From Chitinophagales bacterium (GTDB lineage Bacteria > Bacteroidota > Bacteroidia > Chitinophagales > Saprospiraceae), in the NCBI GenBank assembly GCA_013299105.1, contig JAAFJY010000022.1, positions 62,001 through 126,000 of the forward strand: a stretch of 64,000 nucleotides of DNA. The letters are read 5' to 3'. Shown here in pieces: positions 1 through 64,000 of this stretch. Each line of letters starts with the position of its first letter. Positions within the stretch are counted from its first letter, which is position 1. The notes below the pieces were generated by a model. The model had not been told where the DNA came from. It made no database searches and saw only the letters and a list, made by a program, of their open reading frames with translations. Made by a program: the position numbers and the translations under genes.

Positions 1-737
1 GAGGTATTTCCATTGCCAAGCGCAAGTTCAAAGTACTGGGAGTAAATCCTACGCTGGATGCCATCGAGCCAATCGAAGCCTCTCCAGGCGAGCAATTGAC
101 GATCAAAGGCACCAATTTTGGAAAACTCAAAGAAGTAAGATTTGGCGGTTTGACCGCTAAAATCATCTCCGCTGCTGCCGACAAAATCGTGGTAGAAGTA
201 CCTGCGGTGACGGTCAAATCTCAAATGAAAGTGGAAGTGATCACGGCCACAGGCCAAGGCAAATCGTCAGAAACCTTTACCGCATTGGCAGTGCCTTTTG
301 TTTTCTATGGCGAAGGATTGGAAAATGCTGTGCAAAATTGGTCCTGGGCTAAAGTAGAGGCCGATGATGAAAGTACGCCAAAAAATGGCAAGAAAAACTG
401 CAAAGTCACCTATGGTGCCTGGTCCGCACTCTGGTTCAACACAGGCGACAGTAATCCTAAAGTTGCCTTGGCCAATTACAAGTACTTGCGTTTCTGGGTG
501 CATGGCGGCAAAGGTAAATCATTGAAAGTCAAAATCTTTTACCGCAACGAATCCAAGGCTGAGGCAGAAGGCGATTCTGGCTTAATCATTTCAACTAAAC
601 CAGGTGAATGGCAATTGGTCAGCATTCCGATTGATAAACTTGGAAAAGCTGTTGACCTGAGCACCCTGATCATGCAAGAGTTTGGCACCGATGGCAGCAA
701 CGAAGCTATTTACCTTGATGATGTCCGCTTGCAGTAA
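1..737 (+). CDS. IPT/TIG-domain surface protein, 3' part only
   Basis: The frame is open from the window edge, so the gene starts upstream and only about 245 residues are seen. An IPT/TIG immunoglobulin-like fold is visible first (PGEQLTIKGTNFG, then VRFGG and a VEVITATGQGKS strand). It is followed by a beta-rich domain of about 150 residues ending in AIYLDDVRLQ, which resembles carbohydrate-binding or galactose-binding jelly-roll modules. IPT domains are common in SusE/SusF-like and other exported glycan-binding proteins of Bacteroidota. The GH9 cellulase 290 bp downstream on the same strand makes glycan binding plausible, but this is inference. There is no T9SS tail, so the missing N-terminus is probably a lipoprotein signal. 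The apparent TTG start at 96 lies inside the IPT domain and is not the real start. Confidence 0.75.
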   Translation, partial: GISIAKRKFKVLGVNPTLDAIEPIEASPGEQLTIKGTNFGKLKEVRFGGLTAKIISAAADKIVVEVPAVTVKSQMKVEVITATGQGKSSETFTALAVPFVFYGEGLENAVQNWSWAKVEADDESTPKNGKKNCKVTYGAWSALWFNTGDSNPKVALANYKYLRFWVHGGKGKSLKVKIFYRNESKAEAEGDSGLIISTKPGEWQLVSIPIDKLGKAVDLSTLIMQEFGTDGSNEAIYLDDVRLQ

Positions 738-1024
738 CAAGGTGGTCCAAAGTCAAAATGGTTTGATTTCGACTTTTAGTTTCATACATTGATATTCATT
801 GCGAGGCTCCGGCAGGGCAGCAACAAGTTCGGTTTCTAGCCAAAACCATTGTGAATGAGTGCTTACTTGCTGGAGCTTTTTTGGTTGAAAAGTGGAAATG
901 TTGAGGGGTTGAAAAGAGTAGGCCCCGAATTGGTGAAGCCACAACCCAATGTTAACCTGGTTTTTGGAGGAATCTTTTTCGGTTCTCTTTCGGTACAATC
1001 CTTCCCAAAACAACTCAAACGCGC

Positions 1025-3184
1025 ATGAAAACGACGCTCTTTTTCCTATTTTTGATCCAAGCCCTTTCTCTTTGGGCTGGCCCAACGGTTACGACTGAAT
1101 TCATCAAGATAGATCAATTTGGCTACTTTTGCCAATCCAAAAAAGTGGCCGTCATCGTAGACCCTCAGGAGGGATTCAATGCCGCCTTGTCTTTTAATCC
1201 TGGCACAGGGGCTGATCAATACCAAGTGCGCCGTTGGGAAGATGATGCGGTGGTGTACAGCGGTACTTTGCAACAGTGGAACAATGGTCAAACCCACAGC
1301 CAATCGGGCGATCGGGGCTGGTGGTTCGATTTCAGCGCAGTGACCCAACCGGGGTCGTATTATATTTTTGACAAACAAAACCTGGTCGGCTCTTTTCGCT
1401 TCGAGATCGGCGAGCAGGTGTACGAGCAGGCTTTGACCCAGGCCATCCGCATGTTTTTTTACCAGCGCATCAATTTTGCCAAAAAAACACCTTATGTGGA
1501 TACCAAATACGCTGACGGAGCCAGTTTTGACGGCCCAGGGCAAGACAAAGAAGCCCGCAGTCGCAACGATAAAAACAATGCCAGTACCGCTCGCGACTTG
1601 CGCGGGGGGTGGTTCGACGCTGGCGATCCCAATAAATACACGACTTTTGTTTTTGACCCGCTTTTGCAAATGCTGGATGCCTACCGCCAACACCCCAGTG
1701 TGTTCAAAGACCAACTGAACATTCCTGAATCAGGCAATGGCATACCCGATTTGTTGGATGAAATCAAGTGGGAACTTGATTGGCTTAAACGCATGCAAGA
1801 CGGCACGGGCACCAATGGTTTTTTCCTGAAATTAGGCGTGGATAATTTTAGTGATGTTTCGCCGCCCAGCAATGACCGCCGCCCTCGTTATTATGTGGGT
1901 GAATGCACTTCTGCAACCATCACTGGTGCCGCAGTCTTTGCGCTGGCCGGCCAGGTGTACAAAAGCCTGCCCCAGGCTGAGATGAAAACCTATGGCGAAG
2001 ACCTGTTGCAACGCGCCCAAAAAGCTTGGACTCGTGCTCAAAATACCAGCTTGAATTTCACCCAATTTCAAACCACTTGCGACGATCAGGACATCAAGTC
2101 AGGTGATGCCGATCGCACTGGACCTGAACAATTGGGCAATGCCGTAGCCGCCGCTGCGCACCTGTACGAAGCCACTGGTGATGAAACTTACAAGCGCTTT
2201 GTGGAAGCAAATTACACCAAAGTTAGGCCATATTCCGACAATTACTGGAGCCCTTATAACCTGCCCGTCGCCGAGGCTTTGCTGAGATACACTACCCTGC
2301 CCAAAGCCGATCCAACGGTGACGAACAATATTTTGAGGCAAAAAACGAACTCCAATTACCTGTTCTCCATCGACCCTTACCGTACCCAAAAGGACTTGTA
2401 CCGGGCTTACATGGAAGACTGGGCTCACCACTGGGGCAGCAACATGATCCGCTCCAACAGTGGCAACATCAACCTCGATTTCAATACTTTCCGCATCAAT
2501 ACCAGCAACCGCGAACTGTACCGGGAAACCGCGGAGCAATACCTACACTGGATGCACGGCCTCAACCCCCTGAGCATGGTCATGTTGAGCAACATGTACG
2601 CCTTTGGGGCCGAAAAATGCGCCGATGAACTCTACCACACTTGGTTCAATGACAAAACGGACTGGGACAATGCCAGGACTTCGTCAAAAGGTCCAGCTCC
2701 GGGTTACGTCACTGGGGGACCAAACAAAGATTTTTCGATAAAAACCATCACCCCTCCAGCCAGCCAGCCCCCGCAGAAGGCTTACAAAGATTGGAACGCG
2801 GGCTGGCCCGAAAACTCCTGGGAAATCAGCGAGCCTGCGATTTACTACCAGGGTGCTTATATCGCCTTGTTGAGCCGCTTGATCGGCACCAACACCCAAG
2901 CTTGCGGCAGCACCACACCCCTGCGGGAGCCCATCGAAAAAACCGCGCAAATCCTGGTCTATCCCCAGCCGGCACAGGACCAATTGCGGGTAGAATACCA
3001 AGGTTTGCCTGTGAAAAAACTACAAGTATCACTGCGCGATTTGACTGGCCGCTTGGTTTTGAACCGCGAATTTCAAAGTGGTCAATTTAACCTTGAATTG
3101 CAAGGTCTCGCCAATGGCCTATACCTTTTGCAGGTAAAAAACGAAGGTTGGGTGAGTGGCATCAAAGTTTTGGTGCAGCATTAA
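1025..3184 (+). CDS. secreted GH9 endoglucanase with T9SS sorting tail
   Basis: The protein has 719 residues. A signal peptide (about 1-19, ending LWAG) is followed by an N-terminal Ig-like cellulase domain (about 22-128) and a GH9 (alpha/alpha)6 catalytic domain. DLRGGWFDAGDPNKY at about 191-205 carries the paired aspartates (D198, D201) typical of GH9. WMHGLNPLS supplies the conserved histidine region, and ENSWEISEPAIYY near the end matches the catalytic-acid region, with E603 the best candidate. The last 75 residues (YPQPAQDQL to GIKVLVQH) are a type A T9SS C-terminal domain. Expected activity is hydrolysis of beta-1,4-glucans, secreted through the outer membrane. The upstream IPT protein may be a partner. 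The ATG is followed directly by the signal peptide, so the start is secure. Confidence 0.93.
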   Translation: MKTTLFFLFLIQALSLWAGPTVTTEFIKIDQFGYFCQSKKVAVIVDPQEGFNAALSFNPGTGADQYQVRRWEDDAVVYSGTLQQWNNGQTHSQSGDRGWWFDFSAVTQPGSYYIFDKQNLVGSFRFEIGEQVYEQALTQAIRMFFYQRINFAKKTPYVDTKYADGASFDGPGQDKEARSRNDKNNASTARDLRGGWFDAGDPNKYTTFVFDPLLQMLDAYRQHPSVFKDQLNIPESGNGIPDLLDEIKWELDWLKRMQDGTGTNGFFLKLGVDNFSDVSPPSNDRRPRYYVGECTSATITGAAVFALAGQVYKSLPQAEMKTYGEDLLQRAQKAWTRAQNTSLNFTQFQTTCDDQDIKSGDADRTGPEQLGNAVAAAAHLYEATGDETYKRFVEANYTKVRPYSDNYWSPYNLPVAEALLRYTTLPKADPTVTNNILRQKTNSNYLFSIDPYRTQKDLYRAYMEDWAHHWGSNMIRSNSGNINLDFNTFRINTSNRELYRETAEQYLHWMHGLNPLSMVMLSNMYAFGAEKCADELYHTWFNDKTDWDNARTSSKGPAPGYVTGGPNKDFSIKTITPPASQPPQKAYKDWNAGWPENSWEISEPAIYYQGAYIALLSRLIGTNTQACGSTTPLREPIEKTAQILVYPQPAQDQLRVEYQGLPVKKLQVSLRDLTGRLVLNREFQSGQFNLELQGLANGLYLLQVKNEGWVSGIKVLVQH

Positions 3185-3287
3185 GCAAGCAAAAAGCACA
3201 GCGCCCCTTGAAACACTTGTCAATGATCTGGCGGGATGCCCCCAAGGCACTAGAAAGAAAGTTAAATATCCTTCGTTTTCGGCATTT

Positions 3288-3320
3288 TGTAATTGTGCTA
3301 CAACTTGTGGCACAATTACA
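3288..3320. repeat. perfect 11-bp inverted repeat
   Basis: TGTAATTGTGC (3288-3298) pairs with GCACAATTACA (3310-3320) across an 11-nt spacer. No T-run follows, so a simple terminator is unlikely; it may be an operator or an RNA hairpin in the GH9 3' region. Confidence 0.6.
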
Positions 3321-3427
3321 GATGACGCTTGATAGAACAAGGCACCACTTTTGCATGTAAAATAAATTTCGAAGCGAGAAACCTAAGTTTTTACCTTATT
3401 TTTTTAAATCTTCACTGCCAAAAAACA

Positions 3428-3522
3428 TCATGCTGACGGAGCTGTAGGCCCCCAACGTCGGTAGCATAAATTTAAACATCATGTTTGCAGAGGCCGTAGG
3501 TCCCTAACGTTGGTCAGTCAAT
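3428..3522 (-). repeat. two copies of the GACCAACGTT dispersed block
   Basis: Read on the minus strand, the block at 3480-3522 gives GACCAACGTTAGGGACCTAC followed by GGCC. This matches the plus-strand blocks at about 9195-9231 and 9368-9404. A more diverged copy lies at 3428-3470. Confidence 0.7.
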
Positions 3523-3582
3523 GTCATACTTGCAATTATATTTACAACAAAAATAACGATAGCAGAGTCGTCCCCGAAGTTT

Positions 3583-4464
3583 TCAGAATATCTCAAATTT
3601 CACCAAAAAAAAAAACACCCCACCAATCCCCGCCAAGCCATCCAAAACCCCATCGTACCAAAGGTCTTCTTCGATCCAATTTGGTTTTTTTCGACAAAAC
3701 CACAGCATTAAACTTGGAAAACCACAGGCCAGAAATAAGGTCAGGTTGAGGCTGCTACAATACAAAGCTACGCTGGCCAAACCGCCCAGAACGATGATAA
3801 ACCCCAGCCAACGTTGAAAATGCGGGGCCGAACTGCGCATGGCCCAGGACAAATGCCTGGACTCGCGCCCCCGATCACGAAAATCGAACAAGAGGCAAAT
3901 GGCGTAGAGGTGAAAAAAGCGATGGACCAAAAACCAGGCCCAGGCCCAGGAAAAAGCTTGCCCACTAAAAACAAAAGGCAAAACTACCGTGGTCGAGATC
4001 CACACCAAAGTGAGGTACAAAGTTTTGTGCCTAGCCAAAGGGCGAATCCTAAAAGCTACCGGATGCTCGACTTTGGGCAAGGTATAGGCCAAAGTAAGCA
4101 AGATAATGGGCGAAATATAAGCCCAATAGCTGCGTAAAGTCCAAAGCAAAATGGAAGCAATGGCACCGCTGAACAGAAAAAATATCCAAAGCAAGGCCCG
4201 ATTTTGTGCTGTCCAATGCTCACGCAAACTTTGAGGTTTGGGGAAAATACTCAAAGCCCAATGCAAGCTATAACTGCTCAGGGTAGCGAAAAAAACAAAA
4301 GGAAAGTAAGTCCAAGGTATGACCAATTGGAATGCCTGCACACTGAGTTGAAGCATCAACCAGGCCAAGACAGCTACGTAAAAATTGCTAAAAATCAGCC
4401 ATTTAATGCAAAATTTATCCGCGCAGTCAACGTCATGCTGGCAATCCGTGAATATCCGTTTCAT
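3583..4464 (-). CDS. UbiA-like polytopic membrane protein
   Basis: A 293-residue, very hydrophobic protein with roughly seven to eight membrane segments. HRFFHLYAICLLFDFRDRGRES resembles the aspartate-rich second motif of UbiA-superfamily prenyltransferases as found in Bacteroidota homologues (FxLYAICILFDYRDR-like). The first NDxxDxxxD motif is not obvious, so enzymatic activity is uncertain and it could be a non-catalytic relative. The start is doubtful: the first 16 or so residues are encoded by a dispersed intergenic sequence (4420-4480) that recurs near 21146-21200. The real start may therefore be a rare codon near residue 20 or the Met at residue 37. It lies 61 bp downstream of the SnoaL-like gene, on the same strand. 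Confidence 0.65.
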   Translation of the reverse strand: MKRIFTDCQHDVDCADKFCIKWLIFSNFYVAVLAWLMLQLSVQAFQLVIPWTYFPFVFFATLSSYSLHWALSIFPKPQSLREHWTAQNRALLWIFFLFSGAIASILLWTLRSYWAYISPIILLTLAYTLPKVEHPVAFRIRPLARHKTLYLTLVWISTTVVLPFVFSGQAFSWAWAWFLVHRFFHLYAICLLFDFRDRGRESRHLSWAMRSSAPHFQRWLGFIIVLGGLASVALYCSSLNLTLFLACGFPSLMLWFCRKKPNWIEEDLWYDGVLDGLAGIGGVFFFLVKFEIF

Positions 4465-4525
4465 CCGTTTTATCCGTGTTCCAACAACAGGACTACACCG
4501 CAGGCCAGAAGATCACTAACAGCGG

Positions 4526-4924
4526 CTAACTCACCATCTGAATCCAGTCCCGCAAATTGTAATGGGTAGTTACCCGGCTGATCTTGCCCTGTTCAATGCT
4601 GAAAAACGCACCTACTGGCAAAAGGTAAGCTTGGCCACTTGCTGTCGGCAAAGCACCATCGGTTTTTTTATAAACCCCATTGATGTTGAACTCGGCGGCT
4701 ACGCGGGTACCGCTGGTTTCGCCCATCAGCACCAGGTCTTGCACCTGCTCGGCGTAGCATTCGTCCATGTGGGCAAGGAATTTTTCAAAAACATCCACGC
4801 CAATTTGGGCATCGCCTTGGTTGATGTCGTGGCGTACATCAGCGGACAAAAGTGCCAGCATTCCCGCCCAATCGCGGCGATTGAAGGCATCGTAGTAGGC
4901 TTGGACGAGTTCAAGTGCGCTCAT
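4526..4924 (-). CDS. SnoaL-like / NTF2-fold ketosteroid isomerase-related protein
   Basis: A 132-residue soluble protein. It opens with MSALELVQAYYDAFNRRDW, the characteristic first helix of SnoaL/NTF2-fold proteins, and continues with LLSADVRHDINQGDAQIG, the strand-loop lining the pocket. The length is typical of the family (130-145 residues). The sequence is close to the group described as steroid delta-isomerase-related, but the substrate is unknown. The cone-shaped fold could serve as an isomerase, hydrolase or binding protein. The ATG at 4924 gives the full first helix, so the start is good. It may be co-transcribed with the downstream UbiA-like gene. Confidence 0.8.
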   Translation of the reverse strand: MSALELVQAYYDAFNRRDWAGMLALLSADVRHDINQGDAQIGVDVFEKFLAHMDECYAEQVQDLVLMGETSGTRVAAEFNINGVYKKTDGALPTASGQAYLLPVGAFFSIEQGKISRVTTHYNLRDWIQMVS

Positions 4925-5404
4925 TTTTTATTGGTGTAATGCGAGGTAAATTGTGAGTTCTAAAAGCATTATTCTGCATGGACTTTTCACTCACTAAAGC
5001 AACAACAGCATGTTTTCGTAAGCACGTTGAAAACGTGCGAAAGCCCGGTGTCGGTCTGAAGACCTGACACCAGCACAACGCTAATTTGATGCTGGTTCAC
5101 GGTCTCTGACCGGAACCATCTTACACGCGTTTGTAACGCGTAAACGGATATTTAGAAGATTGAGAACTTATCATAACCTCTAAAAACCCTTATTTTTTCA
5201 ACGACTTGCAAAGTATCACGGCTAAGTTTTCCAGGTTTAATACACAACAAACTAAACCGTATCAACGAAAACTCAAGTAAACTCAAATCTTGCAAGCGAG
5301 CCCCCTACTTCGTAAGTCGTCACTCGTAAGTCGTCACTCAAAAAAACAGGCATCATAAACCAGAACCCACCTAAATGGTATCTTGGTGAAAAAGTACGGC
5401 TCTT
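4925..5404. other. intergenic region holding a hairpin cluster
   Basis: No gene seen. The notable content is the run of consecutive hairpins at 5022-5142. The remainder is AT-rich with a short direct repeat (gtaagtcgtcactc twice, 5309-5340). Confidence 0.6.
5022..5142. repeat. cluster of consecutive short hairpins
   Basis: At least four hairpins follow each other: GCACGTT/AACGTGC (5022-5038), GGTGTC/GACACC with an inner GGTCT/AGACC (5047-5071), TGGTTC/GAACCA enclosing CGGTCTCTGACCG (5093-5118), and CGCGTT/AACGCG (about 5121-5142). The GGTCTCTGACC core matches the hairpin cores of the other dispersed elements in this window. Confidence 0.7.
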
Positions 5405-6502
5405 TTACACATTAAATCGAAAATGCATAACATCCCCATCCGTCACCACGTATTCCTTGCCTTCTACCCCCATTTTGCCTGCATCTTTCACCGCTGCTTC
5501 CGAGCCCAGGCGCACGTAATCGTCATATTTGATCACTTCAGCGCGGATGAAGCCCTTCTCAAAATCGGTGTGGATCACGCCCGCTGCGCCCGGTGCTTTA
5601 GTGCCTCGGCGGATGGTCCAAGCGCGTACTTCTTTTTCGCCAGCGGTGAAGTAAGTAATCAGGTTCAGGAGTTTGTAGGCGCTGTGAATCAGCTTGTTCA
5701 CACCTGGCTCATCCAGGCCCATGTCGGCCAGGAATTCCATGCGCTCTTCTTTGGTTTCCAGCTCGGCGATGTCGGCTTCGATGCCCGCGCTGATCAAGAT
5801 CACTTCGGCGGGTTCGTCGGCCACGGCTTTGCGGAAGCGCTCAGAGTGTTCGTTGCCAGTCAGTACCGAGCCTTCGTCCACATTGCATACGTACAGGATG
5901 GGCTTGGCGGTGAGCAGGTACATGTCCTTGAGCAGTTCCATACCTTCGTCGTCGAGGTCTACGCTGCGGGCAGGCTTGGCATCAGAGAGGTGTTGGAGGA
6001 TTTTTTCGGCGTATTCCACCAAGCGTACATCGTCTTTGCTGCCGCTTTTGGCTTGTTTCTTTTGGCGATCCAGGCGTTTTTCAACCGTATCAATGTCTTT
6101 GAGAATCAACTCGGTATCGATCACCTCTTTGTCGCGCACAGGGTCAACGTTGCCGTCCACGTGTACCACATTGTCGTCCACAAAACAGCGTACCACATGG
6201 ATAATTGCATCGGTTTCACGGATATTGGCCAGGAATTGATTGCCCAGTCCTTCGCCCTTGCTGGCACCTTTGATCAGGCCCGCGATGTCAAGGATTTCAA
6301 CGGTAGTAGGAACCAGCGATCGTGGATTGATCAGTTCGGCCAGTTTGTCCAGGCGTGCGTCGGGCACGGTGATGACCCCCACATTGGGATCCTTGGTGGC
6401 AAAAGGATAGTTGGCTGCCAGGGCTTTGGCCGAGGTCAGCGCATTGAACAAGGTTGATTTTCCTACGTTGGGCAAGCCCACAATTCCACATTTGAGTCCC
6501 AT
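5405..6502 (-). CDS. ychF: redox-regulated ATPase/GTPase YchF (Obg family)
   Basis: From the ATG at 6502 the protein has 365 residues, the usual YchF length. MGLKCGIVGLPNVGKST contains the Walker A (NVGKST). NYPFATKDPNVG is the YchF switch region and DIAGLIKGASKGEGLGNQFL contains the G3 motif. The G4 position reads NVDEGS rather than NKxD, as expected for YchF, which prefers ATP. A TGS domain (ITYFTAGEKEVRAWTI to the end) closes the protein. YchF binds ribosomes and acts in stress and translation control. The open frame continues 50 codons upstream, but those residues lack family similarity and would cross the candidate promoter at 6573-6580. Confidence 0.97.
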   Translation of the reverse strand: MGLKCGIVGLPNVGKSTLFNALTSAKALAANYPFATKDPNVGVITVPDARLDKLAELINPRSLVPTTVEILDIAGLIKGASKGEGLGNQFLANIRETDAIIHVVRCFVDDNVVHVDGNVDPVRDKEVIDTELILKDIDTVEKRLDRQKKQAKSGSKDDVRLVEYAEKILQHLSDAKPARSVDLDDEGMELLKDMYLLTAKPILYVCNVDEGSVLTGNEHSERFRKAVADEPAEVILISAGIEADIAELETKEERMEFLADMGLDEPGVNKLIHSAYKLLNLITYFTAGEKEVRAWTIRRGTKAPGAAGVIHTDFEKGFIRAEVIKYDDYVRLGSEAAVKDAGKMGVEGKEYVVTDGDVMHFRFNV

Positions 6503-6572
6503 ACTCGTACAGCTTTTTTGAGTTTTTTGCCTTGAAACCCCTGTATTCAGTTGTTTTTCCGCAAAAACGCGG

Positions 6573-6580
6573 CAAAGATA
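6573..6580 (-). promoter_or_regulatory. candidate Bacteroidota -7 promoter box of ychF
   Basis: Minus-strand TATCTTTG matches the TAnnTTTG consensus exactly and lies about 70 nt before the ychF ATG. No good -33 element was seen, so this is moderate evidence. Confidence 0.45.
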
Positions 6581-6652
6581 GCAGAGTTTGGAGAAAAAGC
6601 TAGCATTGTTTTTGACACTTGAGGTCAGAGAAAAAGGGTAAATGATATGCAC

Positions 6653-6910
6653 CTATTTCAACAAATCCTCCAAGTTTACTTCCGCATCAACGATTTCGGG
6701 GTAATACTCATTCCTTACCAGCGCGTGGTTGCTGAGGAAGGTGATAAAAACCTGCTTTCGCGTGCCTGTATGCTCAATAAACCGCTGTTTGAGTTGCAAA
6801 AGGTCTAGATAATCTTCGCGGCTGATGGGTACCCAACATCCAGAAAATCAGAGCACTCGGATGCTAGCGGTCGATTACTTCTTGCAGGTGTTGTTGGTCT
6901 CTGAAATGTG
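6653..6910 (-). pseudogene. remnant of an ATPase-like gene
   Basis: On the minus strand a clean C-terminal segment reads VPISREDYLDLLQLKQRF, then TGTRKQVFITFLSNHAL and NEYYPEIVDAEVNLEDLLK before a TAG at 6653. It resembles the C-terminus of the intact ATPase at 7614-9035 (KAIFLTLITSFGLQQNS ... LSLDVLF). Upstream the frame hits a stop and similarity shifts frame (a segment with HLQEVIDR, a stop, then ALIFWML), so the gene is broken and truncated. The assignment to the ATPase family rests on the tail alone. Confidence 0.5.
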
Positions 6911-6911
6911 C

Positions 6912-7030
6912 TATAATTGGAAATAAGTCCCTTTTTTGAGCACTTATTTCCAATTATAACCCTTATACTTGGAAATATCTATCGAAAAAGCACAGATATT
7001 TTCAATTATGCCTCCTATTTTTGGAAATAT
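6912..7030. repeat. 52-bp spaced palindromic units with covarying stems
   Basis: Three units begin TTGGAAATA at 6917, 6969 and 7021, exactly 52 bp apart. Unit 1 is a perfect 17-bp inverted repeat (6912-6928 with 6942-6958). Unit 2 pairs GGAAATATCT (6971-6980) with AGATATTTTC (6994-7003). The inner stem bases differ between units but change on both sides (AAGT/ACTT against ATCT/AGAT), which suggests selection for pairing. Unit 3 has only the left half. Confidence 0.75.
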
Positions 7031-7059
7031 CGCTCCTAAATAGGCAAAAACAAGCCTTT

Positions 7060-7535
7060 TCAATCCAACAGTTTCACCACCAATACTGGGAAACCAAGCT
7101 TCGCCAAGCGATGAAAGCGGCGTTTGGGCTGCAAATCCACTTCGTGGGGCTTAAAATGACTGGCATCTACTGCTCCGGTATCAAAAAAAGTATTGATCAG
7201 TTTTTGAAAATTAGCGGCTTGTGCATTGGCGATGTCGGAGTGCGATATGTTCTGGAGCACCGCTGCCCCTTGGGCAAGTAGGGCATCAGCTCCTATTCAG
7301 CAAAATCTGCGGGCGTGGACGTATCCAGATTGCCACTTACAATGAGGGTTTCGGTCTGCGAAAGCTAGGGCTTGCGAAACTCGGCTGGGATCAACGGTTT
7401 GTTCCAGGCCTCGATCGTGCCCCAAAGCAGCAAGGACATACCCGGCCCCAAGAGAGATGGAAAAGTTGGGGCTTGGCCCCTATTTTGGGCGTTTTTTTAG
7501 GGTGTGGAGAACGTTGTCTGTAGCATTGGCTTGAA
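7060..7535 (-). pseudogene. decayed alpha/beta-hydrolase (TAP-like C-terminus)
   Basis: Minus-strand translation across frames gives recognisable pieces of an alpha/beta-hydrolase C-terminal half: NATDNVLHTLKK, a frame change in an A-run, SLLGPGMSLLLWGTIEAWNK, an in-frame TAG, then ETLIVSGNLDTSTPADFA with the catalytic-Asp region. A second TAG is followed by ELMPYLPKGQ, another frame change, and ISHSDIANAQAANFQKLI with the catalytic-His region, ending FPVLVVKLLD at 7060. At least two stops and two frameshifts make it a pseudogene. The N-terminal half, including the nucleophile elbow, is absent. Confidence 0.75.
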
Positions 7536-7573
7536 TTAAGCGCTGAAAAATGACCCTATTTTCAGCGCTTAAT
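7535..7573. repeat. perfect 15-bp inverted repeat upstream of the ATPase gene
   Basis: ATTAAGCGCTGAAAA (7535-7549) pairs with TTTTCAGCGCTTAAT (7559-7573) over a 9-nt loop, ending 40 bp before the ATPase start. It could be an operator or an mRNA leader hairpin. Its AT-rich palindromic style recalls the 6912-7003 units. Confidence 0.75.
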
Positions 7574-7613
7574 CTTAAATAATGCTTATATTGCGCTCAA
7601 AATAAAGCAAAAA

Positions 7614-9035
7614 ATGAGCGCGATAGCTGGTAGAAAAGAAGAATTAGCCCTCTTGAAATCCTTGGAACAATCTGACGAATCTTCATTTGTTGCAGTTTAT
7701 GGGCGGCGACGGGTAGGTAAAACTTACCTGGTTCGCCACGTTTTTGAGGGGAAATTTAGCTTTTACCTGACGGGAATTGCCAACGTTGGTTTGATGCCAC
7801 AATTGGCAAACTTTTATGCAGCATTGGTCCGGTATTTTCCGGATTATGAGGACAAAGTGATGCCTGATAATTGGTTTCAGGTTTTTCAACTCCTTATAAA
7901 AGCCTTAGAAGAAAGCGATCATGCCCATAAAATCCTTTTTTTTGACGAATTACCCTGGTTAGACGAACCCAATGCGCATTTTATTTCTGCTTTAGAGCAC
8001 TTTTGGAATTCTTGGGCAAGTGCCCGACATGATGTCATTTTAATTGTGTGCGGTTCGGCAGCGTCTTGGATGATCAACAACCTTATCAACAACAAAGGAG
8101 GTTTGCACAACCGCATCACCCACCGCATTCACCTCGATCCATTCACCCTCAGCGAATGCGAAACCTATCTGCGACAAAAAGGGGCAGCATATAGTCGCTA
8201 TCAAATGGTGCAATTGTACATGGTGATGGGGGGAATTCCATTTTACTTGAAAGCCGTTGAGACTGGCAAAAGCGCAACCCAAAACATCAACGATCTGTGC
8301 TTTTCAAAAAAAGGCTTGCTCCGCAAAGAGTTTGAGAACCTCTATGCTTCTCTTTTTAAAAATGCAGACAAATACATCAAAATAATCGAAGCCCTGGCCC
8401 TAAAATCGAAGGGCATGGAACGGCTTGAATTGCTCAAGCACGCTCAATTATCGGACGGAGGATCCGCAACAAAAATTTTGAGAGAATTGGAAGAAAGCAG
8501 TTTCATCACCAAATACCCCGCTTTTGGCAAGAACAACCGCTACGTTTTGTACCAATTGTCCGATTTCTATTCGCTTTTTTACTTGAAGTTCATCAAAAAT
8601 AGCAGCGATTTGGACCAAGACTATTGGCTCAACGCCATCGACAATCCCGAAATCAGGGCATGGAGTGGGTATGCTTTCGAGCAGGTTTGTCTTTATCACT
8701 TACCACAAATCAAACAAGCATTGGGTATTGCGGGTGTGCAAACCCGCTCTTCGGCTTGGATTGGGGAGGCAAACGGGCAAAAAGCACAAATTGACCTGGT
8801 CATCGACCGCCGTGACCAAGTGATTAATCTGTGTGAAATGAAATTTTCGCTTTCTACCTACGAAATTGACAAACGATACGCTGATGAACTGCGGTCTAAA
8901 ATCAGTGTTTTCAAATCAGCTACCAAAACGCAAAAAGCCATTTTTCTGACACTGATCACCAGTTTTGGTTTACAGCAAAATAGCCATTCAATGGATTTGG
9001 TGCAAAATGATTTGAGCTTGGATGTGTTGTTTTGA
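7614..9035 (+). CDS. AAA/STAND-type ATPase with C-terminal PD-(D/E)XK-like domain
   Basis: The protein has 473 residues. Walker A is GRRRVGKT (30-37) and Walker B is KILFFDELPW (about 106-115), followed by a sensor-like CGSAASWM segment. A winged-helix-like middle (around SGGSATKILRELEESSFI) leads to a C-terminal domain where AQIDLVIDR ... INLCEMKFS gives the D...ExK spacing of the PD-(D/E)XK nuclease fold. This is the archaeal-type ATPase plus DUF234 architecture, widespread in Bacteroidota and Archaea with no settled function; roles in DNA maintenance or defence are guesses. The gene sits alone among repeats and pseudogenes, and a related remnant lies at 6653-6910, so this looks like an accessory locus. 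Confidence 0.85.
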   Translation: MSAIAGRKEELALLKSLEQSDESSFVAVYGRRRVGKTYLVRHVFEGKFSFYLTGIANVGLMPQLANFYAALVRYFPDYEDKVMPDNWFQVFQLLIKALEESDHAHKILFFDELPWLDEPNAHFISALEHFWNSWASARHDVILIVCGSAASWMINNLINNKGGLHNRITHRIHLDPFTLSECETYLRQKGAAYSRYQMVQLYMVMGGIPFYLKAVETGKSATQNINDLCFSKKGLLRKEFENLYASLFKNADKYIKIIEALALKSKGMERLELLKHAQLSDGGSATKILRELEESSFITKYPAFGKNNRYVLYQLSDFYSLFYLKFIKNSSDLDQDYWLNAIDNPEIRAWSGYAFEQVCLYHLPQIKQALGIAGVQTRSSAWIGEANGQKAQIDLVIDRRDQVINLCEMKFSLSTYEIDKRYADELRSKISVFKSATKTQKAIFLTLITSFGLQQNSHSMDLVQNDLSLDVLF

Positions 9036-9556
9036 ATCACTATTGCAAGGCGAAAGAAATAAGTCCATTGCCGCTAGTCCCACGTCTCCTGACGGGGACT
9101 GTCCTGATCCGCGTCTCCTGGCGAGCCGAAATGATGCATTAACGCACCAAGAAATAGACGCTTATTTCGTCTCTAGCCCACTGGCATGAACTTGACTGAC
9201 CAACGTTGGGGACCTACGGCCCCGCCAGCATGATCCGCTAGACCCACGTCTCCTGATGGGGACTGCCCTGATCCGCGTCTCCTGACGCATTGGCGAACCG
9301 AAATGATGTATTAACGCACCAAGGAATAGGCGCTATTTTAGTTCCTAGACCGCTGGCAGAACCTTGTCTGACCAACGTTAGGGACCTACGGCCCCGCCAG
9401 CATGCCCCGCTAGTCCCACGTCTCCAGACGGGGACTGCCCTGATCCGCGTCTCCTGGCGCATGGGCGAGCCGAAATGATAGATTAACGCACCAAGAAATA
9501 GGCACTTATTTTGTTTCTAGACCGCTGGCAATCCTGAAAATCCTAATTATCCTCAA

Positions 9557-9793
9557 AACTTCGTAGAAGTTTCACGTTTGTAGCACTTGGTGGCACCCCA
9601 TTCACAGGAACTTCGTAGAAGTTTCACGTTATTGCATCATATTGGTTTGTAGCGGTTTGAGGAGTATTTTAAAGAGGCATTGTCTAAACAACTGAATGTA
9701 CACTTTTTTCAACAATATTTTAACGTGAGACTTCTCCGAAGTCAGGCCCTCTTAGTTTGCCTTTAGCTACAAACGTGCCACTTCTCCGAAGTT
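9557..9793 (+). repeat. hairpin-tipped element A, copy 1
   Basis: A 237-bp element. The left end has two AACTTCGTAGAAGTT-type hairpins, each followed by TCACGTT. The right end, read in reverse complement, has ACTTCGGAGAAGT hairpins followed by CACGTT, giving imperfect terminal inverted repeats of about 80 bp. There is no coding capacity. Related copies lie at 9946-10182 and 45831-46484. Confidence 0.75.
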
Positions 9794-9945
9794 CCCCGCT
9801 AGTCCCACGTCTCCTGACGGGGACTGCCCTGATCCGCGTCTCCTGACGCATGGGCGAGCAGAAATGATGTATTAACGCACCAAGGAATAGGCGCTTATTT
9901 TGTTTCTAGACCGCTGGCAATCCTGAAAATCCTAATTATCCTCAA

Positions 9946-10182
9946 AACTTCGTAGAAGTTTCACGTTTGTAGCACTTGGTGGCACCCCATTCACAGGAAC
10001 TTCGTAGAAGTTTCACGTTATTGCATCATATTGGTTTGTAGCGGTTTGAGGAGTATTTTAAAGAGGCATTGTCTAAACAACTGAATGTACACTTTTTTCA
10101 ACAATATTTTAACGTGAGACTTCTCCGAAGTCAGGCCCTCTTAGTTTGCCTTTAGCTACAAACGTGCCACTTCTCCGAAGTT
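9946..10182 (+). repeat. hairpin-tipped element A, copy 2
   Basis: Second copy, apparently identical to copy 1 and offset by exactly 389 bp, so it arose with the tandem duplication and not by separate insertion. Confidence 0.75.
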
Positions 10183-10336
10183 CCCCGCTAGTCCCACGTC
10201 TCCTGACGGGGACTGCCCTGATCCGCGTCTCCTGACGCATGGGCGAGCAGAAATGATGTATTAACGCACCAAGGAATAGGCGCTTTTTGACCACATCGTG
10301 TCACTTTATCCACCGCAACAGGTTTTGAATCCGCCC

Positions 10337-13300
10337 CTAATTATTCCCCACATTCTGCGTCATGACGTTGTTGTTATTGATCTCGATTTTAATCGCAGGG
10401 GACTTGCCGCCATTTCCCTTTGATGGTTTTGGGATGGTGTAATTGACCAAGACCTCGCCGAGGTCAGCTACTGCATCTGCATCAGGTACCGGGACTTTCA
10501 ACATACGGGTTTCCGGCGTTTCTTGAACCTTTAGCTTTAAGCCAATTTCTACCAGCCTGCTTTTATCCATTGTCACCCCATACAATTTGAATTTCTCTCC
10601 ACTCAGTGCAACTTCTTTGACCCCAGTTTGGCCTTTGATGTAAACACCTTTCACCTCTCCGGTCTTGGGAAACCTGCCGTTGATCAAGATGCTGCCGATG
10701 ACCGTCGTTTCGGAAGGCAGGGCTGGTGTTGTGTTTTCAGAGGTTTTCTCTTTTGTATCTACTTTTAACTCTACACCATCTGTACCCGCTTTTACACCAA
10801 AAGGTACATTTTTATAGATCAGGATCAGGATTATAACAAACAGCCCCACAATAGTAAACCATGCGATCTTGTTCATCTTTTTCAAGTTTTGTTTATTGCC
10901 TTCTTTCGACTCTTCCCCACTTGGCCCAGCGTTATTGATTTGCGTGATATCACCAGCCTCCCCGCCAACATTGCCAATATTGCCGTTTTGCACATTTACA
11001 TGGTAGGTGTCACCACCTTTTTCTGGTTTTTCCATTTCGGGTAGATTTACGTTTATTTCAATGGTTGGAAAGTGTTCATTGCGCTCGCCCCTCCGATAAT
11101 CCCGCTCCATTTGCGCACTGGTAAATCCCAAGCCCCCCATCAAGCGCTCAAAAGACACCACTTGGTTGCCAAAAGAGCAGCGCATGCCCTCCTGGCGATT
11201 TTGGTACATTTCCAGCAGGATTTCCTCGTACTCAAACTCTTTCAACTTCTTGATACCTGGCGTGCTGCAATGCTCGCACACACAAGGGATCATTTTGCTG
11301 TACTGCAAGCGATTGTAAGAATCGTGAATTTTTTCCAATTCTTTGAGCATTTCTTGCAAAAGCAATGCCGCACCGGGGCCCATCGCCCAAAGCTCCAGCT
11401 TGCGGCTGTCGTAGCTTTCTTCGGCCAGGCCCTGGGCTGCGAGGCCATTGCTGGCGGCTACCGCAAAACCCGTTTCCCAGGCGTGGCGCTGGCCGCCCGT
11501 GATTTGCTTGTGCATGGCCACGATGAACTGGGTCATGATGCCCCGAGGCATGAACTCGTATTCGATCAACATGCGCACCCCGCCGTTTTGGATGCTTTCG
11601 CGTTTGAAATCTGCGGGCGGGTTTTTGTCCAGCAATTGGGGAGCGATGTACTCGTTGGTGTCGCCGATTTGGTAGCAGAGTTTGAAGCGTTTCATCAGTT
11701 CCACCAATTCGCTGTCGCGGCCCTGGTATTCTGCTGCCGACCAGATTTGCTTCAATTGGGCGCGTTGGAAATGCCCCTGGTTTTTTTTGACCACCTCATT
11801 GTCCAGGACCTTGAAGACCGCGTCGGTGGCCCAGCGGTTTTGCAGGATAACGATGCGGTCCAAAAAGTCGATGCCTTCGTACCACAAGCAAATGCCCAGG
11901 TTGTGCAGGGTGCGTAGCAGGTCGCCTTGGGCCAATTCATCGTTCAGCCCATTTTTAACACAGACCTCTTGGTACTCCTTGAACTCAATAAAGGGCTTTT
12001 TTTGGCTCAGTTTTTCCAAAGCCTGGCGGGTCTCGCTTTTTTGTTTAGTCATCAGGATGGGCTGCTGCCGGGCGAACATCGTTTCGATGTCTTGTTTGAA
12101 AATTTGAAAATCGCGCAGCTTTTGGGCATCGAATTTTGGATTGTCTGCTTTTCGCAGCCGCCCCAGGTTCAGCTCGTAATCATCGCCCTTGATGATGGGG
12201 CGAAAGCGATTGCGCAGGGTATCCGCTATTTTTACACTGCGGTCGTTTTTTTGGTTTTGCACCAGCAGTACCGGGCTGCCGTCGCCCATCAGCTCGATCA
12301 TGTGCAGCCAATAATCCAGGTCATTTTCTTTGTCGTTGACATCGGTATTCACCACCGCCACATACACGGTGCGTTTGGTCAAAAAGAAGCGGTGGGTGGC
12401 GTGGTAAATCTGCTGGCCCCCAAAATCCCAAATGTGGTATTGGAAGTTTTGGCTAGCCCCCTTTTCATCTTGGTATTGAAAATCTTGCAGCTCAATGTCG
12501 ATGCCCCGGGTGCTTTCATCTTCTTCCGGCAATTGCCTTTCGGTATCGCAGAGCTTGTAGCGCAGGCTGGTTTTGCCCGCACGGGGCTGGCCGATGACGA
12601 TGAGCTTGGCCTCGTTGAGCAGGCGAAGGTCTTCGGCCTTGGTGTTTTGCAGTTCTTCAAAGTAGCGGATGATAGCTTCATTGCCCTGTTGTACGATTTC
12701 TAAAGGGGGATTGGTGATGGGGTTGTTGTGTAGGTTAAGGCCCGATTTATATTCTTTCAAAGTAATGGGAATACCTTTTTTGATCAGGGGTAGTATTGGC
12801 TCAAGATCAGTGATTTGATTGGAACTGAGGTCAAGGGATTGGAGTTGGGTCAGGTTTTTCAAAAAATCCCCATTCGTGATTTGATTGGAACTGAGGTAAA
12901 GCGTTTGCAGTTGATTGAGGTTTTTCAAAAAATCCCCATTCGTGATTTTATTTGAACTGAGGTCAAGCGTATGCAGTTGAGTTAAGTTTTTCAAAAAATC
13001 CCAATTCTCGATTTGATTGAAACGGAGGATAAGCGATTGCAGTTGAGTGAGGTTTTTCAAAGAATCCCAATTCCTGATTTTATAGGAATTGAAGCTAGGC
13101 AATTGCAGTTTGTAAATAGTCAAGTCCAGTATATAATTAAAACTGAGGTCAAGCGTATGCAGTTGAGTTAAATTTTTCAAAAAATCCCAATTCCTGATTT
13201 GATTGTCAATGAGGGAAAGCGATTTCAGTTGTGTGAGGTTTTTCAAAAAATCCCCATTTGTGATTTGATTGAAATTAAGGTCAAGCGATTGCAGTTGAGT

Positions 13301-13633
13301 GAGGTTTTTCAAAAAATCCCAATTCTTGATTTCCCATTTTTGATTATTATCACCACCAAGGTACAATGTTATCAAGTTACTGGGCAGGCAGTCGATTTCT
13401 ACTGCCGATAAAAAGTTACTGGCTCCATAATTATTACTGTTGGTCCATTTCCTTTGTCGCCAATCCCAATACCGATTTGACACCACTAAAGTATCGAGCC
13501 ACTCCATATCCCCTAGGTAGGGCATTACCCTCAGCCCGCACTTTCCGATATCCAAAAAAGAAGCATCATTCCCATGGGCGTGTTTGGCTTTGTTTTCGGC
13601 GATGAGTTCATGTGCTTGTACTACATTTGACAT
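10337..13633 (-). CDS. LRR-Roc-COR (Roco) protein with C-terminal membrane anchor
   Basis: From the ATG at 13633 the protein has 1098 residues. Seven near-identical leucine-rich repeats (DFLKNLTQLxxLxLSxNxI, about 86-311) are followed by a Roc GTPase (GQPRAGKTS Walker A at about 348-356, WDFGGQ as G3), then a COR domain. A bacterial post-COR segment has cysteines (PCVCEHC ... MRCSF), and a Gly/Asn-rich linker leads to one transmembrane helix (about 915-940). About 155 residues, presumably outside the cytoplasm, end the protein. Roco proteins are GTP-dependent dimers involved in signalling. A longer frame starts at a TTG at 13675, but this codon overlaps a good promoter box, so the ATG is preferred. 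The gene is flanked by repeats and not in an operon. The binding partner is unknown. Confidence 0.9.
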   Translation of the reverse strand: MSNVVQAHELIAENKAKHAHGNDASFLDIGKCGLRVMPYLGDMEWLDTLVVSNRYWDWRQRKWTNSNNYGASNFLSAVEIDCLPSNLITLYLGGDNNQKWEIKNWDFLKNLTQLQSLDLNFNQITNGDFLKNLTQLKSLSLIDNQIRNWDFLKNLTQLHTLDLSFNYILDLTIYKLQLPSFNSYKIRNWDSLKNLTQLQSLILRFNQIENWDFLKNLTQLHTLDLSSNKITNGDFLKNLNQLQTLYLSSNQITNGDFLKNLTQLQSLDLSSNQITDLEPILPLIKKGIPITLKEYKSGLNLHNNPITNPPLEIVQQGNEAIIRYFEELQNTKAEDLRLLNEAKLIVIGQPRAGKTSLRYKLCDTERQLPEEDESTRGIDIELQDFQYQDEKGASQNFQYHIWDFGGQQIYHATHRFFLTKRTVYVAVVNTDVNDKENDLDYWLHMIELMGDGSPVLLVQNQKNDRSVKIADTLRNRFRPIIKGDDYELNLGRLRKADNPKFDAQKLRDFQIFKQDIETMFARQQPILMTKQKSETRQALEKLSQKKPFIEFKEYQEVCVKNGLNDELAQGDLLRTLHNLGICLWYEGIDFLDRIVILQNRWATDAVFKVLDNEVVKKNQGHFQRAQLKQIWSAAEYQGRDSELVELMKRFKLCYQIGDTNEYIAPQLLDKNPPADFKRESIQNGGVRMLIEYEFMPRGIMTQFIVAMHKQITGGQRHAWETGFAVAASNGLAAQGLAEESYDSRKLELWAMGPGAALLLQEMLKELEKIHDSYNRLQYSKMIPCVCEHCSTPGIKKLKEFEYEEILLEMYQNRQEGMRCSFGNQVVSFERLMGGLGFTSAQMERDYRRGERNEHFPTIEINVNLPEMEKPEKGGDTYHVNVQNGNIGNVGGEAGDITQINNAGPSGEESKEGNKQNLKKMNKIAWFTIVGLFVIILILIYKNVPFGVKAGTDGVELKVDTKEKTSENTTPALPSETTVIGSILINGRFPKTGEVKGVYIKGQTGVKEVALSGEKFKLYGVTMDKSRLVEIGLKLKVQETPETRMLKVPVPDADAVADLGEVLVNYTIPKPSKGNGGKSPAIKIEINNNNVMTQNVGNN

Positions 13634-13672
13634 GGTTAGCAGGGTTTGGATTTGTGTAGCAAGATATGCAGA

Positions 13673-13680
13673 CAAATATA
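13673..13680 (-). promoter_or_regulatory. candidate -7 box of the Roco gene
   Basis: Minus-strand TATATTTG fits TAnnTTTG exactly, about 40 nt before the ATG at 13633. It overlaps the alternative TTG start at 13675, which argues against that start. Confidence 0.45.
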
Positions 13681-14001
13681 AGCAAATATGCTAAAACCTG
13701 TCTAATGCAACAAGCACCCTGCTATTTCTCAGCACCCCTCACTTCTAATCCAGCCAAGCAAGCAGCAGCCAGGACCTTCCTCCCCTACCCCATTTTTCGC
13801 CCGTTCTACAAGCGCGTTTTTGCCTTAATATTATCGAATCCTTGGTTTGGTTAGTTTGTTGTTTTTTGCACAAGTAATTGATTATCAATTTTTAAAATAA
13901 AAAATTACACACTCTTTTTTCGCTAAAAAACGAAGGCTTTTTCCAGCATCCATTTGTAAAAAGCAATTTTGCTGGCACGTACATAAGTGGTCTAAAGTAC
14001 C

Positions 14002-14009
14002 TAATTTTG
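14002..14009 (+). promoter_or_regulatory. candidate -7 box upstream of leuC
   Basis: TAATTTTG matches TAnnTTTG, but no clear -33 element accompanies it. It would leave a leader of about 245 nt before leuC. Confidence 0.35.
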
Positions 14010-14079
14010 CCCCCGGAATTAGACTTCATGAACAAAAAGTTAAATGGCCATAACAGGGCCTTTTTCGCCTGCTTATCGT

Positions 14080-14120
14080 TTCTTTTTTAGCCCGTAGCTG
14101 GGCTACGAACTAAAAAAGAA
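14080..14120 (+). repeat. hairpin in the leuC leader
   Basis: TTCTTTTTTAG (14080-14090) pairs with CTAAAAAAGAA (14110-14120), with an inner TAGCCC/GGGCTA stem. It could be a leader hairpin or another dispersed hairpin. Confidence 0.6.
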
Positions 14121-14261
14121 GCCTCAATCAGCCAAAAAACTCCTCTGTTCTGGCTCAAAAACCTTCTTTTCATTAAGTCTATTGTAAAAACCACAACCCG
14201 AGCAGGTTTTTGTAAGCATCTATCTACAAAAACGTGCTGCGCGTTGCAAAACTTTCAACAA

Positions 14262-15662
14262 TTGGCGGGTAAAACATTATTCGATAAAATCTGGGAAGCA
14301 CACGTGGTCGAGGAAATCACGGATGGTCCCAGTGTGTTGTACATCGATCAGCACCTGATCCATGAAGTGACCAGTCCACAGGCCTTTGCGGGCTTGGAAC
14401 AGCGCGGCCTGGGCGTATTCCGCACCCAGCGCACCATGGCTACGCCGGACCACAACGTACCCACCATCAACCAGCACCTCCCCATCCAGGACAAGCTTTC
14501 AGCCTTTCAGGTGCAAAAGTTGACGGACAACTGCGAAAAATTCGGCGTGCAACTCTTTGGACTGAACCACCCCTACCAGGGCATCGTACACGTAGTAGGG
14601 CCACAGTTGGGCATCACCCAGCCGGGCATGACCATCGTGTGCGGCGACAGCCACACTTCTACCCACGGCGCTTTTGGCAGCATCGCTTTTGGCATCGGCA
14701 CCAGCGAGGTAGAGATGGTCCTGGCCACCCAATGCCTGATGCAAATGAAGCCCAAGCGCATGCGCATCACCGTGGAAGGTACACTGGGCAAAGGCGTAGG
14801 GGCCAAAGACATCATCCTGTACATCATCGCCCAGATCACGGCGGCGGGTGGCACGGGTTATTTTGTGGAATTTGCAGGTTCAGCATTCCGCAACCTGACC
14901 ATGGAAGGCCGCATGACCGTGTGCAACATGAGCATCGAAATGGGTGCTCGCGGTGGCCTGATCGCCCCCGACCAAACGACTTTTGACTACATCAAGGGCC
15001 GCGAATACGCGCCAAAAGGTGCCGATTGGGACCAGGCCGTTGAAAAATGGTCCAAGCTGTACAGCGACGCCGATGCGGTTTTTGAAAAAGAACTGCACTT
15101 CGACGCCGCCGACATCGAACCCATGATCACCTACGGCACCAACCCCGGCATGGGCATCAAAATCACCCAACGCGTGCCCAAGCTCGACGAAATCGAAGCT
15201 TCTGGCCGGGTGACTTTCGAAAAATCCCTCGACTACATGGGCCTCGAACCCGGCGAACAACTGCTGGGCAAATCCGTGGACTACGTTTTCATCGGCAGTT
15301 GCACCAATGGGCGTATCGAAGACCTGCGCCAGGTGGCCAGCTTCGTCAAGGGCAAGCAAAAAGCCGACAACATCACCGCCTGGATCGTGCCCGGCTCGAA
15401 GCAAGTGGAAAAACAAGCCCAGGAAGAAGGCTTGGTCGAAATCCTGGAAGCCGCAGGTTTCCAACTGCGCCAACCCGGCTGCTCGGCTTGCTTGGGCATG
15501 AACGAGGACAAAATCCCCAAGGGCAAGTACGCCGTTTCGACCTCCAACCGCAACTTTGAAGGTCGCCAGGGTCCTGGTGCGCGCACCATGTTGGCCAGCC
15601 CACTCACCGCCGCTGCGGTGGCCGTGACCGGAAAAATCGTGGATCCCCGCGAATTCAATTGA
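14262..15662 (+). CDS. leuC: 3-isopropylmalate dehydratase large subunit
   Basis: From the TTG at 14262 ([16 protein letters not shown]) the protein has 466 residues, the standard LeuC length; a TTG six codons upstream (14244) is the alternative. LeuC with LeuD isomerises 2-isopropylmalate to 3-isopropylmalate in leucine synthesis. The 4Fe-4S ligands are visible as FIGSCTNGR and [11 protein letters not shown] (Cys and CxxC). The conserved [14 protein letters not shown] substrate-site segment is present. It is the first gene of a plus-strand leu cluster (leuC, leuD, synthase, leuB). The cluster is GC-richer and uniform in codon use, which suits core genes. Confidence 0.97.
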
Positions 15663-15674
15663 CCTTGTAGACCT

Positions 15675-15807
15675 AGGAAGCGTAAAAAATAAGGTGTTCC
15701 AATTTGGGTTTAGTGAAAAAAGATAAACAACTGTATGAAAGGAAGTTGTGTTCTTTTTTTTGCTAAACCTCAAAAGCAAATATGCTCACTTTATTTTAGC
15801 TCAAATA
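15675..15807 (+). repeat. 130-bp palindromic dispersed repeat, copy 1
   Basis: It starts AGGAAGCGTAAAAAATAAGG and ends TTATTTTAGCTCAAAT. The outer arms (ATAAGG/CTTTAT-type), the middle arms GGGTTTAG and CTAAACC with flanking A/T runs, and the inner CAACT/AGTTG pair form a long imperfect hairpin. It fills the leuC-leuD gap and ends 9 bp before the leuD ATG. Confidence 0.8.
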
Positions 15808-15816
15808 TCTATTAAT

Positions 15817-16410
15817 ATGGCACGCGATAAATTTACTACGGTGCATTCCAGCGCCGTTCCCGTCCACATCGAAAACGTGGACACGGACCAAATCATCCCC
15901 GCCCGTTTTCTCAAAGCCACTACCCGCGATGGTTTTGGCGAAAACCTGTTCCGCGACTGGCGTTACGACAACAACGACCAACCCATCGCCGATTTTATCC
16001 TCAACAATCCTAAATACAAGGGGACCATTTTGGTGAGTGGCAAAAACTTCGGTTCGGGTTCCAGCCGCGAGCACGCTGCTTGGGCCATTTACGATTATGG
16101 TTTCAAAGTGGTGGTAAGCAGCTTTTTTGCCGACATTTTCAAAAACAACGCATTGAACAATGGCCTTTTGCCTGTGCAAGTGAGCGAGGAGTTTTTGGCA
16201 AAAATGTTCAGCGCCATCGAAAATGACGCCAATACGCAGTTCGAAGTCAACCTCGTAGCCCAAACTTTGACAATTGTGGCTACTGGCGAAACATTCAATT
16301 TCGAGATCAACACCTACAAAAAAGAGTGCATGATCAATGGCTTCGACGACATCGACTACCTGCTCAACCTCAAAGGCAAGATTGAGGCTTTTGAAGGAGC
16401 TAGAGCGTAA
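15817..16410 (+). CDS. leuD: 3-isopropylmalate dehydratase small subunit
   Basis: The protein has 197 residues from the ATG at 15817 ([21 protein letters not shown]). [13 protein letters not shown] and [12 protein letters not shown] are the signature aconitase swivel-domain motifs of LeuD. It partners LeuC. A longer frame from 15748 exists, but its first 23 codons are encoded by the dispersed 130-bp palindromic repeat and have no LeuD similarity. Because that repeat sits between leuC and leuD, it is probably transcribed as part of the operon and may influence leuD translation. Confidence 0.97.
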
Positions 16411-16698
16411 AGCTAGTTGAAAAGTTGAAAAGTTGAAATGTTGAAGGGTTGAAGAGAACTCAGTAAGCAGGGAGTTCATCGACAAGTTTATTTGAGCAGA
16501 AAAGTACCGACAGGTAAAAAGGAGTGCGCTCGGCCCAGTCTCCGGACTTGGTCAAATAGCTTTGCATCTCTGACACAAGACGGGACTAAACAAGCATTTT
16601 AACTTAACTTCTTCATCTAAAAACGAGGTCCCTTCTTTTCAACATTTCAACCCTTCAACATTTCAACTACTTTCACAAACCCGCACAACCCTACATCA

Positions 16699-18213
16699 TT
16701 GGCACAAAGAGTAGAAATCATGGACACCACGCTGCGCGACGGCGAACAGACCTCCGGCGTGTCGTTTACGGAAAGCGAAAAGCTGCAAATCGCTCGCCTG
16801 CTGCTGGAGGAGTTGAAGGTAGACCGCATTGAAATCGCCTCGGCGCACGTGTCGGAAGGGGAATTTGCAGCGGTGAAAAAAATCATGACCTGGGCGGCCC
16901 AAAACGGCTGTGCCCAACGGATCGAGATCCTGGGTTTTGTGGATGGCAACCGCACTTTGGATTGGATGCAAGCCAATGGGGCCAAAGTTTTGAATTTGCT
17001 GACCAAGGGTTCGGAGAAACACTGCACCCAACAGTTGCGCAAAACCAAGGAAGAGCACCTCGCCGACATCCAAGCCTTGCTGAAAAAATCGGCAGCCCTG
17101 GGCATCACCAACAACGTTTACCTCGAAGACTGGTCCAACGGCATGCGCGACTCCCCGGAGTATGTGTATTTCATGACCGAAGGGCTGAGCAAAGTGCCGA
17201 TCAACCGCATCATGCTGCCCGATACCTTGGGCGTGCTGAACCCGGAGGAAACCTTCACTTTTTGCCAGGACATGGCCACGCGTTTTCCGCATCTGTCTTT
17301 CGACTTCCACGCACACAACGATTACGACCTGGCCACTGCCAACGTACTCAGCGCCGTGCGTGCAGGCATAACGGGCATCCACGTGACCCTCAACGGCTTG
17401 GGGGAAAGGGCAGGCAACGTGGCTTTGTCGAGTGTGGTGGGGGTTTTACTGGACCATTTGGGCTGCGAGTTGTCGGTGGACGAGAAAAAACTGTACTCGG
17501 TGGGCAAGCTGGTCGAATCCTTTTCGGGTATCCGCATTCCGGCCAACAAGCCGATCATTGGTGACTTTGTGTTCACCCAAACCAGCGGCATCCACGCCGA
17601 TGGCGACCAAAAAGGCAACCTGTACCACAACAAGCTCACCCCGGAGCGCTTCAACCGCAAGCACAGTTATGCCCTGGGCAAGCTGGCAGGCAAGGCCAGC
17701 ATCAAAAAAAACCTGGAGGAGCTGGGCATCGAATTGGAAGCCGAAGAAATGAAGCAGGTCACCAAGGCGATCAATGAACTCGGCGACCGCAAGGAAGTAG
17801 TGACCCAGGAAGACCTGCCCTACATCATCGCAGACGTACTCAACGGCCAGGCCATTGAGCAAAAAGTGCGCATCAAAAACTACGCCCTCAATGTGGCTGC
17901 GGGCTTGCAATCGGTAGCCGCCCTGAGCATCGAAATCGAAGGAAAGGCTTACGAAGAAAGCGCCAGTGGGGATGGACAGTACGACGCATTCATGAATGCT
18001 TTGCGTAAGATCTACCAAAGACTGGACAAAACCCTGCCCAAGCTCATCGACTACGCTGTGACTATTCCGCCTGGCGGCAAAACCGATGCCCTTTGCCATA
18101 CCACCATCACCTGGGACAATGGCCAAAGGACCTTCAAGACCAATGGCCTCGACTCTGATCAGGCCATTTCGGCCATCAAGGCTACGACCAAAATGTTGAA
18201 CCTGCTGAGTTAG
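16699..18213 (+). CDS. leuA: 2-isopropylmalate synthase family enzyme (LeuA-type)
   Basis: The protein has 504 residues. VEIMDTTLRDGEQTSGVSF is the HMG-CoA-lyase-like TIM barrel start with the metal-binding Asp. FDFHAHNDYDLA carries the HxH metal ligands, and LNGLGERAGNVAL is the conserved substrate loop. A C-terminal LeuA allosteric domain (from about 385) ends in SAIKATTKMLNLLS. It should condense acetyl-CoA with 2-oxoisovalerate. The clade also contains citramalate and homocitrate synthases, so the exact keto-acid is not certain; the leuCD/leuB neighbours favour leucine synthesis. The start is a TTG at 16699, directly before the conserved N-terminus. The 288-bp gap before it contains several TTGAAA(A/T)GTTGAA repeats. 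Confidence 0.9.
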   Translation: MAQRVEIMDTTLRDGEQTSGVSFTESEKLQIARLLLEELKVDRIEIASAHVSEGEFAAVKKIMTWAAQNGCAQRIEILGFVDGNRTLDWMQANGAKVLNLLTKGSEKHCTQQLRKTKEEHLADIQALLKKSAALGITNNVYLEDWSNGMRDSPEYVYFMTEGLSKVPINRIMLPDTLGVLNPEETFTFCQDMATRFPHLSFDFHAHNDYDLATANVLSAVRAGITGIHVTLNGLGERAGNVALSSVVGVLLDHLGCELSVDEKKLYSVGKLVESFSGIRIPANKPIIGDFVFTQTSGIHADGDQKGNLYHNKLTPERFNRKHSYALGKLAGKASIKKNLEELGIELEAEEMKQVTKAINELGDRKEVVTQEDLPYIIADVLNGQAIEQKVRIKNYALNVAAGLQSVAALSIEIEGKAYEESASGDGQYDAFMNALRKIYQRLDKTLPKLIDYAVTIPPGGKTDALCHTTITWDNGQRTFKTNGLDSDQAISAIKATTKMLNLLS

Positions 18214-18330
18214 GTAGCGAACGGATCATAATTTAGCTGCGCGGTGCGGAGATGTGAACCCCTACGAAATCATTGTCCGCCCTAACTATTTAGCCATATT
18301 TTGTCTACAACCACGAACAAGCACATAAAC

Positions 18331-19404
18331 ATGGAATTCAATATCGCCAAATTGCCCGGAGACGGCATCGGCCCTGAAGTTGTTGAACAGGCCGTAAAAG
18401 TACTCAATGCCGTAGGTTCCAAATTTGGACATGCCTTTCATTTTCATTTTGGCCTGGTAGGCGCTCACGCCATCGACGAAACGGGCAATCCCTACCCCGA
18501 TGCCACGCACGAGGTTTGTATGAATGCCGATGCCGTACTTTTCGGTGCCATCGGTGATCCCAAGTACGACAACGACCCAAAGGCCAAGGTGCGCCCAGAG
18601 CAAGGCTTGTTGGGCATGCGCAAAAAACTGGGTTTGTACGCCAACATCCGCCCGATCAACACTTTTTCGAGCCTGATCCACAAGTCGCCCCTGCGCGCTG
18701 ACTTGGTAGAAGGCGCTGATTTTGTGGTGATCCGCGAATTAACCGGGGGCATCTACTTTGGTGAGCCACGTGGCCGTACTGAAAATGGCGAAAAAGCTTT
18801 CGACACTTGTGTTTATAGCAAAGACGAAGTACTGCGCATTGCCAAACTGGGCTTCGAGTACGCCCGCCTGCGCAACAAGCGCATGACCGTAGTGGACAAA
18901 GCCAACGTATTGGCCACTTCCCGCCTTTGGCGCGAAACGGTACAAGGCATGGTAGCCGATTACGCCGACGTGGAAGTCGATTACATGTTCGTGGACAATG
19001 CGGCCATGCAAATCATCCAATGGCCCAAGAAATTCGACGTGATGCTGACCGAAAACATGTTCGGCGACATCCTTTCTGACGAGGCCAGCGTGATCACGGG
19101 CTCCTTGGGGCTTTTGCCTTCCGCATCGGTGGGCATCCACACTTCGGTCTTTGAGCCGATCCACGGTTCCTATCCCCAAGCGGCGGGCAAGGATATCGCG
19201 AACCCACTGGGTACTGTCCTTTCGGCGGCATTGTTGCTGGAATTGGGCTTGAAACTACCCGCCGAAGCAAAGGCCATTCGCGCCGCCGTTGATGCCTCGC
19301 TCGCCGCCGAAGCAGTGACCGAAGACATCGCCGCCGACAAAACCAAAGCCATGAAAACCTCACAAGTTGGCGATTGGCTGGCGGAGTATATTGTCAAAAA
19401 TTAA
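18331..19404 (+). CDS. leuB: 3-isopropylmalate dehydrogenase
   Basis: The protein has 357 residues from the ATG at 18331 ([18 protein letters not shown]), the usual LeuB length. It shows the NAD-binding and substrate motifs of the family: [14 protein letters not shown], then a DKANVL segment, [12 protein letters not shown], and [19 protein letters not shown]. It oxidises and decarboxylates 3-isopropylmalate to 2-oxoisocaproate. A 10-codon upstream extension from a TTG at 18301 lacks family similarity. It is the last gene of the leu cluster, 117 bp after the synthase. Confidence 0.97.
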
Positions 19405-19407
19405 GTT

Positions 19408-19712
19408 CTTAGGCTTCTCCGAAGCCAGGACCCGTACTTGGGCGCATTTACTACAAAGCTTGAGCTTCTTGCGAAGCGTGCTCGCTGGCAAGATTTGGGA
19501 ACTGAATCAGCATTCCCTTAAACGGTTTGACATATCGGATGGCAATTTTGGGTTCCATTTGTGATCTGTTCTTGACTTTGAAGACCCAAAATGCGCTTTT
19601 GATCGTAAAAACAAACGTTAGGCCCCATGCCCAGCTTCGCAAGAAGCTCAAGCTTTGTAGAATTTCGCACCCCAGTGGGTTTCCCAACGCCTGGCTTCGT
19701 AAGAAGCCTAAG
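19408..19712. repeat. hairpin-tipped element D with 27-bp perfect inner arms
   Basis: Inner arms 19451-19477 and 19634-19660 are perfectly complementary over 27 bp. Outer arms 19408-19430 and 19690-19712 pair with few mismatches, and each is itself a short hairpin (GCTTC-TCC-GAAGC and GCTTC-gtaa-GAAGC). The layout, two hairpins per terminal repeat, matches element A. ORFs crossing this region on either strand look spurious. Confidence 0.75.
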
Positions 19713-19856
19713 ATTTGTTTGAGACGAATGCGTCCTTGGTTAAGGAACACCTTGCTCATCAAATCTTGAACGTGAATTTTGATCCTTACCAAGCCTTAGA
19801 AAAGCAGGATTCGTGTCTATGGCGCAAATCCTGCTCAAAATTCTCTTGGGCTTATG

Positions 19857-19864
19857 TACCTTTG
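19857..19864 (+). promoter_or_regulatory. candidate -7 box of the T9SS cargo gene
   Basis: TACCTTTG matches TAnnTTTG and lies 25 nt before the ATG at 19889. The -33 element is weak. Confidence 0.45.
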
Positions 19865-19888
19865 CCCGGAAACAGCGTTATTGAGCTT

Positions 19889-21016
19889 ATGCGCACTTGC
19901 TTTTTGGTCATTTTATGCCTGGTTTGGAGCCTCCTGGGGGTAGCCCAGGTTTCGATTCCCTCCTCGCACTTGCCGAGGGTGGGCGACACCGTCACCCAAG
20001 GGACTGACAACCTGCCCGGCACCGTGCGCAACCTCAGCAGTGGCCGCAACCAGCGCTGGGACCTCACCGTACTCGAAGCGCCTTTTCTTCGCCAGGCCAT
20101 CTGGAAACCCGCAAGCAAAGGCGCTTACCCGCAAGCTTTTCGCAATGCTACTTTGTGTGTGCAAAGCGATCCGCTGACCGAATCGTATTACCGCAGCGAA
20201 GGCGGATCGTTGATTCTGGTGGGGTCCATTGGCCCCGATCCGCTCAACATCAGCCGCAAGTCCTTTCAATATTTCAACGGAGGCTTGATCGAGCGCAAAT
20301 TCCCAATGCGCTATGGCGAGGGCATCAACGCCGATAGCGAAGTTGTTTTGTTGTACGGTGAAAGCGAAATTCCATCCTGGTTGCGCAAAAAGCTGCCTTT
20401 CAGCCCCGATTCACTGCGCTTGAAAATCGACTACGACCGCAATTTTTACACCGATGGCTACGGAAAACTGGTCTCTCCGGGTGGTTTTTTTGACGTTTTG
20501 CGCCAAAAAATGACCCAAACCATCGACTTTGAGCTCGAAGCCAAAGTAGGCCGCCGCCGCTGGCAAAACATCACCAGGTCCATCAAAGACAAACAACTCT
20601 TGCGCCGCCAACAGCAAATTGTTTACTCGTTTTATTCGCCCGAAGAAAAAGAACCCGTCGCCCGCCTGTGGATGAGCGACAACGAGCGCAAAGTGGCCCG
20701 CGCCGACTTTTTCAACAACGAACCCCAGCAAAAAGTCCAAAGCGAAAGCTCGATCAAACCCGACCTCTATGCCTCGCCTAACCCTGCCATCGCCAGCGTA
20801 AGGTTCGAGTTTTTGAACCTACCCAGCGGTACTTACACGCTCAGTATTTTCAATATTTTAGGCCAAAGAGAATGGCAAAAGCAATACGTGATCAACGGTA
20901 ATTTTACGGAGAAAGTCGACATCACCAGTTTTAAAAAAGGAACTTATTTGTACAGCTTAAAGGATGAGACGGGGCGGACGATTTCGGCCAAGAAGTTGAT
21001 GGTGATTCGGCCTTAG
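19889..21016 (+). CDS. T9SS-secreted protein of unknown function
   Basis: The protein has 375 residues. A signal peptide (MRTCFLVILCLVWSLLGVAQ) is followed by a beta-rich region with no recognised enzymatic motif. A type A T9SS tail of about 80 residues (LYASPNPAIASVRFEF ... GTYLYSLKDETG ... KKLMVIRP) ends the protein. The frame is open 58 codons further upstream, but those codons run into the inverted-repeat element at 19408-19712 and precede the signal peptide, so the ATG at 19889 is chosen. No function can be assigned beyond export to the surface or medium. Confidence 0.85.
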   Translation: MRTCFLVILCLVWSLLGVAQVSIPSSHLPRVGDTVTQGTDNLPGTVRNLSSGRNQRWDLTVLEAPFLRQAIWKPASKGAYPQAFRNATLCVQSDPLTESYYRSEGGSLILVGSIGPDPLNISRKSFQYFNGGLIERKFPMRYGEGINADSEVVLLYGESEIPSWLRKKLPFSPDSLRLKIDYDRNFYTDGYGKLVSPGGFFDVLRQKMTQTIDFELEAKVGRRRWQNITRSIKDKQLLRRQQQIVYSFYSPEEKEPVARLWMSDNERKVARADFFNNEPQQKVQSESSIKPDLYASPNPAIASVRFEFLNLPSGTYTLSIFNILGQREWQKQYVINGNFTEKVDITSFKKGTYLYSLKDETGRTISAKKLMVIRP

Positions 21017-21248
21017 CCACGGGTATTAGACCTTGGCCCCGCTGTGCGGGAGCGGGGCAAAAAAGAATCGTAGCCACATCGGAGCAACGAAGTTGCGAAT
21101 TGGAAAGGTTTATTTGTGGCTTGTAACTTAGACAATAAAATCACGCAGTCAACATCACGCTGTTATCCCTGAAAATCAGCGTAATCTGTGTAATCCGTGT
21201 GCTAAAAACAGGCTCGCGAAGCGAGACGAAAACCCCATCCGAGGCTCC

Positions 21249-23018
21249 TCACTCCGCCGACTCCACCGCCAAAAACTGCATCTCGTACAACTGCCGATAA
21301 CGGCCATTCTCGTTGCGCAGCAACTCTTCGTGGGGGCCAAACTCCTCTACTTCGCCTTTGTGCAGCACCAAAATATTGTCGGCGTGGCGAATGGTGCTCA
21401 AGCGGTGAGCGATGATGATGCTGGTGCGCTTGGCGATCAGGGTTTCAATTGCAAACTGGATGACTGACTCCGTTTCGGGGTCGATCGAAGAAGTGGCTTC
21501 GTCGAGGATCAGGATGTCCGGGTCAAAAACCAGGGCCCGCACGAAGGAAATGAGCTGCCTTTGGCCCATTGAGAGCGTGGCCCCGCGCTCCATCACTTGG
21601 TAATCGTAGCCGCCGGGTAGTTTTTCGATGAAGGGGTGCGCGCCGATCATTTTGGACGCTTCGATTACTTTTTCCCTTGAAATCGACTTGTCGCGCAAGG
21701 TGATGTTGTCATACACACTGCCCGAAAACAGGAACACATCCTGCAACACCAGGGCGATGCGGCGACGCAGGCTTTCGAGCTGGTACTCGCGCACATCGTG
21801 GCCATCAACCAGGATTTTGCCCTTGTTGAGCTCGTAAAAACGATTGAGGATGCTGATGATTGTTGACTTGCCCGAACCCGTAGCGCCCACAATGGCCAGG
21901 GTTTCGCCAGCCTGGATCTCGAAACTTACATTGCGCAGCACGTAATCCTCGTCATTGTAGGCGAACCATACTTTTTCAAAACTGATTTCGCCGCGCAAAC
22001 GCTCGGCTTTGATGTTGCCTTGTTTTTCTACAAATTCCTGGTCGTCGAGTACCTGGAACACCCTTTCGGCAGCTACGAGGCCCATTTGCAGGGTATTGAA
22101 CTTGTCGGCCAGGGTACGAATGGGGTTGAACAACATATTCAGGTAAATCGGGAAGGCCACCAAAGCGCCCATCGTCACCTCACCTGCAATCACTCCCCTG
22201 GCACCCCACCAGACCATCAGGCCCAGGGTGGCGGCGGCGATGATTTCGACCACCGCATAAAAAACGGCGTAAAAAAACACCGAATCGAGGTTGGCCTGGG
22301 TGTATTCGCGGTTGATTTGTTTGAAGCGTTCGCCTTCCTGTTTTTCTGCATTGAAAATCTGTACCATCCTCATGCCCGTGATGCGCTCCTGCAAAAAGGA
22401 GTTCATGCGCGCCACTTGGGTCCGCACATCCTGGAAAGATTGCTTGACGTTTTTTTGAAAATAATAACTCGTGATCATCAAAAAAGGCAAGGTCAACAAG
22501 CAGGCCAAGGTAAGTTTCCAACTGGTGTAAAACATGATGCCCAAAACCACCACCAAGGTCAAAATATCCGCGATCATGGTAATCACCCCCTGCGAGAAAA
22601 CCGTGTTGATGGTTTCCATGTCATTGATGGTGCGGGTGATGGAGTTGCCGATGGGCGTTTTGTCAAAATAAGTCAGGCGCAAGGAGGTAATGTGCTTGAA
22701 CACGTTGACCCGCAGGTCGCGCACCACGTTTTGGCCCAACCACCCCGTGGTGTACTGGAACAAGTATTGCAAAAAGGCATGCAAAAACAAGGCTCCGATG
22801 AAAATCAAGGCCATTTTACCCAGCCCCGTAATGTCCATGCGAAAGATGTGTTCATCGACCATCACTTGCACCAACCAGGGCCGAACCACCCCTAGTGGGG
22901 CCAAGACCACGGCCAACACTGCCGAAAAAATGGTAATGCCCTGGTATGGCTTGGCCTGGGACATGACCCGGCGAAGCAAGTAGAAATTGAATTTTTTGTT
23001 GGGTGCTGCTGTTGACAT
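21249..23018 (-). CDS. ABC exporter, fused permease-ATPase (MsbA/MdlB type)
   Basis: The protein has 589 residues. Six membrane segments lie in the first 320 residues (from GITIFSAVLAVVLAPLGV), then a nucleotide-binding domain with Walker A GATGSGKST, signature ATLSMGQRQL and Walker B ILILDEATSSIDPETE, then the H-loop IIAHRLSTI. The signature reads LSMGQ where LSGGQ is canonical, a substitution seen in some heterodimeric exporters and subfamilies. No partner half-transporter is adjacent, so it is probably a homodimer or pairs with a distant gene. Likely substrates are lipids, drugs or peptides, which cannot be told from sequence. Copy 2 of the 130-bp palindromic repeat lies just upstream. Confidence 0.93.
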   Translation of the reverse strand: MSTAAPNKKFNFYLLRRVMSQAKPYQGITIFSAVLAVVLAPLGVVRPWLVQVMVDEHIFRMDITGLGKMALIFIGALFLHAFLQYLFQYTTGWLGQNVVRDLRVNVFKHITSLRLTYFDKTPIGNSITRTINDMETINTVFSQGVITMIADILTLVVVLGIMFYTSWKLTLACLLTLPFLMITSYYFQKNVKQSFQDVRTQVARMNSFLQERITGMRMVQIFNAEKQEGERFKQINREYTQANLDSVFFYAVFYAVVEIIAAATLGLMVWWGARGVIAGEVTMGALVAFPIYLNMLFNPIRTLADKFNTLQMGLVAAERVFQVLDDQEFVEKQGNIKAERLRGEISFEKVWFAYNDEDYVLRNVSFEIQAGETLAIVGATGSGKSTIISILNRFYELNKGKILVDGHDVREYQLESLRRRIALVLQDVFLFSGSVYDNITLRDKSISREKVIEASKMIGAHPFIEKLPGGYDYQVMERGATLSMGQRQLISFVRALVFDPDILILDEATSSIDPETESVIQFAIETLIAKRTSIIIAHRLSTIRHADNILVLHKGEVEEFGPHEELLRNENGRYRQLYEMQFLAVESAE

Positions 23019-23030
23019 GAAGTGAGTTTA

Positions 23031-23160
23031 GGGAGCGTAAAAAAATAAGGTAAACGAGTTTGGGTTTAGTGAAAAAAGAAAAGCAACTGGATGAAAGGAA
23101 GTTGTGTTCTTTTTTTGCTAAACCTTAAAAGCAAAGTTGTTTACCTTATTTTAGCTCAAA
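23031..23160 (+). repeat. 130-bp palindromic dispersed repeat, copy 2
   Basis: GGGAGCGTAAAAAAATAAGG to TACCTTATTTTAGCTCAAA. The same nested arms as copy 1 are present, with outer ATAAGGTAAAC pairing with GTTTACCTTAT. It lies between the divergent ABC exporter and DUF3089 genes, 12 bp from the ABC start codon, and must be in the ABC mRNA leader or promoter. The rest of the 23019-23337 gap shows nothing else. Confidence 0.8.
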
Positions 23161-23337
23161 CAATTAGGCGTGAGGGACAAATTTTTTTCGTAAATTTGAA
23201 CACACGCTGTCTTGGTCGGCAAATTACAAATAAGCCTTGAAGTACCCAAATAACACCTGAGTGTCAAAAAGTATGCAAGGGAGTGCAATATTTTTTAACT
23301 TGAATAGGTTTTTGCCGTAAACCCGGGTATCTCTGCC

Positions 23338-24375
23338 ATGAAAATAAACGCTTTTTTTCGTCCGTACCTACCTATATATGTGTTGCTGGGCCTGACTTGG
23401 GCTTGCAGCAGCCCCAAGCCTGTCATCAAGCTCGACAATGGGGTGCCATTTGCGCCCGATTATACCAAGTCTAAGGCCTGGGCTGCACTTCCGGAGTTGC
23501 AAGACCCCGCTGATGAAGCACCCAAGGGCCTGAAAAATGAACAGGACCAGGCACTGGCTGACGTTTTTTGGCTGCATCCCACTTCCTATACCGAAGCACG
23601 CGAGCCTACCGATCCCTGGAATGCAGCAATCGAAGACCCGAAAATCAACAAGTCGACGGATGGTGGCTCGATCCGTTTTCAGGCCAGTATTTTCAACGAG
23701 GTGGGCCGGGTGTATGCGCCGCGTTACCGGCAGGCACACATCAGCGCTTATTTCACCAAAGACCATGATCTGGCCAAAAGGGTTTTTGGCTTGGCTTACG
23801 AAGACGTCAAAAACGCTTTTCAACACTACCTCAATCACTACAACCAGGGCCGCCCGATCATCATCGCCAGCCATAGCCAGGGCGCTACCCACGCCCAGCG
23901 CCTGCTGAAAGAGTTTTTTGATGAAAAACCCCTGCAAAAACAGTTGGTGGTGGCCTATTTAGTGGGTATGCCCGTACCAAAAGACCTCTGTGTCAACATC
24001 AAGCCCTGCGAGACCCCCGAAGAAACGGGCTGCTTTTGTACTTGGCGCACTTATTTGAAAGGCAACAAGCCCGATTTTCCAGGCAATGCCAACAATATCG
24101 CGGTGACCAATCCGTTAACTTGGTCAACAACGAGCACCTATGCCGCCCGTGAACTCAACAAGGGTGCCGTTTTGCGCAATTTCAATAAAATTCTCCCCGC
24201 AGTATGCGATGCCCAGGTGGAAGCACCCGCGGGTTTGTTGTGGATCAACCGCCCCCATTTCCCTGGCAGTTTCCTCTACCGCGACCCCAACTACCACATC
24301 GGTGACCTGAACCTGTTTTACCTCAACATTCGCGAAAACGCTAGCTTGCGGGTGGAGCGTTTTACGCAAAAATAG
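23338..24375 (+). CDS. DUF3089 alpha/beta-hydrolase-like lipoprotein
   Basis: The protein has 345 residues. The lipobox LTWAC puts the lipidated cysteine at residue 23. ADVFWLHPTSY and HISAYFTKD are conserved DUF3089 segments. IIIASHSQGATHA is the nucleophile elbow (GxSxG-like, SHSQG) of an alpha/beta-hydrolase, with LLWINRPHFPG near the end. DUF3089 proteins are predicted hydrolases or lipases of unknown substrate; this one should be membrane-anchored facing the periplasm or surface. The histidine kinase begins 18 bp downstream, so the two genes are probably co-transcribed. Confidence 0.88.
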   Translation: MKINAFFRPYLPIYVLLGLTWACSSPKPVIKLDNGVPFAPDYTKSKAWAALPELQDPADEAPKGLKNEQDQALADVFWLHPTSYTEAREPTDPWNAAIEDPKINKSTDGGSIRFQASIFNEVGRVYAPRYRQAHISAYFTKDHDLAKRVFGLAYEDVKNAFQHYLNHYNQGRPIIIASHSQGATHAQRLLKEFFDEKPLQKQLVVAYLVGMPVPKDLCVNIKPCETPEETGCFCTWRTYLKGNKPDFPGNANNIAVTNPLTWSTTSTYAARELNKGAVLRNFNKILPAVCDAQVEAPAGLLWINRPHFPGSFLYRDPNYHIGDLNLFYLNIRENASLRVERFTQK

Positions 24376-24393
24376 CGGTCCTTTCGACTCACT

Positions 24394-25548
24394 ATGGATA
24401 TATACAGCCGAAAATCTTTGTGGAAAATTTACCTCGCTGTGGCTGGGGTAATCATCATGCTTATCTCGCTGTGGTACACCAATTTTTTGTCCAATAAATT
24501 GGCAGAAGGAGAGCGTTATCGGGTGCAGAATTATCTATTGGCTCAAGCACAGCTCAATAATGATGCTGAAGATTTTGGAGACCTTTCGCTGCAACTCGAA
24601 ATCCTACAAAACAACAAGACGATCCCCGTTATCCTGACCGATGAGCGCGGTAATGTACTCGAAGGAGTCAACTTTGGCAGCCGCAACAAAGACAAGAAAT
24701 ACCTGAGCGAATTGGCCAAAAAAATGGAAAAAAACGGCTTCAAACCCATTCTTAATAGCCTGGGAAACAAGGTTTATTACCGCGAATCCAGGGTTTTGCA
24801 ACAGCTCAAATTCTTCCCACTTATTCAGTTGATCCTGATCGCAGCCTTCATCGGCTTGGGGTATGTAGGCTTCAACAGTGCCCGCCGGGGCGAGCAAGAC
24901 CGGGTGTGGGTCGGCATGGCCAAAGAAACCGCGCACCAATTGGGCACCCCCATTTCGGGCATCGTGGCCTGGTTGGAAAACCTGCGGGCCATCAAAGAAG
25001 ACGATACCGAAGTACTGGAAATCGTGGACGAACTCCACAACGATGTGGGCCGCCTGGGGTTGATCGCCGAGCGTTTTTCTAAAATCGGCTCGATTCCAGA
25101 GTTGAGCAGCGTGAATATTTATGAGGAATTGGAAAAATGCCGCGCTTACATGCAAAGGCGTGCTTCGCGCAAAGTGGAGTTCAAATTCCCCGACCCCCTG
25201 AGCGAGCCTTTGCTGGTGAAACTCAACCCACCTTTATTTGATTGGGTAATCGAAAACCTGCTGCGCAACGCTCTCGACGCAATGGACGGGCAAGGAAAAA
25301 TTGAAGTGCAAGTCAAATCCGACACGCAGCACATCGAACTCGAAGTGAGCGATACGGGCAAAGGCATTCCCGCTTCCAAGCACAAAACGGTGTTCCAACC
25401 GGGCTATACCACCAAAAAACGGGGTTGGGGCCTGGGCTTATCGCTTTCCCGCCGCATCATCGAAGAATACCACCGGGGAAAAATTTACGTAAAAAAATCC
25501 GAAGAAGGCAAAGGTACCTCCTTCGGAATTCGTTTGGATCGCGCGTAG
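24394..25548 (+). CDS. membrane sensor histidine kinase
   Basis: The protein has 384 residues. Transmembrane segments at about 11-30 and 140-160 enclose a small periplasmic sensor domain of about 110 residues. The H-box is KETAHQLGTPISG with H181. The N-box is ENLLRNALDAMDG, G1 is DTGKGIP and G2 is RGWGLGLSLSRRI. The AHQLGTPISG box is typical of a Bacteroidota group often lacking a linked response regulator, and none is adjacent here. The 18-bp spacing suggests an operon with the DUF3089 lipoprotein. The signal is unknown. Confidence 0.93.
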   Translation: MDIYSRKSLWKIYLAVAGVIIMLISLWYTNFLSNKLAEGERYRVQNYLLAQAQLNNDAEDFGDLSLQLEILQNNKTIPVILTDERGNVLEGVNFGSRNKDKKYLSELAKKMEKNGFKPILNSLGNKVYYRESRVLQQLKFFPLIQLILIAAFIGLGYVGFNSARRGEQDRVWVGMAKETAHQLGTPISGIVAWLENLRAIKEDDTEVLEIVDELHNDVGRLGLIAERFSKIGSIPELSSVNIYEELEKCRAYMQRRASRKVEFKFPDPLSEPLLVKLNPPLFDWVIENLLRNALDAMDGQGKIEVQVKSDTQHIELEVSDTGKGIPASKHKTVFQPGYTTKKRGWGLGLSLSRRIIEEYHRGKIYVKKSEEGKGTSFGIRLDRA

Positions 25549-25566
25549 GATTGTTTTTATTTTTTC

Positions 25567-25674
25567 GATGGACTGCGCCCATTTTTTTGATGGACTGCGC
25601 CCATCGCTGACGTATCGCGCCCTTTCTTCTTCTTCCGATGGACTGCGCCCATCGCTGACGTATCACGCCCTTTC
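25567..25674. repeat. three direct repeats of GATGGACTGCGCCCAT
   Basis: Copies start at 25567, 25589 and 25637. The last two extend to 38 bp (CGCTGACGTATCrCGCCCTTTC). Each unit can fold GATGG with CCATC. They lie between the convergent kinase and BNR genes, so they may serve as a shared 3' structure. Confidence 0.7.
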
Positions 25675-25681
25675 AGGGCTT

Positions 25682-26917
25682 TCAGATTCCGGAGACTCGG
25701 ACTGTGACTTTTTTGTCTGTGCCTGTCACTTCGTGGGCTACCAATACTTTGTCTTTGAGCACTAAAACGCTGGGATTTCCGCCGTTTTCGGAGCCTGGCA
25801 CGATGCCTTTCTCTGCCACTTGGGTCCCTCTCAGGATGCCGTAATAGACTTGCTTGCTTTCCTTTTCAGGGCTTTGGTCCCATACCCACACAATTTTATC
25901 GTCATACGCGGCGAGATTTTGGTTTTGAGCCGATTCATCGAGGATATTGATCAATTTGCCTAGTGGGTCTACCACGCGAATGCCAGGATTTTTGCTGGCT
26001 CCTGCGTACCAGCTCACGTAATTCCCCTGCTTGGTAGCAGTGGAAACAGCACCAGAGTGGGGGCAACCTTTGATTTCCCAGTTGTCGGTATGCACGATTT
26101 CGGATTTGCCAAAAGTTTGGCCATTATCTTTGGAAACCAGGCGGGCGATGTCGCGGATATCGTTGTTGTTGTCGCGGTAATACACGTTGAGTTGGCCGTC
26201 TTTGCCCACCAGTAGGCTGATGTTGCAGCAATCGCAGACCACTGCGTCCAGTAGTTTTTCGGGTTGAAACGCGCCTTTTTTGGTCAATACCATGCGCAGG
26301 TCGCGCTCTTCGTGTTTGGTACTGCCTTTTACGTCTTTGAGGTAAACGACGGCAATCTCGTCATTGGGTAAAACGGCCACGTCAAAAAAGCCCCGCACCA
26401 GGCGAGAAGTGTCGCTATCGGCTGAGGCGGGAGCGCTCCAGGTTTTGCCCTGGTCTTTGGAGATGGCATAGCGGATTTGCACATCGCGCTTGGGTGCGGG
26501 GGCTGGAGTTGGGTTGTGGCCAGCGTGACCTCCGTGACCTGCTTCTGCTGGGTTGGCAACTGGTGGTGCAGCGGGTGCATTGATTCGTTGGGTAAAAAAG
26601 GCCCACATCTCGCCATTTTTCTTGAACAAGAGCCTCGGGCGGGCCAATTTACCCGTGCCAATGCCCATTTCGGAGTAAATCAGTTGTTTTTCGCCAAAAG
26701 TTTTGCCCTGGTCGGCGCTTTCTGCAAAGTAGAGCGCGATTTTGTTCTGTGCGTCCTTTTCGCTCCAGTGCAAAACGACTTTGCCATTGGGGTTTTGCAC
26801 CAAAGTAGGCAAAGCCATTGTGGCATTATCATTGGCAAAATTGTGCTGTTGGGCTTGTACGGTAAGGATGGTATAGGCCAGAAAGGCCATCACAAGCGTG
26901 GTTTTTTGGATAGACAT
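25682..26917 (-). CDS. exported BNR/sialidase-like beta-propeller protein
   Basis: From the ATG at 26917 the protein has 411 residues with a signal peptide (MSIQKTTLVMAFLAYTILTVQA). Asp-box repeats appear as SADQGKTFGE, SKDQGKTWSAP and SKDNGQTFGKS, indicating a six-bladed BNR propeller. A His/Gly-rich insert (GHGGHAGHN) sits after blade one, and a VVCDCCN motif in the middle is followed by KGCPHSGA. Together these resemble a metal-binding group of BNR proteins. The RIP motif and Tyr/Glu catalytic pair of true sialidases were not recognised, so sialidase activity should not be assumed. A longer frame to 27034 crosses the likely promoter. Confidence 0.8.
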   Translation of the reverse strand: MSIQKTTLVMAFLAYTILTVQAQQHNFANDNATMALPTLVQNPNGKVVLHWSEKDAQNKIALYFAESADQGKTFGEKQLIYSEMGIGTGKLARPRLLFKKNGEMWAFFTQRINAPAAPPVANPAEAGHGGHAGHNPTPAPAPKRDVQIRYAISKDQGKTWSAPASADSDTSRLVRGFFDVAVLPNDEIAVVYLKDVKGSTKHEERDLRMVLTKKGAFQPEKLLDAVVCDCCNISLLVGKDGQLNVYYRDNNNDIRDIARLVSKDNGQTFGKSEIVHTDNWEIKGCPHSGAVSTATKQGNYVSWYAGASKNPGIRVVDPLGKLINILDESAQNQNLAAYDDKIVWVWDQSPEKESKQVYYGILRGTQVAEKGIVPGSENGGNPSVLVLKDKVLVAHEVTGTDKKVTVRVSGI

Positions 26918-26970
26918 TGTAGCGTTTTGAGTTAGTGCAGAGAAAAACTTGTCCTGCTGAAAAATTTGGA

Positions 26971-26978
26971 CAAAGATA
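26971..26978 (-). promoter_or_regulatory. candidate -7 box of the BNR protein gene
   Basis: Minus-strand TATCTTTG fits TAnnTTTG, 54 nt before the ATG at 26917. It lies inside the longer alternative frame and so supports the shorter start. Confidence 0.45.
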
Positions 26979-27091
26979 GGGGATTCTTGGTGATCAGGTT
27001 TTGAAAAAACATAGTTTTCAAAACTGTAAAACAATCTATATTTTGTTGGTGTTAGAATTTTGAGACCGCTCTAATCATTTCAAAGTCATTC

Positions 27092-28177
27092 ATGGTAGTT
27101 TTTCTCAAAATAATAGGCATCATTGCGCTGGTAGTACTACTTATTTTAGCAGCATGTTATTTGTTTCTGTACAAAAAAATAGATGCAAAAAGCATCGCTA
27201 GATTTATTCGAAAAAACCCGGAAAAAAGCGCCATCTGCTTAGTCCAAAATGGCAAGGTGCTGATGGAACACTATGCGGATAGGGTCATGCCATTGGCCAG
27301 TACCGTCAAAATAATCGTCGCCATTGAATATGCGGAACAAGTAGAGGAAGGCAGTATCCATCCCGATTCGCTGGTTGAATTGAGCGAATTGGACAAGTAT
27401 TACGTACCTAAGACCGATGGGGGCGCACACCCAAACTGGTTGGAAGCAGCTCAAAAAAATGGATTGATCAAAAACGAACAAATCAGTCTTCGAGAAGTGG
27501 CCAAAGGCATGATCAGGTACAGCTCGAATGCCAATACCGAATTTTTGATGGATCTATTAGGGCTGGATCGGATCAACGCCAACTTGCAAAAGATGGGCTT
27601 GACCAGGCATCAGCCTTTGTACCCACTTGTTTCCACTTTATTTCTTTACCTCGATAAAAGTCCTGAACAAGTCAGGGCCATGTCCGATTCTGAGTACATA
27701 GCAAGTGCACAAGCGATACACGATACGCTTAAAAACGATAGCGGTCAACTCAAAACGCGGTATCAACCTCTACCCATGACCGCCCAACGGGTTCAGAGTG
27801 ATCGCTTAGTAGGCGGCACTACCCGCGAATATGTTTCCATTCTCAAAAAAATCAATGATCGGGAGTATTTTTCTGAAAAGGCCCAACATGAATTGGATCT
27901 GGTTATGGAAGCGATTTTGGAAGATCCAGCAAATCGGGCTAAGTTTTTACATGCTGGAATGAAAGGCGGCTCAACAGCCTTTGTATTGACGAAAGCCCTG
28001 TACGCAACTACAAAACAGGGCGACAAAACAGAGTTGGCCTATTTTTTTAATGATTTGACCTTTTGGCAACGTATTTGGTTACAATTGGCGATGGCTTTTT
28101 TTGACTTAACCATCATAAGCGATTCCAAAGAAAAGAATAAACTGATAAAAATTATCAAGGGTAAATCAAAACCTTGA
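27092..28177 (+). CDS. membrane-anchored serine hydrolase, class A beta-lactamase fold
   Basis: The protein has 361 residues. One N-terminal membrane helix (4-27) is followed by a beta-lactamase-like domain. The three active-site elements are visible: S70-T-V-K73 (ASTVKI), S144-x-N146 (YSSNAN), and the KGG triad in MKGGST. The Glu166 loop of true class A beta-lactamases is not obvious, and the protein is longer than typical enzymes. A penicillin-recognising peptidase or esterase is therefore more likely than antibiotic resistance. It is a single gene, divergent from the BNR protein gene. Confidence 0.85.
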   Translation: MVVFLKIIGIIALVVLLILAACYLFLYKKIDAKSIARFIRKNPEKSAICLVQNGKVLMEHYADRVMPLASTVKIIVAIEYAEQVEEGSIHPDSLVELSELDKYYVPKTDGGAHPNWLEAAQKNGLIKNEQISLREVAKGMIRYSSNANTEFLMDLLGLDRINANLQKMGLTRHQPLYPLVSTLFLYLDKSPEQVRAMSDSEYIASAQAIHDTLKNDSGQLKTRYQPLPMTAQRVQSDRLVGGTTREYVSILKKINDREYFSEKAQHELDLVMEAILEDPANRAKFLHAGMKGGSTAFVLTKALYATTKQGDKTELAYFFNDLTFWQRIWLQLAMAFFDLTIISDSKEKNKLIKIIKGKSKP

Positions 28178-28295
28178 CGATGACAAAACGGGGCTTCTAA
28201 AATTCTAGCACCGTGCTATGTTCTAAACTCCTCAACTTCTCAACTTCTACGACTTTTCCTATCTTTACCCCACTCTTCACAAAACCTCGTAACGC

Positions 28296-30125
28296 GTGTT
28301 GGAACTTGCCGCCATTGTTGTGCTTGGAATCCTGGCACAATGGATGGCTTGGCGCTTTCGGGTGCCAGCCATTTTGCCTTTGGTTATTTTTGGTTTGCTG
28401 CTTGGTCCTTTGTCAATTTATTGGACCTACGACCAAAAAGTATGGCTACAAATCCGCTACAACCCCAGCACTGGTCAAGGGATTTTCCCTGGCAAATACC
28501 TTTTTCATTTTGTCTCGTTTGCCCTCAGTTTGATCCTTTTTGAAGGGAGTTTAGGGCTTCGACTTCGCGACCTGGAGCGGGAAAGAAACGCCATTTGGGG
28601 CCTTTTGAGCGTGGGGGTAAGCCTGACTTTTCTTGGGGTCACCTGGGCCGCCAATGCTTGTTTGGGCTTGGCTTGGCCATTGGCATTGCTGTTTTCTGCT
28701 TTGGTGGTGGTGACGGGCCCTACGGTTATTTTGCCTATTTTGCAAAGCACTTCACTCAATCACAGGGTTGGCCTGGTGCTCAAATGGGAAAGCCTGCTGA
28801 TTTCGCCCATCGGAGCCTTGTTGGCAGTGTTGAGCTACCAATACATAATCGGTACAATGGAGCAAAAAGACCCCACCATCTTCAGGTCTTTTTTGCAAAT
28901 TGTAATTACCGGGCTGCTTTTTGGCGCTGCATTTGCCAAACTGGCCCATACGCTGCTCGAAAACAAGCGCATTCCGATTCAATTGGCGGGGCCTTTTCAC
29001 TTGGCCTTGGTAGGTTTTGTTCTGGTTTTGACCAATACCCTGGTACCCGACTCCGGTTTGTTGTCGGTAGTAGTGATGGGCGTGGTAATGGCCAATCTCG
29101 AAAGCAGCCGCTTGAGCGATGGTTTGCGTTTTTTGGAACCACTCTCTACCCTGCTCATCGCGGCATTGTTCATCATCATGTCGGCCAATATCCGTTTGTC
29201 CGATTTGCAAAAAGTGTTTTACAACCCAGGCACTTGGGTTTTGCTGTTGCTGATCATTTTTGTGATCCGGCCCTTGGTGGTCTTTTGTTGTACTGGCTGG
29301 TCTGGTTTGGATCTTCGGGAAAAACTCTTCCTAGGGCTCATCGGCCCTCGTGGTATTGTAGCGGCCAGCATGGCTACGGTAATAGGGGCTTATTTGGTGT
29401 CAAAGCAAGTCCCCTCGGCGGAGCTAGTAGTTCCCCTGGTTTTTGTGGTGGAGTTGGGAACGGTATTTTTTGCGGGCATTTTTGTGGTGCCGCTGGCCAA
29501 ATTGCTAAAAGTAGAACGAAAAGGCGAGGGCTATTTGATCATCGGTGCCAATATGGTAGCCAGGATTTTTGCCCAATATTTGCTGCAAAAAGGCCAGCAA
29601 GTCACACTCATTGACAGCAACAAAGAAACCGTGGACATTGCCCAACAAGAAGGGCTCAAGGTCATCCATGCCAATGTGAATGACCAGGACATATTGGCAA
29701 AAAATCAAGTACAGGACACGGGTTATTTATTGGCCATGACGGCCAATCGGGAAGTGAATTTGGCAGCCCTTGATCGGCACCAAGCAAAATATGGTCCAAA
29801 AGGTGGTTTCCGGCTGGCTAAAAAAGAGGAACTGAGCGAGTCAACTGAGGAAAAGTCCAGCGATCGTTTCTTGAATATTTATGCTGATTTCTCCGTATTA
29901 CTTCAACGCAGCAACGAAGCACAGGGGGTCAAAGAACTGCATTTTGGCTCAATTGCAGCCTTGGATTATCACTTGCCAGAGTTGTTGGAAAAAGGAGGCG
30001 TTCCCATTTTCATCTGCGATTCAAATGGGAAAATCTGCTTGCTGGACCGGGCACCCAAAACCATGTCTCTGGCTGTAGGCGACCTGACTTTGGCTTATTT
30101 AGGTCCGCAGATTGAGGGGTTTTAG
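28296..30125 (+). CDS. CPA1-type Na+/H+ antiporter with TrkA-N domain
   Basis: The protein has 609 residues and starts with GTG at 28296. About twelve membrane segments form a sodium/proton exchanger domain (VPAILPLVIFGLLLGP, and VVVTGPTVILPIL, which matches the conserved unwound-helix region). A cytosolic TrkA-N Rossmann domain (GEGYLIIGANMVARIFA, LIDSNKE) and a TrkA-C-like tail follow. The architecture is that of CPA1/NhaP-like antiporters gated by nucleotides. It exchanges Na+ or K+ for H+ across the inner membrane. The gene ends 20 bp from the convergent DUF1611 gene. Confidence 0.92.
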   Translation: MLELAAIVVLGILAQWMAWRFRVPAILPLVIFGLLLGPLSIYWTYDQKVWLQIRYNPSTGQGIFPGKYLFHFVSFALSLILFEGSLGLRLRDLERERNAIWGLLSVGVSLTFLGVTWAANACLGLAWPLALLFSALVVVTGPTVILPILQSTSLNHRVGLVLKWESLLISPIGALLAVLSYQYIIGTMEQKDPTIFRSFLQIVITGLLFGAAFAKLAHTLLENKRIPIQLAGPFHLALVGFVLVLTNTLVPDSGLLSVVVMGVVMANLESSRLSDGLRFLEPLSTLLIAALFIIMSANIRLSDLQKVFYNPGTWVLLLLIIFVIRPLVVFCCTGWSGLDLREKLFLGLIGPRGIVAASMATVIGAYLVSKQVPSAELVVPLVFVVELGTVFFAGIFVVPLAKLLKVERKGEGYLIIGANMVARIFAQYLLQKGQQVTLIDSNKETVDIAQQEGLKVIHANVNDQDILAKNQVQDTGYLLAMTANREVNLAALDRHQAKYGPKGGFRLAKKEELSESTEEKSSDRFLNIYADFSVLLQRSNEAQGVKELHFGSIAALDYHLPELLEKGGVPIFICDSNGKICLLDRAPKTMSLAVGDLTLAYLGPQIEGF

Positions 30126-30145
30126 TCCCATCATTGGCTACCCGC

Positions 30146-31189
30146 TCAGAGTTTTTCCACCAAATCCGACAAATCATCGCTCAAAGGATCAACCACGGGG
30201 ATGCCCAACAAGGTCTCATATTTGGTCTTAAATGCCTGCACTTCATCCAATGTACAATCGCGGGTATTCATCGCAATGCCCACTACTTCCGAGCCGTAGA
30301 GCCGAATCAGCGCGATCTCATCCTCGACATTGGGCAGAGGGCCCCAAGCTTCGAGGTCTTCAAAATACTTGCGGCCAATGGGCACCACCAAGACTACTTT
30401 TTTGGCATTTCCAGACACCAGGTATTCCGCCCCTGCCGGGCCGCTGGGGTTGCGCAGGGCCGATTGGCCTTCAAGCAGGATCACTTCCGACTGGGTTTCT
30501 TTCCAGCAACTGACAATAGCGTGTTCCAACTCGCCAGAGATGAAATCATTCAAGGTTGAGTCAAAAATGAAGCCGTAGCGATTGCCCTGCATCCACCCCG
30601 TTTGGCCAGTATAAATCATTTCTGCACTGCGGCCAGCCGCACGGCAAGCGTCGCGCAGGATGCGGGCTGTGGTGCGCTTACCCGTTGCACAATCCAAGCC
30701 TAAAACTGCTACGATGGAGGCTTTGACCTCAAATATTTCCCCGGTCCAAAAATGCAGGTCGGCGCGTGTTTTGGGTTTGCGCACGTCGATCAGTTCCAAA
30801 CCCTTAGCCGCTGCCAAGGCTTGCAGGTCGGGCTTTTCACTCAAAAACTCGTGTAGTCCATTGACTACTGACAAGCCTGATTCCAGGGCCTTGTTGATCA
30901 CTGCCAGCAAATGTGGTGGCAATATCCCGCCAATGGTTGCAACGCCAATGATGCAGTAAGCAGGTTTTTCGGGCAAAGCTTCCAAGGCAGCTCCCAAGTC
31001 ACCAAAAATCGGAATGCCCAGTGGGCGGCCATCCATCACTATGCCTGCATCCTGGCCTGCATGGTTTTCATCAATGACCCCCAAAACACGGTAGCGTTCC
31101 GAGCCCCGCAGCAAGCCATGTGTGGTCTTGGCCCCCAATTCATGCAAGTCTCCACCTGAAAGCACCAGGGCGGTGTGGCGTTGGTCCAT
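30146..31189 (-). CDS. DUF1611 / DgcN-like P-loop protein
   Basis: The protein has 347 residues from the ATG at 31189 (MDQRHTALVLSGGDLHELGAK). An N-terminal Rossmann-like domain (YRVLGVIDENHAGQDAG, IPIFGDL, YCIIGVATIGG) is followed by a P-loop domain (VLGLDCATGKRTTA) with a conserved ILLEGQSALRNPSG segment. DUF1611 includes DgcN, an acetyltransferase acting with the epimerase-like DgcA on D-glutamate, and proteins linked to L-Ala-D/L-Glu epimerases. No such partner lies in this window. The frame's upstream 20 codons are unlikely to be coding because they reach into the terminator of the neighbouring gene. Confidence 0.85.
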   Translation of the reverse strand: MDQRHTALVLSGGDLHELGAKTTHGLLRGSERYRVLGVIDENHAGQDAGIVMDGRPLGIPIFGDLGAALEALPEKPAYCIIGVATIGGILPPHLLAVINKALESGLSVVNGLHEFLSEKPDLQALAAAKGLELIDVRKPKTRADLHFWTGEIFEVKASIVAVLGLDCATGKRTTARILRDACRAAGRSAEMIYTGQTGWMQGNRYGFIFDSTLNDFISGELEHAIVSCWKETQSEVILLEGQSALRNPSGPAGAEYLVSGNAKKVVLVVPIGRKYFEDLEAWGPLPNVEDEIALIRLYGSEVVGIAMNTRDCTLDEVQAFKTKYETLLGIPVVDPLSDDLSDLVEKL

Positions 31190-31253
31190 ATTGGTTTTCG
31201 TTTTGTGTTTTATGTGGCTCAAAAATAGGCCCCAACCCTCAAACCCCAAAAAG

Positions 31254-31293
31254 AAAAATCCGCCAGCATCTTCTCGGACACTGGCGGATTTTT
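31254..31293 (-). terminator. Rho-independent terminator of the coiled-coil protein gene
   Basis: AAAAATCCGCCAG (31254-31266) pairs perfectly with CTGGCGGATTTTT (31281-31293) over a 14-nt loop, with T-runs on both strands. It lies 33 bp after the stop codon of the gene at 31326-32312. Confidence 0.9.
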
Positions 31294-31325
31294 ACCCCTG
31301 CATAATTTATAGGGGGCTCTTCAGC

Positions 31326-32312
31326 TTACTTCAGCTTTACTGAGCCAGTACCGGCCAAGTAGCCTTTGTTGTAAACTTCTACTTTGTAAGTACCCGCTGC
31401 AAATGGCTGACCAGGATTCCAGCTGATACACAAATTAGCAGTGCCTCGGTTATAGCTGGTTTCTTTTGCCTTGGTGAAAGGGATGGTTTCGCCGTTGTCG
31501 TTGGTGAAGTTGCCAGAACCCATGCTCTCTACGGCCAGGGTTTCGCCAGTTGGGCTTAAGATGCGTACATGAAACACTTCTTTACCCACTTCAGCTACTT
31601 CGTTAGGAATAATCTTGAAGCAAACATCCAATTGGTCAACACTCTTGGCAGCGTTTTTCTTGGTTGGCTTACCTGATTCTTTGATAGCCAAAGAAACAAC
31701 TTCAACATCGTCCAATTTGATCACCGAAGCTTGGTTAACTTTCTTCGAAAGTGCGGTCTTGGTAGCTTCTAATTCAGCCTTTTGGCTTTCCAATTGGCCT
31801 TTAGCTGAGCTCAACTCTTGGTTAGAGGCGTTGGCGGCGCTCAAGTTGCCTTCCAGAGCGGTCTTTTCAGTGACCAGTCGGCTGTTGTCACCCTTCAAGG
31901 TTTCATTTTCGCCTTTCAATTGGTTGATCTCAGCCAGGTATTGCTGTGCTTGCTCCTGCATCTTGGCAATTTCAGCGCGAGCGCGGGTCAAATCGCCCTT
32001 GGTGCGCAACATACCGTCAATCTTTGATTTTTGAGCAGTCAGTTCCTGCTTCTGCTGGTCGATCAAGGCATTCAATTCTTCATTGGTGCCGCGCATGTCT
32101 TCCAATTCCGTCAGCGCCGACATGTATTGCTTGTTCAGCTCTTCCTTCAACTTGCTGGTTTCATCCAGGTTTTCAGTCAGCGTGCCAATTTGCTGCTTGT
32201 CTTGTCCGCGGTTAACCCACAAGAAGATGTTCAAGCCCAAAAGTGCAACGATCAATGCAGCGCCTACGCCCAAAAGCGTATTTTTAGAATTGTTTCCAGA
32301 GGTGGTTGACAT
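31326..32312 (-). CDS. membrane-anchored coiled-coil protein with C-terminal beta domain
   Basis: The protein has 328 residues. One transmembrane helix (about 13-33, LLGVGAALIVALLGLNIFLW) is followed by a long coiled coil (about 35-195) rich in E, K, Q and L heptads, and then a beta-sandwich-like domain of about 125 residues (VIKLDDVEVVSLAI ... GYLAGTGSVKLK). I recognise the type from Bacteroidota genomes as a conserved hypothetical protein but know no function. The topology suggests an inner-membrane protein reaching across the periplasm. The transcription unit is clear: a good promoter at 32390-32422 and a terminator at 31254-31293. Confidence 0.85.
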   Translation of the reverse strand: MSTTSGNNSKNTLLGVGAALIVALLGLNIFLWVNRGQDKQQIGTLTENLDETSKLKEELNKQYMSALTELEDMRGTNEELNALIDQQKQELTAQKSKIDGMLRTKGDLTRARAEIAKMQEQAQQYLAEINQLKGENETLKGDNSRLVTEKTALEGNLSAANASNQELSSAKGQLESQKAELEATKTALSKKVNQASVIKLDDVEVVSLAIKESGKPTKKNAAKSVDQLDVCFKIIPNEVAEVGKEVFHVRILSPTGETLAVESMGSGNFTNDNGETIPFTKAKETSYNRGTANLCISWNPGQPFAAGTYKVEVYNKGYLAGTGSVKLK

Positions 32313-32389
32313 AGTTATTTGATTTTTGTTTTTTGCAAATTTGTTTCTTGGGAAACGAAGCGTAAAATTCGCTTATTGTTTCGACAGGT

Positions 32390-32422
32390 CAAAGGTAGGG
32401 TAAGTCACGCTAATCAAGCAAA
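32390..32422 (-). promoter_or_regulatory. Bacteroidota-type promoter of the coiled-coil protein gene
   Basis: On the minus strand TTTG (32422-32419) precedes TACCTTTG (32397-32390) with 21 nt between, fitting the TTTG/TAnnTTTG primary promoter. It lies 78 nt before the ATG. This is the best promoter match seen in the window. Confidence 0.65.
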
Positions 32423-32511
32423 TAAATATTATTGGGGCATTATGAGTGAAAATAAAAAATACTTCAAAATAATTTGATTTTCAATTAATTAAACCATTTT
32501 TTAGCCTCTTC

Positions 32512-32570
32512 TAGGGTTAACCCTAATTTTTTTATGCAAAGGATTTACCCTAAATCGGTACTAGGGTAAA
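32512..32570. repeat. two TAGGGT-based palindromes
   Basis: TAGGGTTAACCCTA (32512-32525) is a perfect palindrome. TTTACCCTA (32544-32552) pairs with TAGGGTAAA (32562-32570). Two adjacent palindromes with the same half-site suggest operators, upstream of the coiled-coil protein promoter on one side and the helicase on the other. The rest of 32313-33006 is AT-rich with no gene. Confidence 0.6.
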
Positions 32571-32908
32571 CGCGAGGTTTGGAGTTAGGTTTTTTGCTGA
32601 TTGATGAGCTATGAAGGAGTGAAAAGGACGAAGCTGGTTTAGTTATGAGTGATGAATTATGAGTTATGAGTGGGGACTCGCTGGGAAGATTTATGGGTTT
32701 GGATAGCTTTTGTTTCTCAAGATGCTTTCGTCCGTCTACATCATATCAACATCCTGCTCATCATGAAAATCACAGTTCAGACAAAAAGGCTCGCTGGTAA
32801 GGTTGTGAAACCAGCACAAAATGTAGGCCAAAAACATGATTTAATTGCACCTTGCCATTTTTTTACTCCCCTTCAGCGAAATTCCCCACATGGCATTGTG
32901 GAATTGCT

Positions 32909-32916
32909 TACCTTTG
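32909..32916 (+). promoter_or_regulatory. candidate -7 box of the DEAD-box helicase gene
   Basis: TACCTTTG fits TAnnTTTG about 90 nt before the helicase start; the -33 element is weak. Confidence 0.4.
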
Positions 32917-33006
32917 CACTTGGTACAACACCCCTTTTGATCCCAGACTTTTGCAATGATTTTCTGGTGTAATCGATTCATCACCAGTTTTTAAACCACT
33001 ACTACT

Positions 33007-34329
33007 TTGAATTTCGACGAACTTGGCCTACATCCTGACCTCCTGGAGGGCATTCAGGCAATGAATTACAAAACGGCCACCCCGATCCAAGAACAATCTA
33101 TTCCGATCATTCTCGACGGCAAAGATCTCATCGGTATCGCACAAACGGGTACTGGTAAAACCGCTGCTTTCGTTCTCCCTTTGCTCGACTTCATCATCGA
33201 TTCTGATACCGTTGATAAAATCCAAGCCCTGGTCATTGTGCCTACCCGCGAGTTGGCCATCCAGATCGACCAGGTCATTGAAGCATATTCTTATTTTACG
33301 GGCGTTTCGTCCATCGCCATTTACGGCGGTGGCGACGGTAAAGAGTTTGCCCAGGAAAAGCAAGCCTTTGTCAGTGGCGTTGACATCGTAATCGCCACCC
33401 CAGGCCGTTTGCTTTCGCACATGGCGATGGGCTATGTCGATTATTCCAAACTTCGGTTTTTGGTACTCGACGAGGCAGACCGTATGCTTGACATGGGTTT
33501 TCAGCCCGATCTGCTGCGGATTATTGAAAAATTGCCCCCCAAACGCCAAGGTTTGCTCTTTTCGGCTACCATGCCAGATGGGGTAATGAAACTGGCCCGC
33601 AAAATGCTACACGAGCCCGAAACGGTTAGCATCGCCCTGTCCAAGCCTGCCGAGGGCATCACCCAAACGGCTTATGTGCTGTACGAAGAGCAAAAATTGC
33701 CCCATATTACCGAACTGCTGCGCGACCGCAAAGGGCAACGCATCGTGGTGTTTTGCTCCTCCAAGGCTTCGGTGAGCTCCTTGTACTACAAATTGCACCG
33801 CAAAGGACTTTCTGTAGGCCAAATCAGCAGCGATGTGGAGCAGAACGAGCGCGAAAAAATCATGCAGGAGTTTCGCGCCCGCAAAATTGACATCCTGGTG
33901 GCTACCGACGTCATCAGCCGGGGCATCGACGTGGATGGCATCGAGCTGGTAGTCAACTACGACGTACCCCGCGACCCCGAAGACTACATCCACCGCATTG
34001 GTCGTACTGCCCGCGCCGAACGCAAGGGCGAGGCCATGACCCTGATCAGCCCCACTGACCAGCACCGTTTTCGGCGCATCGAAAAACTGATTGGCAAAAG
34101 CATCGAAAAGCTCGGCCCCTTAAAGCAACTGGGCCCTGGTCCAGAATACCAAAGCAGCGGGAAAGGAGGCGGAAACCATCGAGGTGCTGGCCATCAACAA
34201 CGCAACCAGGCACAAGGAGAGCGCAAAGGCCCTCCCGCCAATGGCCAAGGCAATACCGGACAAGGCCAGGGTGGCGGCAAGAAGAAATTTTGGAACAAGT
34301 CCAAGCCTAAGCCGCAGTCGCCGGGGTAG
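33007..34329 (+). CDS. DEAD-box RNA helicase (RhlE-like)
   Basis: The protein has 440 residues. The Q motif (ATPIQEQSIP), motif I AQTGTGKT, Ia PTRELAIQ, II VLDEADRMLDMGF, III FSATMP, V VATDVISRGIDV and VI YIHRIGRTARA are all visible in order. The C-terminal 65 residues are a Gly/Asn/Gln and Lys-rich tail (GGGNHRGAGHQQRNQAQGE) typical of RNA-binding extensions in RhlE-type helicases. Expected roles are ribosome assembly, RNA decay or cold adaptation. The start is a TTG giving MNFDELGLHPDLLEGI, the normal helicase N-terminus. Confidence 0.95.
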   Translation: MNFDELGLHPDLLEGIQAMNYKTATPIQEQSIPIILDGKDLIGIAQTGTGKTAAFVLPLLDFIIDSDTVDKIQALVIVPTRELAIQIDQVIEAYSYFTGVSSIAIYGGGDGKEFAQEKQAFVSGVDIVIATPGRLLSHMAMGYVDYSKLRFLVLDEADRMLDMGFQPDLLRIIEKLPPKRQGLLFSATMPDGVMKLARKMLHEPETVSIALSKPAEGITQTAYVLYEEQKLPHITELLRDRKGQRIVVFCSSKASVSSLYYKLHRKGLSVGQISSDVEQNEREKIMQEFRARKIDILVATDVISRGIDVDGIELVVNYDVPRDPEDYIHRIGRTARAERKGEAMTLISPTDQHRFRRIEKLIGKSIEKLGPLKQLGPGPEYQSSGKGGGNHRGAGHQQRNQAQGERKGPPANGQGNTGQGQGGGKKKFWNKSKPKPQSPG

Positions 34330-34489
34330 GGATAAGTTTTGTACATACGATAGACGATAGACGAAATACGACATATGATTTAATGGACTCTCTGAGGAGG
34401 CCTGTCTGGGGCTAAGGAATTCAGTTTTCCGGCTTCGGTATTTTTGAAACAGGTTGATTTCTAAGCATGATATCACCCTTTTCAGGGTC

Positions 34490-37400
34490 TCAGCTACGCA
34501 TAAAATCCTCCCTTAGCACCCGCTCTAAACCCGAAATCAAAAAATCAGCATCCCTGCGCCCAAACACGATGGGCGGCTTCACCTTGATGACATTGTGAAA
34601 AGGTCCGTCGGTGCTCATCAAAATGCCCAATTCTCTCATCCGATTGGCCAGGTAGGCGGTCTTTTCAGGCGCTGGAGCCAGCGTCGTCGGGTCCTCGACC
34701 AGTTCAAATCCGAGGAAGAGCCCTGGCCCGCGTACATCGCCGATGACGGGATAAATACTGGCCAATTCTTGCAGGTTTTGGCTCAAATAAGCCCCTGTCT
34801 CCAGCGCATTTTGCTGCAAACCCTCCGCTTGGATCACCCGCAATACTTCTAAGCCAATGGCACAGGATACCGGATTGCCGCCAAAAGTGTTGAAATATTC
34901 CATGCCATTGGCGAAGGCATCGGCAACTGCAGCGGTGGTCACCACCACGCCCAGTGGATGGCCGTTGCCAATGGGTTTGCCGATGGTCACGATGTCGGGC
35001 ACTACGCCATGCTCCTCGAAGGCCCAAAAATGTTGGCCATGCCTGCCGCAGCCCGTTTGCACCTCGTCGGCGATGTAAAGCCCACCTTCCGCCCGGACTT
35101 GCTTTACGGCCTCGGCCAAATAACCCGGCGGAAGGGGCACCTGGCCACCACAACTGATGACCGATTCACAAATGAAGGCGGCTACGCCTCGGCCTTGGTC
35201 TTTTATTGCCCTAGCAGCATCTCCAACCCGATTGGCGTATTTCAAACCAGTTTCAAGGGTGTTGCCCCGATAAATACCCCGGTAAGCATCGGGTATCGGG
35301 GCGACATGGGTATGTGGGGGCGCGCCCTTGCCACCAGGGCCTTCAAATTTGTAAGAACTGATGTCCACGCAGCCTTGCGTATTGCCGTGGTAGCCTACTT
35401 CCACTACCAGCATGTCTTTTTGGCCCGTAAAATTTTTGGCCAGGCGCATCGCCAGTTCGTTGGCCTCGCTGCCGCTGTTGACAAAAAAAGCCACGTTCAA
35501 AGCGGGCGGAAAGGTGCCCAGAATCGCCTCGGTAAATTGGACGATGTTGTCGTGCAAGTACCTTGTATTGGTGTTCAAAACGGCCATTTGCCTTTGCCCT
35601 GCGCGCACTACACGGGGGTGCTCATGGCCTACATGCGCTACGTTGTTCACCGTGTCTAGATACCTCCGGCCCGTGTCGTCAAACAGATACTGCCGCCAAC
35701 CACGCTGGATGTTGAGTGGCTTTTGGTAAGAAACACTGAGGTTTCTGCCCAAGTGTTTTTGCCGAAAATCGAGGATTGCCGAGGCCGCCAAGCGTGCAGG
35801 TGGCGGCGGAGAAGGCTGCCCTGTGAGCAATAGCCAAGGATCAGGGCACAGGCTGGTCCAAACCTCGCGCCAGCGCGGAAAGGCCACTCCCGGAAAATCC
35901 CCCTTGTTCCCCAAAGTGTCGAGCATCACTTGAAAGTGCAAGTGTGGCGACCAGTTGCCATTTTCAGGCATGGGGCCGATTTGACAAAAAAACTCCCCAG
36001 CGGCGATTTTTTGTCCTACCTGCAAGCCCTCAAGCGAAGTGCGGCTGAGGTGGCCGTACAACGTAAAAAAGCTCAACTCAGGCGAAATCTCATGTTCCAA
36101 AATGATGGCTGGCCCGTAATCGCGGTCCTGGGCATTGTCTTGAAAACTGTGCACAATGCCTTCAAGGGGCGCGGCAAGAGGGGTGCCCGGCGGCAGAAAA
36201 AAGTCGAGGCCCAGGTGGACACTGCGCCACTCCGGCCCTTCATTGCCTACCACCGCATATGCATCGGTGGTGTAAAAGGGGCGAACCTCGTTGTAGCGCC
36301 CGATACCGGGGGCCTTGCCGTGAATCGCATAGATTTGCTGGTGTAGTTTTTCCGCGTCTTCGATGTCGGCGCGATTGCCGAGGTCAGCACTGCCCACGCT
36401 GAGGTCGAGCCAAATGGCATGGTCCAAGTTCAAGCCCAGCAACTTGGAAGAGGGTTGGGCTGTCAATCCTTGAAACCCTTCGCTGATCCATTTTTTAAAA
36501 ACTGCATTGGTCAAAAACGGCTCCCAGCCGCAAGCATGCCGCACGACCGCCTCGACCAAAAGAGGTGGTAAATCGTGTAATTTTTTCAATAAATCCCAAG
36601 CTGGAGCGTCGCTGATTTGTAAGTACTCGTTTTCGGGGTGTTCAGCCAGGTTCATCGCCGAACAAGTCACGCTGATGAGCAAGCGTGCGCCAATGAGGGG
36701 AAAAAGTGCTTTGGCTTCGGGCTCGGTCAGTGGGAACTGGCTGTGGTGGCCTCTAACCAAGTCAAAAATAGCCGCCAAAGGATCGGGTTTGTGCATCAAG
36801 GCATAAGCACAAGCGATGGCCAGTTCGTTGATGGTGTGGGTAAAAACCGCATCGCCAAAATCAATCACGCCAGGTACCACCGGATTTTCCAGGTCAAAAC
36901 TCAGCAGTACGTTGTAATCGTTGGCATCGTTGTAAATGACGCTTTTGCGCAGCGAGGAGAAAAGTGGAACAGCGGTTTTTTCAAAAAAATGGAGAAAATG
37001 ATGGGCGAGTTCGCGCTTGGTGAGGTCTCCGATTTTATCTAAATGTTCAGCCGTCCAGGCCGCTTGTGAGCAATCCCATTTGATGAAACGCTGGGCCCCA
37101 GGGTGCTCGAAATCCTGCAAAGCGCGGCTGAGCTTGCCGCACATTTCGCCCACCCGCCACAACAACAAGGGGCTATGCGGGCTAGCTTCAGCGAAACAAC
37201 GGCCTTCGACCCAAGTGAGCAGGCGCATCATGCAATTTTGGCCAGTGTCGGGAACGGTGACCAGGGTAATTGCAGCACCTGCCGAGGATGGGACAATTTG
37301 AGGAATTTCCAGTCCAAGATCAGCTTCGGCCAGTTGTTGGATCAGCGCATTTTGGAATTCAAGGTAAGGTCTCGTGGTGTCAGGGTTGGCTATTTTCAGG

Positions 37401-37531
37401 GTATATTTTTTGCCAGCGGGCGTTTCGAGCAAAAAATTGAGGTCGATTTCTCCGGTCAAAGGTGTTGCTTTGGCCTCGATTTGAAAATGACGAGCGGCTA
37501 GTTCGACGGCGTGGTCTGGTGTAAAGTGCAT
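34490..37531 (-). CDS. fusion: APH-like kinase, M23 peptidase domain, class III PLP phospho-lyase-like domain
   Basis: A 1013-residue protein with three domains. Residues 1-335 are an aminoglycoside-phosphotransferase/HYKK-like kinase: [10 protein letters not shown] holds the catalytic D202 and N207, and VIDFGDA holds D224. Residues 430-575 are an M23 (LytM) domain with H439xxxD443 and HLH at 530-532. Residues 590-1013 are a fold-type I class III aminotransferase domain with SGSEANE and the PLP lysine in [11 protein letters not shown]. The terminal domains resemble the separate human pair hydroxylysine kinase (HYKK/AGPHD1) and the phospho-lyases PHYKPL/ETNPPL. A kinase followed by elimination of the phosphate is therefore the likely chemistry, with an unknown amino-alcohol substrate. 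No signal peptide is present, which is odd for M23. Antibiotic resistance is unlikely. Confidence 0.88.
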
Positions 37532-37868
37532 GTGGTGGTGCTGTTAACTTTTTCTGGGCGCAAAATAGGAAATGGTTAGTTGTTAGTGGTTAATGGTTAG
37601 TGATTAGTGGTTAATGGGAATATTTATGCTGGCTTGGGGTTTTGACTCGATTGGTCACACTGGCATCCTGCCCATCAAAAAAATCACAGTCATCATAGTT
37701 CAGATAAAAACATGGTGGTTAAAATCACGTAAGTAATTTTGGAATCCTGGAATCCTGCAAATTCTGGTTCAGACAAAAAATCCCTAAAAAAAAACCACCC
37801 CCAAAACGAGGGTGGCTCTCCATCAAAATTAGTATGAAAAAACTCTCTTCTTTACCGCTAGGGACCAA
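37532..37868. other. intergenic region with simple repeats and terminator
   Basis: No gene. There is a run of GTTAGTGGTTAATGG-like simple repeats at about 37573-37617, fragments of common intergenic sequence, and the terminator at 37785-37815. Confidence 0.6.
37785..37815 (-). terminator. Rho-independent terminator after the LuxR-type regulator
   Basis: On the minus strand CCACCC (37815-37810) pairs with GGGTGG (37800-37795) over a 9-nt loop and is followed by nine T residues. It lies 54 bp after the regulator's stop codon, ending the minus-strand cluster. Confidence 0.88.
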
Positions 37869-38555
37869 TCAAATGATCCGCTCGCGGTACGCCAAGTCCA
37901 GGGCATCGGCTTTGGAGTGGACGCCCAGTTTGACGTAAATATTTTTGATGTGCGTGCGCACGGTTTCTTTGTCCACAAACAAGACCTCGGCAATGGCGGT
38001 GTAACTTTTGCCTTTGGCCATGAGTTGCAATACCTGGAGTTCTCGCGTGCTCAACTTGGATTGTTGGTTGCGGTGAAAAGAGTAGACCAAGATCCGGGCA
38101 GCTTTGGGGGTCAGAGGGGCACCACCTTCGTGGATTTCCCGAATGGCTTCCAGTAAGCGCAACGGCGATACTTCGGTATGCAGAAATCCCCCAGCTCCCG
38201 CCTCAAAAGCCTGGAAAATCAAGTCTTCGTACTCGTGATCAGCCATCAAGATGATGTCGAGCGATGGGCATTGTCGTTTCAAACTCCGCACTTGTTCTAA
38301 CTCCAGTTGCCAACTAGAGGGATCATTAACTGGGGTTGGGGGCTGGAATCCGGTTTTGTCCAAGGACCCCAGCGAAAAAATCAACACCTGGGGCTCATGG
38401 CTGGAGATGCCTTGCAGGGCTTGTTCAGCATTTGCAAAGTCGCAAGTCAATAACATGCCTCCAGTTCCGTTGACCAAAAAGGCCAGGCCCTTGCGCGTTT
38501 GCTGATTCGGATCAATGATCCCTACACGGATACTCCGGGCTTGGGTGTTTAACAT
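37869..38555 (-). CDS. LuxR/NarL-type regulator with degenerate receiver domain
   Basis: The protein has 228 residues. The N-terminal half has the length and secondary-structure pattern of a response-regulator receiver (IRVGIIDPNQQTRKGL; AFEAGAGGFLHTEVSPLRLLEAI). The C-terminal LuxR helix-turn-helix is canonical (LSTRELQVLQLMAKGKSYTAIA ... VDKETVRTHIKNIYVKLGVHSK). The phosphoacceptor position after strand 3 reads VLIFSLGS with Ser in place of Asp. The acidic pair is reduced to D15, and the beta-5 Lys is missing (FLHTE). It is therefore probably a phosphorylation-independent pseudo-receiver. It lies at the end of the susCD minus-strand cluster and could regulate it. Confidence 0.88.
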   Translation of the reverse strand: MLNTQARSIRVGIIDPNQQTRKGLAFLVNGTGGMLLTCDFANAEQALQGISSHEPQVLIFSLGSLDKTGFQPPTPVNDPSSWQLELEQVRSLKRQCPSLDIILMADHEYEDLIFQAFEAGAGGFLHTEVSPLRLLEAIREIHEGGAPLTPKAARILVYSFHRNQQSKLSTRELQVLQLMAKGKSYTAIAEVLFVDKETVRTHIKNIYVKLGVHSKADALDLAYRERII

Positions 38556-38818
38556 CAGCGAGTGTTTTTCGGCTAACTCAATCCATCCACAGCGGATTGG
38601 GTCAGTGGTACAGCACCCGGAAAAGCTTTTGTAAGGGTTGAGGAGGGTTGAAAATCAGATTAGAGGGGCGTTTTTCCTTCCAAAAACAGTTTCACAGGTA
38701 ACAGGTTGAGCAGTTTCATTCGATCGTCCACCGCAGCATTAATGGGTTGAACGATCCATCATAAGGTGCATACTATCCGACAAAAGTTGCTTTCGAGCCC
38801 ATCGAAAAGCCAAGAAAA

Positions 38819-39517
38819 TCAGCCTCTTGCAAGATAGCTGACAATTTTCAGCAACTCGGTTTTGTTGTTCCAATTGGGTTTTTCCTTGCGCAGGTAGTCT
38901 TGGAATTTTCCGCAGGAATCCCCCAAGCAAGCCTGGCAAGCTGATTTGTTCTTTTTCAGTTCACAAATCCCTTCTGAGTTGGCCATGAATAAGCGTAACT
39001 GGCGTTTTAACCGCACTTTATTGGTCCCCACATCAAGGGCCGGGATGTAGGAGGGTTGAATTTCCAGCAATGCTTCTTCCAGGTAGAATTTTCCCTCGGC
39101 CAAAACTTGTACAATCCCCTTTTTGCTGACATTGATTGGGATTTTGAGCAAACCAGCGTTCATGTACAAACTGGTATCTTGCCCATTTTCAGGGTGAAAC
39201 ACAAAAAATGCAATGCGGTTCAGCGGGCAAATTTTTAATCCTTCCGGGGCTTTGATTTCGATCCACTGGTTTTTGAGGTCGTAACGCATGGGCAGGTTTC
39301 GAACCGCCCCTTGCTCCTGCAATTGCAAACTACCTTTTCGCCATTCTTCATCCAGATAGTAAGTGCCCTGCACTTCGGGTGGAGGCGCTTTGAGCTCTTC
39401 CAGGACCAAACCCGGATTGGTACCGCCGTCAGTGAAGATACCCACGCGGTTGTTGCCTTGCGCGCCAAGCAAATTGACCACAAGTAAAAGGTGGGATAGG
39501 ATCAATGTGTGTTTCAT
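38819..39517 (-). CDS. secreted protein of unknown function
   Basis: The protein has 232 residues from the ATG at 39517, with a signal peptide (MKHTLILSHLLLVVNLLGAQ). The body is beta-rich with no motif I recognise. The C-terminal region contains a cysteine cluster, CxxxxxxxCxxCxxxxC (ICELKKNKSACQACLGDSC), which may form disulphides or bind metal. It lies 53 bp downstream of the lipoprotein gene in the susC/susD cluster and is probably co-transcribed, so it may help recognise or process the imported substrate. Confidence 0.65.
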   Translation of the reverse strand: MKHTLILSHLLLVVNLLGAQGNNRVGIFTDGGTNPGLVLEELKAPPPEVQGTYYLDEEWRKGSLQLQEQGAVRNLPMRYDLKNQWIEIKAPEGLKICPLNRIAFFVFHPENGQDTSLYMNAGLLKIPINVSKKGIVQVLAEGKFYLEEALLEIQPSYIPALDVGTNKVRLKRQLRLFMANSEGICELKKNKSACQACLGDSCGKFQDYLRKEKPNWNNKTELLKIVSYLARG

Positions 39518-39570
39518 AGCCTTCAAGAATGGAAGGTGAGCGGATTCGCTCACCCTCTCGGATTAATCAA

Positions 39571-40083
39571 CTATTGTTCAATTTTAAAGGTCCAGGCCGC
39601 AGTAAAGCTAGAGTTGTTTCCTTGCCGGATACTGGCAGCCAAGTTTTCCCAACCGATCACTCGGTTGTCATTCAAGGTGACGTAAGTACGCAAAAGGATC
39701 ACGTCATTGGCTTTGAGCTTATTGGCATCCAGGCCAAAGCCCTTGGTCACAGCATCTAAACTGATGCTACCAGAAGCTTTTCCATTGACAAAAGCACTGG
39801 CAGGAACGGAGTAAATGGGCTTATTTTTGGCCAAAGTATCCTTGCCACTCAGGTAAAAACCCCGAAATTCCACATTGCTGAGGTTTTTATTGATGGAATA
39901 AGCCTCAAAATCGACCTTGCTGCCTGCGGTGGCCAATTTGAGGTTTTTGTTGGTCGTACTGACCACGATCCGCATATTGGCCCCCTCCTGAAATTCCGGG
40001 TGGCGCACCAAGTCTTCATCCCGGCAGGACCAGCTACTCAGGGCCAAAACGGCCAAAAAGAGCATTTTATAGGTAGTTTTCAT
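39571..40083 (-). CDS. small lipoprotein downstream of susD
   Basis: The protein has 170 residues from the ATG at 40083 (MKTTYKMLFLAVLALSSWSC), a lipoprotein signal with Cys at residue 20. The mature part is a single beta-sandwich-like domain (MRIVVSTTNKNLKLATAGSK ... FTAAWTFKIEQ) resembling SusE-type or IPT-free accessory lipoproteins, but no family was recognised. Position directly after susD (141 bp) suggests a surface accessory protein of that uptake system. The frame is open 20 codons upstream, but those precede the signal sequence. Confidence 0.7.
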   Translation of the reverse strand: MKTTYKMLFLAVLALSSWSCRDEDLVRHPEFQEGANMRIVVSTTNKNLKLATAGSKVDFEAYSINKNLSNVEFRGFYLSGKDTLAKNKPIYSVPASAFVNGKASGSISLDAVTKGFGLDANKLKANDVILLRTYVTLNDNRVIGWENLAASIRQGNNSSFTAAWTFKIEQ

Positions 40084-40224
40084 ACTGCTTGTTTTGTTAA
40101 AGATTGAAGTATTGAAGGGTTGAAATGTTGAAAAGACGAGCATTGCAGTCGAAATTCCAGTCCGCCTAGTAAATAGATACTTAGCGGGTTGGAATAGGTT
40201 ACAACTGGAATAGCTTACAAATCG

Positions 40225-41871
40225 TCAATTCACATCCCAAAACACCTTGTCGTTGTAGATATTCCGTTGCTGAGGCGCATTGGGGTTGATCTGCAAATCC
40301 GACACTGGATAAGGGAACGACTGGATGTACTCTCGTGACAATACGGTATTGGGGTTGTCATCGGCTTTGGGGTCAAAAGGCCTGGGATAACCCGTGCGAC
40401 GGGTATCGTTGTAGCTTTCGATGCCATTACCAAAGTTGGCAATCCACTTTTGGGTCAGTATGATTTCCAGTTTTCTATTCTGGTCGCCAGCGGTGTATAA
40501 AGCCATGATTTTTCCCACATACTCGTCGATGACTGCTGCTGTAAGACTGGGAGCCCCGCCCGCACTAGCCGCCCGATTGACCTCAGCAAAAGCCTCGTTG
40601 AGGGCGGATTTGAACAGGTTTTCTGCATTTTCGCCTGTATTTTTGGTCAAAGCCAGCTCTGCCCGGCTGAACAAGCTGTTGAAGTAGGGCAAAATGCGCA
40701 TCAGGCCCGCGCCACGGGTGCCGCTGTTGAGATTGACTGCGCCCCCGGAACCATCGTCGAATTTGCCACCAATGGGGTACAAACCCAAAACTGTCAAAGA
40801 GGTATTTTGGTCAAAATCCGCATTGGGGTCAATGTTGGAGGTGCTGAACCAGATGGACAAAAACTCCCCATCCTTGAAGGAGAAGGGATTTTGCGGGGCC
40901 TGGCCCTTGCGCAGTTGGTTGCAGTAGTAATAGGGCATTCGAGGATCCGCAATGCCGCTGAATATTGGGTTTAAGGTACTTTTCCCCTGCATGATCTGGT
41001 GGAAAAAAGGACTGATGTAATAAGAAGGTGAAGACTGGGTGTATTCGTCCACAAAGCCCGGATGGCGGTTGTCGGGAGCATTGGCGGTACCATAAACCAT
41101 CTCAAAATCATCGGCCCCAGCGCTCATGATTTTGCCACTGCTGATCAAGGCTTTTACTGCGGCATCATCATACAGCGGAGTCAAGCGCACGTTGTTGTAC
41201 AGGCGCAATTTGAGGGTATTACCCATTTTGATCCAACGCTCTACATTTCCGTTGTAGAACAAATCCGAGGTCCCCAGACGGACAGTTGAAGTTTTGCCCA
41301 AATTGGCAACACCCTCGTCGATCAGGCGGAAAAGGTCCTTGTAAACATCTTCGCCTTTATCGAATTTGGGGTAAGGGCTGGCAGCTCCTTTGTTGGCTTC
41401 GCTGTAGGGTACATTGCCCCAGAGGTCCACTAAAACACTGAAGATGTAGGCTTTCATCAGTTGTGCTACTCCTACATAATGCCAACTATTGGTCGCCGTA
41501 CCTTTGTCGATGATTTGGCGAATATCGGTCAGGCCAATGCTGTAATACTGCTGCCAGGGATCGTTGACATTGGGGTCATCGCCTACCGCAAAGTAGTTGT
41601 TGTAGTTGCTGCGCACCACGATTTGGTGGGCAAAACTCATGGTTGGGTCTGAGATACCATTGTTGCTGGGCGTCACGACATTGCTCAAATTGACTTGCAC
41701 ATAGGGCAGCAATTGAGTCAAAGGTACATCCGTAGGGTTGTTGGGGTCATCATTGATGTCCAGAAAGTTACGTTCGCAAGCTGCGAACAGGAGGATGGCA
41801 AGCAACAGACTCAAGGTCGTATTGCTGCGCAGCCAAGCTGTATGTTGATTCAAATTTTTCATCATTACCAT
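40225..41871 (-). CDS. SusD/RagB-like outer-membrane lipoprotein (SusD_2 group)
   Basis: The protein has 548 residues. The lipobox LLFAAC is followed by ERNFLDINDDPNNPTDVPLTQLLPYV, the typical start of SusD_2 (PF12771) proteins. TPR-like helices follow and the C-terminal region contains ILTQKWIANFGNGIESYND, a conserved SusD_2 segment. It forms the lid over the SusC transporter encoded 10 bp upstream. SusD_2 pairs often import peptides or unknown ligands; the substrate cannot be assigned. No glycoside hydrolase or peptidase lies in the same operon, which is unusual for a glycan utilisation locus. Confidence 0.95.
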   Translation of the reverse strand: MVMMKNLNQHTAWLRSNTTLSLLLAILLFAACERNFLDINDDPNNPTDVPLTQLLPYVQVNLSNVVTPSNNGISDPTMSFAHQIVVRSNYNNYFAVGDDPNVNDPWQQYYSIGLTDIRQIIDKGTATNSWHYVGVAQLMKAYIFSVLVDLWGNVPYSEANKGAASPYPKFDKGEDVYKDLFRLIDEGVANLGKTSTVRLGTSDLFYNGNVERWIKMGNTLKLRLYNNVRLTPLYDDAAVKALISSGKIMSAGADDFEMVYGTANAPDNRHPGFVDEYTQSSPSYYISPFFHQIMQGKSTLNPIFSGIADPRMPYYYCNQLRKGQAPQNPFSFKDGEFLSIWFSTSNIDPNADFDQNTSLTVLGLYPIGGKFDDGSGGAVNLNSGTRGAGLMRILPYFNSLFSRAELALTKNTGENAENLFKSALNEAFAEVNRAASAGGAPSLTAAVIDEYVGKIMALYTAGDQNRKLEIILTQKWIANFGNGIESYNDTRRTGYPRPFDPKADDNPNTVLSREYIQSFPYPVSDLQINPNAPQQRNIYNDKVFWDVN

Positions 41872-41881
41872 TTTGACAGAC

Positions 41882-44800
41882 TTAAAAAGTAGCTTGCAAG
41901 TTGAACCCTACGCGGCGTACCGAAGGCGCATTGGCGTACTCAAAACCCACAAAGTTTTGGTTGCCAAAAGTGCTGGTCTCTGGGTCAAAATTGGAAGCTT
42001 TGGGAAAATTAGGTGCTTTAAACCACAGGTTGCGGCCCGTTACGCTGAAACGCAATGAACCAATTGGCATGCCTTTCAAAAGCGTTTTTGGCAAAGTGTA
42101 ACCTACCGAAACCTCGCGAATGCGAATCGTAGTGCCGTCATATACAGACCATTCGTGGGCCCCGTTCACTGCGAATGAGTTGCCGAAATACAAGTCGTTC
42201 ATCTCGATCATCAGGTTGTTGGGAATTTTGTTGCCCCGCTCGTCCAGCAGCGGCAAACCAGTGGTCGCATCGCCCAAAAAACCAGGGATGATGTAGTTCA
42301 TTTCGCGGTTTTCGGTGTCCGCAGTTACCCCGCGCCCCAACAATTGAGCGTTGGTATCAGTATACAAGTCGCCACCGTGGCGGTAATCGATCACCACATT
42401 CAACAAGAAGCCTTTCCAGGAAAAAGTATTGGTGAGGCCCAACAAGAAATCAGGGTTGGGATCGCCGATGATTGCTGGTGTCGGAGCAGAGATCAGCTGA
42501 CCGTTGGCAGGATCAATCAATAGATTCCCGTCAGCATCGCGAGCAGCAACGGTGCCCCGAATCACCCCATAAGGCAAACCTGGTCGCAACACTGGCGTGG
42601 CACCACCCCCAAACAAACCCTGGATTTCAATCTCCTCCAAACCCGGAGCCAGCTCCTTTACGATGTTGCGGTTGCGAGTGAACGTAGTGTAGATGTCCCA
42701 GTTGAAGCCATTTTCACTGCGGATCGGGCTGAGGCTGAGGCCCACTTCAATCCCATTGTTGTCCAAAACCCCAAAATTGGTCAAGAAACTGTTGAAACCC
42801 GAAGCTGCGGGCAAAGACAAGCGCCCGATCTGGTCGGTAGTGCGGGTTTGGTAATATGTCAGATCCAATCCGATTTGACCATTGAAAAACTTGAACTCCC
42901 CTCCTACCTCAAAGCTACGGGTGAACTCCGGCTTCAGATCTGGATTCACTTCGGTGTTGGAGAGCGTAGAAGCAGGCTGCCCCCGGAATGGGAAGTCGGT
43001 GGTCCTTACTGAACCTACCAGATTCGAACTTGCGCCCAAGTTGATTAAGTAAATGGGTTGCAATGAATAGGGTGAGGCGTCATTGCCCACGGTGGCCCAA
43101 CTGGCGCGAAGTTTACCATAATTAAGCACTTTGGACTGCATTTTCAAAGCGTCGGTAAAGACGAAAGAGCCATTGACTGCCGGATAGAAAAAACTGCGGT
43201 TTTCCTTGGGTAAGGTAGAAGACCAGTCGTTGCGACCCGTGAAGTTGAAAAAGGCCCAACCCTTGTAGTCAAACCCCAGGTCCGTAAATGCACCGTACAA
43301 GCGACGACGAGAGTAAGTCCCCCCAAAAGGCGTAACTGTTGCAGTGTTGTCGAGGTCAAGGATGTTGAAATCAACCATCCCCGCGCCCCTGAAGCTTTGA
43401 TCTTCTACCGTTCGTTGGTTCACGTTGTGCCCCACTACTGCACGCAGCGTCAGGTCTTGTCCCAGGCTGCGGGTAGCAGTCAAGAGTAAGTTGGACTCAA
43501 TCTCGGTGAAAGAAGTCGAGGTTTGGGTGATTTGCCCAATTTGGTTGCCTCCACGAGAGCCGGGCCGAAACCATTCTTTGTCGAACTGCGAATAGTTGTT
43601 GATCCCAATTTTGTAAGCGGCATTCAACCAGCTGTTGATGTCGTAACTAGCCCCCAAGCTGGCCACAAAACGATTCACATTGGCATTGAAGCCATCGTTG
43701 GTAGTACTCCAGTATGGGTTGGTGGAGGAGCCTAAGGGTACAAAAAACACACTACCTCGGGTACTTGGGTTCTCAAAAGGCAAGTCTTGCAGGGGCCAGT
43801 TGCGGCCCAAGTACATGGTACGCCCGAATGCACTGGCGTTGCCCACTGCATTGCTCGCCCCACCAGCAGGGCCCAATTGCAAGGTATTGGTATAGGCGAA
43901 ATTGCCATTTACAGTCAAGCCATTGTCCAAAGAAGTACTTCCACCCAAACTGAGGTTGAAGCGATTGAAAGTGGAATTGGGGATGAAACCTTTTTGATCC
44001 AGTTTTGAAAAAGTAGCCACCAGGCTGCTCTTGGCTGTCCCTCCAGTAACAGTAAGTGAGTTTTCATAGACGCCGCCTGTTTCAAAAAAATCCCTCACAT
44101 TGTTGGGATAAGCTTGGTAGACGGTTCTTTTGTTGCGGTACAAATCGGGAAAAGCATTTTGATAAGCGGCCCAATAAGCGATTGAGTCAATCGTAGGATA
44201 AGGCACTGCGGACTTGAAGGGTGCGCCCCAAGAACCATTTGCAAAAGCGAAGTTGAACCCTGTACCAGTGCCATAACTGTTTTGTAAACGAGGAATATTC
44301 GACACATTTTCCAAGGAGTAAGAGCTGGAATAGCTTATTTCCAAGCCTTTTTTGTTGGATTTGGCTGCGCCAGTTTTGGTAGTGATGACCAATACCCCAT
44401 TGGCAGCTCTGATTCCATACAAGGCTGCTGCGGCTCCACCTTTGAGTACCGTGATCGAGGCGATGTTGTTGGGGTCCAAATCGGCAAAACGGCTCGAAAA
44501 AGCCCCACCACCTGCCAATTGTCGGTTGCCGCTAGAGCTTGCCCCTACGGTTTCGTTGTTGTAAGGCACTCCATCTACTACGATCAGGGGTTGGTTGTTT
44601 CCAAAAAATGAGCGGTTGCCGCGCATGGTGATACGGGTAGCACTACCTGGCACCCCACTCGAACCCAGGATGTTGACTCCAGGCACTTTGGCGGCCAGAC
44701 TACGTAGCACATCGGGCTCGCTGGTTTGTTGTACTTTAGTGGCGTCCACTCGTTCAACTGAATACCCTAGTGCTTTTTGTCCCCTTGAAATTCCTACTGC

Positions 44801-45127
44801 GGTGACCACTACCTCGCTCAGTTTCAGTACATCCGCTTTCATGTTCAAGTCCAGCTTACTGCGTCCATTAAGGGGTTCTTCAACAGTGGTAAATCCAGTG
44901 TAGCTGAAAACCAAAACCGCATTGTTGGGGGCATTGAGTTCATATTTGCCATCAATATCGGTGACTACCCCTTTGCTCGTACCCTTCACGAGGATGCTCA
45001 CCCCTATCAGGGGTTCCGCATTTTCGCCTCCTGTAACCCTTCCATTCACGGTAAGGTCTTGTGCCCCAAGGCTGGTACTGACACCTAGCCCCAGTAATAG
45101 CATTAAAAAACACCATTTAGCTTTCAT
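41882..45127 (-). CDS. SusC/RagA-family TonB-dependent transporter
   Basis: The protein has 1081 residues. A signal peptide ends near SLGAQ, followed by a CarboxypepD_reg-like beta-sandwich (LTVNGRVTGGENAEPLIGVS), a TonB-box-like stretch (KLSEVVVTAVG), a plug domain (VERVDATKVQ, LIVVDGVPYNN) and a C-terminal 22-strand barrel ending in GFNLQATF with terminal Phe. It imports a large ligand with energy from TonB/ExbBD, paired with the SusD_2 lipoprotein. It is the first gene of a minus-strand cluster (SusC, SusD, lipoprotein, secreted protein, regulator). Confidence 0.97.
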   Translation of the reverse strand: MKAKWCFLMLLLGLGVSTSLGAQDLTVNGRVTGGENAEPLIGVSILVKGTSKGVVTDIDGKYELNAPNNAVLVFSYTGFTTVEEPLNGRSKLDLNMKADVLKLSEVVVTAVGISRGQKALGYSVERVDATKVQQTSEPDVLRSLAAKVPGVNILGSSGVPGSATRITMRGNRSFFGNNQPLIVVDGVPYNNETVGASSSGNRQLAGGGAFSSRFADLDPNNIASITVLKGGAAAALYGIRAANGVLVITTKTGAAKSNKKGLEISYSSSYSLENVSNIPRLQNSYGTGTGFNFAFANGSWGAPFKSAVPYPTIDSIAYWAAYQNAFPDLYRNKRTVYQAYPNNVRDFFETGGVYENSLTVTGGTAKSSLVATFSKLDQKGFIPNSTFNRFNLSLGGSTSLDNGLTVNGNFAYTNTLQLGPAGGASNAVGNASAFGRTMYLGRNWPLQDLPFENPSTRGSVFFVPLGSSTNPYWSTTNDGFNANVNRFVASLGASYDINSWLNAAYKIGINNYSQFDKEWFRPGSRGGNQIGQITQTSTSFTEIESNLLLTATRSLGQDLTLRAVVGHNVNQRTVEDQSFRGAGMVDFNILDLDNTATVTPFGGTYSRRRLYGAFTDLGFDYKGWAFFNFTGRNDWSSTLPKENRSFFYPAVNGSFVFTDALKMQSKVLNYGKLRASWATVGNDASPYSLQPIYLINLGASSNLVGSVRTTDFPFRGQPASTLSNTEVNPDLKPEFTRSFEVGGEFKFFNGQIGLDLTYYQTRTTDQIGRLSLPAASGFNSFLTNFGVLDNNGIEVGLSLSPIRSENGFNWDIYTTFTRNRNIVKELAPGLEEIEIQGLFGGGATPVLRPGLPYGVIRGTVAARDADGNLLIDPANGQLISAPTPAIIGDPNPDFLLGLTNTFSWKGFLLNVVIDYRHGGDLYTDTNAQLLGRGVTADTENREMNYIIPGFLGDATTGLPLLDERGNKIPNNLMIEMNDLYFGNSFAVNGAHEWSVYDGTTIRIREVSVGYTLPKTLLKGMPIGSLRFSVTGRNLWFKAPNFPKASNFDPETSTFGNQNFVGFEYANAPSVRRVGFNLQATF

Positions 45128-45955
45128 TCTTCATATTTAAGTGAGTGATGGAATGAGCAAGCAAAGACCTGCCAAGACTGGTTCGGCGCAGCACGAACAG
45201 TCAAAAACCAAGTGTTTTGTTTGCACGAAAAAGTCATTCAATGCCGGGTTAGGAACGGCATTGTTGTTTTCTAGTAAACCAGTTATGGCCATGAGTTGCC
45301 TGACCCAAGTACGCAGCGGCATACTTGACTGAGTAAACTCAATGCGAATCTCGCATCAGGGCCAAAAAATTAAAAACAACATTTAACGGCGGGGTCGGGT
45401 GATTCCTACAATATTCTATCATGGTGAGCACAGTAAACTCACAAGAATAACAGTCGGCCCAAATGTAACTGATATAATGATGCATGTAAATCCTGCAAAT
45501 TGGGGGATTTTGCGTGGATTAAATGCAGGCAAAAGAAGATGAAATGCTTTAAAAGTCTATAAGCGACTTGTTTTTATCGACTAACGTATAGTTTTGGCAT
45601 CACCCAAATTAGGTGAGTAGCGTTTGCCCATTATTTTGTCAGGTAAATGACCAATGTGGGTTAAAAGCCTAATTTTGAGGTGGGTTCTGGTTTGTTCGGC
45701 ATGTCTTGTTGACATACGATAGACGACATACGAGTTACGATATATGATTTAGGGACTCGCTGGGGAAATTTGTCATGTTTTAAGTTCTCGTTTGCACGGT
45801 TTGAGATTTTTGAAATTTAAAATTGATAAGAACTTCGGAGAAGTGCCACGTTTGTAGCTAAGGACAAGCTAAGTAGGCCTGACTTCGGAGAAGTCGCACG
45901 TTAAAATAATGTTAATGAAAAAGTGTTTATTCAGTTGTATCGACAAGTTCTTTTT

Positions 45956-46361
45956 CAGCAATTCCCGCTTTGGATCATATTTTGCTGACAAATAAAGCCT
46001 TGTGAAGATAGGGCAAAAACTTGGACAGCAAAAAACACAGTTTTTTAGCACTAAAAGCGAGTGTTGAGGTCTCAAAGAGGCTGTGACAAGTTGAAAATAG
46101 AGCGGCGCGCTGGTAAAAGTCTACAGACTTGTACCACTATTTGCACGTCTCTGACGTTTGATGAATTTTTATTAAAAATTTGACTATCAACATGTTGTGT
46201 AGAAGTCGCGAAGTCTCCTTCATGCGTCAGAGACGCAAATATAGCCGTACAAGTCCGGAGACTTGTACGAGCGACATTCTTTTTATTTTACGACAAAAAT
46301 CAAAACTTTCAGCTTTAACAAATACAAAATCAGAGAATTATGGCTAAAGCGGGAATTGCTG
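45956..46361. repeat. palindromic element C inside element A
   Basis: CAGCAATTCCCGCTTT (45956-45971) is perfectly complementary to AAAGCGGGAATTGCTG (46346-46361). These arms bracket the foreign segment within element A and themselves enclose element B. No second copy of C was seen. Confidence 0.6.
46104..46300 (+). repeat. hairpin-tipped MITE-like element B, copy 1
   Basis: The left end has AAGTC-TACA-GACTT and ACGTC-TCT-GACGT hairpins. The right end has GCGTC-AGA-GACGC (46224-46236) and GTACAAGTC-CGGA-GACTTGTAC (46247-46268). The ends are inverted copies of each other over about 55 bp. A homologous copy lies at about 55246-55440. Confidence 0.75.
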
Positions 46362-46556
46362 GTTCTTTTTTAAATACACTTTAAATCATTAAAATCCAAT
46401 ATGATGTAATAACGTGAAACTTCTACGAAGTTCCCAAGAATGGGGTGTCATAAAGTGCTACAAACGTGTAACTTCTCCGAAGTTTTCAGAAATTGATAAA
46501 TTCTTGTCTGTTCTCTGGAATAAATCCTTAAAAAAACAAGCTCTTTTACTCAGCAT

Positions 46557-47612
46557 TCACGTTAATTTCAAACAGGATTCAATGGCCTTTTTCAAATATT
46601 CTTCGGCTGGAGCACAAGGCAAGCTTAGCTTTTCAAGCTGTTGAAGAGCAGTCCCAAGGTCAAAATCTTCCTGCTCACACCAGCCGATGCCAGCTTCATT
46701 ACCTAGTTTTTTAGCCAAATAGGCTTGTTCTGGTTGCGCTGGGGTGGGCACTAGGTATACCTTTTTTTGCAATACTGCTAGGTCCATCAAACTGCTATAC
46801 CCTGAGCGGCAAATGATGCCCGTGCATTGACTGATTTTTTCTTGCAAGTTAAAAGTGGTCAAAAAAGGGAAAATGACGAGGTTTCCTTCTTGTTTACTGG
46901 CCGAATTGATCCCTGCCAAACCCTGTACCAGCAAAAACCGCAAATCGGGAAATTTTTTGACTTCTCTGCGAATGATTTTTTCAAATAAACTTCTTTGTGG
47001 CTCTGGCCCCGATAGGATAAATCCTACCTGATAAACAGGAGATTGAGGTTGCACTTCCATGCGGGTCAATGGGCCAACATAATAGGTGGGCAACAGGGGT
47101 AAAGCTGGATGAGCAAGTTTTCCAGCCAAGTTGGGCTCGCCAGGGTAATCGGGCACCCAGCAGGTCTTGAAGTTGCGAATCATGGCCACATGGATCGCTT
47201 GTACTAACCAGCCCACGGGCCACCTGGGCAAAGGCAAATGCAATTGATGGCTCAGAAAAATGGAAGGAGTACCGCGTAAAAAACACCCGTAGCGATGATC
47301 GGCGATGGCCAAGTCGTACTGATTCCGTTTGTGCAAACCTTGAATAACCTGATGCTCTTGCCAAATGCGCAACGCGATGCGGGGCAATTGCCACGCCATG
47401 TTGAGCCAAAGGTTTTTCCCGGGATATAGAACGCCATAACCGGGCAGTGCATGGGTGTTAATACCAGGGAATTCAGCTTGTAACAGGGCCAAAGCCGGGC
47501 CGCTAGAAGCCAACTGCACCTCATGCCCGCGTTCCAGCAGTGCTTGTACCAAGGGCACACAACGACTGGCATGACCCAAGCCCCAGTCCAGTACAGCTAC
47601 TAAAATGCGCAT
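46557..47612 (-). CDS. GT28/MurG-like glycosyltransferase
   Basis: The protein has 351 residues. MRILVAVLDWGLGHASRCVPLVQALLERGH is the glycine-rich first loop of GT-B enzymes of the GT28 type. The C-terminal half contains GIICRSGYSSLMDLAVLQKK and LVPTPAQPEQAYLAKKLG, matching the nucleotide-sugar site of MurG/UgtP-like transferases. Homologues in Bacteroidota are annotated as UDP-N-acetylglucosamine-type transferases; donor and acceptor are not certain. It should be peripheral on the inner membrane. The start follows directly from the Rossmann motif. Confidence 0.87.
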   Translation of the reverse strand: MRILVAVLDWGLGHASRCVPLVQALLERGHEVQLASSGPALALLQAEFPGINTHALPGYGVLYPGKNLWLNMAWQLPRIALRIWQEHQVIQGLHKRNQYDLAIADHRYGCFLRGTPSIFLSHQLHLPLPRWPVGWLVQAIHVAMIRNFKTCWVPDYPGEPNLAGKLAHPALPLLPTYYVGPLTRMEVQPQSPVYQVGFILSGPEPQRSLFEKIIRREVKKFPDLRFLLVQGLAGINSASKQEGNLVIFPFLTTFNLQEKISQCTGIICRSGYSSLMDLAVLQKKVYLVPTPAQPEQAYLAKKLGNEAGIGWCEQEDFDLGTALQQLEKLSLPCAPAEEYLKKAIESCLKLT

Positions 47613-47799
47613 AAAAGCTTGTTTTCTCGGCTACAAAGTTGCCATTTCTGATGGATCATGAATACTTATGCCGAAAAGAATTTACAACAAGATGGCCCTT
47701 TTTTGCATCTTGTCGTCTAAATTCATGAAACGTTTGGTGGGCTGATGGGCTCAAAATGGCAACTGCTGTACCGGACTCTTTTGCAAAAAAACACCATAC

Positions 47800-48423
47800 A
47801 TGAAAAAACTTTCGCTTTGCTTGTTCCTTTTTAGCATTTTGTGCGTTCTAGGATGCGAGCAAAAAACGCACCTCAAAACTCCTCGTCGCATGAGTAGTAA
47901 TTTCAAAAAACTCCCCTTGAAGGGAAAATTGGGTATCAATGCTGTAGTAGAAATACCAGCTGGCACCAATCTAAAACTTGAATTGCAGGAAAATGGCCAA
48001 TTCGAGGCCGAAATCATCAATGGCAAAGAAAGGGTGATCGACTTTCTCCCCTTTCCTGGCAACTACGGATTTATACCAAGCACCCTGATGGACGAAGCAA
48101 GGGGTGGGGACGGCGATGCTTTGGATGTGATCATCATTGGACAAAGCGAAGCAACAGGTACCGTACTCGAATTCATCCCAATCGCGGTGCTAAAGATGAT
48201 CGACGAGGGCGAAAACGACACCAAAATCATCGGCGTGCCTGCTGATCCTAAATTGCAAGTGATTAAAGCCACTAATTTTCAGGATTTCAGCCACCAATAC
48301 GATGCTGCCAAGCGCATTATCGAGACCTGGTTTGTACATTATCAAGGCTACGGTACCGTGCAAGTCATTGCTTGGGAAGACGAGGTTTCAGCCTTGGCAG
48401 AGATCGAAAAATGGGCACTTTGA
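47800..48423 (+). CDS. family I inorganic pyrophosphatase with lipoprotein signal
   Basis: The protein has 207 residues. An N-terminal lipoprotein signal (MKKLSLCLFLFSILCVLGC, Cys19) is followed by a complete family I pyrophosphatase fold: AVVEIPAGTNLKLEL, FLPFPGNYGFIPSTL, and GGDGDALDVIII, which matches the metal-binding DGDPLDV signature, then VKMID-like and IIGVPADP segments. Soluble PPases are normally cytosolic, so a lipid-anchored, exported version is unusual. It might hydrolyse pyrophosphate in the periplasm or at the cell surface. A further Met (MSSNFKKLPLKGK) at residue 31 could give a cytosolic form. Confidence 0.88.
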   Translation: MKKLSLCLFLFSILCVLGCEQKTHLKTPRRMSSNFKKLPLKGKLGINAVVEIPAGTNLKLELQENGQFEAEIINGKERVIDFLPFPGNYGFIPSTLMDEARGGDGDALDVIIIGQSEATGTVLEFIPIAVLKMIDEGENDTKIIGVPADPKLQVIKATNFQDFSHQYDAAKRIIETWFVHYQGYGTVQVIAWEDEVSALAEIEKWAL

Positions 48424-48455
48424 GCCTAATTCTTCAATATTTAATCACGCTCTTA

Positions 48456-48509
48456 TTCAACAAAATGGTCGTTTGTACCATTATAGTATAGCTACCCGTT
48501 TTTGTTGAA
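48456..48509 (+). repeat. 10-bp inverted repeat before the GNAT-like gene
   Basis: TTCAACAAAA (48456-48465) pairs with TTTTGTTGAA (48500-48509), ending 9 bp before the ATG at 48519. It could serve as terminator of the pyrophosphatase gene or operator of the next gene. Confidence 0.5.
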
Positions 48510-48518
48510 AACAACCCT

Positions 48519-49766
48519 ATGAAGCAGTCCATCGAGGTCGATAAAGTGCATCATTGTCTTTACAATTTATTTTTTGGCAATCCCCAAACCGGAGATAAAA
48601 GCCTGGAATACGACCAGTTGCTTGAATCCGCAGGTTGGCAATATTTGTACACCAACAAAATTGCACACCTACATGGTTTGTGGGAACCTGAGGAGGGTAA
48701 TCGCTTGGTTTACCCCGATTACCTGCAAGCCATAGAGGATGCTCCGGCACAAAATATCGAATCGCGTTACCTTTTGATTTTGCAAAATGGCAAGGTATGT
48801 GGTGGCTTCGTATTGCAACTGGTTGAGCTGGATACTTCAAAACAAATCCGGGAATTGAGAGAACTCAAAAGTGGGACCTTCATCCAGCGCTTGCGCAAAC
48901 GAGCTGCTGGCATTGGCAAATTTAAATTGCTGGTTCTGGGAAACATGTTGCTCACGGGCGAACATGGCGAGTGGTGGAAATTACCCGATCACGAGGTTCA
49001 GACTGCTCGTGTGGCAACTTTACAATTTTTGGAGAAAATTGCCAAAAAAGAGAATGCACGGGTCATCATGGTCAAAGACTTGTACGAGCGAGACGCCACT
49101 CTCGAAGCCCGGGGTTTTCACCCCCTTGATTTTCAACCTTCCATGCATTTTGCACTCAATCCGCAATGGAGAACTTTTGAGGATTACTTGGAAGCCATGA
49201 CGTCCAAATACCGGGTGCGGGCCCGCAAAGCCCAAAAAACTTCGGCCAGCTTGGTTTTTCGGGAACTGGACTTGCGCCAAATTGAGCTTTTTCAAAAAGA
49301 CCTTTACCAACTATATCGGCAGGTGATCGATGCGGCCGATTTCAACATGACCACTGCATCAGAAGATTATTTCTATCAAATGAAGCGCCAGCTAGGGGCG
49401 GATTACAGCCTTTGTGCCTGTTTTGACAAGGACCGCTTGCTTGGGTTTTACACCACCATTCGCAATGGACAAGAAATAGAAGCCAATTTTATCGGATTTG
49501 ACGCAGAAGCCAATCGCCATTACCAGCTTTACTTGAATATGCTGTACTGCATGGTCAAGCAGGGCATTCAAGTTTGTTGCCAGGAAGTAGGATTTGCCCG
49601 TACTGCCATGGAAATTAAAAGTTCGGTAGGCGCAACTTCAAAACGAGCATACATTTACATGCGGCATGTCAATTCTTGGATCAATCGCTTGTTGCCGTTT
49701 GCGGTGCGTTTTGTTGAGCCTAAGACGGCTTGGGTACCTCGTAATCCGTTTAGAGAAGAGGCGTAA
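48519..49766 (+). CDS. GNAT-superfamily acyltransferase-like protein
   Basis: The protein has 415 residues. No signal or membrane segment was seen. The C-terminal half (about 215-385) has the pattern of acyl-CoA N-acyltransferase domains of the peptidoglycan/BioF2-like type: YRVRARKAQKTSASLVFREL, LYQLYRQVIDAADFNM, YSLCACFDKDRLLGFYTTI, and ANRHYQLYLNMLYCMVKQGI. The N-terminal half is probably a second, degenerate GNAT fold (YLLILQNGKVCGGFVLQL). The substrate is unknown. Weak similarity makes this a family-level call only. Confidence 0.65.
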   Translation: MKQSIEVDKVHHCLYNLFFGNPQTGDKSLEYDQLLESAGWQYLYTNKIAHLHGLWEPEEGNRLVYPDYLQAIEDAPAQNIESRYLLILQNGKVCGGFVLQLVELDTSKQIRELRELKSGTFIQRLRKRAAGIGKFKLLVLGNMLLTGEHGEWWKLPDHEVQTARVATLQFLEKIAKKENARVIMVKDLYERDATLEARGFHPLDFQPSMHFALNPQWRTFEDYLEAMTSKYRVRARKAQKTSASLVFRELDLRQIELFQKDLYQLYRQVIDAADFNMTTASEDYFYQMKRQLGADYSLCACFDKDRLLGFYTTIRNGQEIEANFIGFDAEANRHYQLYLNMLYCMVKQGIQVCCQEVGFARTAMEIKSSVGATSKRAYIYMRHVNSWINRLLPFAVRFVEPKTAWVPRNPFREEA

Positions 49767-50371
49767 GTATTTTTTCTATAATTATAGACTTGAGCATCCT
49801 CCAAGTATTTGAGCTAAAATAAGATGGACATCTTTGTTTTTGAGGTCTAGCAAAAAAAGAACACAACTTCCTTTCATCCAGTTGCTTAAACTGGTAGTGC
49901 TCTTTTTTCACTAAACCCAAACCTGTCCACCTTATTTTTTACGCTCCCTTAGTGAGCATAGGCAGCATTAGATATTTAATTTTCGTTTCCCCTTTGAAAA
50001 ACCGAATTTAGCTTGGTTAATTTCCCGATAGGCAATTATTTTTTGTGTTTTTGGCCATAAACAGTTAAAAAATTTGTCGGAATCTTAGTTAATGCAATGT
50101 ACCTTGCCCCCGCTTTTATTTTATCCTTTGAACTTTCTATCAGAATCCCAAATACAACTGCAGCAAAGTTACATCACAAGTGATGCTTACTTTAAAGCAT
50201 GAGACCCTTCATTGGGGGCTGGATTTAGCATAAAAAGTCGTCCTGTTATTGGGTAGTATACTTTGCTTACCTTTTACATTCGACTGTTCGCAAGCGCATA
50301 ACTCAACACGGGGCTCAAAGCACAGGGTTGTTTTATGATAGTATCACAAACAAAAAGCAAATTCTTAAACT
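49767..50371. other. intergenic region upstream of the second susC
   Basis: It contains palindromic repeat copy 3 (49808-49950). The rest is AT-rich leader DNA of the susC gene with no exact promoter match seen. Confidence 0.55.
49808..49950 (-). repeat. 130-bp palindromic dispersed repeat, copy 3
   Basis: Inverted relative to copies 1, 2 and 4: starts TTTGAGCTAAAATAAG and ends TTATTTTTTACGCTCCC. The inner loop region differs (CAGTTGCTTAAACTGGTAGTG). Confidence 0.75.
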
Positions 50372-53300
50372 ATGACATTCAAAACCAAAACTGTCAATTT
50401 TTTGACCAGTTTGTTGCTGTTGACGCTGTTTGCCACCGGGGCATGGGCACAACGTACCATAACTGGTCGGGTCACAACTGATGAAGATGGCTCAGCCCTT
50501 CCCGGGGTTAGCATCGCAGCCAAAGGGACTACTCTTGGCACAGTTTCTGACGCTTCGGGCGCTTATTCGCTCAATGTTCCACAAAACGTCAATTCGTTGG
50601 TCTTTTCATTTTTAGGGTACACCAGCCTTGAAGTGATTGTTGGGGCTAACAATGTGATTGATGTGGTCATGAGCCCATCGGCAACTGACATCAACGAGGT
50701 AATTGTAGTGGGTTATGGTACCCAAAAGCGCTCAACCCTGACCGGGGCAGTGAGCCAAGTAAGCACCAAAGAGCTTACTGCACTGCCAGTAATTGATGTA
50801 CGCCAAGCCCTCCAGGGGCGAGTACCAGGGGTGCAGGTAGTCAACAACGGTTCTCCTGGTGAAGACCCGATTGTGCGCATTCGGGGGATTGGTTCGATCA
50901 ACTTTGCCTCCAATCCGCTGTATGTAGTGGATGGTTTCCCAACTGGTGACCTGGGGACCATCGACTCTCGCGACATCGAATCGGTGGAAGTATTGAAAGA
51001 TGCTGCTGCTGCTGCCATTTATGGTTCTCGTGCTGCCAATGGGGTCATCATGATCACCACCAAGCGCCCGAAGGCCAATTCGGGCCTGAGCGTAAGCCTG
51101 GACTCTTACTACGGCACCCAAGCAGCCTGGAAAACCTTGGACTTACTGGATCGCGATGGCTACATTAAATACGCTACGGCCCTGCGCGGCAACGCTGGGC
51201 AAGCCCTACCTGCTCGTTTTGGCCGCTTGAACGAACCCATTTATGCAGGTTCAAGCCAAACTTACGCACAAACCAATACCAATTGGCAAGACGAAATGTT
51301 CCGTGCGGCACCGATTACCCAAAACAACCTCTCGATCTCTTCGGGCAACGAAAAGTCGCGCTTTTATGCGGGTTTGGGTTACTTCAAGCAAGACGGGATC
51401 ATGCTAGGGACGGGGTATGAGCGTTACAATTTCCGCCTCAACTCGGTCCATAATCTTAGCAAGAGCATCACCTTTGGCCAAAGCTTGAGCTTGGGTAGCG
51501 ATTTTCGTCAGAATGAAAACAATGCGGGCGGACGTACCCAGCTCAAACACATTCTGCACATGACGCCCTATATTCCAGTGGAAGATCCGACCCAACCAGG
51601 TGGTTATCGTGGACCCAGCGGCGATGATGGTACAGACCCGCAGAATCCTGTGCGGGTGGCGCTGCAAGACCAGAGCCGCAATAGCCGCTTCCGCACCTTG
51701 GCTACAGCATACCTGGACATCAAGTTGTTTGCAGGCTTGAGCTATCGTTTCACTGGTGGCATTGACGCGAGCAACACCGTCAACCGCCTCAACAACCCGA
51801 TCTACAACGAAAGTTTCAACGCACGCAACTTCAACCGGGTTGAGCAGAACACTTTCAACTTTGTTTCGCCATACTTCAGTAACCAGTTGACTTACGATAA
51901 AAACTTTGGCAAACACCACGTCAATGTGGTTGCAGTAGCCGAACGCCAGGATGCGCGTTCTAGCAGCTTGAGTGGCGGCGGAAACTATCTGACCAATGAA
52001 TTGAAAGAGGTATCCAACACCCTCATTGATGCGGGCATCAATGGCCGCACCGAAACCAGCGTACTGTTCTCCTACCTCGGTCGTGTCAACTATGAGTTCA
52101 ATGACAAGTACCTCTTGAGTGGTTCGTTTCGCCGGGATGGTTCTTCGGTTTTTGCACCAGGCAACAAGTGGGGTAACTTTGCCTCGGTTGCAGTGGGCTG
52201 GCGCATCAGCGAAGAAGCCTTTATGCAGCAATTTGAAAACATTTCTGAATTGAAACTGCGCGGTAGTTATGGATTGATGGGCTTCAATGGCATTGCCAAC
52301 TATGCTTGGCAACCCGTGTTGGCTCAAAATACAGGCGCAATTTTTGGCGCTGATACCCGTGCGCAAGGCACTTACTTTGACTTCCTAGGGAACACGGACC
52401 TGGGCTGGGAAACCACCAATATGACCAATATCGGTGTGGACCTGGGCATGTTCAAAAATCGCCTGACTTTCCAAGTGGAATATTACAATCGCATCACCGA
52501 TGGTTTGATCCTGAACCAGCCTTTGTCACCTTCCTTGGGCTTTAGCCAGGCTACTCCAGCCAACATCGGCTCGATGAAAAACTCCGGTTGGGAATTCCAA
52601 TTGGGCTTGAACAGCAAGTCTGGCAGCGCCTTCCGTTGGAACATCAACGCCAACCTGGGCTGGGTAACCAACAATGTAGAGAGTTTTGGTGAAAACATCA
52701 CCGCACCCTTGTTCACTGGTGCAAATGCCGACTACGGTGGCGAAAACATCACCATCACCCGCCCGGGCCTGCCTATCCAGTCTTTCTTTGGTTGGCAAGT
52801 AGCGGGTATCTTCCAGACCCAAGCGGAAATTGACGCAGCCAATGCCTTGGGCAATGACGACAAGCCATACCAAATTGCCGCTACCAAACCTGGCGACATC
52901 AAGTTTGTGGACCAGGATGGCAACGGATTGATTGATGCAGAAGACCGGGTGGTTTTGGGTAATTTCTTGCCTGATTTCACCTATGGTTTCAATTTGAGTG
53001 CCAGCTTCAAAGGTTTTGACGCAACCATGTTCGTACAAGGTGTGCAGGGCAACAAAATCTTCAACGGCACCAAAGTATTGCGCCAAGGGATGTTGCGCTT
53101 GTTCAATGCTGGAACGGAAGTACTCAATGCTTGGACCCCACAAAACACCAACACCGATGTACCTCGTGCAGTGGATGGCGACCCCAACCGCAACTCGCGT
53201 ACTTCTGATCGCTTCATTGAAGATGGATCTTACTTGCGCATCAAGAACCTGAGCGTAGGTTACACCTTGCCAACCAGCTCTTTGAGTGGTTTTGCCAATG

Positions 53301-53479
53301 GCTCAATCAAAAACCTGCGCTTGTACATTTCAACGCAAAACTTGTTGACGCTGACCAAATACACGGGCTATGACCCCGAAATTGGTTCACGTTTCAATGG
53401 TACCCTCACCAACGGGATCGACTATGGTCAATTTCCTGCTGCACGTACCATTTTATTCGGCATCCAAGCTGGTTTCTAA
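50372..53479 (+). CDS. SusC/RagA-family TonB-dependent transporter
   Basis: The protein has 1035 residues. The signal peptide ends at GAWA, followed by a carboxypeptidase-like domain (RTITGRVTTDEDGSALPGVS), a TonB-box-like DINEVIVVGYGTQKR, and a plug with the SusC signatures VRIRGIGSINFASNPLYVVDG and VEVLKDAAAAAIYGSRAANG. The beta-barrel ends in ILFGIQAGF. It imports a ligand captured by the SusD protein encoded 49 bp downstream. Its sequence group (VGYGTQKRSTLTGAV) differs from the transporter at 41882-45127, so the two systems probably take different substrates. Confidence 0.98.
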   Translation: MTFKTKTVNFLTSLLLLTLFATGAWAQRTITGRVTTDEDGSALPGVSIAAKGTTLGTVSDASGAYSLNVPQNVNSLVFSFLGYTSLEVIVGANNVIDVVMSPSATDINEVIVVGYGTQKRSTLTGAVSQVSTKELTALPVIDVRQALQGRVPGVQVVNNGSPGEDPIVRIRGIGSINFASNPLYVVDGFPTGDLGTIDSRDIESVEVLKDAAAAAIYGSRAANGVIMITTKRPKANSGLSVSLDSYYGTQAAWKTLDLLDRDGYIKYATALRGNAGQALPARFGRLNEPIYAGSSQTYAQTNTNWQDEMFRAAPITQNNLSISSGNEKSRFYAGLGYFKQDGIMLGTGYERYNFRLNSVHNLSKSITFGQSLSLGSDFRQNENNAGGRTQLKHILHMTPYIPVEDPTQPGGYRGPSGDDGTDPQNPVRVALQDQSRNSRFRTLATAYLDIKLFAGLSYRFTGGIDASNTVNRLNNPIYNESFNARNFNRVEQNTFNFVSPYFSNQLTYDKNFGKHHVNVVAVAERQDARSSSLSGGGNYLTNELKEVSNTLIDAGINGRTETSVLFSYLGRVNYEFNDKYLLSGSFRRDGSSVFAPGNKWGNFASVAVGWRISEEAFMQQFENISELKLRGSYGLMGFNGIANYAWQPVLAQNTGAIFGADTRAQGTYFDFLGNTDLGWETTNMTNIGVDLGMFKNRLTFQVEYYNRITDGLILNQPLSPSLGFSQATPANIGSMKNSGWEFQLGLNSKSGSAFRWNINANLGWVTNNVESFGENITAPLFTGANADYGGENITITRPGLPIQSFFGWQVAGIFQTQAEIDAANALGNDDKPYQIAATKPGDIKFVDQDGNGLIDAEDRVVLGNFLPDFTYGFNLSASFKGFDATMFVQGVQGNKIFNGTKVLRQGMLRLFNAGTEVLNAWTPQNTNTDVPRAVDGDPNRNSRTSDRFIEDGSYLRIKNLSVGYTLPTSSLSGFANGSIKNLRLYISTQNLLTLTKYTGYDPEIGSRFNGTLTNGIDYGQFPAARTILFGIQAGF

Positions 53480-53528
53480 GAACCGATTTGCCGAACTTTT
53501 GTTAAACTTATAAACAACTTAACTCGAT

Positions 53529-55085
53529 ATGAAAAAAGCAATATTGCTCACCGCATTGTTGATTATCGGGGTGGTTTATTCATGCCGCGAAACGGATCTG
53601 GATCAATTTAACCCGAACCAATTGACGCCTGACAGTTACTTCAAAAATGGCACTGAAGTACTTTCCGGGGTAAATTCCATATATGCCTTGTTGCAAGGCA
53701 ACGGCTTGGTTGGCCGCGAATGGTTTTTCCTCAACCACCTGCGTGGGGATGACTTCACCTCTGGTGGTGGTCAGTTGGAAACGCCCCGCAATCAGATTTT
53801 GAATGGCGTGCATGATCCTGCTAATTATGTACTGAACGAAGTATGGAACGCCGCTTATCGTGGCATTCACCGTGCAAATTCGGTAATTGAAGCAGCCGCT
53901 AAATTGACCGATCAGAACGATGTACTGGCCAAAAGAGCGGTAGCTGAAGCCCGTTTCTTACGCGCCTTTTTGTACAGCGAATTAGCAGTGTTTTGGGGTG
54001 GTGTTCCCATCTACAAAGCGGTAGCTAGCAAACCTGGTGACGCACTTGCCCGTGCTACCGAGGCTGAAGTAATTGCTTTTGCACTAGAAGACTTGAATGC
54101 TGCTGAAGCCGCACTGCCTGCTAGTTACACGGGCAATGACTTGGGCCGTGCCACCAAAGGCGCTGCACAAATGCTGAAAGCGCGCATGCAGATGTTCAAA
54201 GGCGACTATGCAGCAGCCAAGACTGAATTGCAAAAAATCGTAAGTTCTAACTTGTACAAACTGGCTGCCAAGTACAACGATAACTTCCAGGAGGAAGCTG
54301 AGTGGAATAGCGAGTCCATCTTCGAGTTGGGCTTCTCCTCAGTAGGTGACATCAACTGGGCTGGCGATGGCAACGACCCCGCTTGGGGTAACCAAGAGCG
54401 CATGGTGCGTACCCAGGAATACTCTGTTACGGGTTGGCGCAACTTGATTCCTTCACAGAGCCTAATCGACGAATTTGAAAACCCTAGCAAAGGGGATGCC
54501 AAACTCGATCCACGCCGTGGTTTCAGCTTCTGGGTGATCGGTGACAAGTTCAACGCCGGCAAAACCGAGCTTACTGATGGTTTGGTGCAAGGCAATACCA
54601 CGGTGATTGATGGCAAAACCACCAAGGTATCCTGGGCCAAGTACTCGGCGCACTACAAAATGGATCCAGGTGGCTACAACAACCTGGGCATCAACTACCG
54701 CATTATGCGCTACGCTGAAGCCCTGTTGAGTTTGGCTGAGTGTGAAAACGAAACAGGCAATACCGCCGAAGCGATCCGTCTGATGAACCAGGTCCGTGCG
54801 CGTCCAGGCGTAGAAATGCCTGCCTACCCAACTACTCGTTTCCCTTGCCGCAACAAGGACGAGGTGTTCATTGCCCTGGTGCACGAAAAGCGTGTGGAAC
54901 TGAACGGCGAAGAAGTACGCAACCGCGACTTGCTGCGCTGGCGGCGCCAAAACAAACTGGCGGCTGCTATCCAGCCCAAGTTCAGCTACACCTTTGAAAA
55001 CCGCCACTTGCTGCTGCCGATTCCACAATCGGAAATCGACAACAACGATAAAATGGACCAAAGCAACCAGAACCCTGGGTATTGA
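53529..55085 (+). CDS. SusD/RagB-like outer-membrane lipoprotein
   Basis: The protein has 518 residues. The lipobox-like signal is MKKAILLTALLIIGVVYSC with Cys19, followed by the N-terminal SusD-like domain (RETDLDQFNPNQLTPDSYFKNG) and the C-terminal RagB/SusD domain (RIMRYAEALLSLAECENETGN, LVHEKRVELNGEEVRNRDLLRW, LLPIPQSEIDNN). These segments are standard for SusD. It forms a complex with the preceding SusC. A terminator follows at 55127-55172. Confidence 0.97.
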   Translation: MKKAILLTALLIIGVVYSCRETDLDQFNPNQLTPDSYFKNGTEVLSGVNSIYALLQGNGLVGREWFFLNHLRGDDFTSGGGQLETPRNQILNGVHDPANYVLNEVWNAAYRGIHRANSVIEAAAKLTDQNDVLAKRAVAEARFLRAFLYSELAVFWGGVPIYKAVASKPGDALARATEAEVIAFALEDLNAAEAALPASYTGNDLGRATKGAAQMLKARMQMFKGDYAAAKTELQKIVSSNLYKLAAKYNDNFQEEAEWNSESIFELGFSSVGDINWAGDGNDPAWGNQERMVRTQEYSVTGWRNLIPSQSLIDEFENPSKGDAKLDPRRGFSFWVIGDKFNAGKTELTDGLVQGNTTVIDGKTTKVSWAKYSAHYKMDPGGYNNLGINYRIMRYAEALLSLAECENETGNTAEAIRLMNQVRARPGVEMPAYPTTRFPCRNKDEVFIALVHEKRVELNGEEVRNRDLLRWRRQNKLAAAIQPKFSYTFENRHLLLPIPQSEIDNNDKMDQSNQNPGY

Positions 55086-55126
55086 TTTTACTTGACGCTG
55101 AGTAAATCGTACTTTTGCTTAAGATG

Positions 55127-55172
55127 AGAAATGGGCTAAATGACTTCGGTTGTTTGGCCCATTTCTTAGTTT
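55127..55172 (+). terminator. terminator of the second susCD operon
   Basis: AGAAATGGGC (55127-55136) pairs with GCCCATTTCT (55157-55166), followed by TAGTTTA, a weak T-rich tail. It lies 41 bp after the SusD stop. Confidence 0.65.
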
Positions 55173-55245
55173 AGAAGTTGAGTGGTTGAGGAGTTGAGAA
55201 GAATGGCTCCGAATCAAGCTTCTTCTCAACTTTTTTTGGCCAACT

Positions 55246-55440
55246 TGCGCTGGTACAAGTCTCCAGACTTTACCATTATCTGCACGTCTCTGACGTTTGA
55301 CAAATTTTTATTAAAAAATTGAATACCAATATGTTAAAAAGCGATATTCACACCTCTTTCATGCGTCAGAGACGCAGATATAGACGTACAAGTCAGGAGA
55401 CTTGTACGAGCGACATCCTTTTTATCTGGAGACAAAAATC
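55246..55440 (+). repeat. hairpin-tipped MITE-like element B, copy 2
   Basis: The left end has ACAAGTC-TCCA-GACTT and ACGTC-TCT-GACGT. The right end has GCGTC-AGA-GACGC (55363-55375) and GTACAAGTC-AGGA-GACTTGTAC (55386-55407). It is homologous in order and orientation to 46104-46300. Confidence 0.75.
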
Positions 55441-55536
55441 GAAGAATTCCGTGTTAACAAGCACAAAACCACCGGATTTTATCCAATTTAAAAATTGCAG
55501 GTTTTTCAACGCCTAAACCCATCAACCAGCTAACTC

Positions 55537-58500
55537 ATGATCAAACAATTTTTACTCCTGCTCTGCCTTGCTGGTTTGTTCGCTTGTCAATCCAAGCCGG
55601 ATACCCTGTTCAAACGAATCAAAGCTCGTCACAGCGGCATTACTTTTCGCAACGAGATCACCGAGAGCGACACCTTTGACGTGCTCAAATTTGAATACCT
55701 TTACAATGGTGGCGGGCTGGGAGTAGGCGATTTTAACCAAGATGGCCTTAGTGATGTCTTTTTTGCAGGCAACATGGTTTCTTCGGCCTTGTACCTCAAT
55801 CAAGGCGGTTTCAAATTCAAAGACATTACCCAGGCGGCAAAAGTAAAAACCAAGGTATGGTGTACTGGAGTGGCTATCGCCGACCTGGATGCCAACGGCT
55901 GGCCCGATATTTATGTATCGACGATTGCACCTACATTGGGCGATTCTACCGCCAATTTGCTGTTTCTCAACCAAGGGCTCGATAAAAATGGCATTCCTGA
56001 ATTTGTAGAAAGCGCCGAGCAAACTGGCTTGGCTGATAAAAACTACGGCACCCAAGCCGCTTTCTTGGATTATGACCAGGACGGCGACCTTGACCTGTTT
56101 TTGCTCAACAACGCCCTGGAAATTTACAATCGCAACAGCCTGGTGGGCCAAAAACACAACGGCACGGGCCAAAGCCTGGATAAATTGTACCGCAATGATG
56201 GCATGGGCACCAATGGTTTGCCACATTTTACCGAAATTTCAAAAACTGCGGGCATCCTCTCCGAAGGTTGGGGCCTGGGCGTGGGCGTCAGCGACATCAA
56301 CCTCGACGGCCTACCCGATATTTATGCCGCCAATGATTTCCAATCCAATGATCAATTGTATATCAATCGTGGAGATGGCACTTTTAGCAATGAAATTGCC
56401 CGTTTTTTCAAGCACACTTGCCACAACAGCATGGGCATGGACATTGCAGACTTGAACAATGACCAACTGCCCGACCTAGGAGTAGTCGACATGCTTCCCA
56501 ACGACAACATGCGGCAAAAAACCATGTTTCCCACCACCGCCTACAACAAGTATTACCAGGCCCTTAACTTGGGTTATCAACCGCAGTTCGTGCGCAATGT
56601 CCTGCAAATCAACAATGGGAATGAAACCTTTAGTGACTTGGGCTATCTGGCGGGCATAGCAGCCACCGACTGGTCCTGGTCGTTGCTGATGGCTGATCTT
56701 GACAACGATGGCCAACGCGACATCCTCATCACCAATGGCTACCGCAAAGACATCACCGACCTCGATTTTGTGGCTTACAATCAGGAGAAAAAGATGTTTG
56801 GTTTTGACAAAAGCCTCAGTTCTGAACTGCACGAGCAACTGGCAGCCATGAAGGGCATTGACAAGCCCAATTTTGTTTTCCAAAACCAAGGTGATTTGCA
56901 ATTCAAAGACATGTCCAAAGCCTGGGGACTAGCTGATCCCTCTTACTCCAATGGCACTGCCTGTGCCGATTTTGACAACGACGGCGACCTAGACCTGGTG
57001 ATGAACAACATCAATGCTGAGGCCTTTTTGTACGAAAACACCCTCAATTCTCCTGAAAAAAACAGCAATTACCTGCGCATCAAACTCATCGACCCCCAAA
57101 CCCAGGGCTATGGGGCCAAAGTATGGGCTTACGCAGGAAAAGACAGCTGGTACGCTGAATATTTCCCACAAAAAGGCTACAAGTCTACCCAAGAGGCCTA
57201 CATCCATTTGGGCTTAGGTAAACACCAGGTACTCGACTCCTTGCGCGTCACCTGGCCCAAGGGTATGACGGAGGTGTTGCCAAATGTAAAAGCCCGGCAG
57301 GTGTTGAACCTGGACCTGAAAAACGCGAAACTCAAGCGTCCTTTGCGCACCCCTGCCCAAACCTGGAATGCCACCGATTTTTTCCAAGAAGAAAAAAACC
57401 TAATCGTTTACGAGCAAGAAGAAAAAGACTTTGTCGATTTCAACTACCAGGTGCTTTTGCCCCGCGAGCATTCGGAACTGGGCCCCAAAATGAGCACGGG
57501 GGATGTGGATGACAATGGTACCATTGACTTGTTGGTCGGTGGTGCGGCTGGAGAACCAGCAGTGTTGTTTTTGCAACAAAAAAATGGGCAATTCAAAAAG
57601 CAACTTTTACCTGCCAAAATGCAAGAGGATGTTGGGGTCTTGCTCTTTGACGCAGATGGCGACAAAGACCTGGATTTGTACTGCGTGAGTGGCAGTACCG
57701 AATTTTTGAGGCGACAAGGGGCTTACCAGGATCGGTTTTACCGCAATCAAGGAGCCGGAAATTATAAACTGGACACCACCGCCTTGCCTTTGATTGAGGC
57801 AAGTGGCGCTTGCGTCAGCGCTACTGACTACGACCGCGACGGGGACCTGGACTTGTTTGTTGGTGGAAGGATAAAACCAGCTGAATACCCCCTTGTCCCA
57901 CAAAGTTTTTTGCTAAAAAACGATGGGAAAGGAAGGTTTACGGACAATACACCTGCTACTTTAATGGGCATTGGCATGGTCACTGCTGCACAGTGGGCCG
58001 ATTTGAATGGCGACACTTGGCCAGACCTGGCTTTGGTGGGTGAGTTCATGCCCATTCGTATTTTTCTAAACAACAAAGGACGCTTAGATGCCTTTGATGT
58101 ACCTAACTTGGCCAACACTGCGGGTTGGTACAACAGTCTGCAAGCAGTGGATTTGAACGCAGATGGTCGCCTTGATTTGGTAGCGGGCAACCTAGGGCTG
58201 AACTCTCGCTATCGGGCCAGCGTCAAGGAGCCTGTGCGGATGTACGTCAATGATTATGATAAAAATGGTACTTGGGACCCCATCCTTTGTCGTTACTTGG
58301 ACGGCAAAGAATACATTAGCCCCCCTCGCGACAATCTGGCTGAACAGTTGCCCATCATCAAGCGCATGATACCGACTTATGCGGAATTTGGCAGTAAAAC
58401 TTTTTTGGAAATTTTTCCTGCCAAGGCCCTTGAAGGGGTGCAAGTACTAGAAGCCAAAGAGCTGCGGAGCATAGTTTTGTTGAACCAGGGCCAGGGCAAT

Positions 58501-58836
58501 TGGCAGGTCAATCCTCTACCCCACCCTGCCCAATGGAGTCCCATTCAAGCCATTCAAGCCCTGGATTTGAACCGAGATGGCCACCTGGACCTCATCTGTG
58601 CAGGCAACGATTACAGCACCGAGCCCTTGACTGGACGCTACGACGCCAGTCTCGGAACAGTGTTGTTGGGCAATAGCAAAGGGCAGTTTACCCTTTGGCC
58701 AAATCTTCAAAATGGCTTGGCTTTGGATGGCGATCTGCGCGATTTGGCCCTGATTCCAAGGGCCAAAGGAGGATATTTACTGGTTGCTGCACAAAGCAAT
58801 GGCCCCTTACAAGTGTATAGTTGGAGGATGGAATAA
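55537..58836 (+). CDS. FG-GAP/VCBS repeat lipoprotein with ASPIC/UnbV domain
   Basis: The protein has 1099 residues. The lipobox LAGLFAC (Cys17) is followed by tandem FG-GAP/VCBS beta-propeller repeats, many with Ca2+-binding D-x-D/N-x-D-G loops (DFNQDGLSDVFF, DLDANGWPDIYV, DYDQDGDLDLFL, DFDNDGDLDLVM). An ASPIC/UnbV domain lies in the middle (GYGAKVWAYAG, YIHLGLGKHQVLDSLRVTWP), and a second propeller follows. In Bacteroidota these CRTAC1-like proteins often sit directly after susC/susD and are probably surface ligand-binding partners. Here a terminator and a hairpin element separate it from susD, so it may have its own promoter. Confidence 0.93.
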   Translation: MIKQFLLLLCLAGLFACQSKPDTLFKRIKARHSGITFRNEITESDTFDVLKFEYLYNGGGLGVGDFNQDGLSDVFFAGNMVSSALYLNQGGFKFKDITQAAKVKTKVWCTGVAIADLDANGWPDIYVSTIAPTLGDSTANLLFLNQGLDKNGIPEFVESAEQTGLADKNYGTQAAFLDYDQDGDLDLFLLNNALEIYNRNSLVGQKHNGTGQSLDKLYRNDGMGTNGLPHFTEISKTAGILSEGWGLGVGVSDINLDGLPDIYAANDFQSNDQLYINRGDGTFSNEIARFFKHTCHNSMGMDIADLNNDQLPDLGVVDMLPNDNMRQKTMFPTTAYNKYYQALNLGYQPQFVRNVLQINNGNETFSDLGYLAGIAATDWSWSLLMADLDNDGQRDILITNGYRKDITDLDFVAYNQEKKMFGFDKSLSSELHEQLAAMKGIDKPNFVFQNQGDLQFKDMSKAWGLADPSYSNGTACADFDNDGDLDLVMNNINAEAFLYENTLNSPEKNSNYLRIKLIDPQTQGYGAKVWAYAGKDSWYAEYFPQKGYKSTQEAYIHLGLGKHQVLDSLRVTWPKGMTEVLPNVKARQVLNLDLKNAKLKRPLRTPAQTWNATDFFQEEKNLIVYEQEEKDFVDFNYQVLLPREHSELGPKMSTGDVDDNGTIDLLVGGAAGEPAVLFLQQKNGQFKKQLLPAKMQEDVGVLLFDADGDKDLDLYCVSGSTEFLRRQGAYQDRFYRNQGAGNYKLDTTALPLIEASGACVSATDYDRDGDLDLFVGGRIKPAEYPLVPQSFLLKNDGKGRFTDNTPATLMGIGMVTAAQWADLNGDTWPDLALVGEFMPIRIFLNNKGRLDAFDVPNLANTAGWYNSLQAVDLNADGRLDLVAGNLGLNSRYRASVKEPVRMYVNDYDKNGTWDPILCRYLDGKEYISPPRDNLAEQLPIIKRMIPTYAEFGSKTFLEIFPAKALEGVQVLEAKELRSIVLLNQGQGNWQVNPLPHPAQWSPIQAIQALDLNRDGHLDLICAGNDYSTEPLTGRYDASLGTVLLGNSKGQFTLWPNLQNGLALDGDLRDLALIPRAKGGYLLVAAQSNGPLQVYSWRME

Positions 58837-58896
58837 ATTGCAAAAATCTCAAATTGAGGCATCAGGAATTTCACGGCTCCGTTTATTTTTGCGGCT

Positions 58897-59028
58897 TAGG
58901 AAGCGTAAAAAAAGAAGGCGGACGGATTTGGGTTTAGTGAAAAAAGAAAAGCAAGTGGATGAAAGGATTTGTGTTCTTTTTTTGCTAAACCTCAAAAGCA
59001 AATTTGTTTACCTTATTTTAGCTCAAAT
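58897..59028 (+). repeat. 130-bp palindromic dispersed repeat, copy 4
   Basis: TTAGGAAGCGTAAAAAAAG to CCTTATTTTAGCTCAAAT, with the same nested arms as copy 1. It lies between the FG-GAP gene and the adhesin gene and supplies a false upstream start codon (58969) to the adhesin frame. The rest of 58837-59169 shows nothing else. Confidence 0.8.
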
Positions 59029-59169
59029 ACTTACTTGACAAATGGGTGGCTTCGCAGCGGCAATATTTGTCCGTGCAAGACGTTTTTCAGTCGGCAAGTG
59101 CTGTTCTGGCCTTGCGCATCCATTCAAGCTCCTCCTAAACTAGCCCCATCCATCCTGTATTACATTCTT

Positions 59170-62100
59170 ATGGTGAATAAATTAATCCGCCCAATGCGCA
59201 GATTCTCAGGTTTTTTACTGCTCATCTTATTGTTTGCTGGCAGCATACATGCCCAACAAATGGAACCCTTGCGTACTGAAAAAGGGAGAACTTCTCGCCT
59301 GCGTCAAGCCTGTGACAATAGGGCTGGTACCATTGATATTGGCCCCATACTTGGCCAAAGCAATACTTCGGGTGGAGGCACTATTTATTTGTGTTTCAAC
59401 GATTCGATCCGCATCACCCATCGTGGAGGGGTATTGACGAGTGATCCAGTAATTGGTACCTTACCGGGTATCGTATATCCGATTTATACCTGCAAACCAG
59501 GTTTGGACAATACTGGCCCAAGCAAGCGAGAGATTCTTCGTGACCCTTGTCTGTTGGATACGCCCAGGGTAGTCATCAACGGGAATACGATACCGATTGA
59601 CACCACTGGTTTTTGGTTGTTGGGCCCTCGCAGAAACCGCAACGGCAACATTACCGTGTTCAACCAAGGCGTATTTCAAACTGCTTTTGGCGGCGGCAAA
59701 CCGCTTAGTTTGTGGTTTGCTCCAATGACCATAGATAACTTTGCAGCGGGGACTCTCGAAGGAGGAGGCAACTGCGTCAACGTCAACACCAGCCAGGCCT
59801 TCAACGTAGTCTTTTTGAACCAATTGCGAGCCTTGCGGGTGCGCAACAGCGTGGACCGCATTGGGTGTACAGGTTCTTTCATCATTGCAGGTGGTTCACC
59901 AGAATTTGATCCTCAAGAGCGTTACACTGTCGAAATTTTTAAAATCACGGACCCCAATGTCAAGGGGACCATCACCAATACTTCAGCCCTGAAGCACCTG
60001 GATTCAGTGCGTTTTTATGTACCTGAGCCAGGCCAGTACCAAATCAACATTGAGGATGGCCGTAGCTGCGGCTTTACCACCACAGTTGACATGGCGGGTT
60101 GTGAAGCAGTGACTTTTACCCTGCCGTTCCGAAATGCACGCCCGAACGACCAGATTTGTGTAGACCTCAAAGTGAAAGATTTTCGCCAGGTTGGTGCTTT
60201 TGAGTTCAATGTGCAATGGGATGCAAGGGTCCTACAATTTGAACGCATTGCCAACATCAATACAGGTTTGGGTGGTTTTACGGCTGCAGCCAATACCGCT
60301 CCCACGCCCGATGGACAAGGGCTATCGATCTCCTGGTTGGATGCTGCGCGGAACGTAGATTTACCCGACAGTGCTACTTTGTTCCAATTGTGTTTTCGGG
60401 TGATTGGAGCGGCAGGCACACAGAGTCCTTTACGCTTCCTGACCCCGCGTTTCCCGTATGAAGCGGTGGGGACCAATGACCCCCTGCCTTATGGCTATAT
60501 TTTCAGGAGCGGGCAAATCAATGTGTCCTCGGATCCATTGTTTGTGAAAATAGAGGCGACTAGCGCGAAATGTAGAAATGACAACGACGGCATTATCACA
60601 GTGACGGTTGACCAAGGGCGAGCTCCTTATTCCGTCAATTATCGGCGTTTGGTTCCTGCCAGCCCTGCCCTGACGGGCAATGAACTAATCAGTACTGCTG
60701 GTGGAAATGCGGTATTCCCGGATTTGGAACCAGGTGAATTTGAAATTCTGATCCGAGACAGTTCTACGCCTGCCAATGAGAAAAGAGATACAATCACGTT
60801 GCTTTCACCGCCCGACTTTGCGGTACGCATCGCAGCAGCGAGAGATTTGACCTGTAATGACTCCAAAGACGGCTCACTGAGGGCAGAAATTGTGGTAAAC
60901 GGACTTGTGGTAAGCAACCCTGACACTTCTTACAAGTTTCAATGGAGTTTTGGGGCAAAAAGAACCCAAATCATCGACAGCTTAGGCGCTGGAGCTTATA
61001 GCGTAAGCGTGACCAATTCATTTGGTTGTGTTTCCACTGCCAGCTCCAACCTGACTGCACCAGCTATTATCGAGCCTGTTCCTGTTTTGACCCAACCCAC
61101 TTGCTCGGGCATTGCCAACGGGGTGATTCGCCTTACCGCCCAGGGAGGCCGACCATTGAGAGGAGGCCGCTACCGCTTCAGTTGGCAAGGCCGCAGTGAC
61201 ACCCTGGCTGTGACCAGTACCCTTACCAATCTTTTGCCTGGTGATTATTGCGTGACCATCACCGACTCGTCAGGCTGTGCGAAGAATTTTTGCTTCAAAC
61301 TGGAGCCTTTCAAGGAGTTGAGAATTGACTCCGCTATTACCAATGTCACTTGTAATGGCCTCGACAATGGTGAAATCATTGCCACAGGCAACACCATCGG
61401 TGCACAAGCACAATTGCCCTACCGCTTCACTTGGTTAGGCAGCAGCAACCAACCGGTAAGCACCCCCACCAACAGCACCCTCAGCAACCTGGCCGCCGGC
61501 ACTTACACTGTAACCATGCGCGACAACGACCCAGCGGGCTGTTTTGCCATTGATACGATCACCATTACCGAACCGGACTCTTTGACCTTGCGCACCACCA
61601 ACCTGGTCAACGAAACCTGCCGCGTGGGCAATGACGGCCGGGTAACCGCCTCGGTGCGGGGTGGAACCGGGCCTTACACTTTTGCCTGGAACGATCCACG
61701 CCAGCAGCGCGATTCCACGATCACAGGTCTGTCTCGTGGGCGCTACCGTGTGACAGTGACTGATCGCCAGAGCTGTACGCTGGTGGATTCGGTGATCATC
61801 ACGGGGCCTGCGCTGCCCTCCATTCAAATTGATTCCAACCGGGTGCGCTGTGCCGCAGATGTAAATGGGGTATTGGAAGCCCGTGCTACTCCTGTGGCGG
61901 GCACGACCATCACCGGATTTGCTTGGAGCAATAATGCCACTACCGCCCGAATCACAGGGTTGCGGCCTGGTGCATACATCGTCACCGTCACTGCTAGCGA
62001 TGGCTGCCGGGCGGTCGATACCGGATTGGTGACCTCGCCAAGACCGATCGTCATTGATAGTTTTCAGCGTTTTTCTCCTACTTGTCCCCAGGGCACCAAT

Positions 62101-63855
62101 GGCCGCCTGATTGCACGGATCAGTGGAGGTACTGCCCCCTACAAACTCACTTGGAAAGACCAGGGTACAGAAACTTTGTTGCTGGAAAGAATTCGAGTCA
62201 AAGCAGGGACTTATGAATTGAGTGTAAGCGATCAAAATAATTGCCCAGCTGTTACGGGCACAGTTACGCTTTCAGACCCACCCTCAATCGTAGTTGATTT
62301 TTCTGCGATCCAAGGTGTAGCCTGTTTTGAAGGCAGTGAAGATGGTCGCGCTACTGCTACTGCCCGCTTTGACAACGGCCGCGCTGGCCGATTTACCTTT
62401 ACTTGGCCCAGTGGTGAAGAGCAGCGCAACGCTGCTACCGCGTCTGCTACAAGGTTAAAATCAGGCAAGCAAGTTTTATTTGTTACAGACTCTGCTAGCT
62501 GTGTGGTTGCTGATACTGTTTTGATCCCAAGTCCCCCGGAGATCAAAATCGCTGAAGACATCGACTCTGTCACTTGTAATGGCCTATCCAACGGTGCTGT
62601 AAACCTCACTGTCACTGGTGGAACTCCCAATTACCGCTTTGCTTGGGCAGGCTTGCCCGTGACCAGCAATAGTCTAACAGGTATAGGCGCTGGCATGTAC
62701 GAAGTGACCATCACCGACAACAACAACTGTACCAAAACCCTAGAAATAGAAGTATGGGAGCCCGCCGAGCTGCAAATGACCCTGGTAGATGCCAATACTG
62801 AAGATGCCAGCTGTAGCGATACCAAAGACGGTAAAATTACCGTAACGGTGAATACGGATGCTGGAATTAATCCATTGCTGCCCAGGGCGTTCAAATGGTC
62901 GAACAAGGATACCACCACCTTTTCGCCCTTTCTCGAAAAACTAGCTCCCGGCCGTTACTCTGTCACCGTAACCGATGTAAAAGGCTGTACAGATACCCTG
63001 AGCCATGTGGTCAATGCGCCGCCACCAGTAGTTGGTTTGCTCAACCCAGTTCGGGAGCCCAATTGTTTTGGCGAAGCCACCACCCTTACCATTGATACAG
63101 CCTATGGCGGCAACGGCACCCGCTTGTCGGACTACACTTTTGAAGTAGACAACAACGGGATCGACTTTCCGCTCAGTCAGGCGGCCAATATTTTTGCAGG
63201 TAAACACATCATTGCCATCAAGGATTTCAATGGTTGTGCCTATATCGACTCGATCACCATCAATCAACCAGAACAGTTGACGGTGAAGTTCGATCCCATC
63301 AATGTGGTGGTAGAACTGGGCGATTCTTTGCAACTGTTGCCAGCCATCAATCCACCGTCAACCAGCTATCGCTATACCTGGACGCCGCCCAAGGGCCTTT
63401 CCAGCACCAGTGTCGAAAGCCCCTTCGTAGTGACGGGAAATACCGCCAATGCCATGCGCGACGACACCGAATACATCCTATCGGTGGTGGATACGGCGAA
63501 AAAATGTTCCGCTGAAGGCCGCGTTTTTGTAGAATTGGACCGCAACCGCAACCTTTTCATTCCCAATGCTTTCGCACCTGAAGGTGCCGGCCAAAACGCC
63601 GAGTTCCGGGTGTTTACTTGCAAAGGGGTATTGGAAATCACCAGCGCCCAAATCTTTGACCGCTGGGGCGGACTGATCACCGACAAAAAAGGCCTGAGTC
63701 CTGATTGCCGGGGCGGCATCGTGATTTGGGATCCCAAATCGGGTAGTGACAAGTCGCAACGTGTGGTGCCGGGAGTGTACGTATATGTCCTGGAAGTGAA
63801 ATTCCTGGATGAAGTGACTTTGACTTATCGAGGGGAGATTAATCTGCTGAGGTAA
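59170..63855 (+). CDS. giant T9SS type B adhesin with cohesin-like and SprB-like repeats
   Basis: From the ATG at 59170 the protein has 1561 residues; a second ATG at 59194 (MRRFSGFLLLILLFAGSIHA) also precedes the signal peptide. A cohesin-like domain (about 310-450) shows DQICVDLKVKDFRQVGAFEFNV and RVLQFERIANI. It is followed by about ten SprB-like repeats of about 75-85 residues with the pattern ITCNGxxDGxI ... PYxFxWxxG ... LxxGxYxVTVTDxxxC. The C-terminal gliding-motility-associated domain (NLFIPNAFAPEG ... IFDRWGG ... VPGVYVYVLEVKF ... YRGEINLLR) is the T9SS type B signal. A surface adhesin or scaffold is expected. The 67-codon upstream extension of the frame overlaps the 130-bp palindromic repeat. 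Confidence 0.92.
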   Translation: MVNKLIRPMRRFSGFLLLILLFAGSIHAQQMEPLRTEKGRTSRLRQACDNRAGTIDIGPILGQSNTSGGGTIYLCFNDSIRITHRGGVLTSDPVIGTLPGIVYPIYTCKPGLDNTGPSKREILRDPCLLDTPRVVINGNTIPIDTTGFWLLGPRRNRNGNITVFNQGVFQTAFGGGKPLSLWFAPMTIDNFAAGTLEGGGNCVNVNTSQAFNVVFLNQLRALRVRNSVDRIGCTGSFIIAGGSPEFDPQERYTVEIFKITDPNVKGTITNTSALKHLDSVRFYVPEPGQYQINIEDGRSCGFTTTVDMAGCEAVTFTLPFRNARPNDQICVDLKVKDFRQVGAFEFNVQWDARVLQFERIANINTGLGGFTAAANTAPTPDGQGLSISWLDAARNVDLPDSATLFQLCFRVIGAAGTQSPLRFLTPRFPYEAVGTNDPLPYGYIFRSGQINVSSDPLFVKIEATSAKCRNDNDGIITVTVDQGRAPYSVNYRRLVPASPALTGNELISTAGGNAVFPDLEPGEFEILIRDSSTPANEKRDTITLLSPPDFAVRIAAARDLTCNDSKDGSLRAEIVVNGLVVSNPDTSYKFQWSFGAKRTQIIDSLGAGAYSVSVTNSFGCVSTASSNLTAPAIIEPVPVLTQPTCSGIANGVIRLTAQGGRPLRGGRYRFSWQGRSDTLAVTSTLTNLLPGDYCVTITDSSGCAKNFCFKLEPFKELRIDSAITNVTCNGLDNGEIIATGNTIGAQAQLPYRFTWLGSSNQPVSTPTNSTLSNLAAGTYTVTMRDNDPAGCFAIDTITITEPDSLTLRTTNLVNETCRVGNDGRVTASVRGGTGPYTFAWNDPRQQRDSTITGLSRGRYRVTVTDRQSCTLVDSVIITGPALPSIQIDSNRVRCAADVNGVLEARATPVAGTTITGFAWSNNATTARITGLRPGAYIVTVTASDGCRAVDTGLVTSPRPIVIDSFQRFSPTCPQGTNGRLIARISGGTAPYKLTWKDQGTETLLLERIRVKAGTYELSVSDQNNCPAVTGTVTLSDPPSIVVDFSAIQGVACFEGSEDGRATATARFDNGRAGRFTFTWPSGEEQRNAATASATRLKSGKQVLFVTDSASCVVADTVLIPSPPEIKIAEDIDSVTCNGLSNGAVNLTVTGGTPNYRFAWAGLPVTSNSLTGIGAGMYEVTITDNNNCTKTLEIEVWEPAELQMTLVDANTEDASCSDTKDGKITVTVNTDAGINPLLPRAFKWSNKDTTTFSPFLEKLAPGRYSVTVTDVKGCTDTLSHVVNAPPPVVGLLNPVREPNCFGEATTLTIDTAYGGNGTRLSDYTFEVDNNGIDFPLSQAANIFAGKHIIAIKDFNGCAYIDSITINQPEQLTVKFDPINVVVELGDSLQLLPAINPPSTSYRYTWTPPKGLSSTSVESPFVVTGNTANAMRDDTEYILSVVDTAKKCSAEGRVFVELDRNRNLFIPNAFAPEGAGQNAEFRVFTCKGVLEITSAQIFDRWGGLITDKKGLSPDCRGGIVIWDPKSGSDKSQRVVPGVYVYVLEVKFLDEVTLTYRGEINLLR

Positions 63856-63895
63856 GAGGTGAGGTGAAATGTTGAAGCGTTGAAATGTTGAAGAG

Positions 63896-63941
63896 AAAAG
63901 GGGCCTTCGTCGTTGAGTTTTGCGATGAAGGCCCTTTTTTT
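63896..63941 (+). terminator. Rho-independent terminator after the adhesin gene
   Basis: AAAAGGGGCCTTC (63896-63908) pairs with GAAGGCCC (63927-63934) and is followed by seven T residues. It lies 41 bp after the stop codon. Confidence 0.9.
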
Positions 63942-64000
63942 GTAACTATTCAGCCGGTTCCCATTTTGGCCAAAAAAGGTCGCTTTTCCGCCACTCTTCG

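Follow-up and report, generated by a model that had tools for sequence, protein, structure and literature searches.

A miniature element with a REPIN-like core, apparently inserted into a putative IS200/IS605-type derivative in a Chitinophagales bacterium

The locus, the junctions of C and the origin of A

The segment under study occupies positions 45831-46484 of the window (the whole analysed stretch of 64,000 nucleotides) and is flanked by a gene for a TonB-dependent receptor (41882-45127) and by a glycosyltransferase-like gene (46557-47612), both on the minus strand. The initial annotation had described it as three palindromic elements nested inside one another, and the observation itself was confirmed: A-like ends were verified at 45831-45858 and 46457-46484, and the 16-bp arms (45956-45971 and 46346-46361) are perfect and enclose a palindromic segment. 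Read from left to right, the segment starts with the first half of element A (45831-45955, minus strand, reversed relative to the A copy at 9557), which includes one copy of a target duplication (45947-45955, GTTCTTTTT), and continues with element C (45956-46361, plus strand), a 406-bp MITE with perfect 16-bp terminal inverted repeats CAGCAATTCCCGCTTT which is multicopy in the genome. Within C lies the core B, consisting of REP1 (46108-46157, plus strand), a loop (46158-46224) and REP2 (46225-46273, minus strand), the inverted partner of REP1. C is followed by the second 9-bp copy of GTTCTTTTT (46362-46370), which C would have made, and by the second half of A (46371-46484, minus strand). The halves of A bring along 47-nt arms (45812-45858 and 46457-46503), which are 79% complementary. 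In line with the initial annotation, no open reading frame of at least 100 amino acids was identified in A, B or C. An intact A without C, serving as paralogous empty site, is found at 9557-9793 (plus strand) and again, identical, at 9946-10182 (plus strand) within a 389-bp tandem duplication, confirming that A occurs intact elsewhere. The surrounding region (9069-10288) contains 106-nt palindromic repeats in an array, next to the tandem duplication holding A twice.

When used as query, the 654-bp segment yielded 94 matches in its own genome (7.67 Mb in 77 contigs), which is far above chance, while among 39 other genomes nothing better than a REP-sized piece was retrieved (E 1e-13 at best; up to 14 candidates scored per genome). 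A 654-bp unit that is conserved as such and comes without intact A, which had been named as the finding to argue against sequential insertion, was thus not encountered, the best match in the 39 genomes being REP-sized and A being intact elsewhere in the own genome. It is barely credible that the arrangement is one functional unit (e.g., a regulatory RNA or a protein-binding array) of only accidentally composite appearance: its hairpins are strong by fold energies, which would suit such a role, but A without C and C without A both exist, an exact 9-bp duplication marks the junction and the 39 other genomes provided no long match.

The insertion of C into A is well supported at the sequence level. 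The target duplication, for which the initial annotation had recommended to look, abuts C on the left and on the right. Removal of C and of one duplicate leaves 239 bp of A as compared to 237 bp for the A at 9557, to which the restored A aligns with 84.5% identity and without a gap at the join, and the lengths balance (654 - 239 = 415 = 406 + 9). Seven further near-full-length A copies without C were identified in the genome (L083, L190, L192, L194, L195, L196 and L198), of which L083 is only 72% identical and L194, L195 and L196 have their flanks in common; partial matches are four (L189, L191, L193 and L197). It is the target duplication together with the gap-free empty A and the A copies without C which argues for the insertion. 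The empty site is provided by A paralogues rather than by an orthologous locus, as congeners share no more than 48-50% identity with the neighbouring gene (46557-47612) and the scan of named genomes revealed no relative. Next to this, one of the partial A copies (L197, G000:C14:104568-105230) contains a central interruption of about 420 bp, which by eye resembles the D type described below with an A-like core.

The initial annotation had reasoned that these elements would need machinery in trans, and candidates are indeed present, namely a DDE insertion sequence for C and, for A and B, tyrosine transposases whose ends correspond. At one end A matches L033 over 75 bp (93%), at the other over 79 bp (77%); the ends of L032 are matched as well, and those of L031 over 27-33 bp only. 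L031-L033 all score above the IS200/IS605 cut-off. Related genes of three congeners (56-58% identity) possess A-like hairpins, which lie on either side of L137 and L143 and for L179 were recognised on one side through a sequence match, and such hairpins are absent at the more distant relatives (41-48% identity). A target duplication was found at none of ten A copies (including the tandem pair and the three copies with common flanks), whereby the ends were taken from BLAST and fall one or two bases short in three copies, such that a short duplication could be missed. The left flanks of the 12 ends seen read CTGAA in seven (two in a common context), CTCAA in two and otherwise in three, a bias which would fit a single-strand transposon with a target at one end, and which might also be part of the element. 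A is suggested to derive, devoid of coding sequence, from a single-strand transposon of the IS200/IS605 type with paired double-hairpin ends, and TnpA may have moved it. By motif only (DH[VI]H and Y...Q..HH), the A-type proteins resemble TnpA subclass 1.2, for which the parts of PMC6006769 considered give a low copy number, an origin mainly in Cyanobacteria and Bacteroidetes and, in general, a lack of typical terminal structures; the A type differs from this description by its paired double-hairpin ends and its multicopy coding-free derivative.

Element C and its candidate insertion sequence

With 406 bp, perfect 16-bp ends and no internal open reading frame of at least 100 amino acids, C qualifies as a MITE. 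It is present in many copies in the genome, and as identity among the C matches ranges from 78 to 95% and new insertions were not observed, the earlier designation as an active family was not retained. The C end pattern was found 275 times at up to three mismatches, compared to 86 times for the reversed control, and led to a pair located 1423 bp apart on contig 12 which flanks a gene for a 438-aa DDE transposase (L070). The ends of this insertion sequence (CAGCAATTCCCGCTTT) are identical to the 16-bp ends of C, and it possesses an exact 9-bp duplication of its own, its left part being located within an acetyltransferase gene. The transposase exists as a single full copy in the genome, to which two 64-residue fragments match with 39% identity. 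Among profiles, PF01609 (general DDE) scored above and PF13808 below the cut-off, and the NCBIfam models for IS1380, IS4 and IS701 were all below. An assignment to the ISAs1 or IS4 family was not upheld, since no family model exceeded its cut-off, and L070 is therefore referred to as a DDE insertion sequence by PF01609. A further sequence, GAGCAAATCCCGATTT, recurs several times among the listed C-end matches (e.g., G000:C1:517544, C2:72900 and C3:2484) and is perhaps the end of another repeat family.

Sixteen C-family copies with both ends, the insertion sequence included, were inspected for duplications. Six are flanked by exact 9-bp repeats, two agree in eight and one in seven of the nine bases, as compared to 240 mismatched flank pairs, in which seven was reached once and eight or nine never; when lengths of 3 to 12 were considered, exact duplications occurred at 9 bp only. 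The remaining seven (0-4 of 9 bases) are without duplication and count against this reading of C, as decay or later rearrangement has to be assumed for them.

Relatives of the insertion sequence in other bacteria (best 57% identity, Phaeodactylibacter xiamenensis) have ends of the CAGC type such as CAGCGATTCCCGCTTT. From 80 fetched loci, 23 were examined and 14 revealed an exact 9-bp duplication, while nine had none; in the 14, the ends match in 16/16 bases at eight loci and in 11-13 bases at six, for which the end scan favoured positions with duplication. At E 1e-20 an L070-type transposase was identified in four of 395 genomes drawn from the phylum, the own genome included. In P. xiamenensis all six end pairs at up to two mismatches are 1374 or 1388 bp apart, corresponding to the full-length insertion sequence, and no MITE was seen among them, which counts against the present reading. 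The same record holds an end variant, CAGTGATTCCAGCTTT, six times, its partner not being within reach. Within the genus, C and its insertion sequence are both present in the own genome and were both not seen in four congeners: there the L070 transposase was not found, and the listed matches to the 654-bp unit revealed REPs but no C arms (up to 14 candidates scored per genome).

These data suggest that the L070 transposase moves C. Beyond the ends, the two have little in common (matches of 18 and 49 bp), hence C did not arise from this copy of the insertion sequence by deletion alone. This, together with the single full copy of L070, would be in line with C being moved by another transposase with similar ends, a possibility regarded as unlikely given the perfect 16-bp match of the ends, the equal duplication length of 9 bp, the equal restriction of C and L070 within the genus and the lack of any other gene with these ends among about 100 of the 275 places listed.

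The REPIN-like core and its edges

REP1 and REP2 of B are 50-nt double hairpins in mutually inverted orientation. The hairpin pattern was found 97 times at up to three mismatches and not once in the control, many of the 97 sites being counted on both strands as the pattern is nearly its own complement. The same REPs are located on both sides of the RAYT genes L037 and L039, and L037-L039 score above the NCBIfam RAYT cut-off (NF047646); the search for a REP-associated tyrosine transposase with matching ends, as proposed in the initial annotation, was thus successful with L037 and L039. Motifs only (NHLH and Y[IV]H[HN]NP) relate L037-L039 to RAYT subclass 2.6, which PMC6006769, in the parts considered, describes as mostly from Bacteroidetes and flanked by atypical, genome-repeated structures; YVHNNP and YIHHNP are slightly off the motif YIH[QN]NP printed there. 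Membership of the CGTC-type REPs (PMC3733652) is not claimed, as CGTC sits within a stem of B.

Twelve C elements were compared, interrupted or rearranged copies (L072, L074, L080 and L201) and one-ended copies being left out. Ten carry the REPs of B, matching L037/L039, at the same place, and two do not (L209, 265 bp, and L081, 163 bp); by eye, L209 contains one diverged REP, and L080 has lost most of B. Conversely, 23 of the 24 B pairs which were assembled, outside RAYT genes, from the own-genome matches of the 654-bp query and of the hairpin pattern have at least one C arm that aligns better than shuffles, the exception being L082 with no clear C arm on either side, and free dispersed B pairs were consequently not recognised in this genome. 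The copy at 55246-55440, earlier taken as independent B, belongs to the 23: it runs on into the right arm of C (66 aligned bases, score 60; 0/300 shuffles as good and 0/200 in a repeat) and is a decayed C copy (55246-55478, plus strand) with core B, right arm and no clear left arm. The hint of a left arm of a second type (1/300 shuffles) is not claimed, as with another reference copy 162/200 shuffles were as good. Other places with the B hairpin (L185-L188) hold lone REPs, two equally oriented REPs or the remnant of a C element. At 16 loci fetched from congeners, B-type REPs were present in 12, with inverted pairs in 11, four loci were of the A type and none had C arms; free inverted B-type pairs without C arms thus exist in three congeners.

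The latter loci document that B can stand alone, and would be in line with three successive insertions at the locus, i.e., of A, then of C and finally of B into C. Such a third nested insertion was rejected as very improbable, given that B resides at a fixed position in ten of twelve C elements, that C subfamilies contain it although their left arms differ, and that 23 of 24 B pairs outside RAYT genes come with a C arm, including that at 55246. From the nested insertion proposed earlier, the entry of C into A (9-bp duplication, gap-free empty A, other A without C) therefore remains, while B as separate insertion at this locus does not. Given these counts, B appears to have been present in C before C spread, as a fixed passenger. 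It is REPIN-like, yet not a free REPIN in the own genome, and probably REPIN-derived. The most economical history would be that free REPINs are older and that one of them was caught in the C shell, which subsequently spread it. Among the C copies, L076 and L077 differ strongly from the window copy in their left arms and are alike in core and right arm (C subfamilies), and by eye the core loop seems to be different in L204, L085, L089 and L209.

Across eight C copies (seven both-ended and one with a damaged left end) identity amounts to 90.6% in the REP columns, 88.3% in the ends and 77.3% in the rest, and when two REP windows were slid along C, the REP value was reached at two of 208 positions, of which one was the true position and the other lay next to it. 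Eight C copies are without right arm. In seven of them (L075, L078, L079, L086, L087, L088 and, uncertain, L082) homology ends where REP2 has its outer edge (C position 316-318), whereas it extends to 333 in the remaining one. Clear arm homology beyond the breakpoint was found in none of the eight (23 to 280 of 300 shuffles as good), whereas all three controls were positive (0/300 shuffles). Since the flanks beyond the REP-edge breakpoints differ among copies, the breakpoints seem to have arisen independently. The arm losses would be explained if RAYTs cut at the REP edge, and an action of RAYTs on the cores, which they may still cut, is inferred from the REP conservation and from this position of the breakpoints; alternatively, the breakpoints may result from recombination at hairpins. 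As a tentative and rather doubtful model, the REPINs of the own genome would be dual-substrate elements inside DDE-type MITEs: a DDE transposase would move the whole MITE and a RAYT would still cut the REP edges inside, thereby removing arms and exchanging cores or shells.

A second shell and the relation to known systems

A further element, D, was noticed as interrupter of C copies (L201, L089, L084, L075 and L080), being located in or beside the loop of B in the first four. Its end, GTAAGTTCTCAATCC, was found at 145 places at up to two mismatches as compared to seven in the control, so that about 70 copies would exist if the 145 ends are halved (e.g., L215, L216, L218, L220-L222 and L225). 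For 19 copies, 14 picked from the D-end list and five within C copies, the duplication is exact over 8 bp in eight, 7/8 in five, 6/8 in three and 1-2 bases in three; in 342 mismatched D flank pairs, eight was reached once and seven four times. The cores of these 19 match the ends of L038 in nine cases, those of L031 in nine and neither in one, L034 being left out of the core comparison as it has no clear flanking repeat. MITE shells with REPIN-like cores thus appear to recur in the own genome, with C and D. An autonomous partner of D was not found among about 100 of the 145 D-end places listed. The GTAA ends and the 8-bp duplication of D are reminiscent of IS66, which was dismissed as D partner, as PF03050 has no match in the own genome. 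Two rearranged loci were observed in addition: L074 (G000:C1:412599-413226) consists of C within an apparent D with a 9-bp duplication TATTTAAGG, an insert of about 217 bp residing inside that C, and L080 (G000:C20:68161-68633) is a C copy with D inside whose flanks AGTTGTTAC and GTAACAACT are mutually inverted, without direct duplication.

Among the A, C and D elements compared, none matches two transposase types; each element type matches one transposase type. In sum, one nested insertion is well supported, one passenger is fixed and three candidate machineries have matching ends. The overall reading is considered very probable: a DDE insertion sequence (1423 bp, CAGCAATTCCCGCTTT ends, 9-bp duplication) would mobilise short derivatives, the C elements, one of which would have transposed into the middle of A at the window locus, duplicating 9 bp; A would be derived, coding-free, from an IS200/IS605-type single-strand transposon, and the REPIN B in the middle of C, matching the ends of RAYT genes as the third machinery, would have spread as passenger of C. 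By this REPIN-like core of another transposase class, C and D differ from the MITEs RUP, NEMIS, Bcr1, ERIC and Nezha, for none of which such a core is known to us.

Bacterial MITEs as covered in part by PMC3733652, which names the latter five, are short, coding-free and carry terminal inverted repeats like C, to which C adds the target duplication and a partner sharing its ends. As in the REPINs defined in PMC3116915 (parts considered), B combines two REPs in inverted orientation, its REPs also border RAYT genes and single REPs exist too; unlike there, the pairs are not free but reside inside a DDE-type MITE, and each REP is a 50-nt double hairpin. The closest precedent found for REPIN-cored MITEs comes from A. 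variabilis and H. neapolitanus, where according to the sections of PMC3733652 considered REP dimers are regularly located inside longer palindromes and these palindromes were not found without REPs. For these shells neither a partner insertion sequence nor a target duplication is given in those sections, while C has both; TIR-flanked tyrosine transposases are reported there as well. ISPpu9, described in the parts of PMC8450116 considered to insert into REPs as target, resembles the present case in that insertion sequence and REPs are nested, several C copies likewise having D within the loop of B, and differs in that C and D carry REPs inside. REPIN-cored MITEs are absent from the parts of PMC10969869 and PMC2817692 considered, and apart from the dimers of PMC3733652 no prior description was found in the literature covered, to which subscription papers contribute little. 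The parts are of known kinds, and their combination in two shells with three core types appears to be new.

For the A family, the present findings supply terminal structures for a TnpA subclass described as being generally without them, and the REP-edge breakpoints provide natural evidence as to where the RAYTs of this Bacteroidetes group may cut. If the tentative model of REP-edge cutting holds true, DDE transposase and RAYT would together build mosaic elements and drive their diversification. REPINs are described as RAYT-dependent for mobility. Carriage of three core types by two unrelated kinds of MITE shell would provide a second vehicle that differs in mechanism and target choice.
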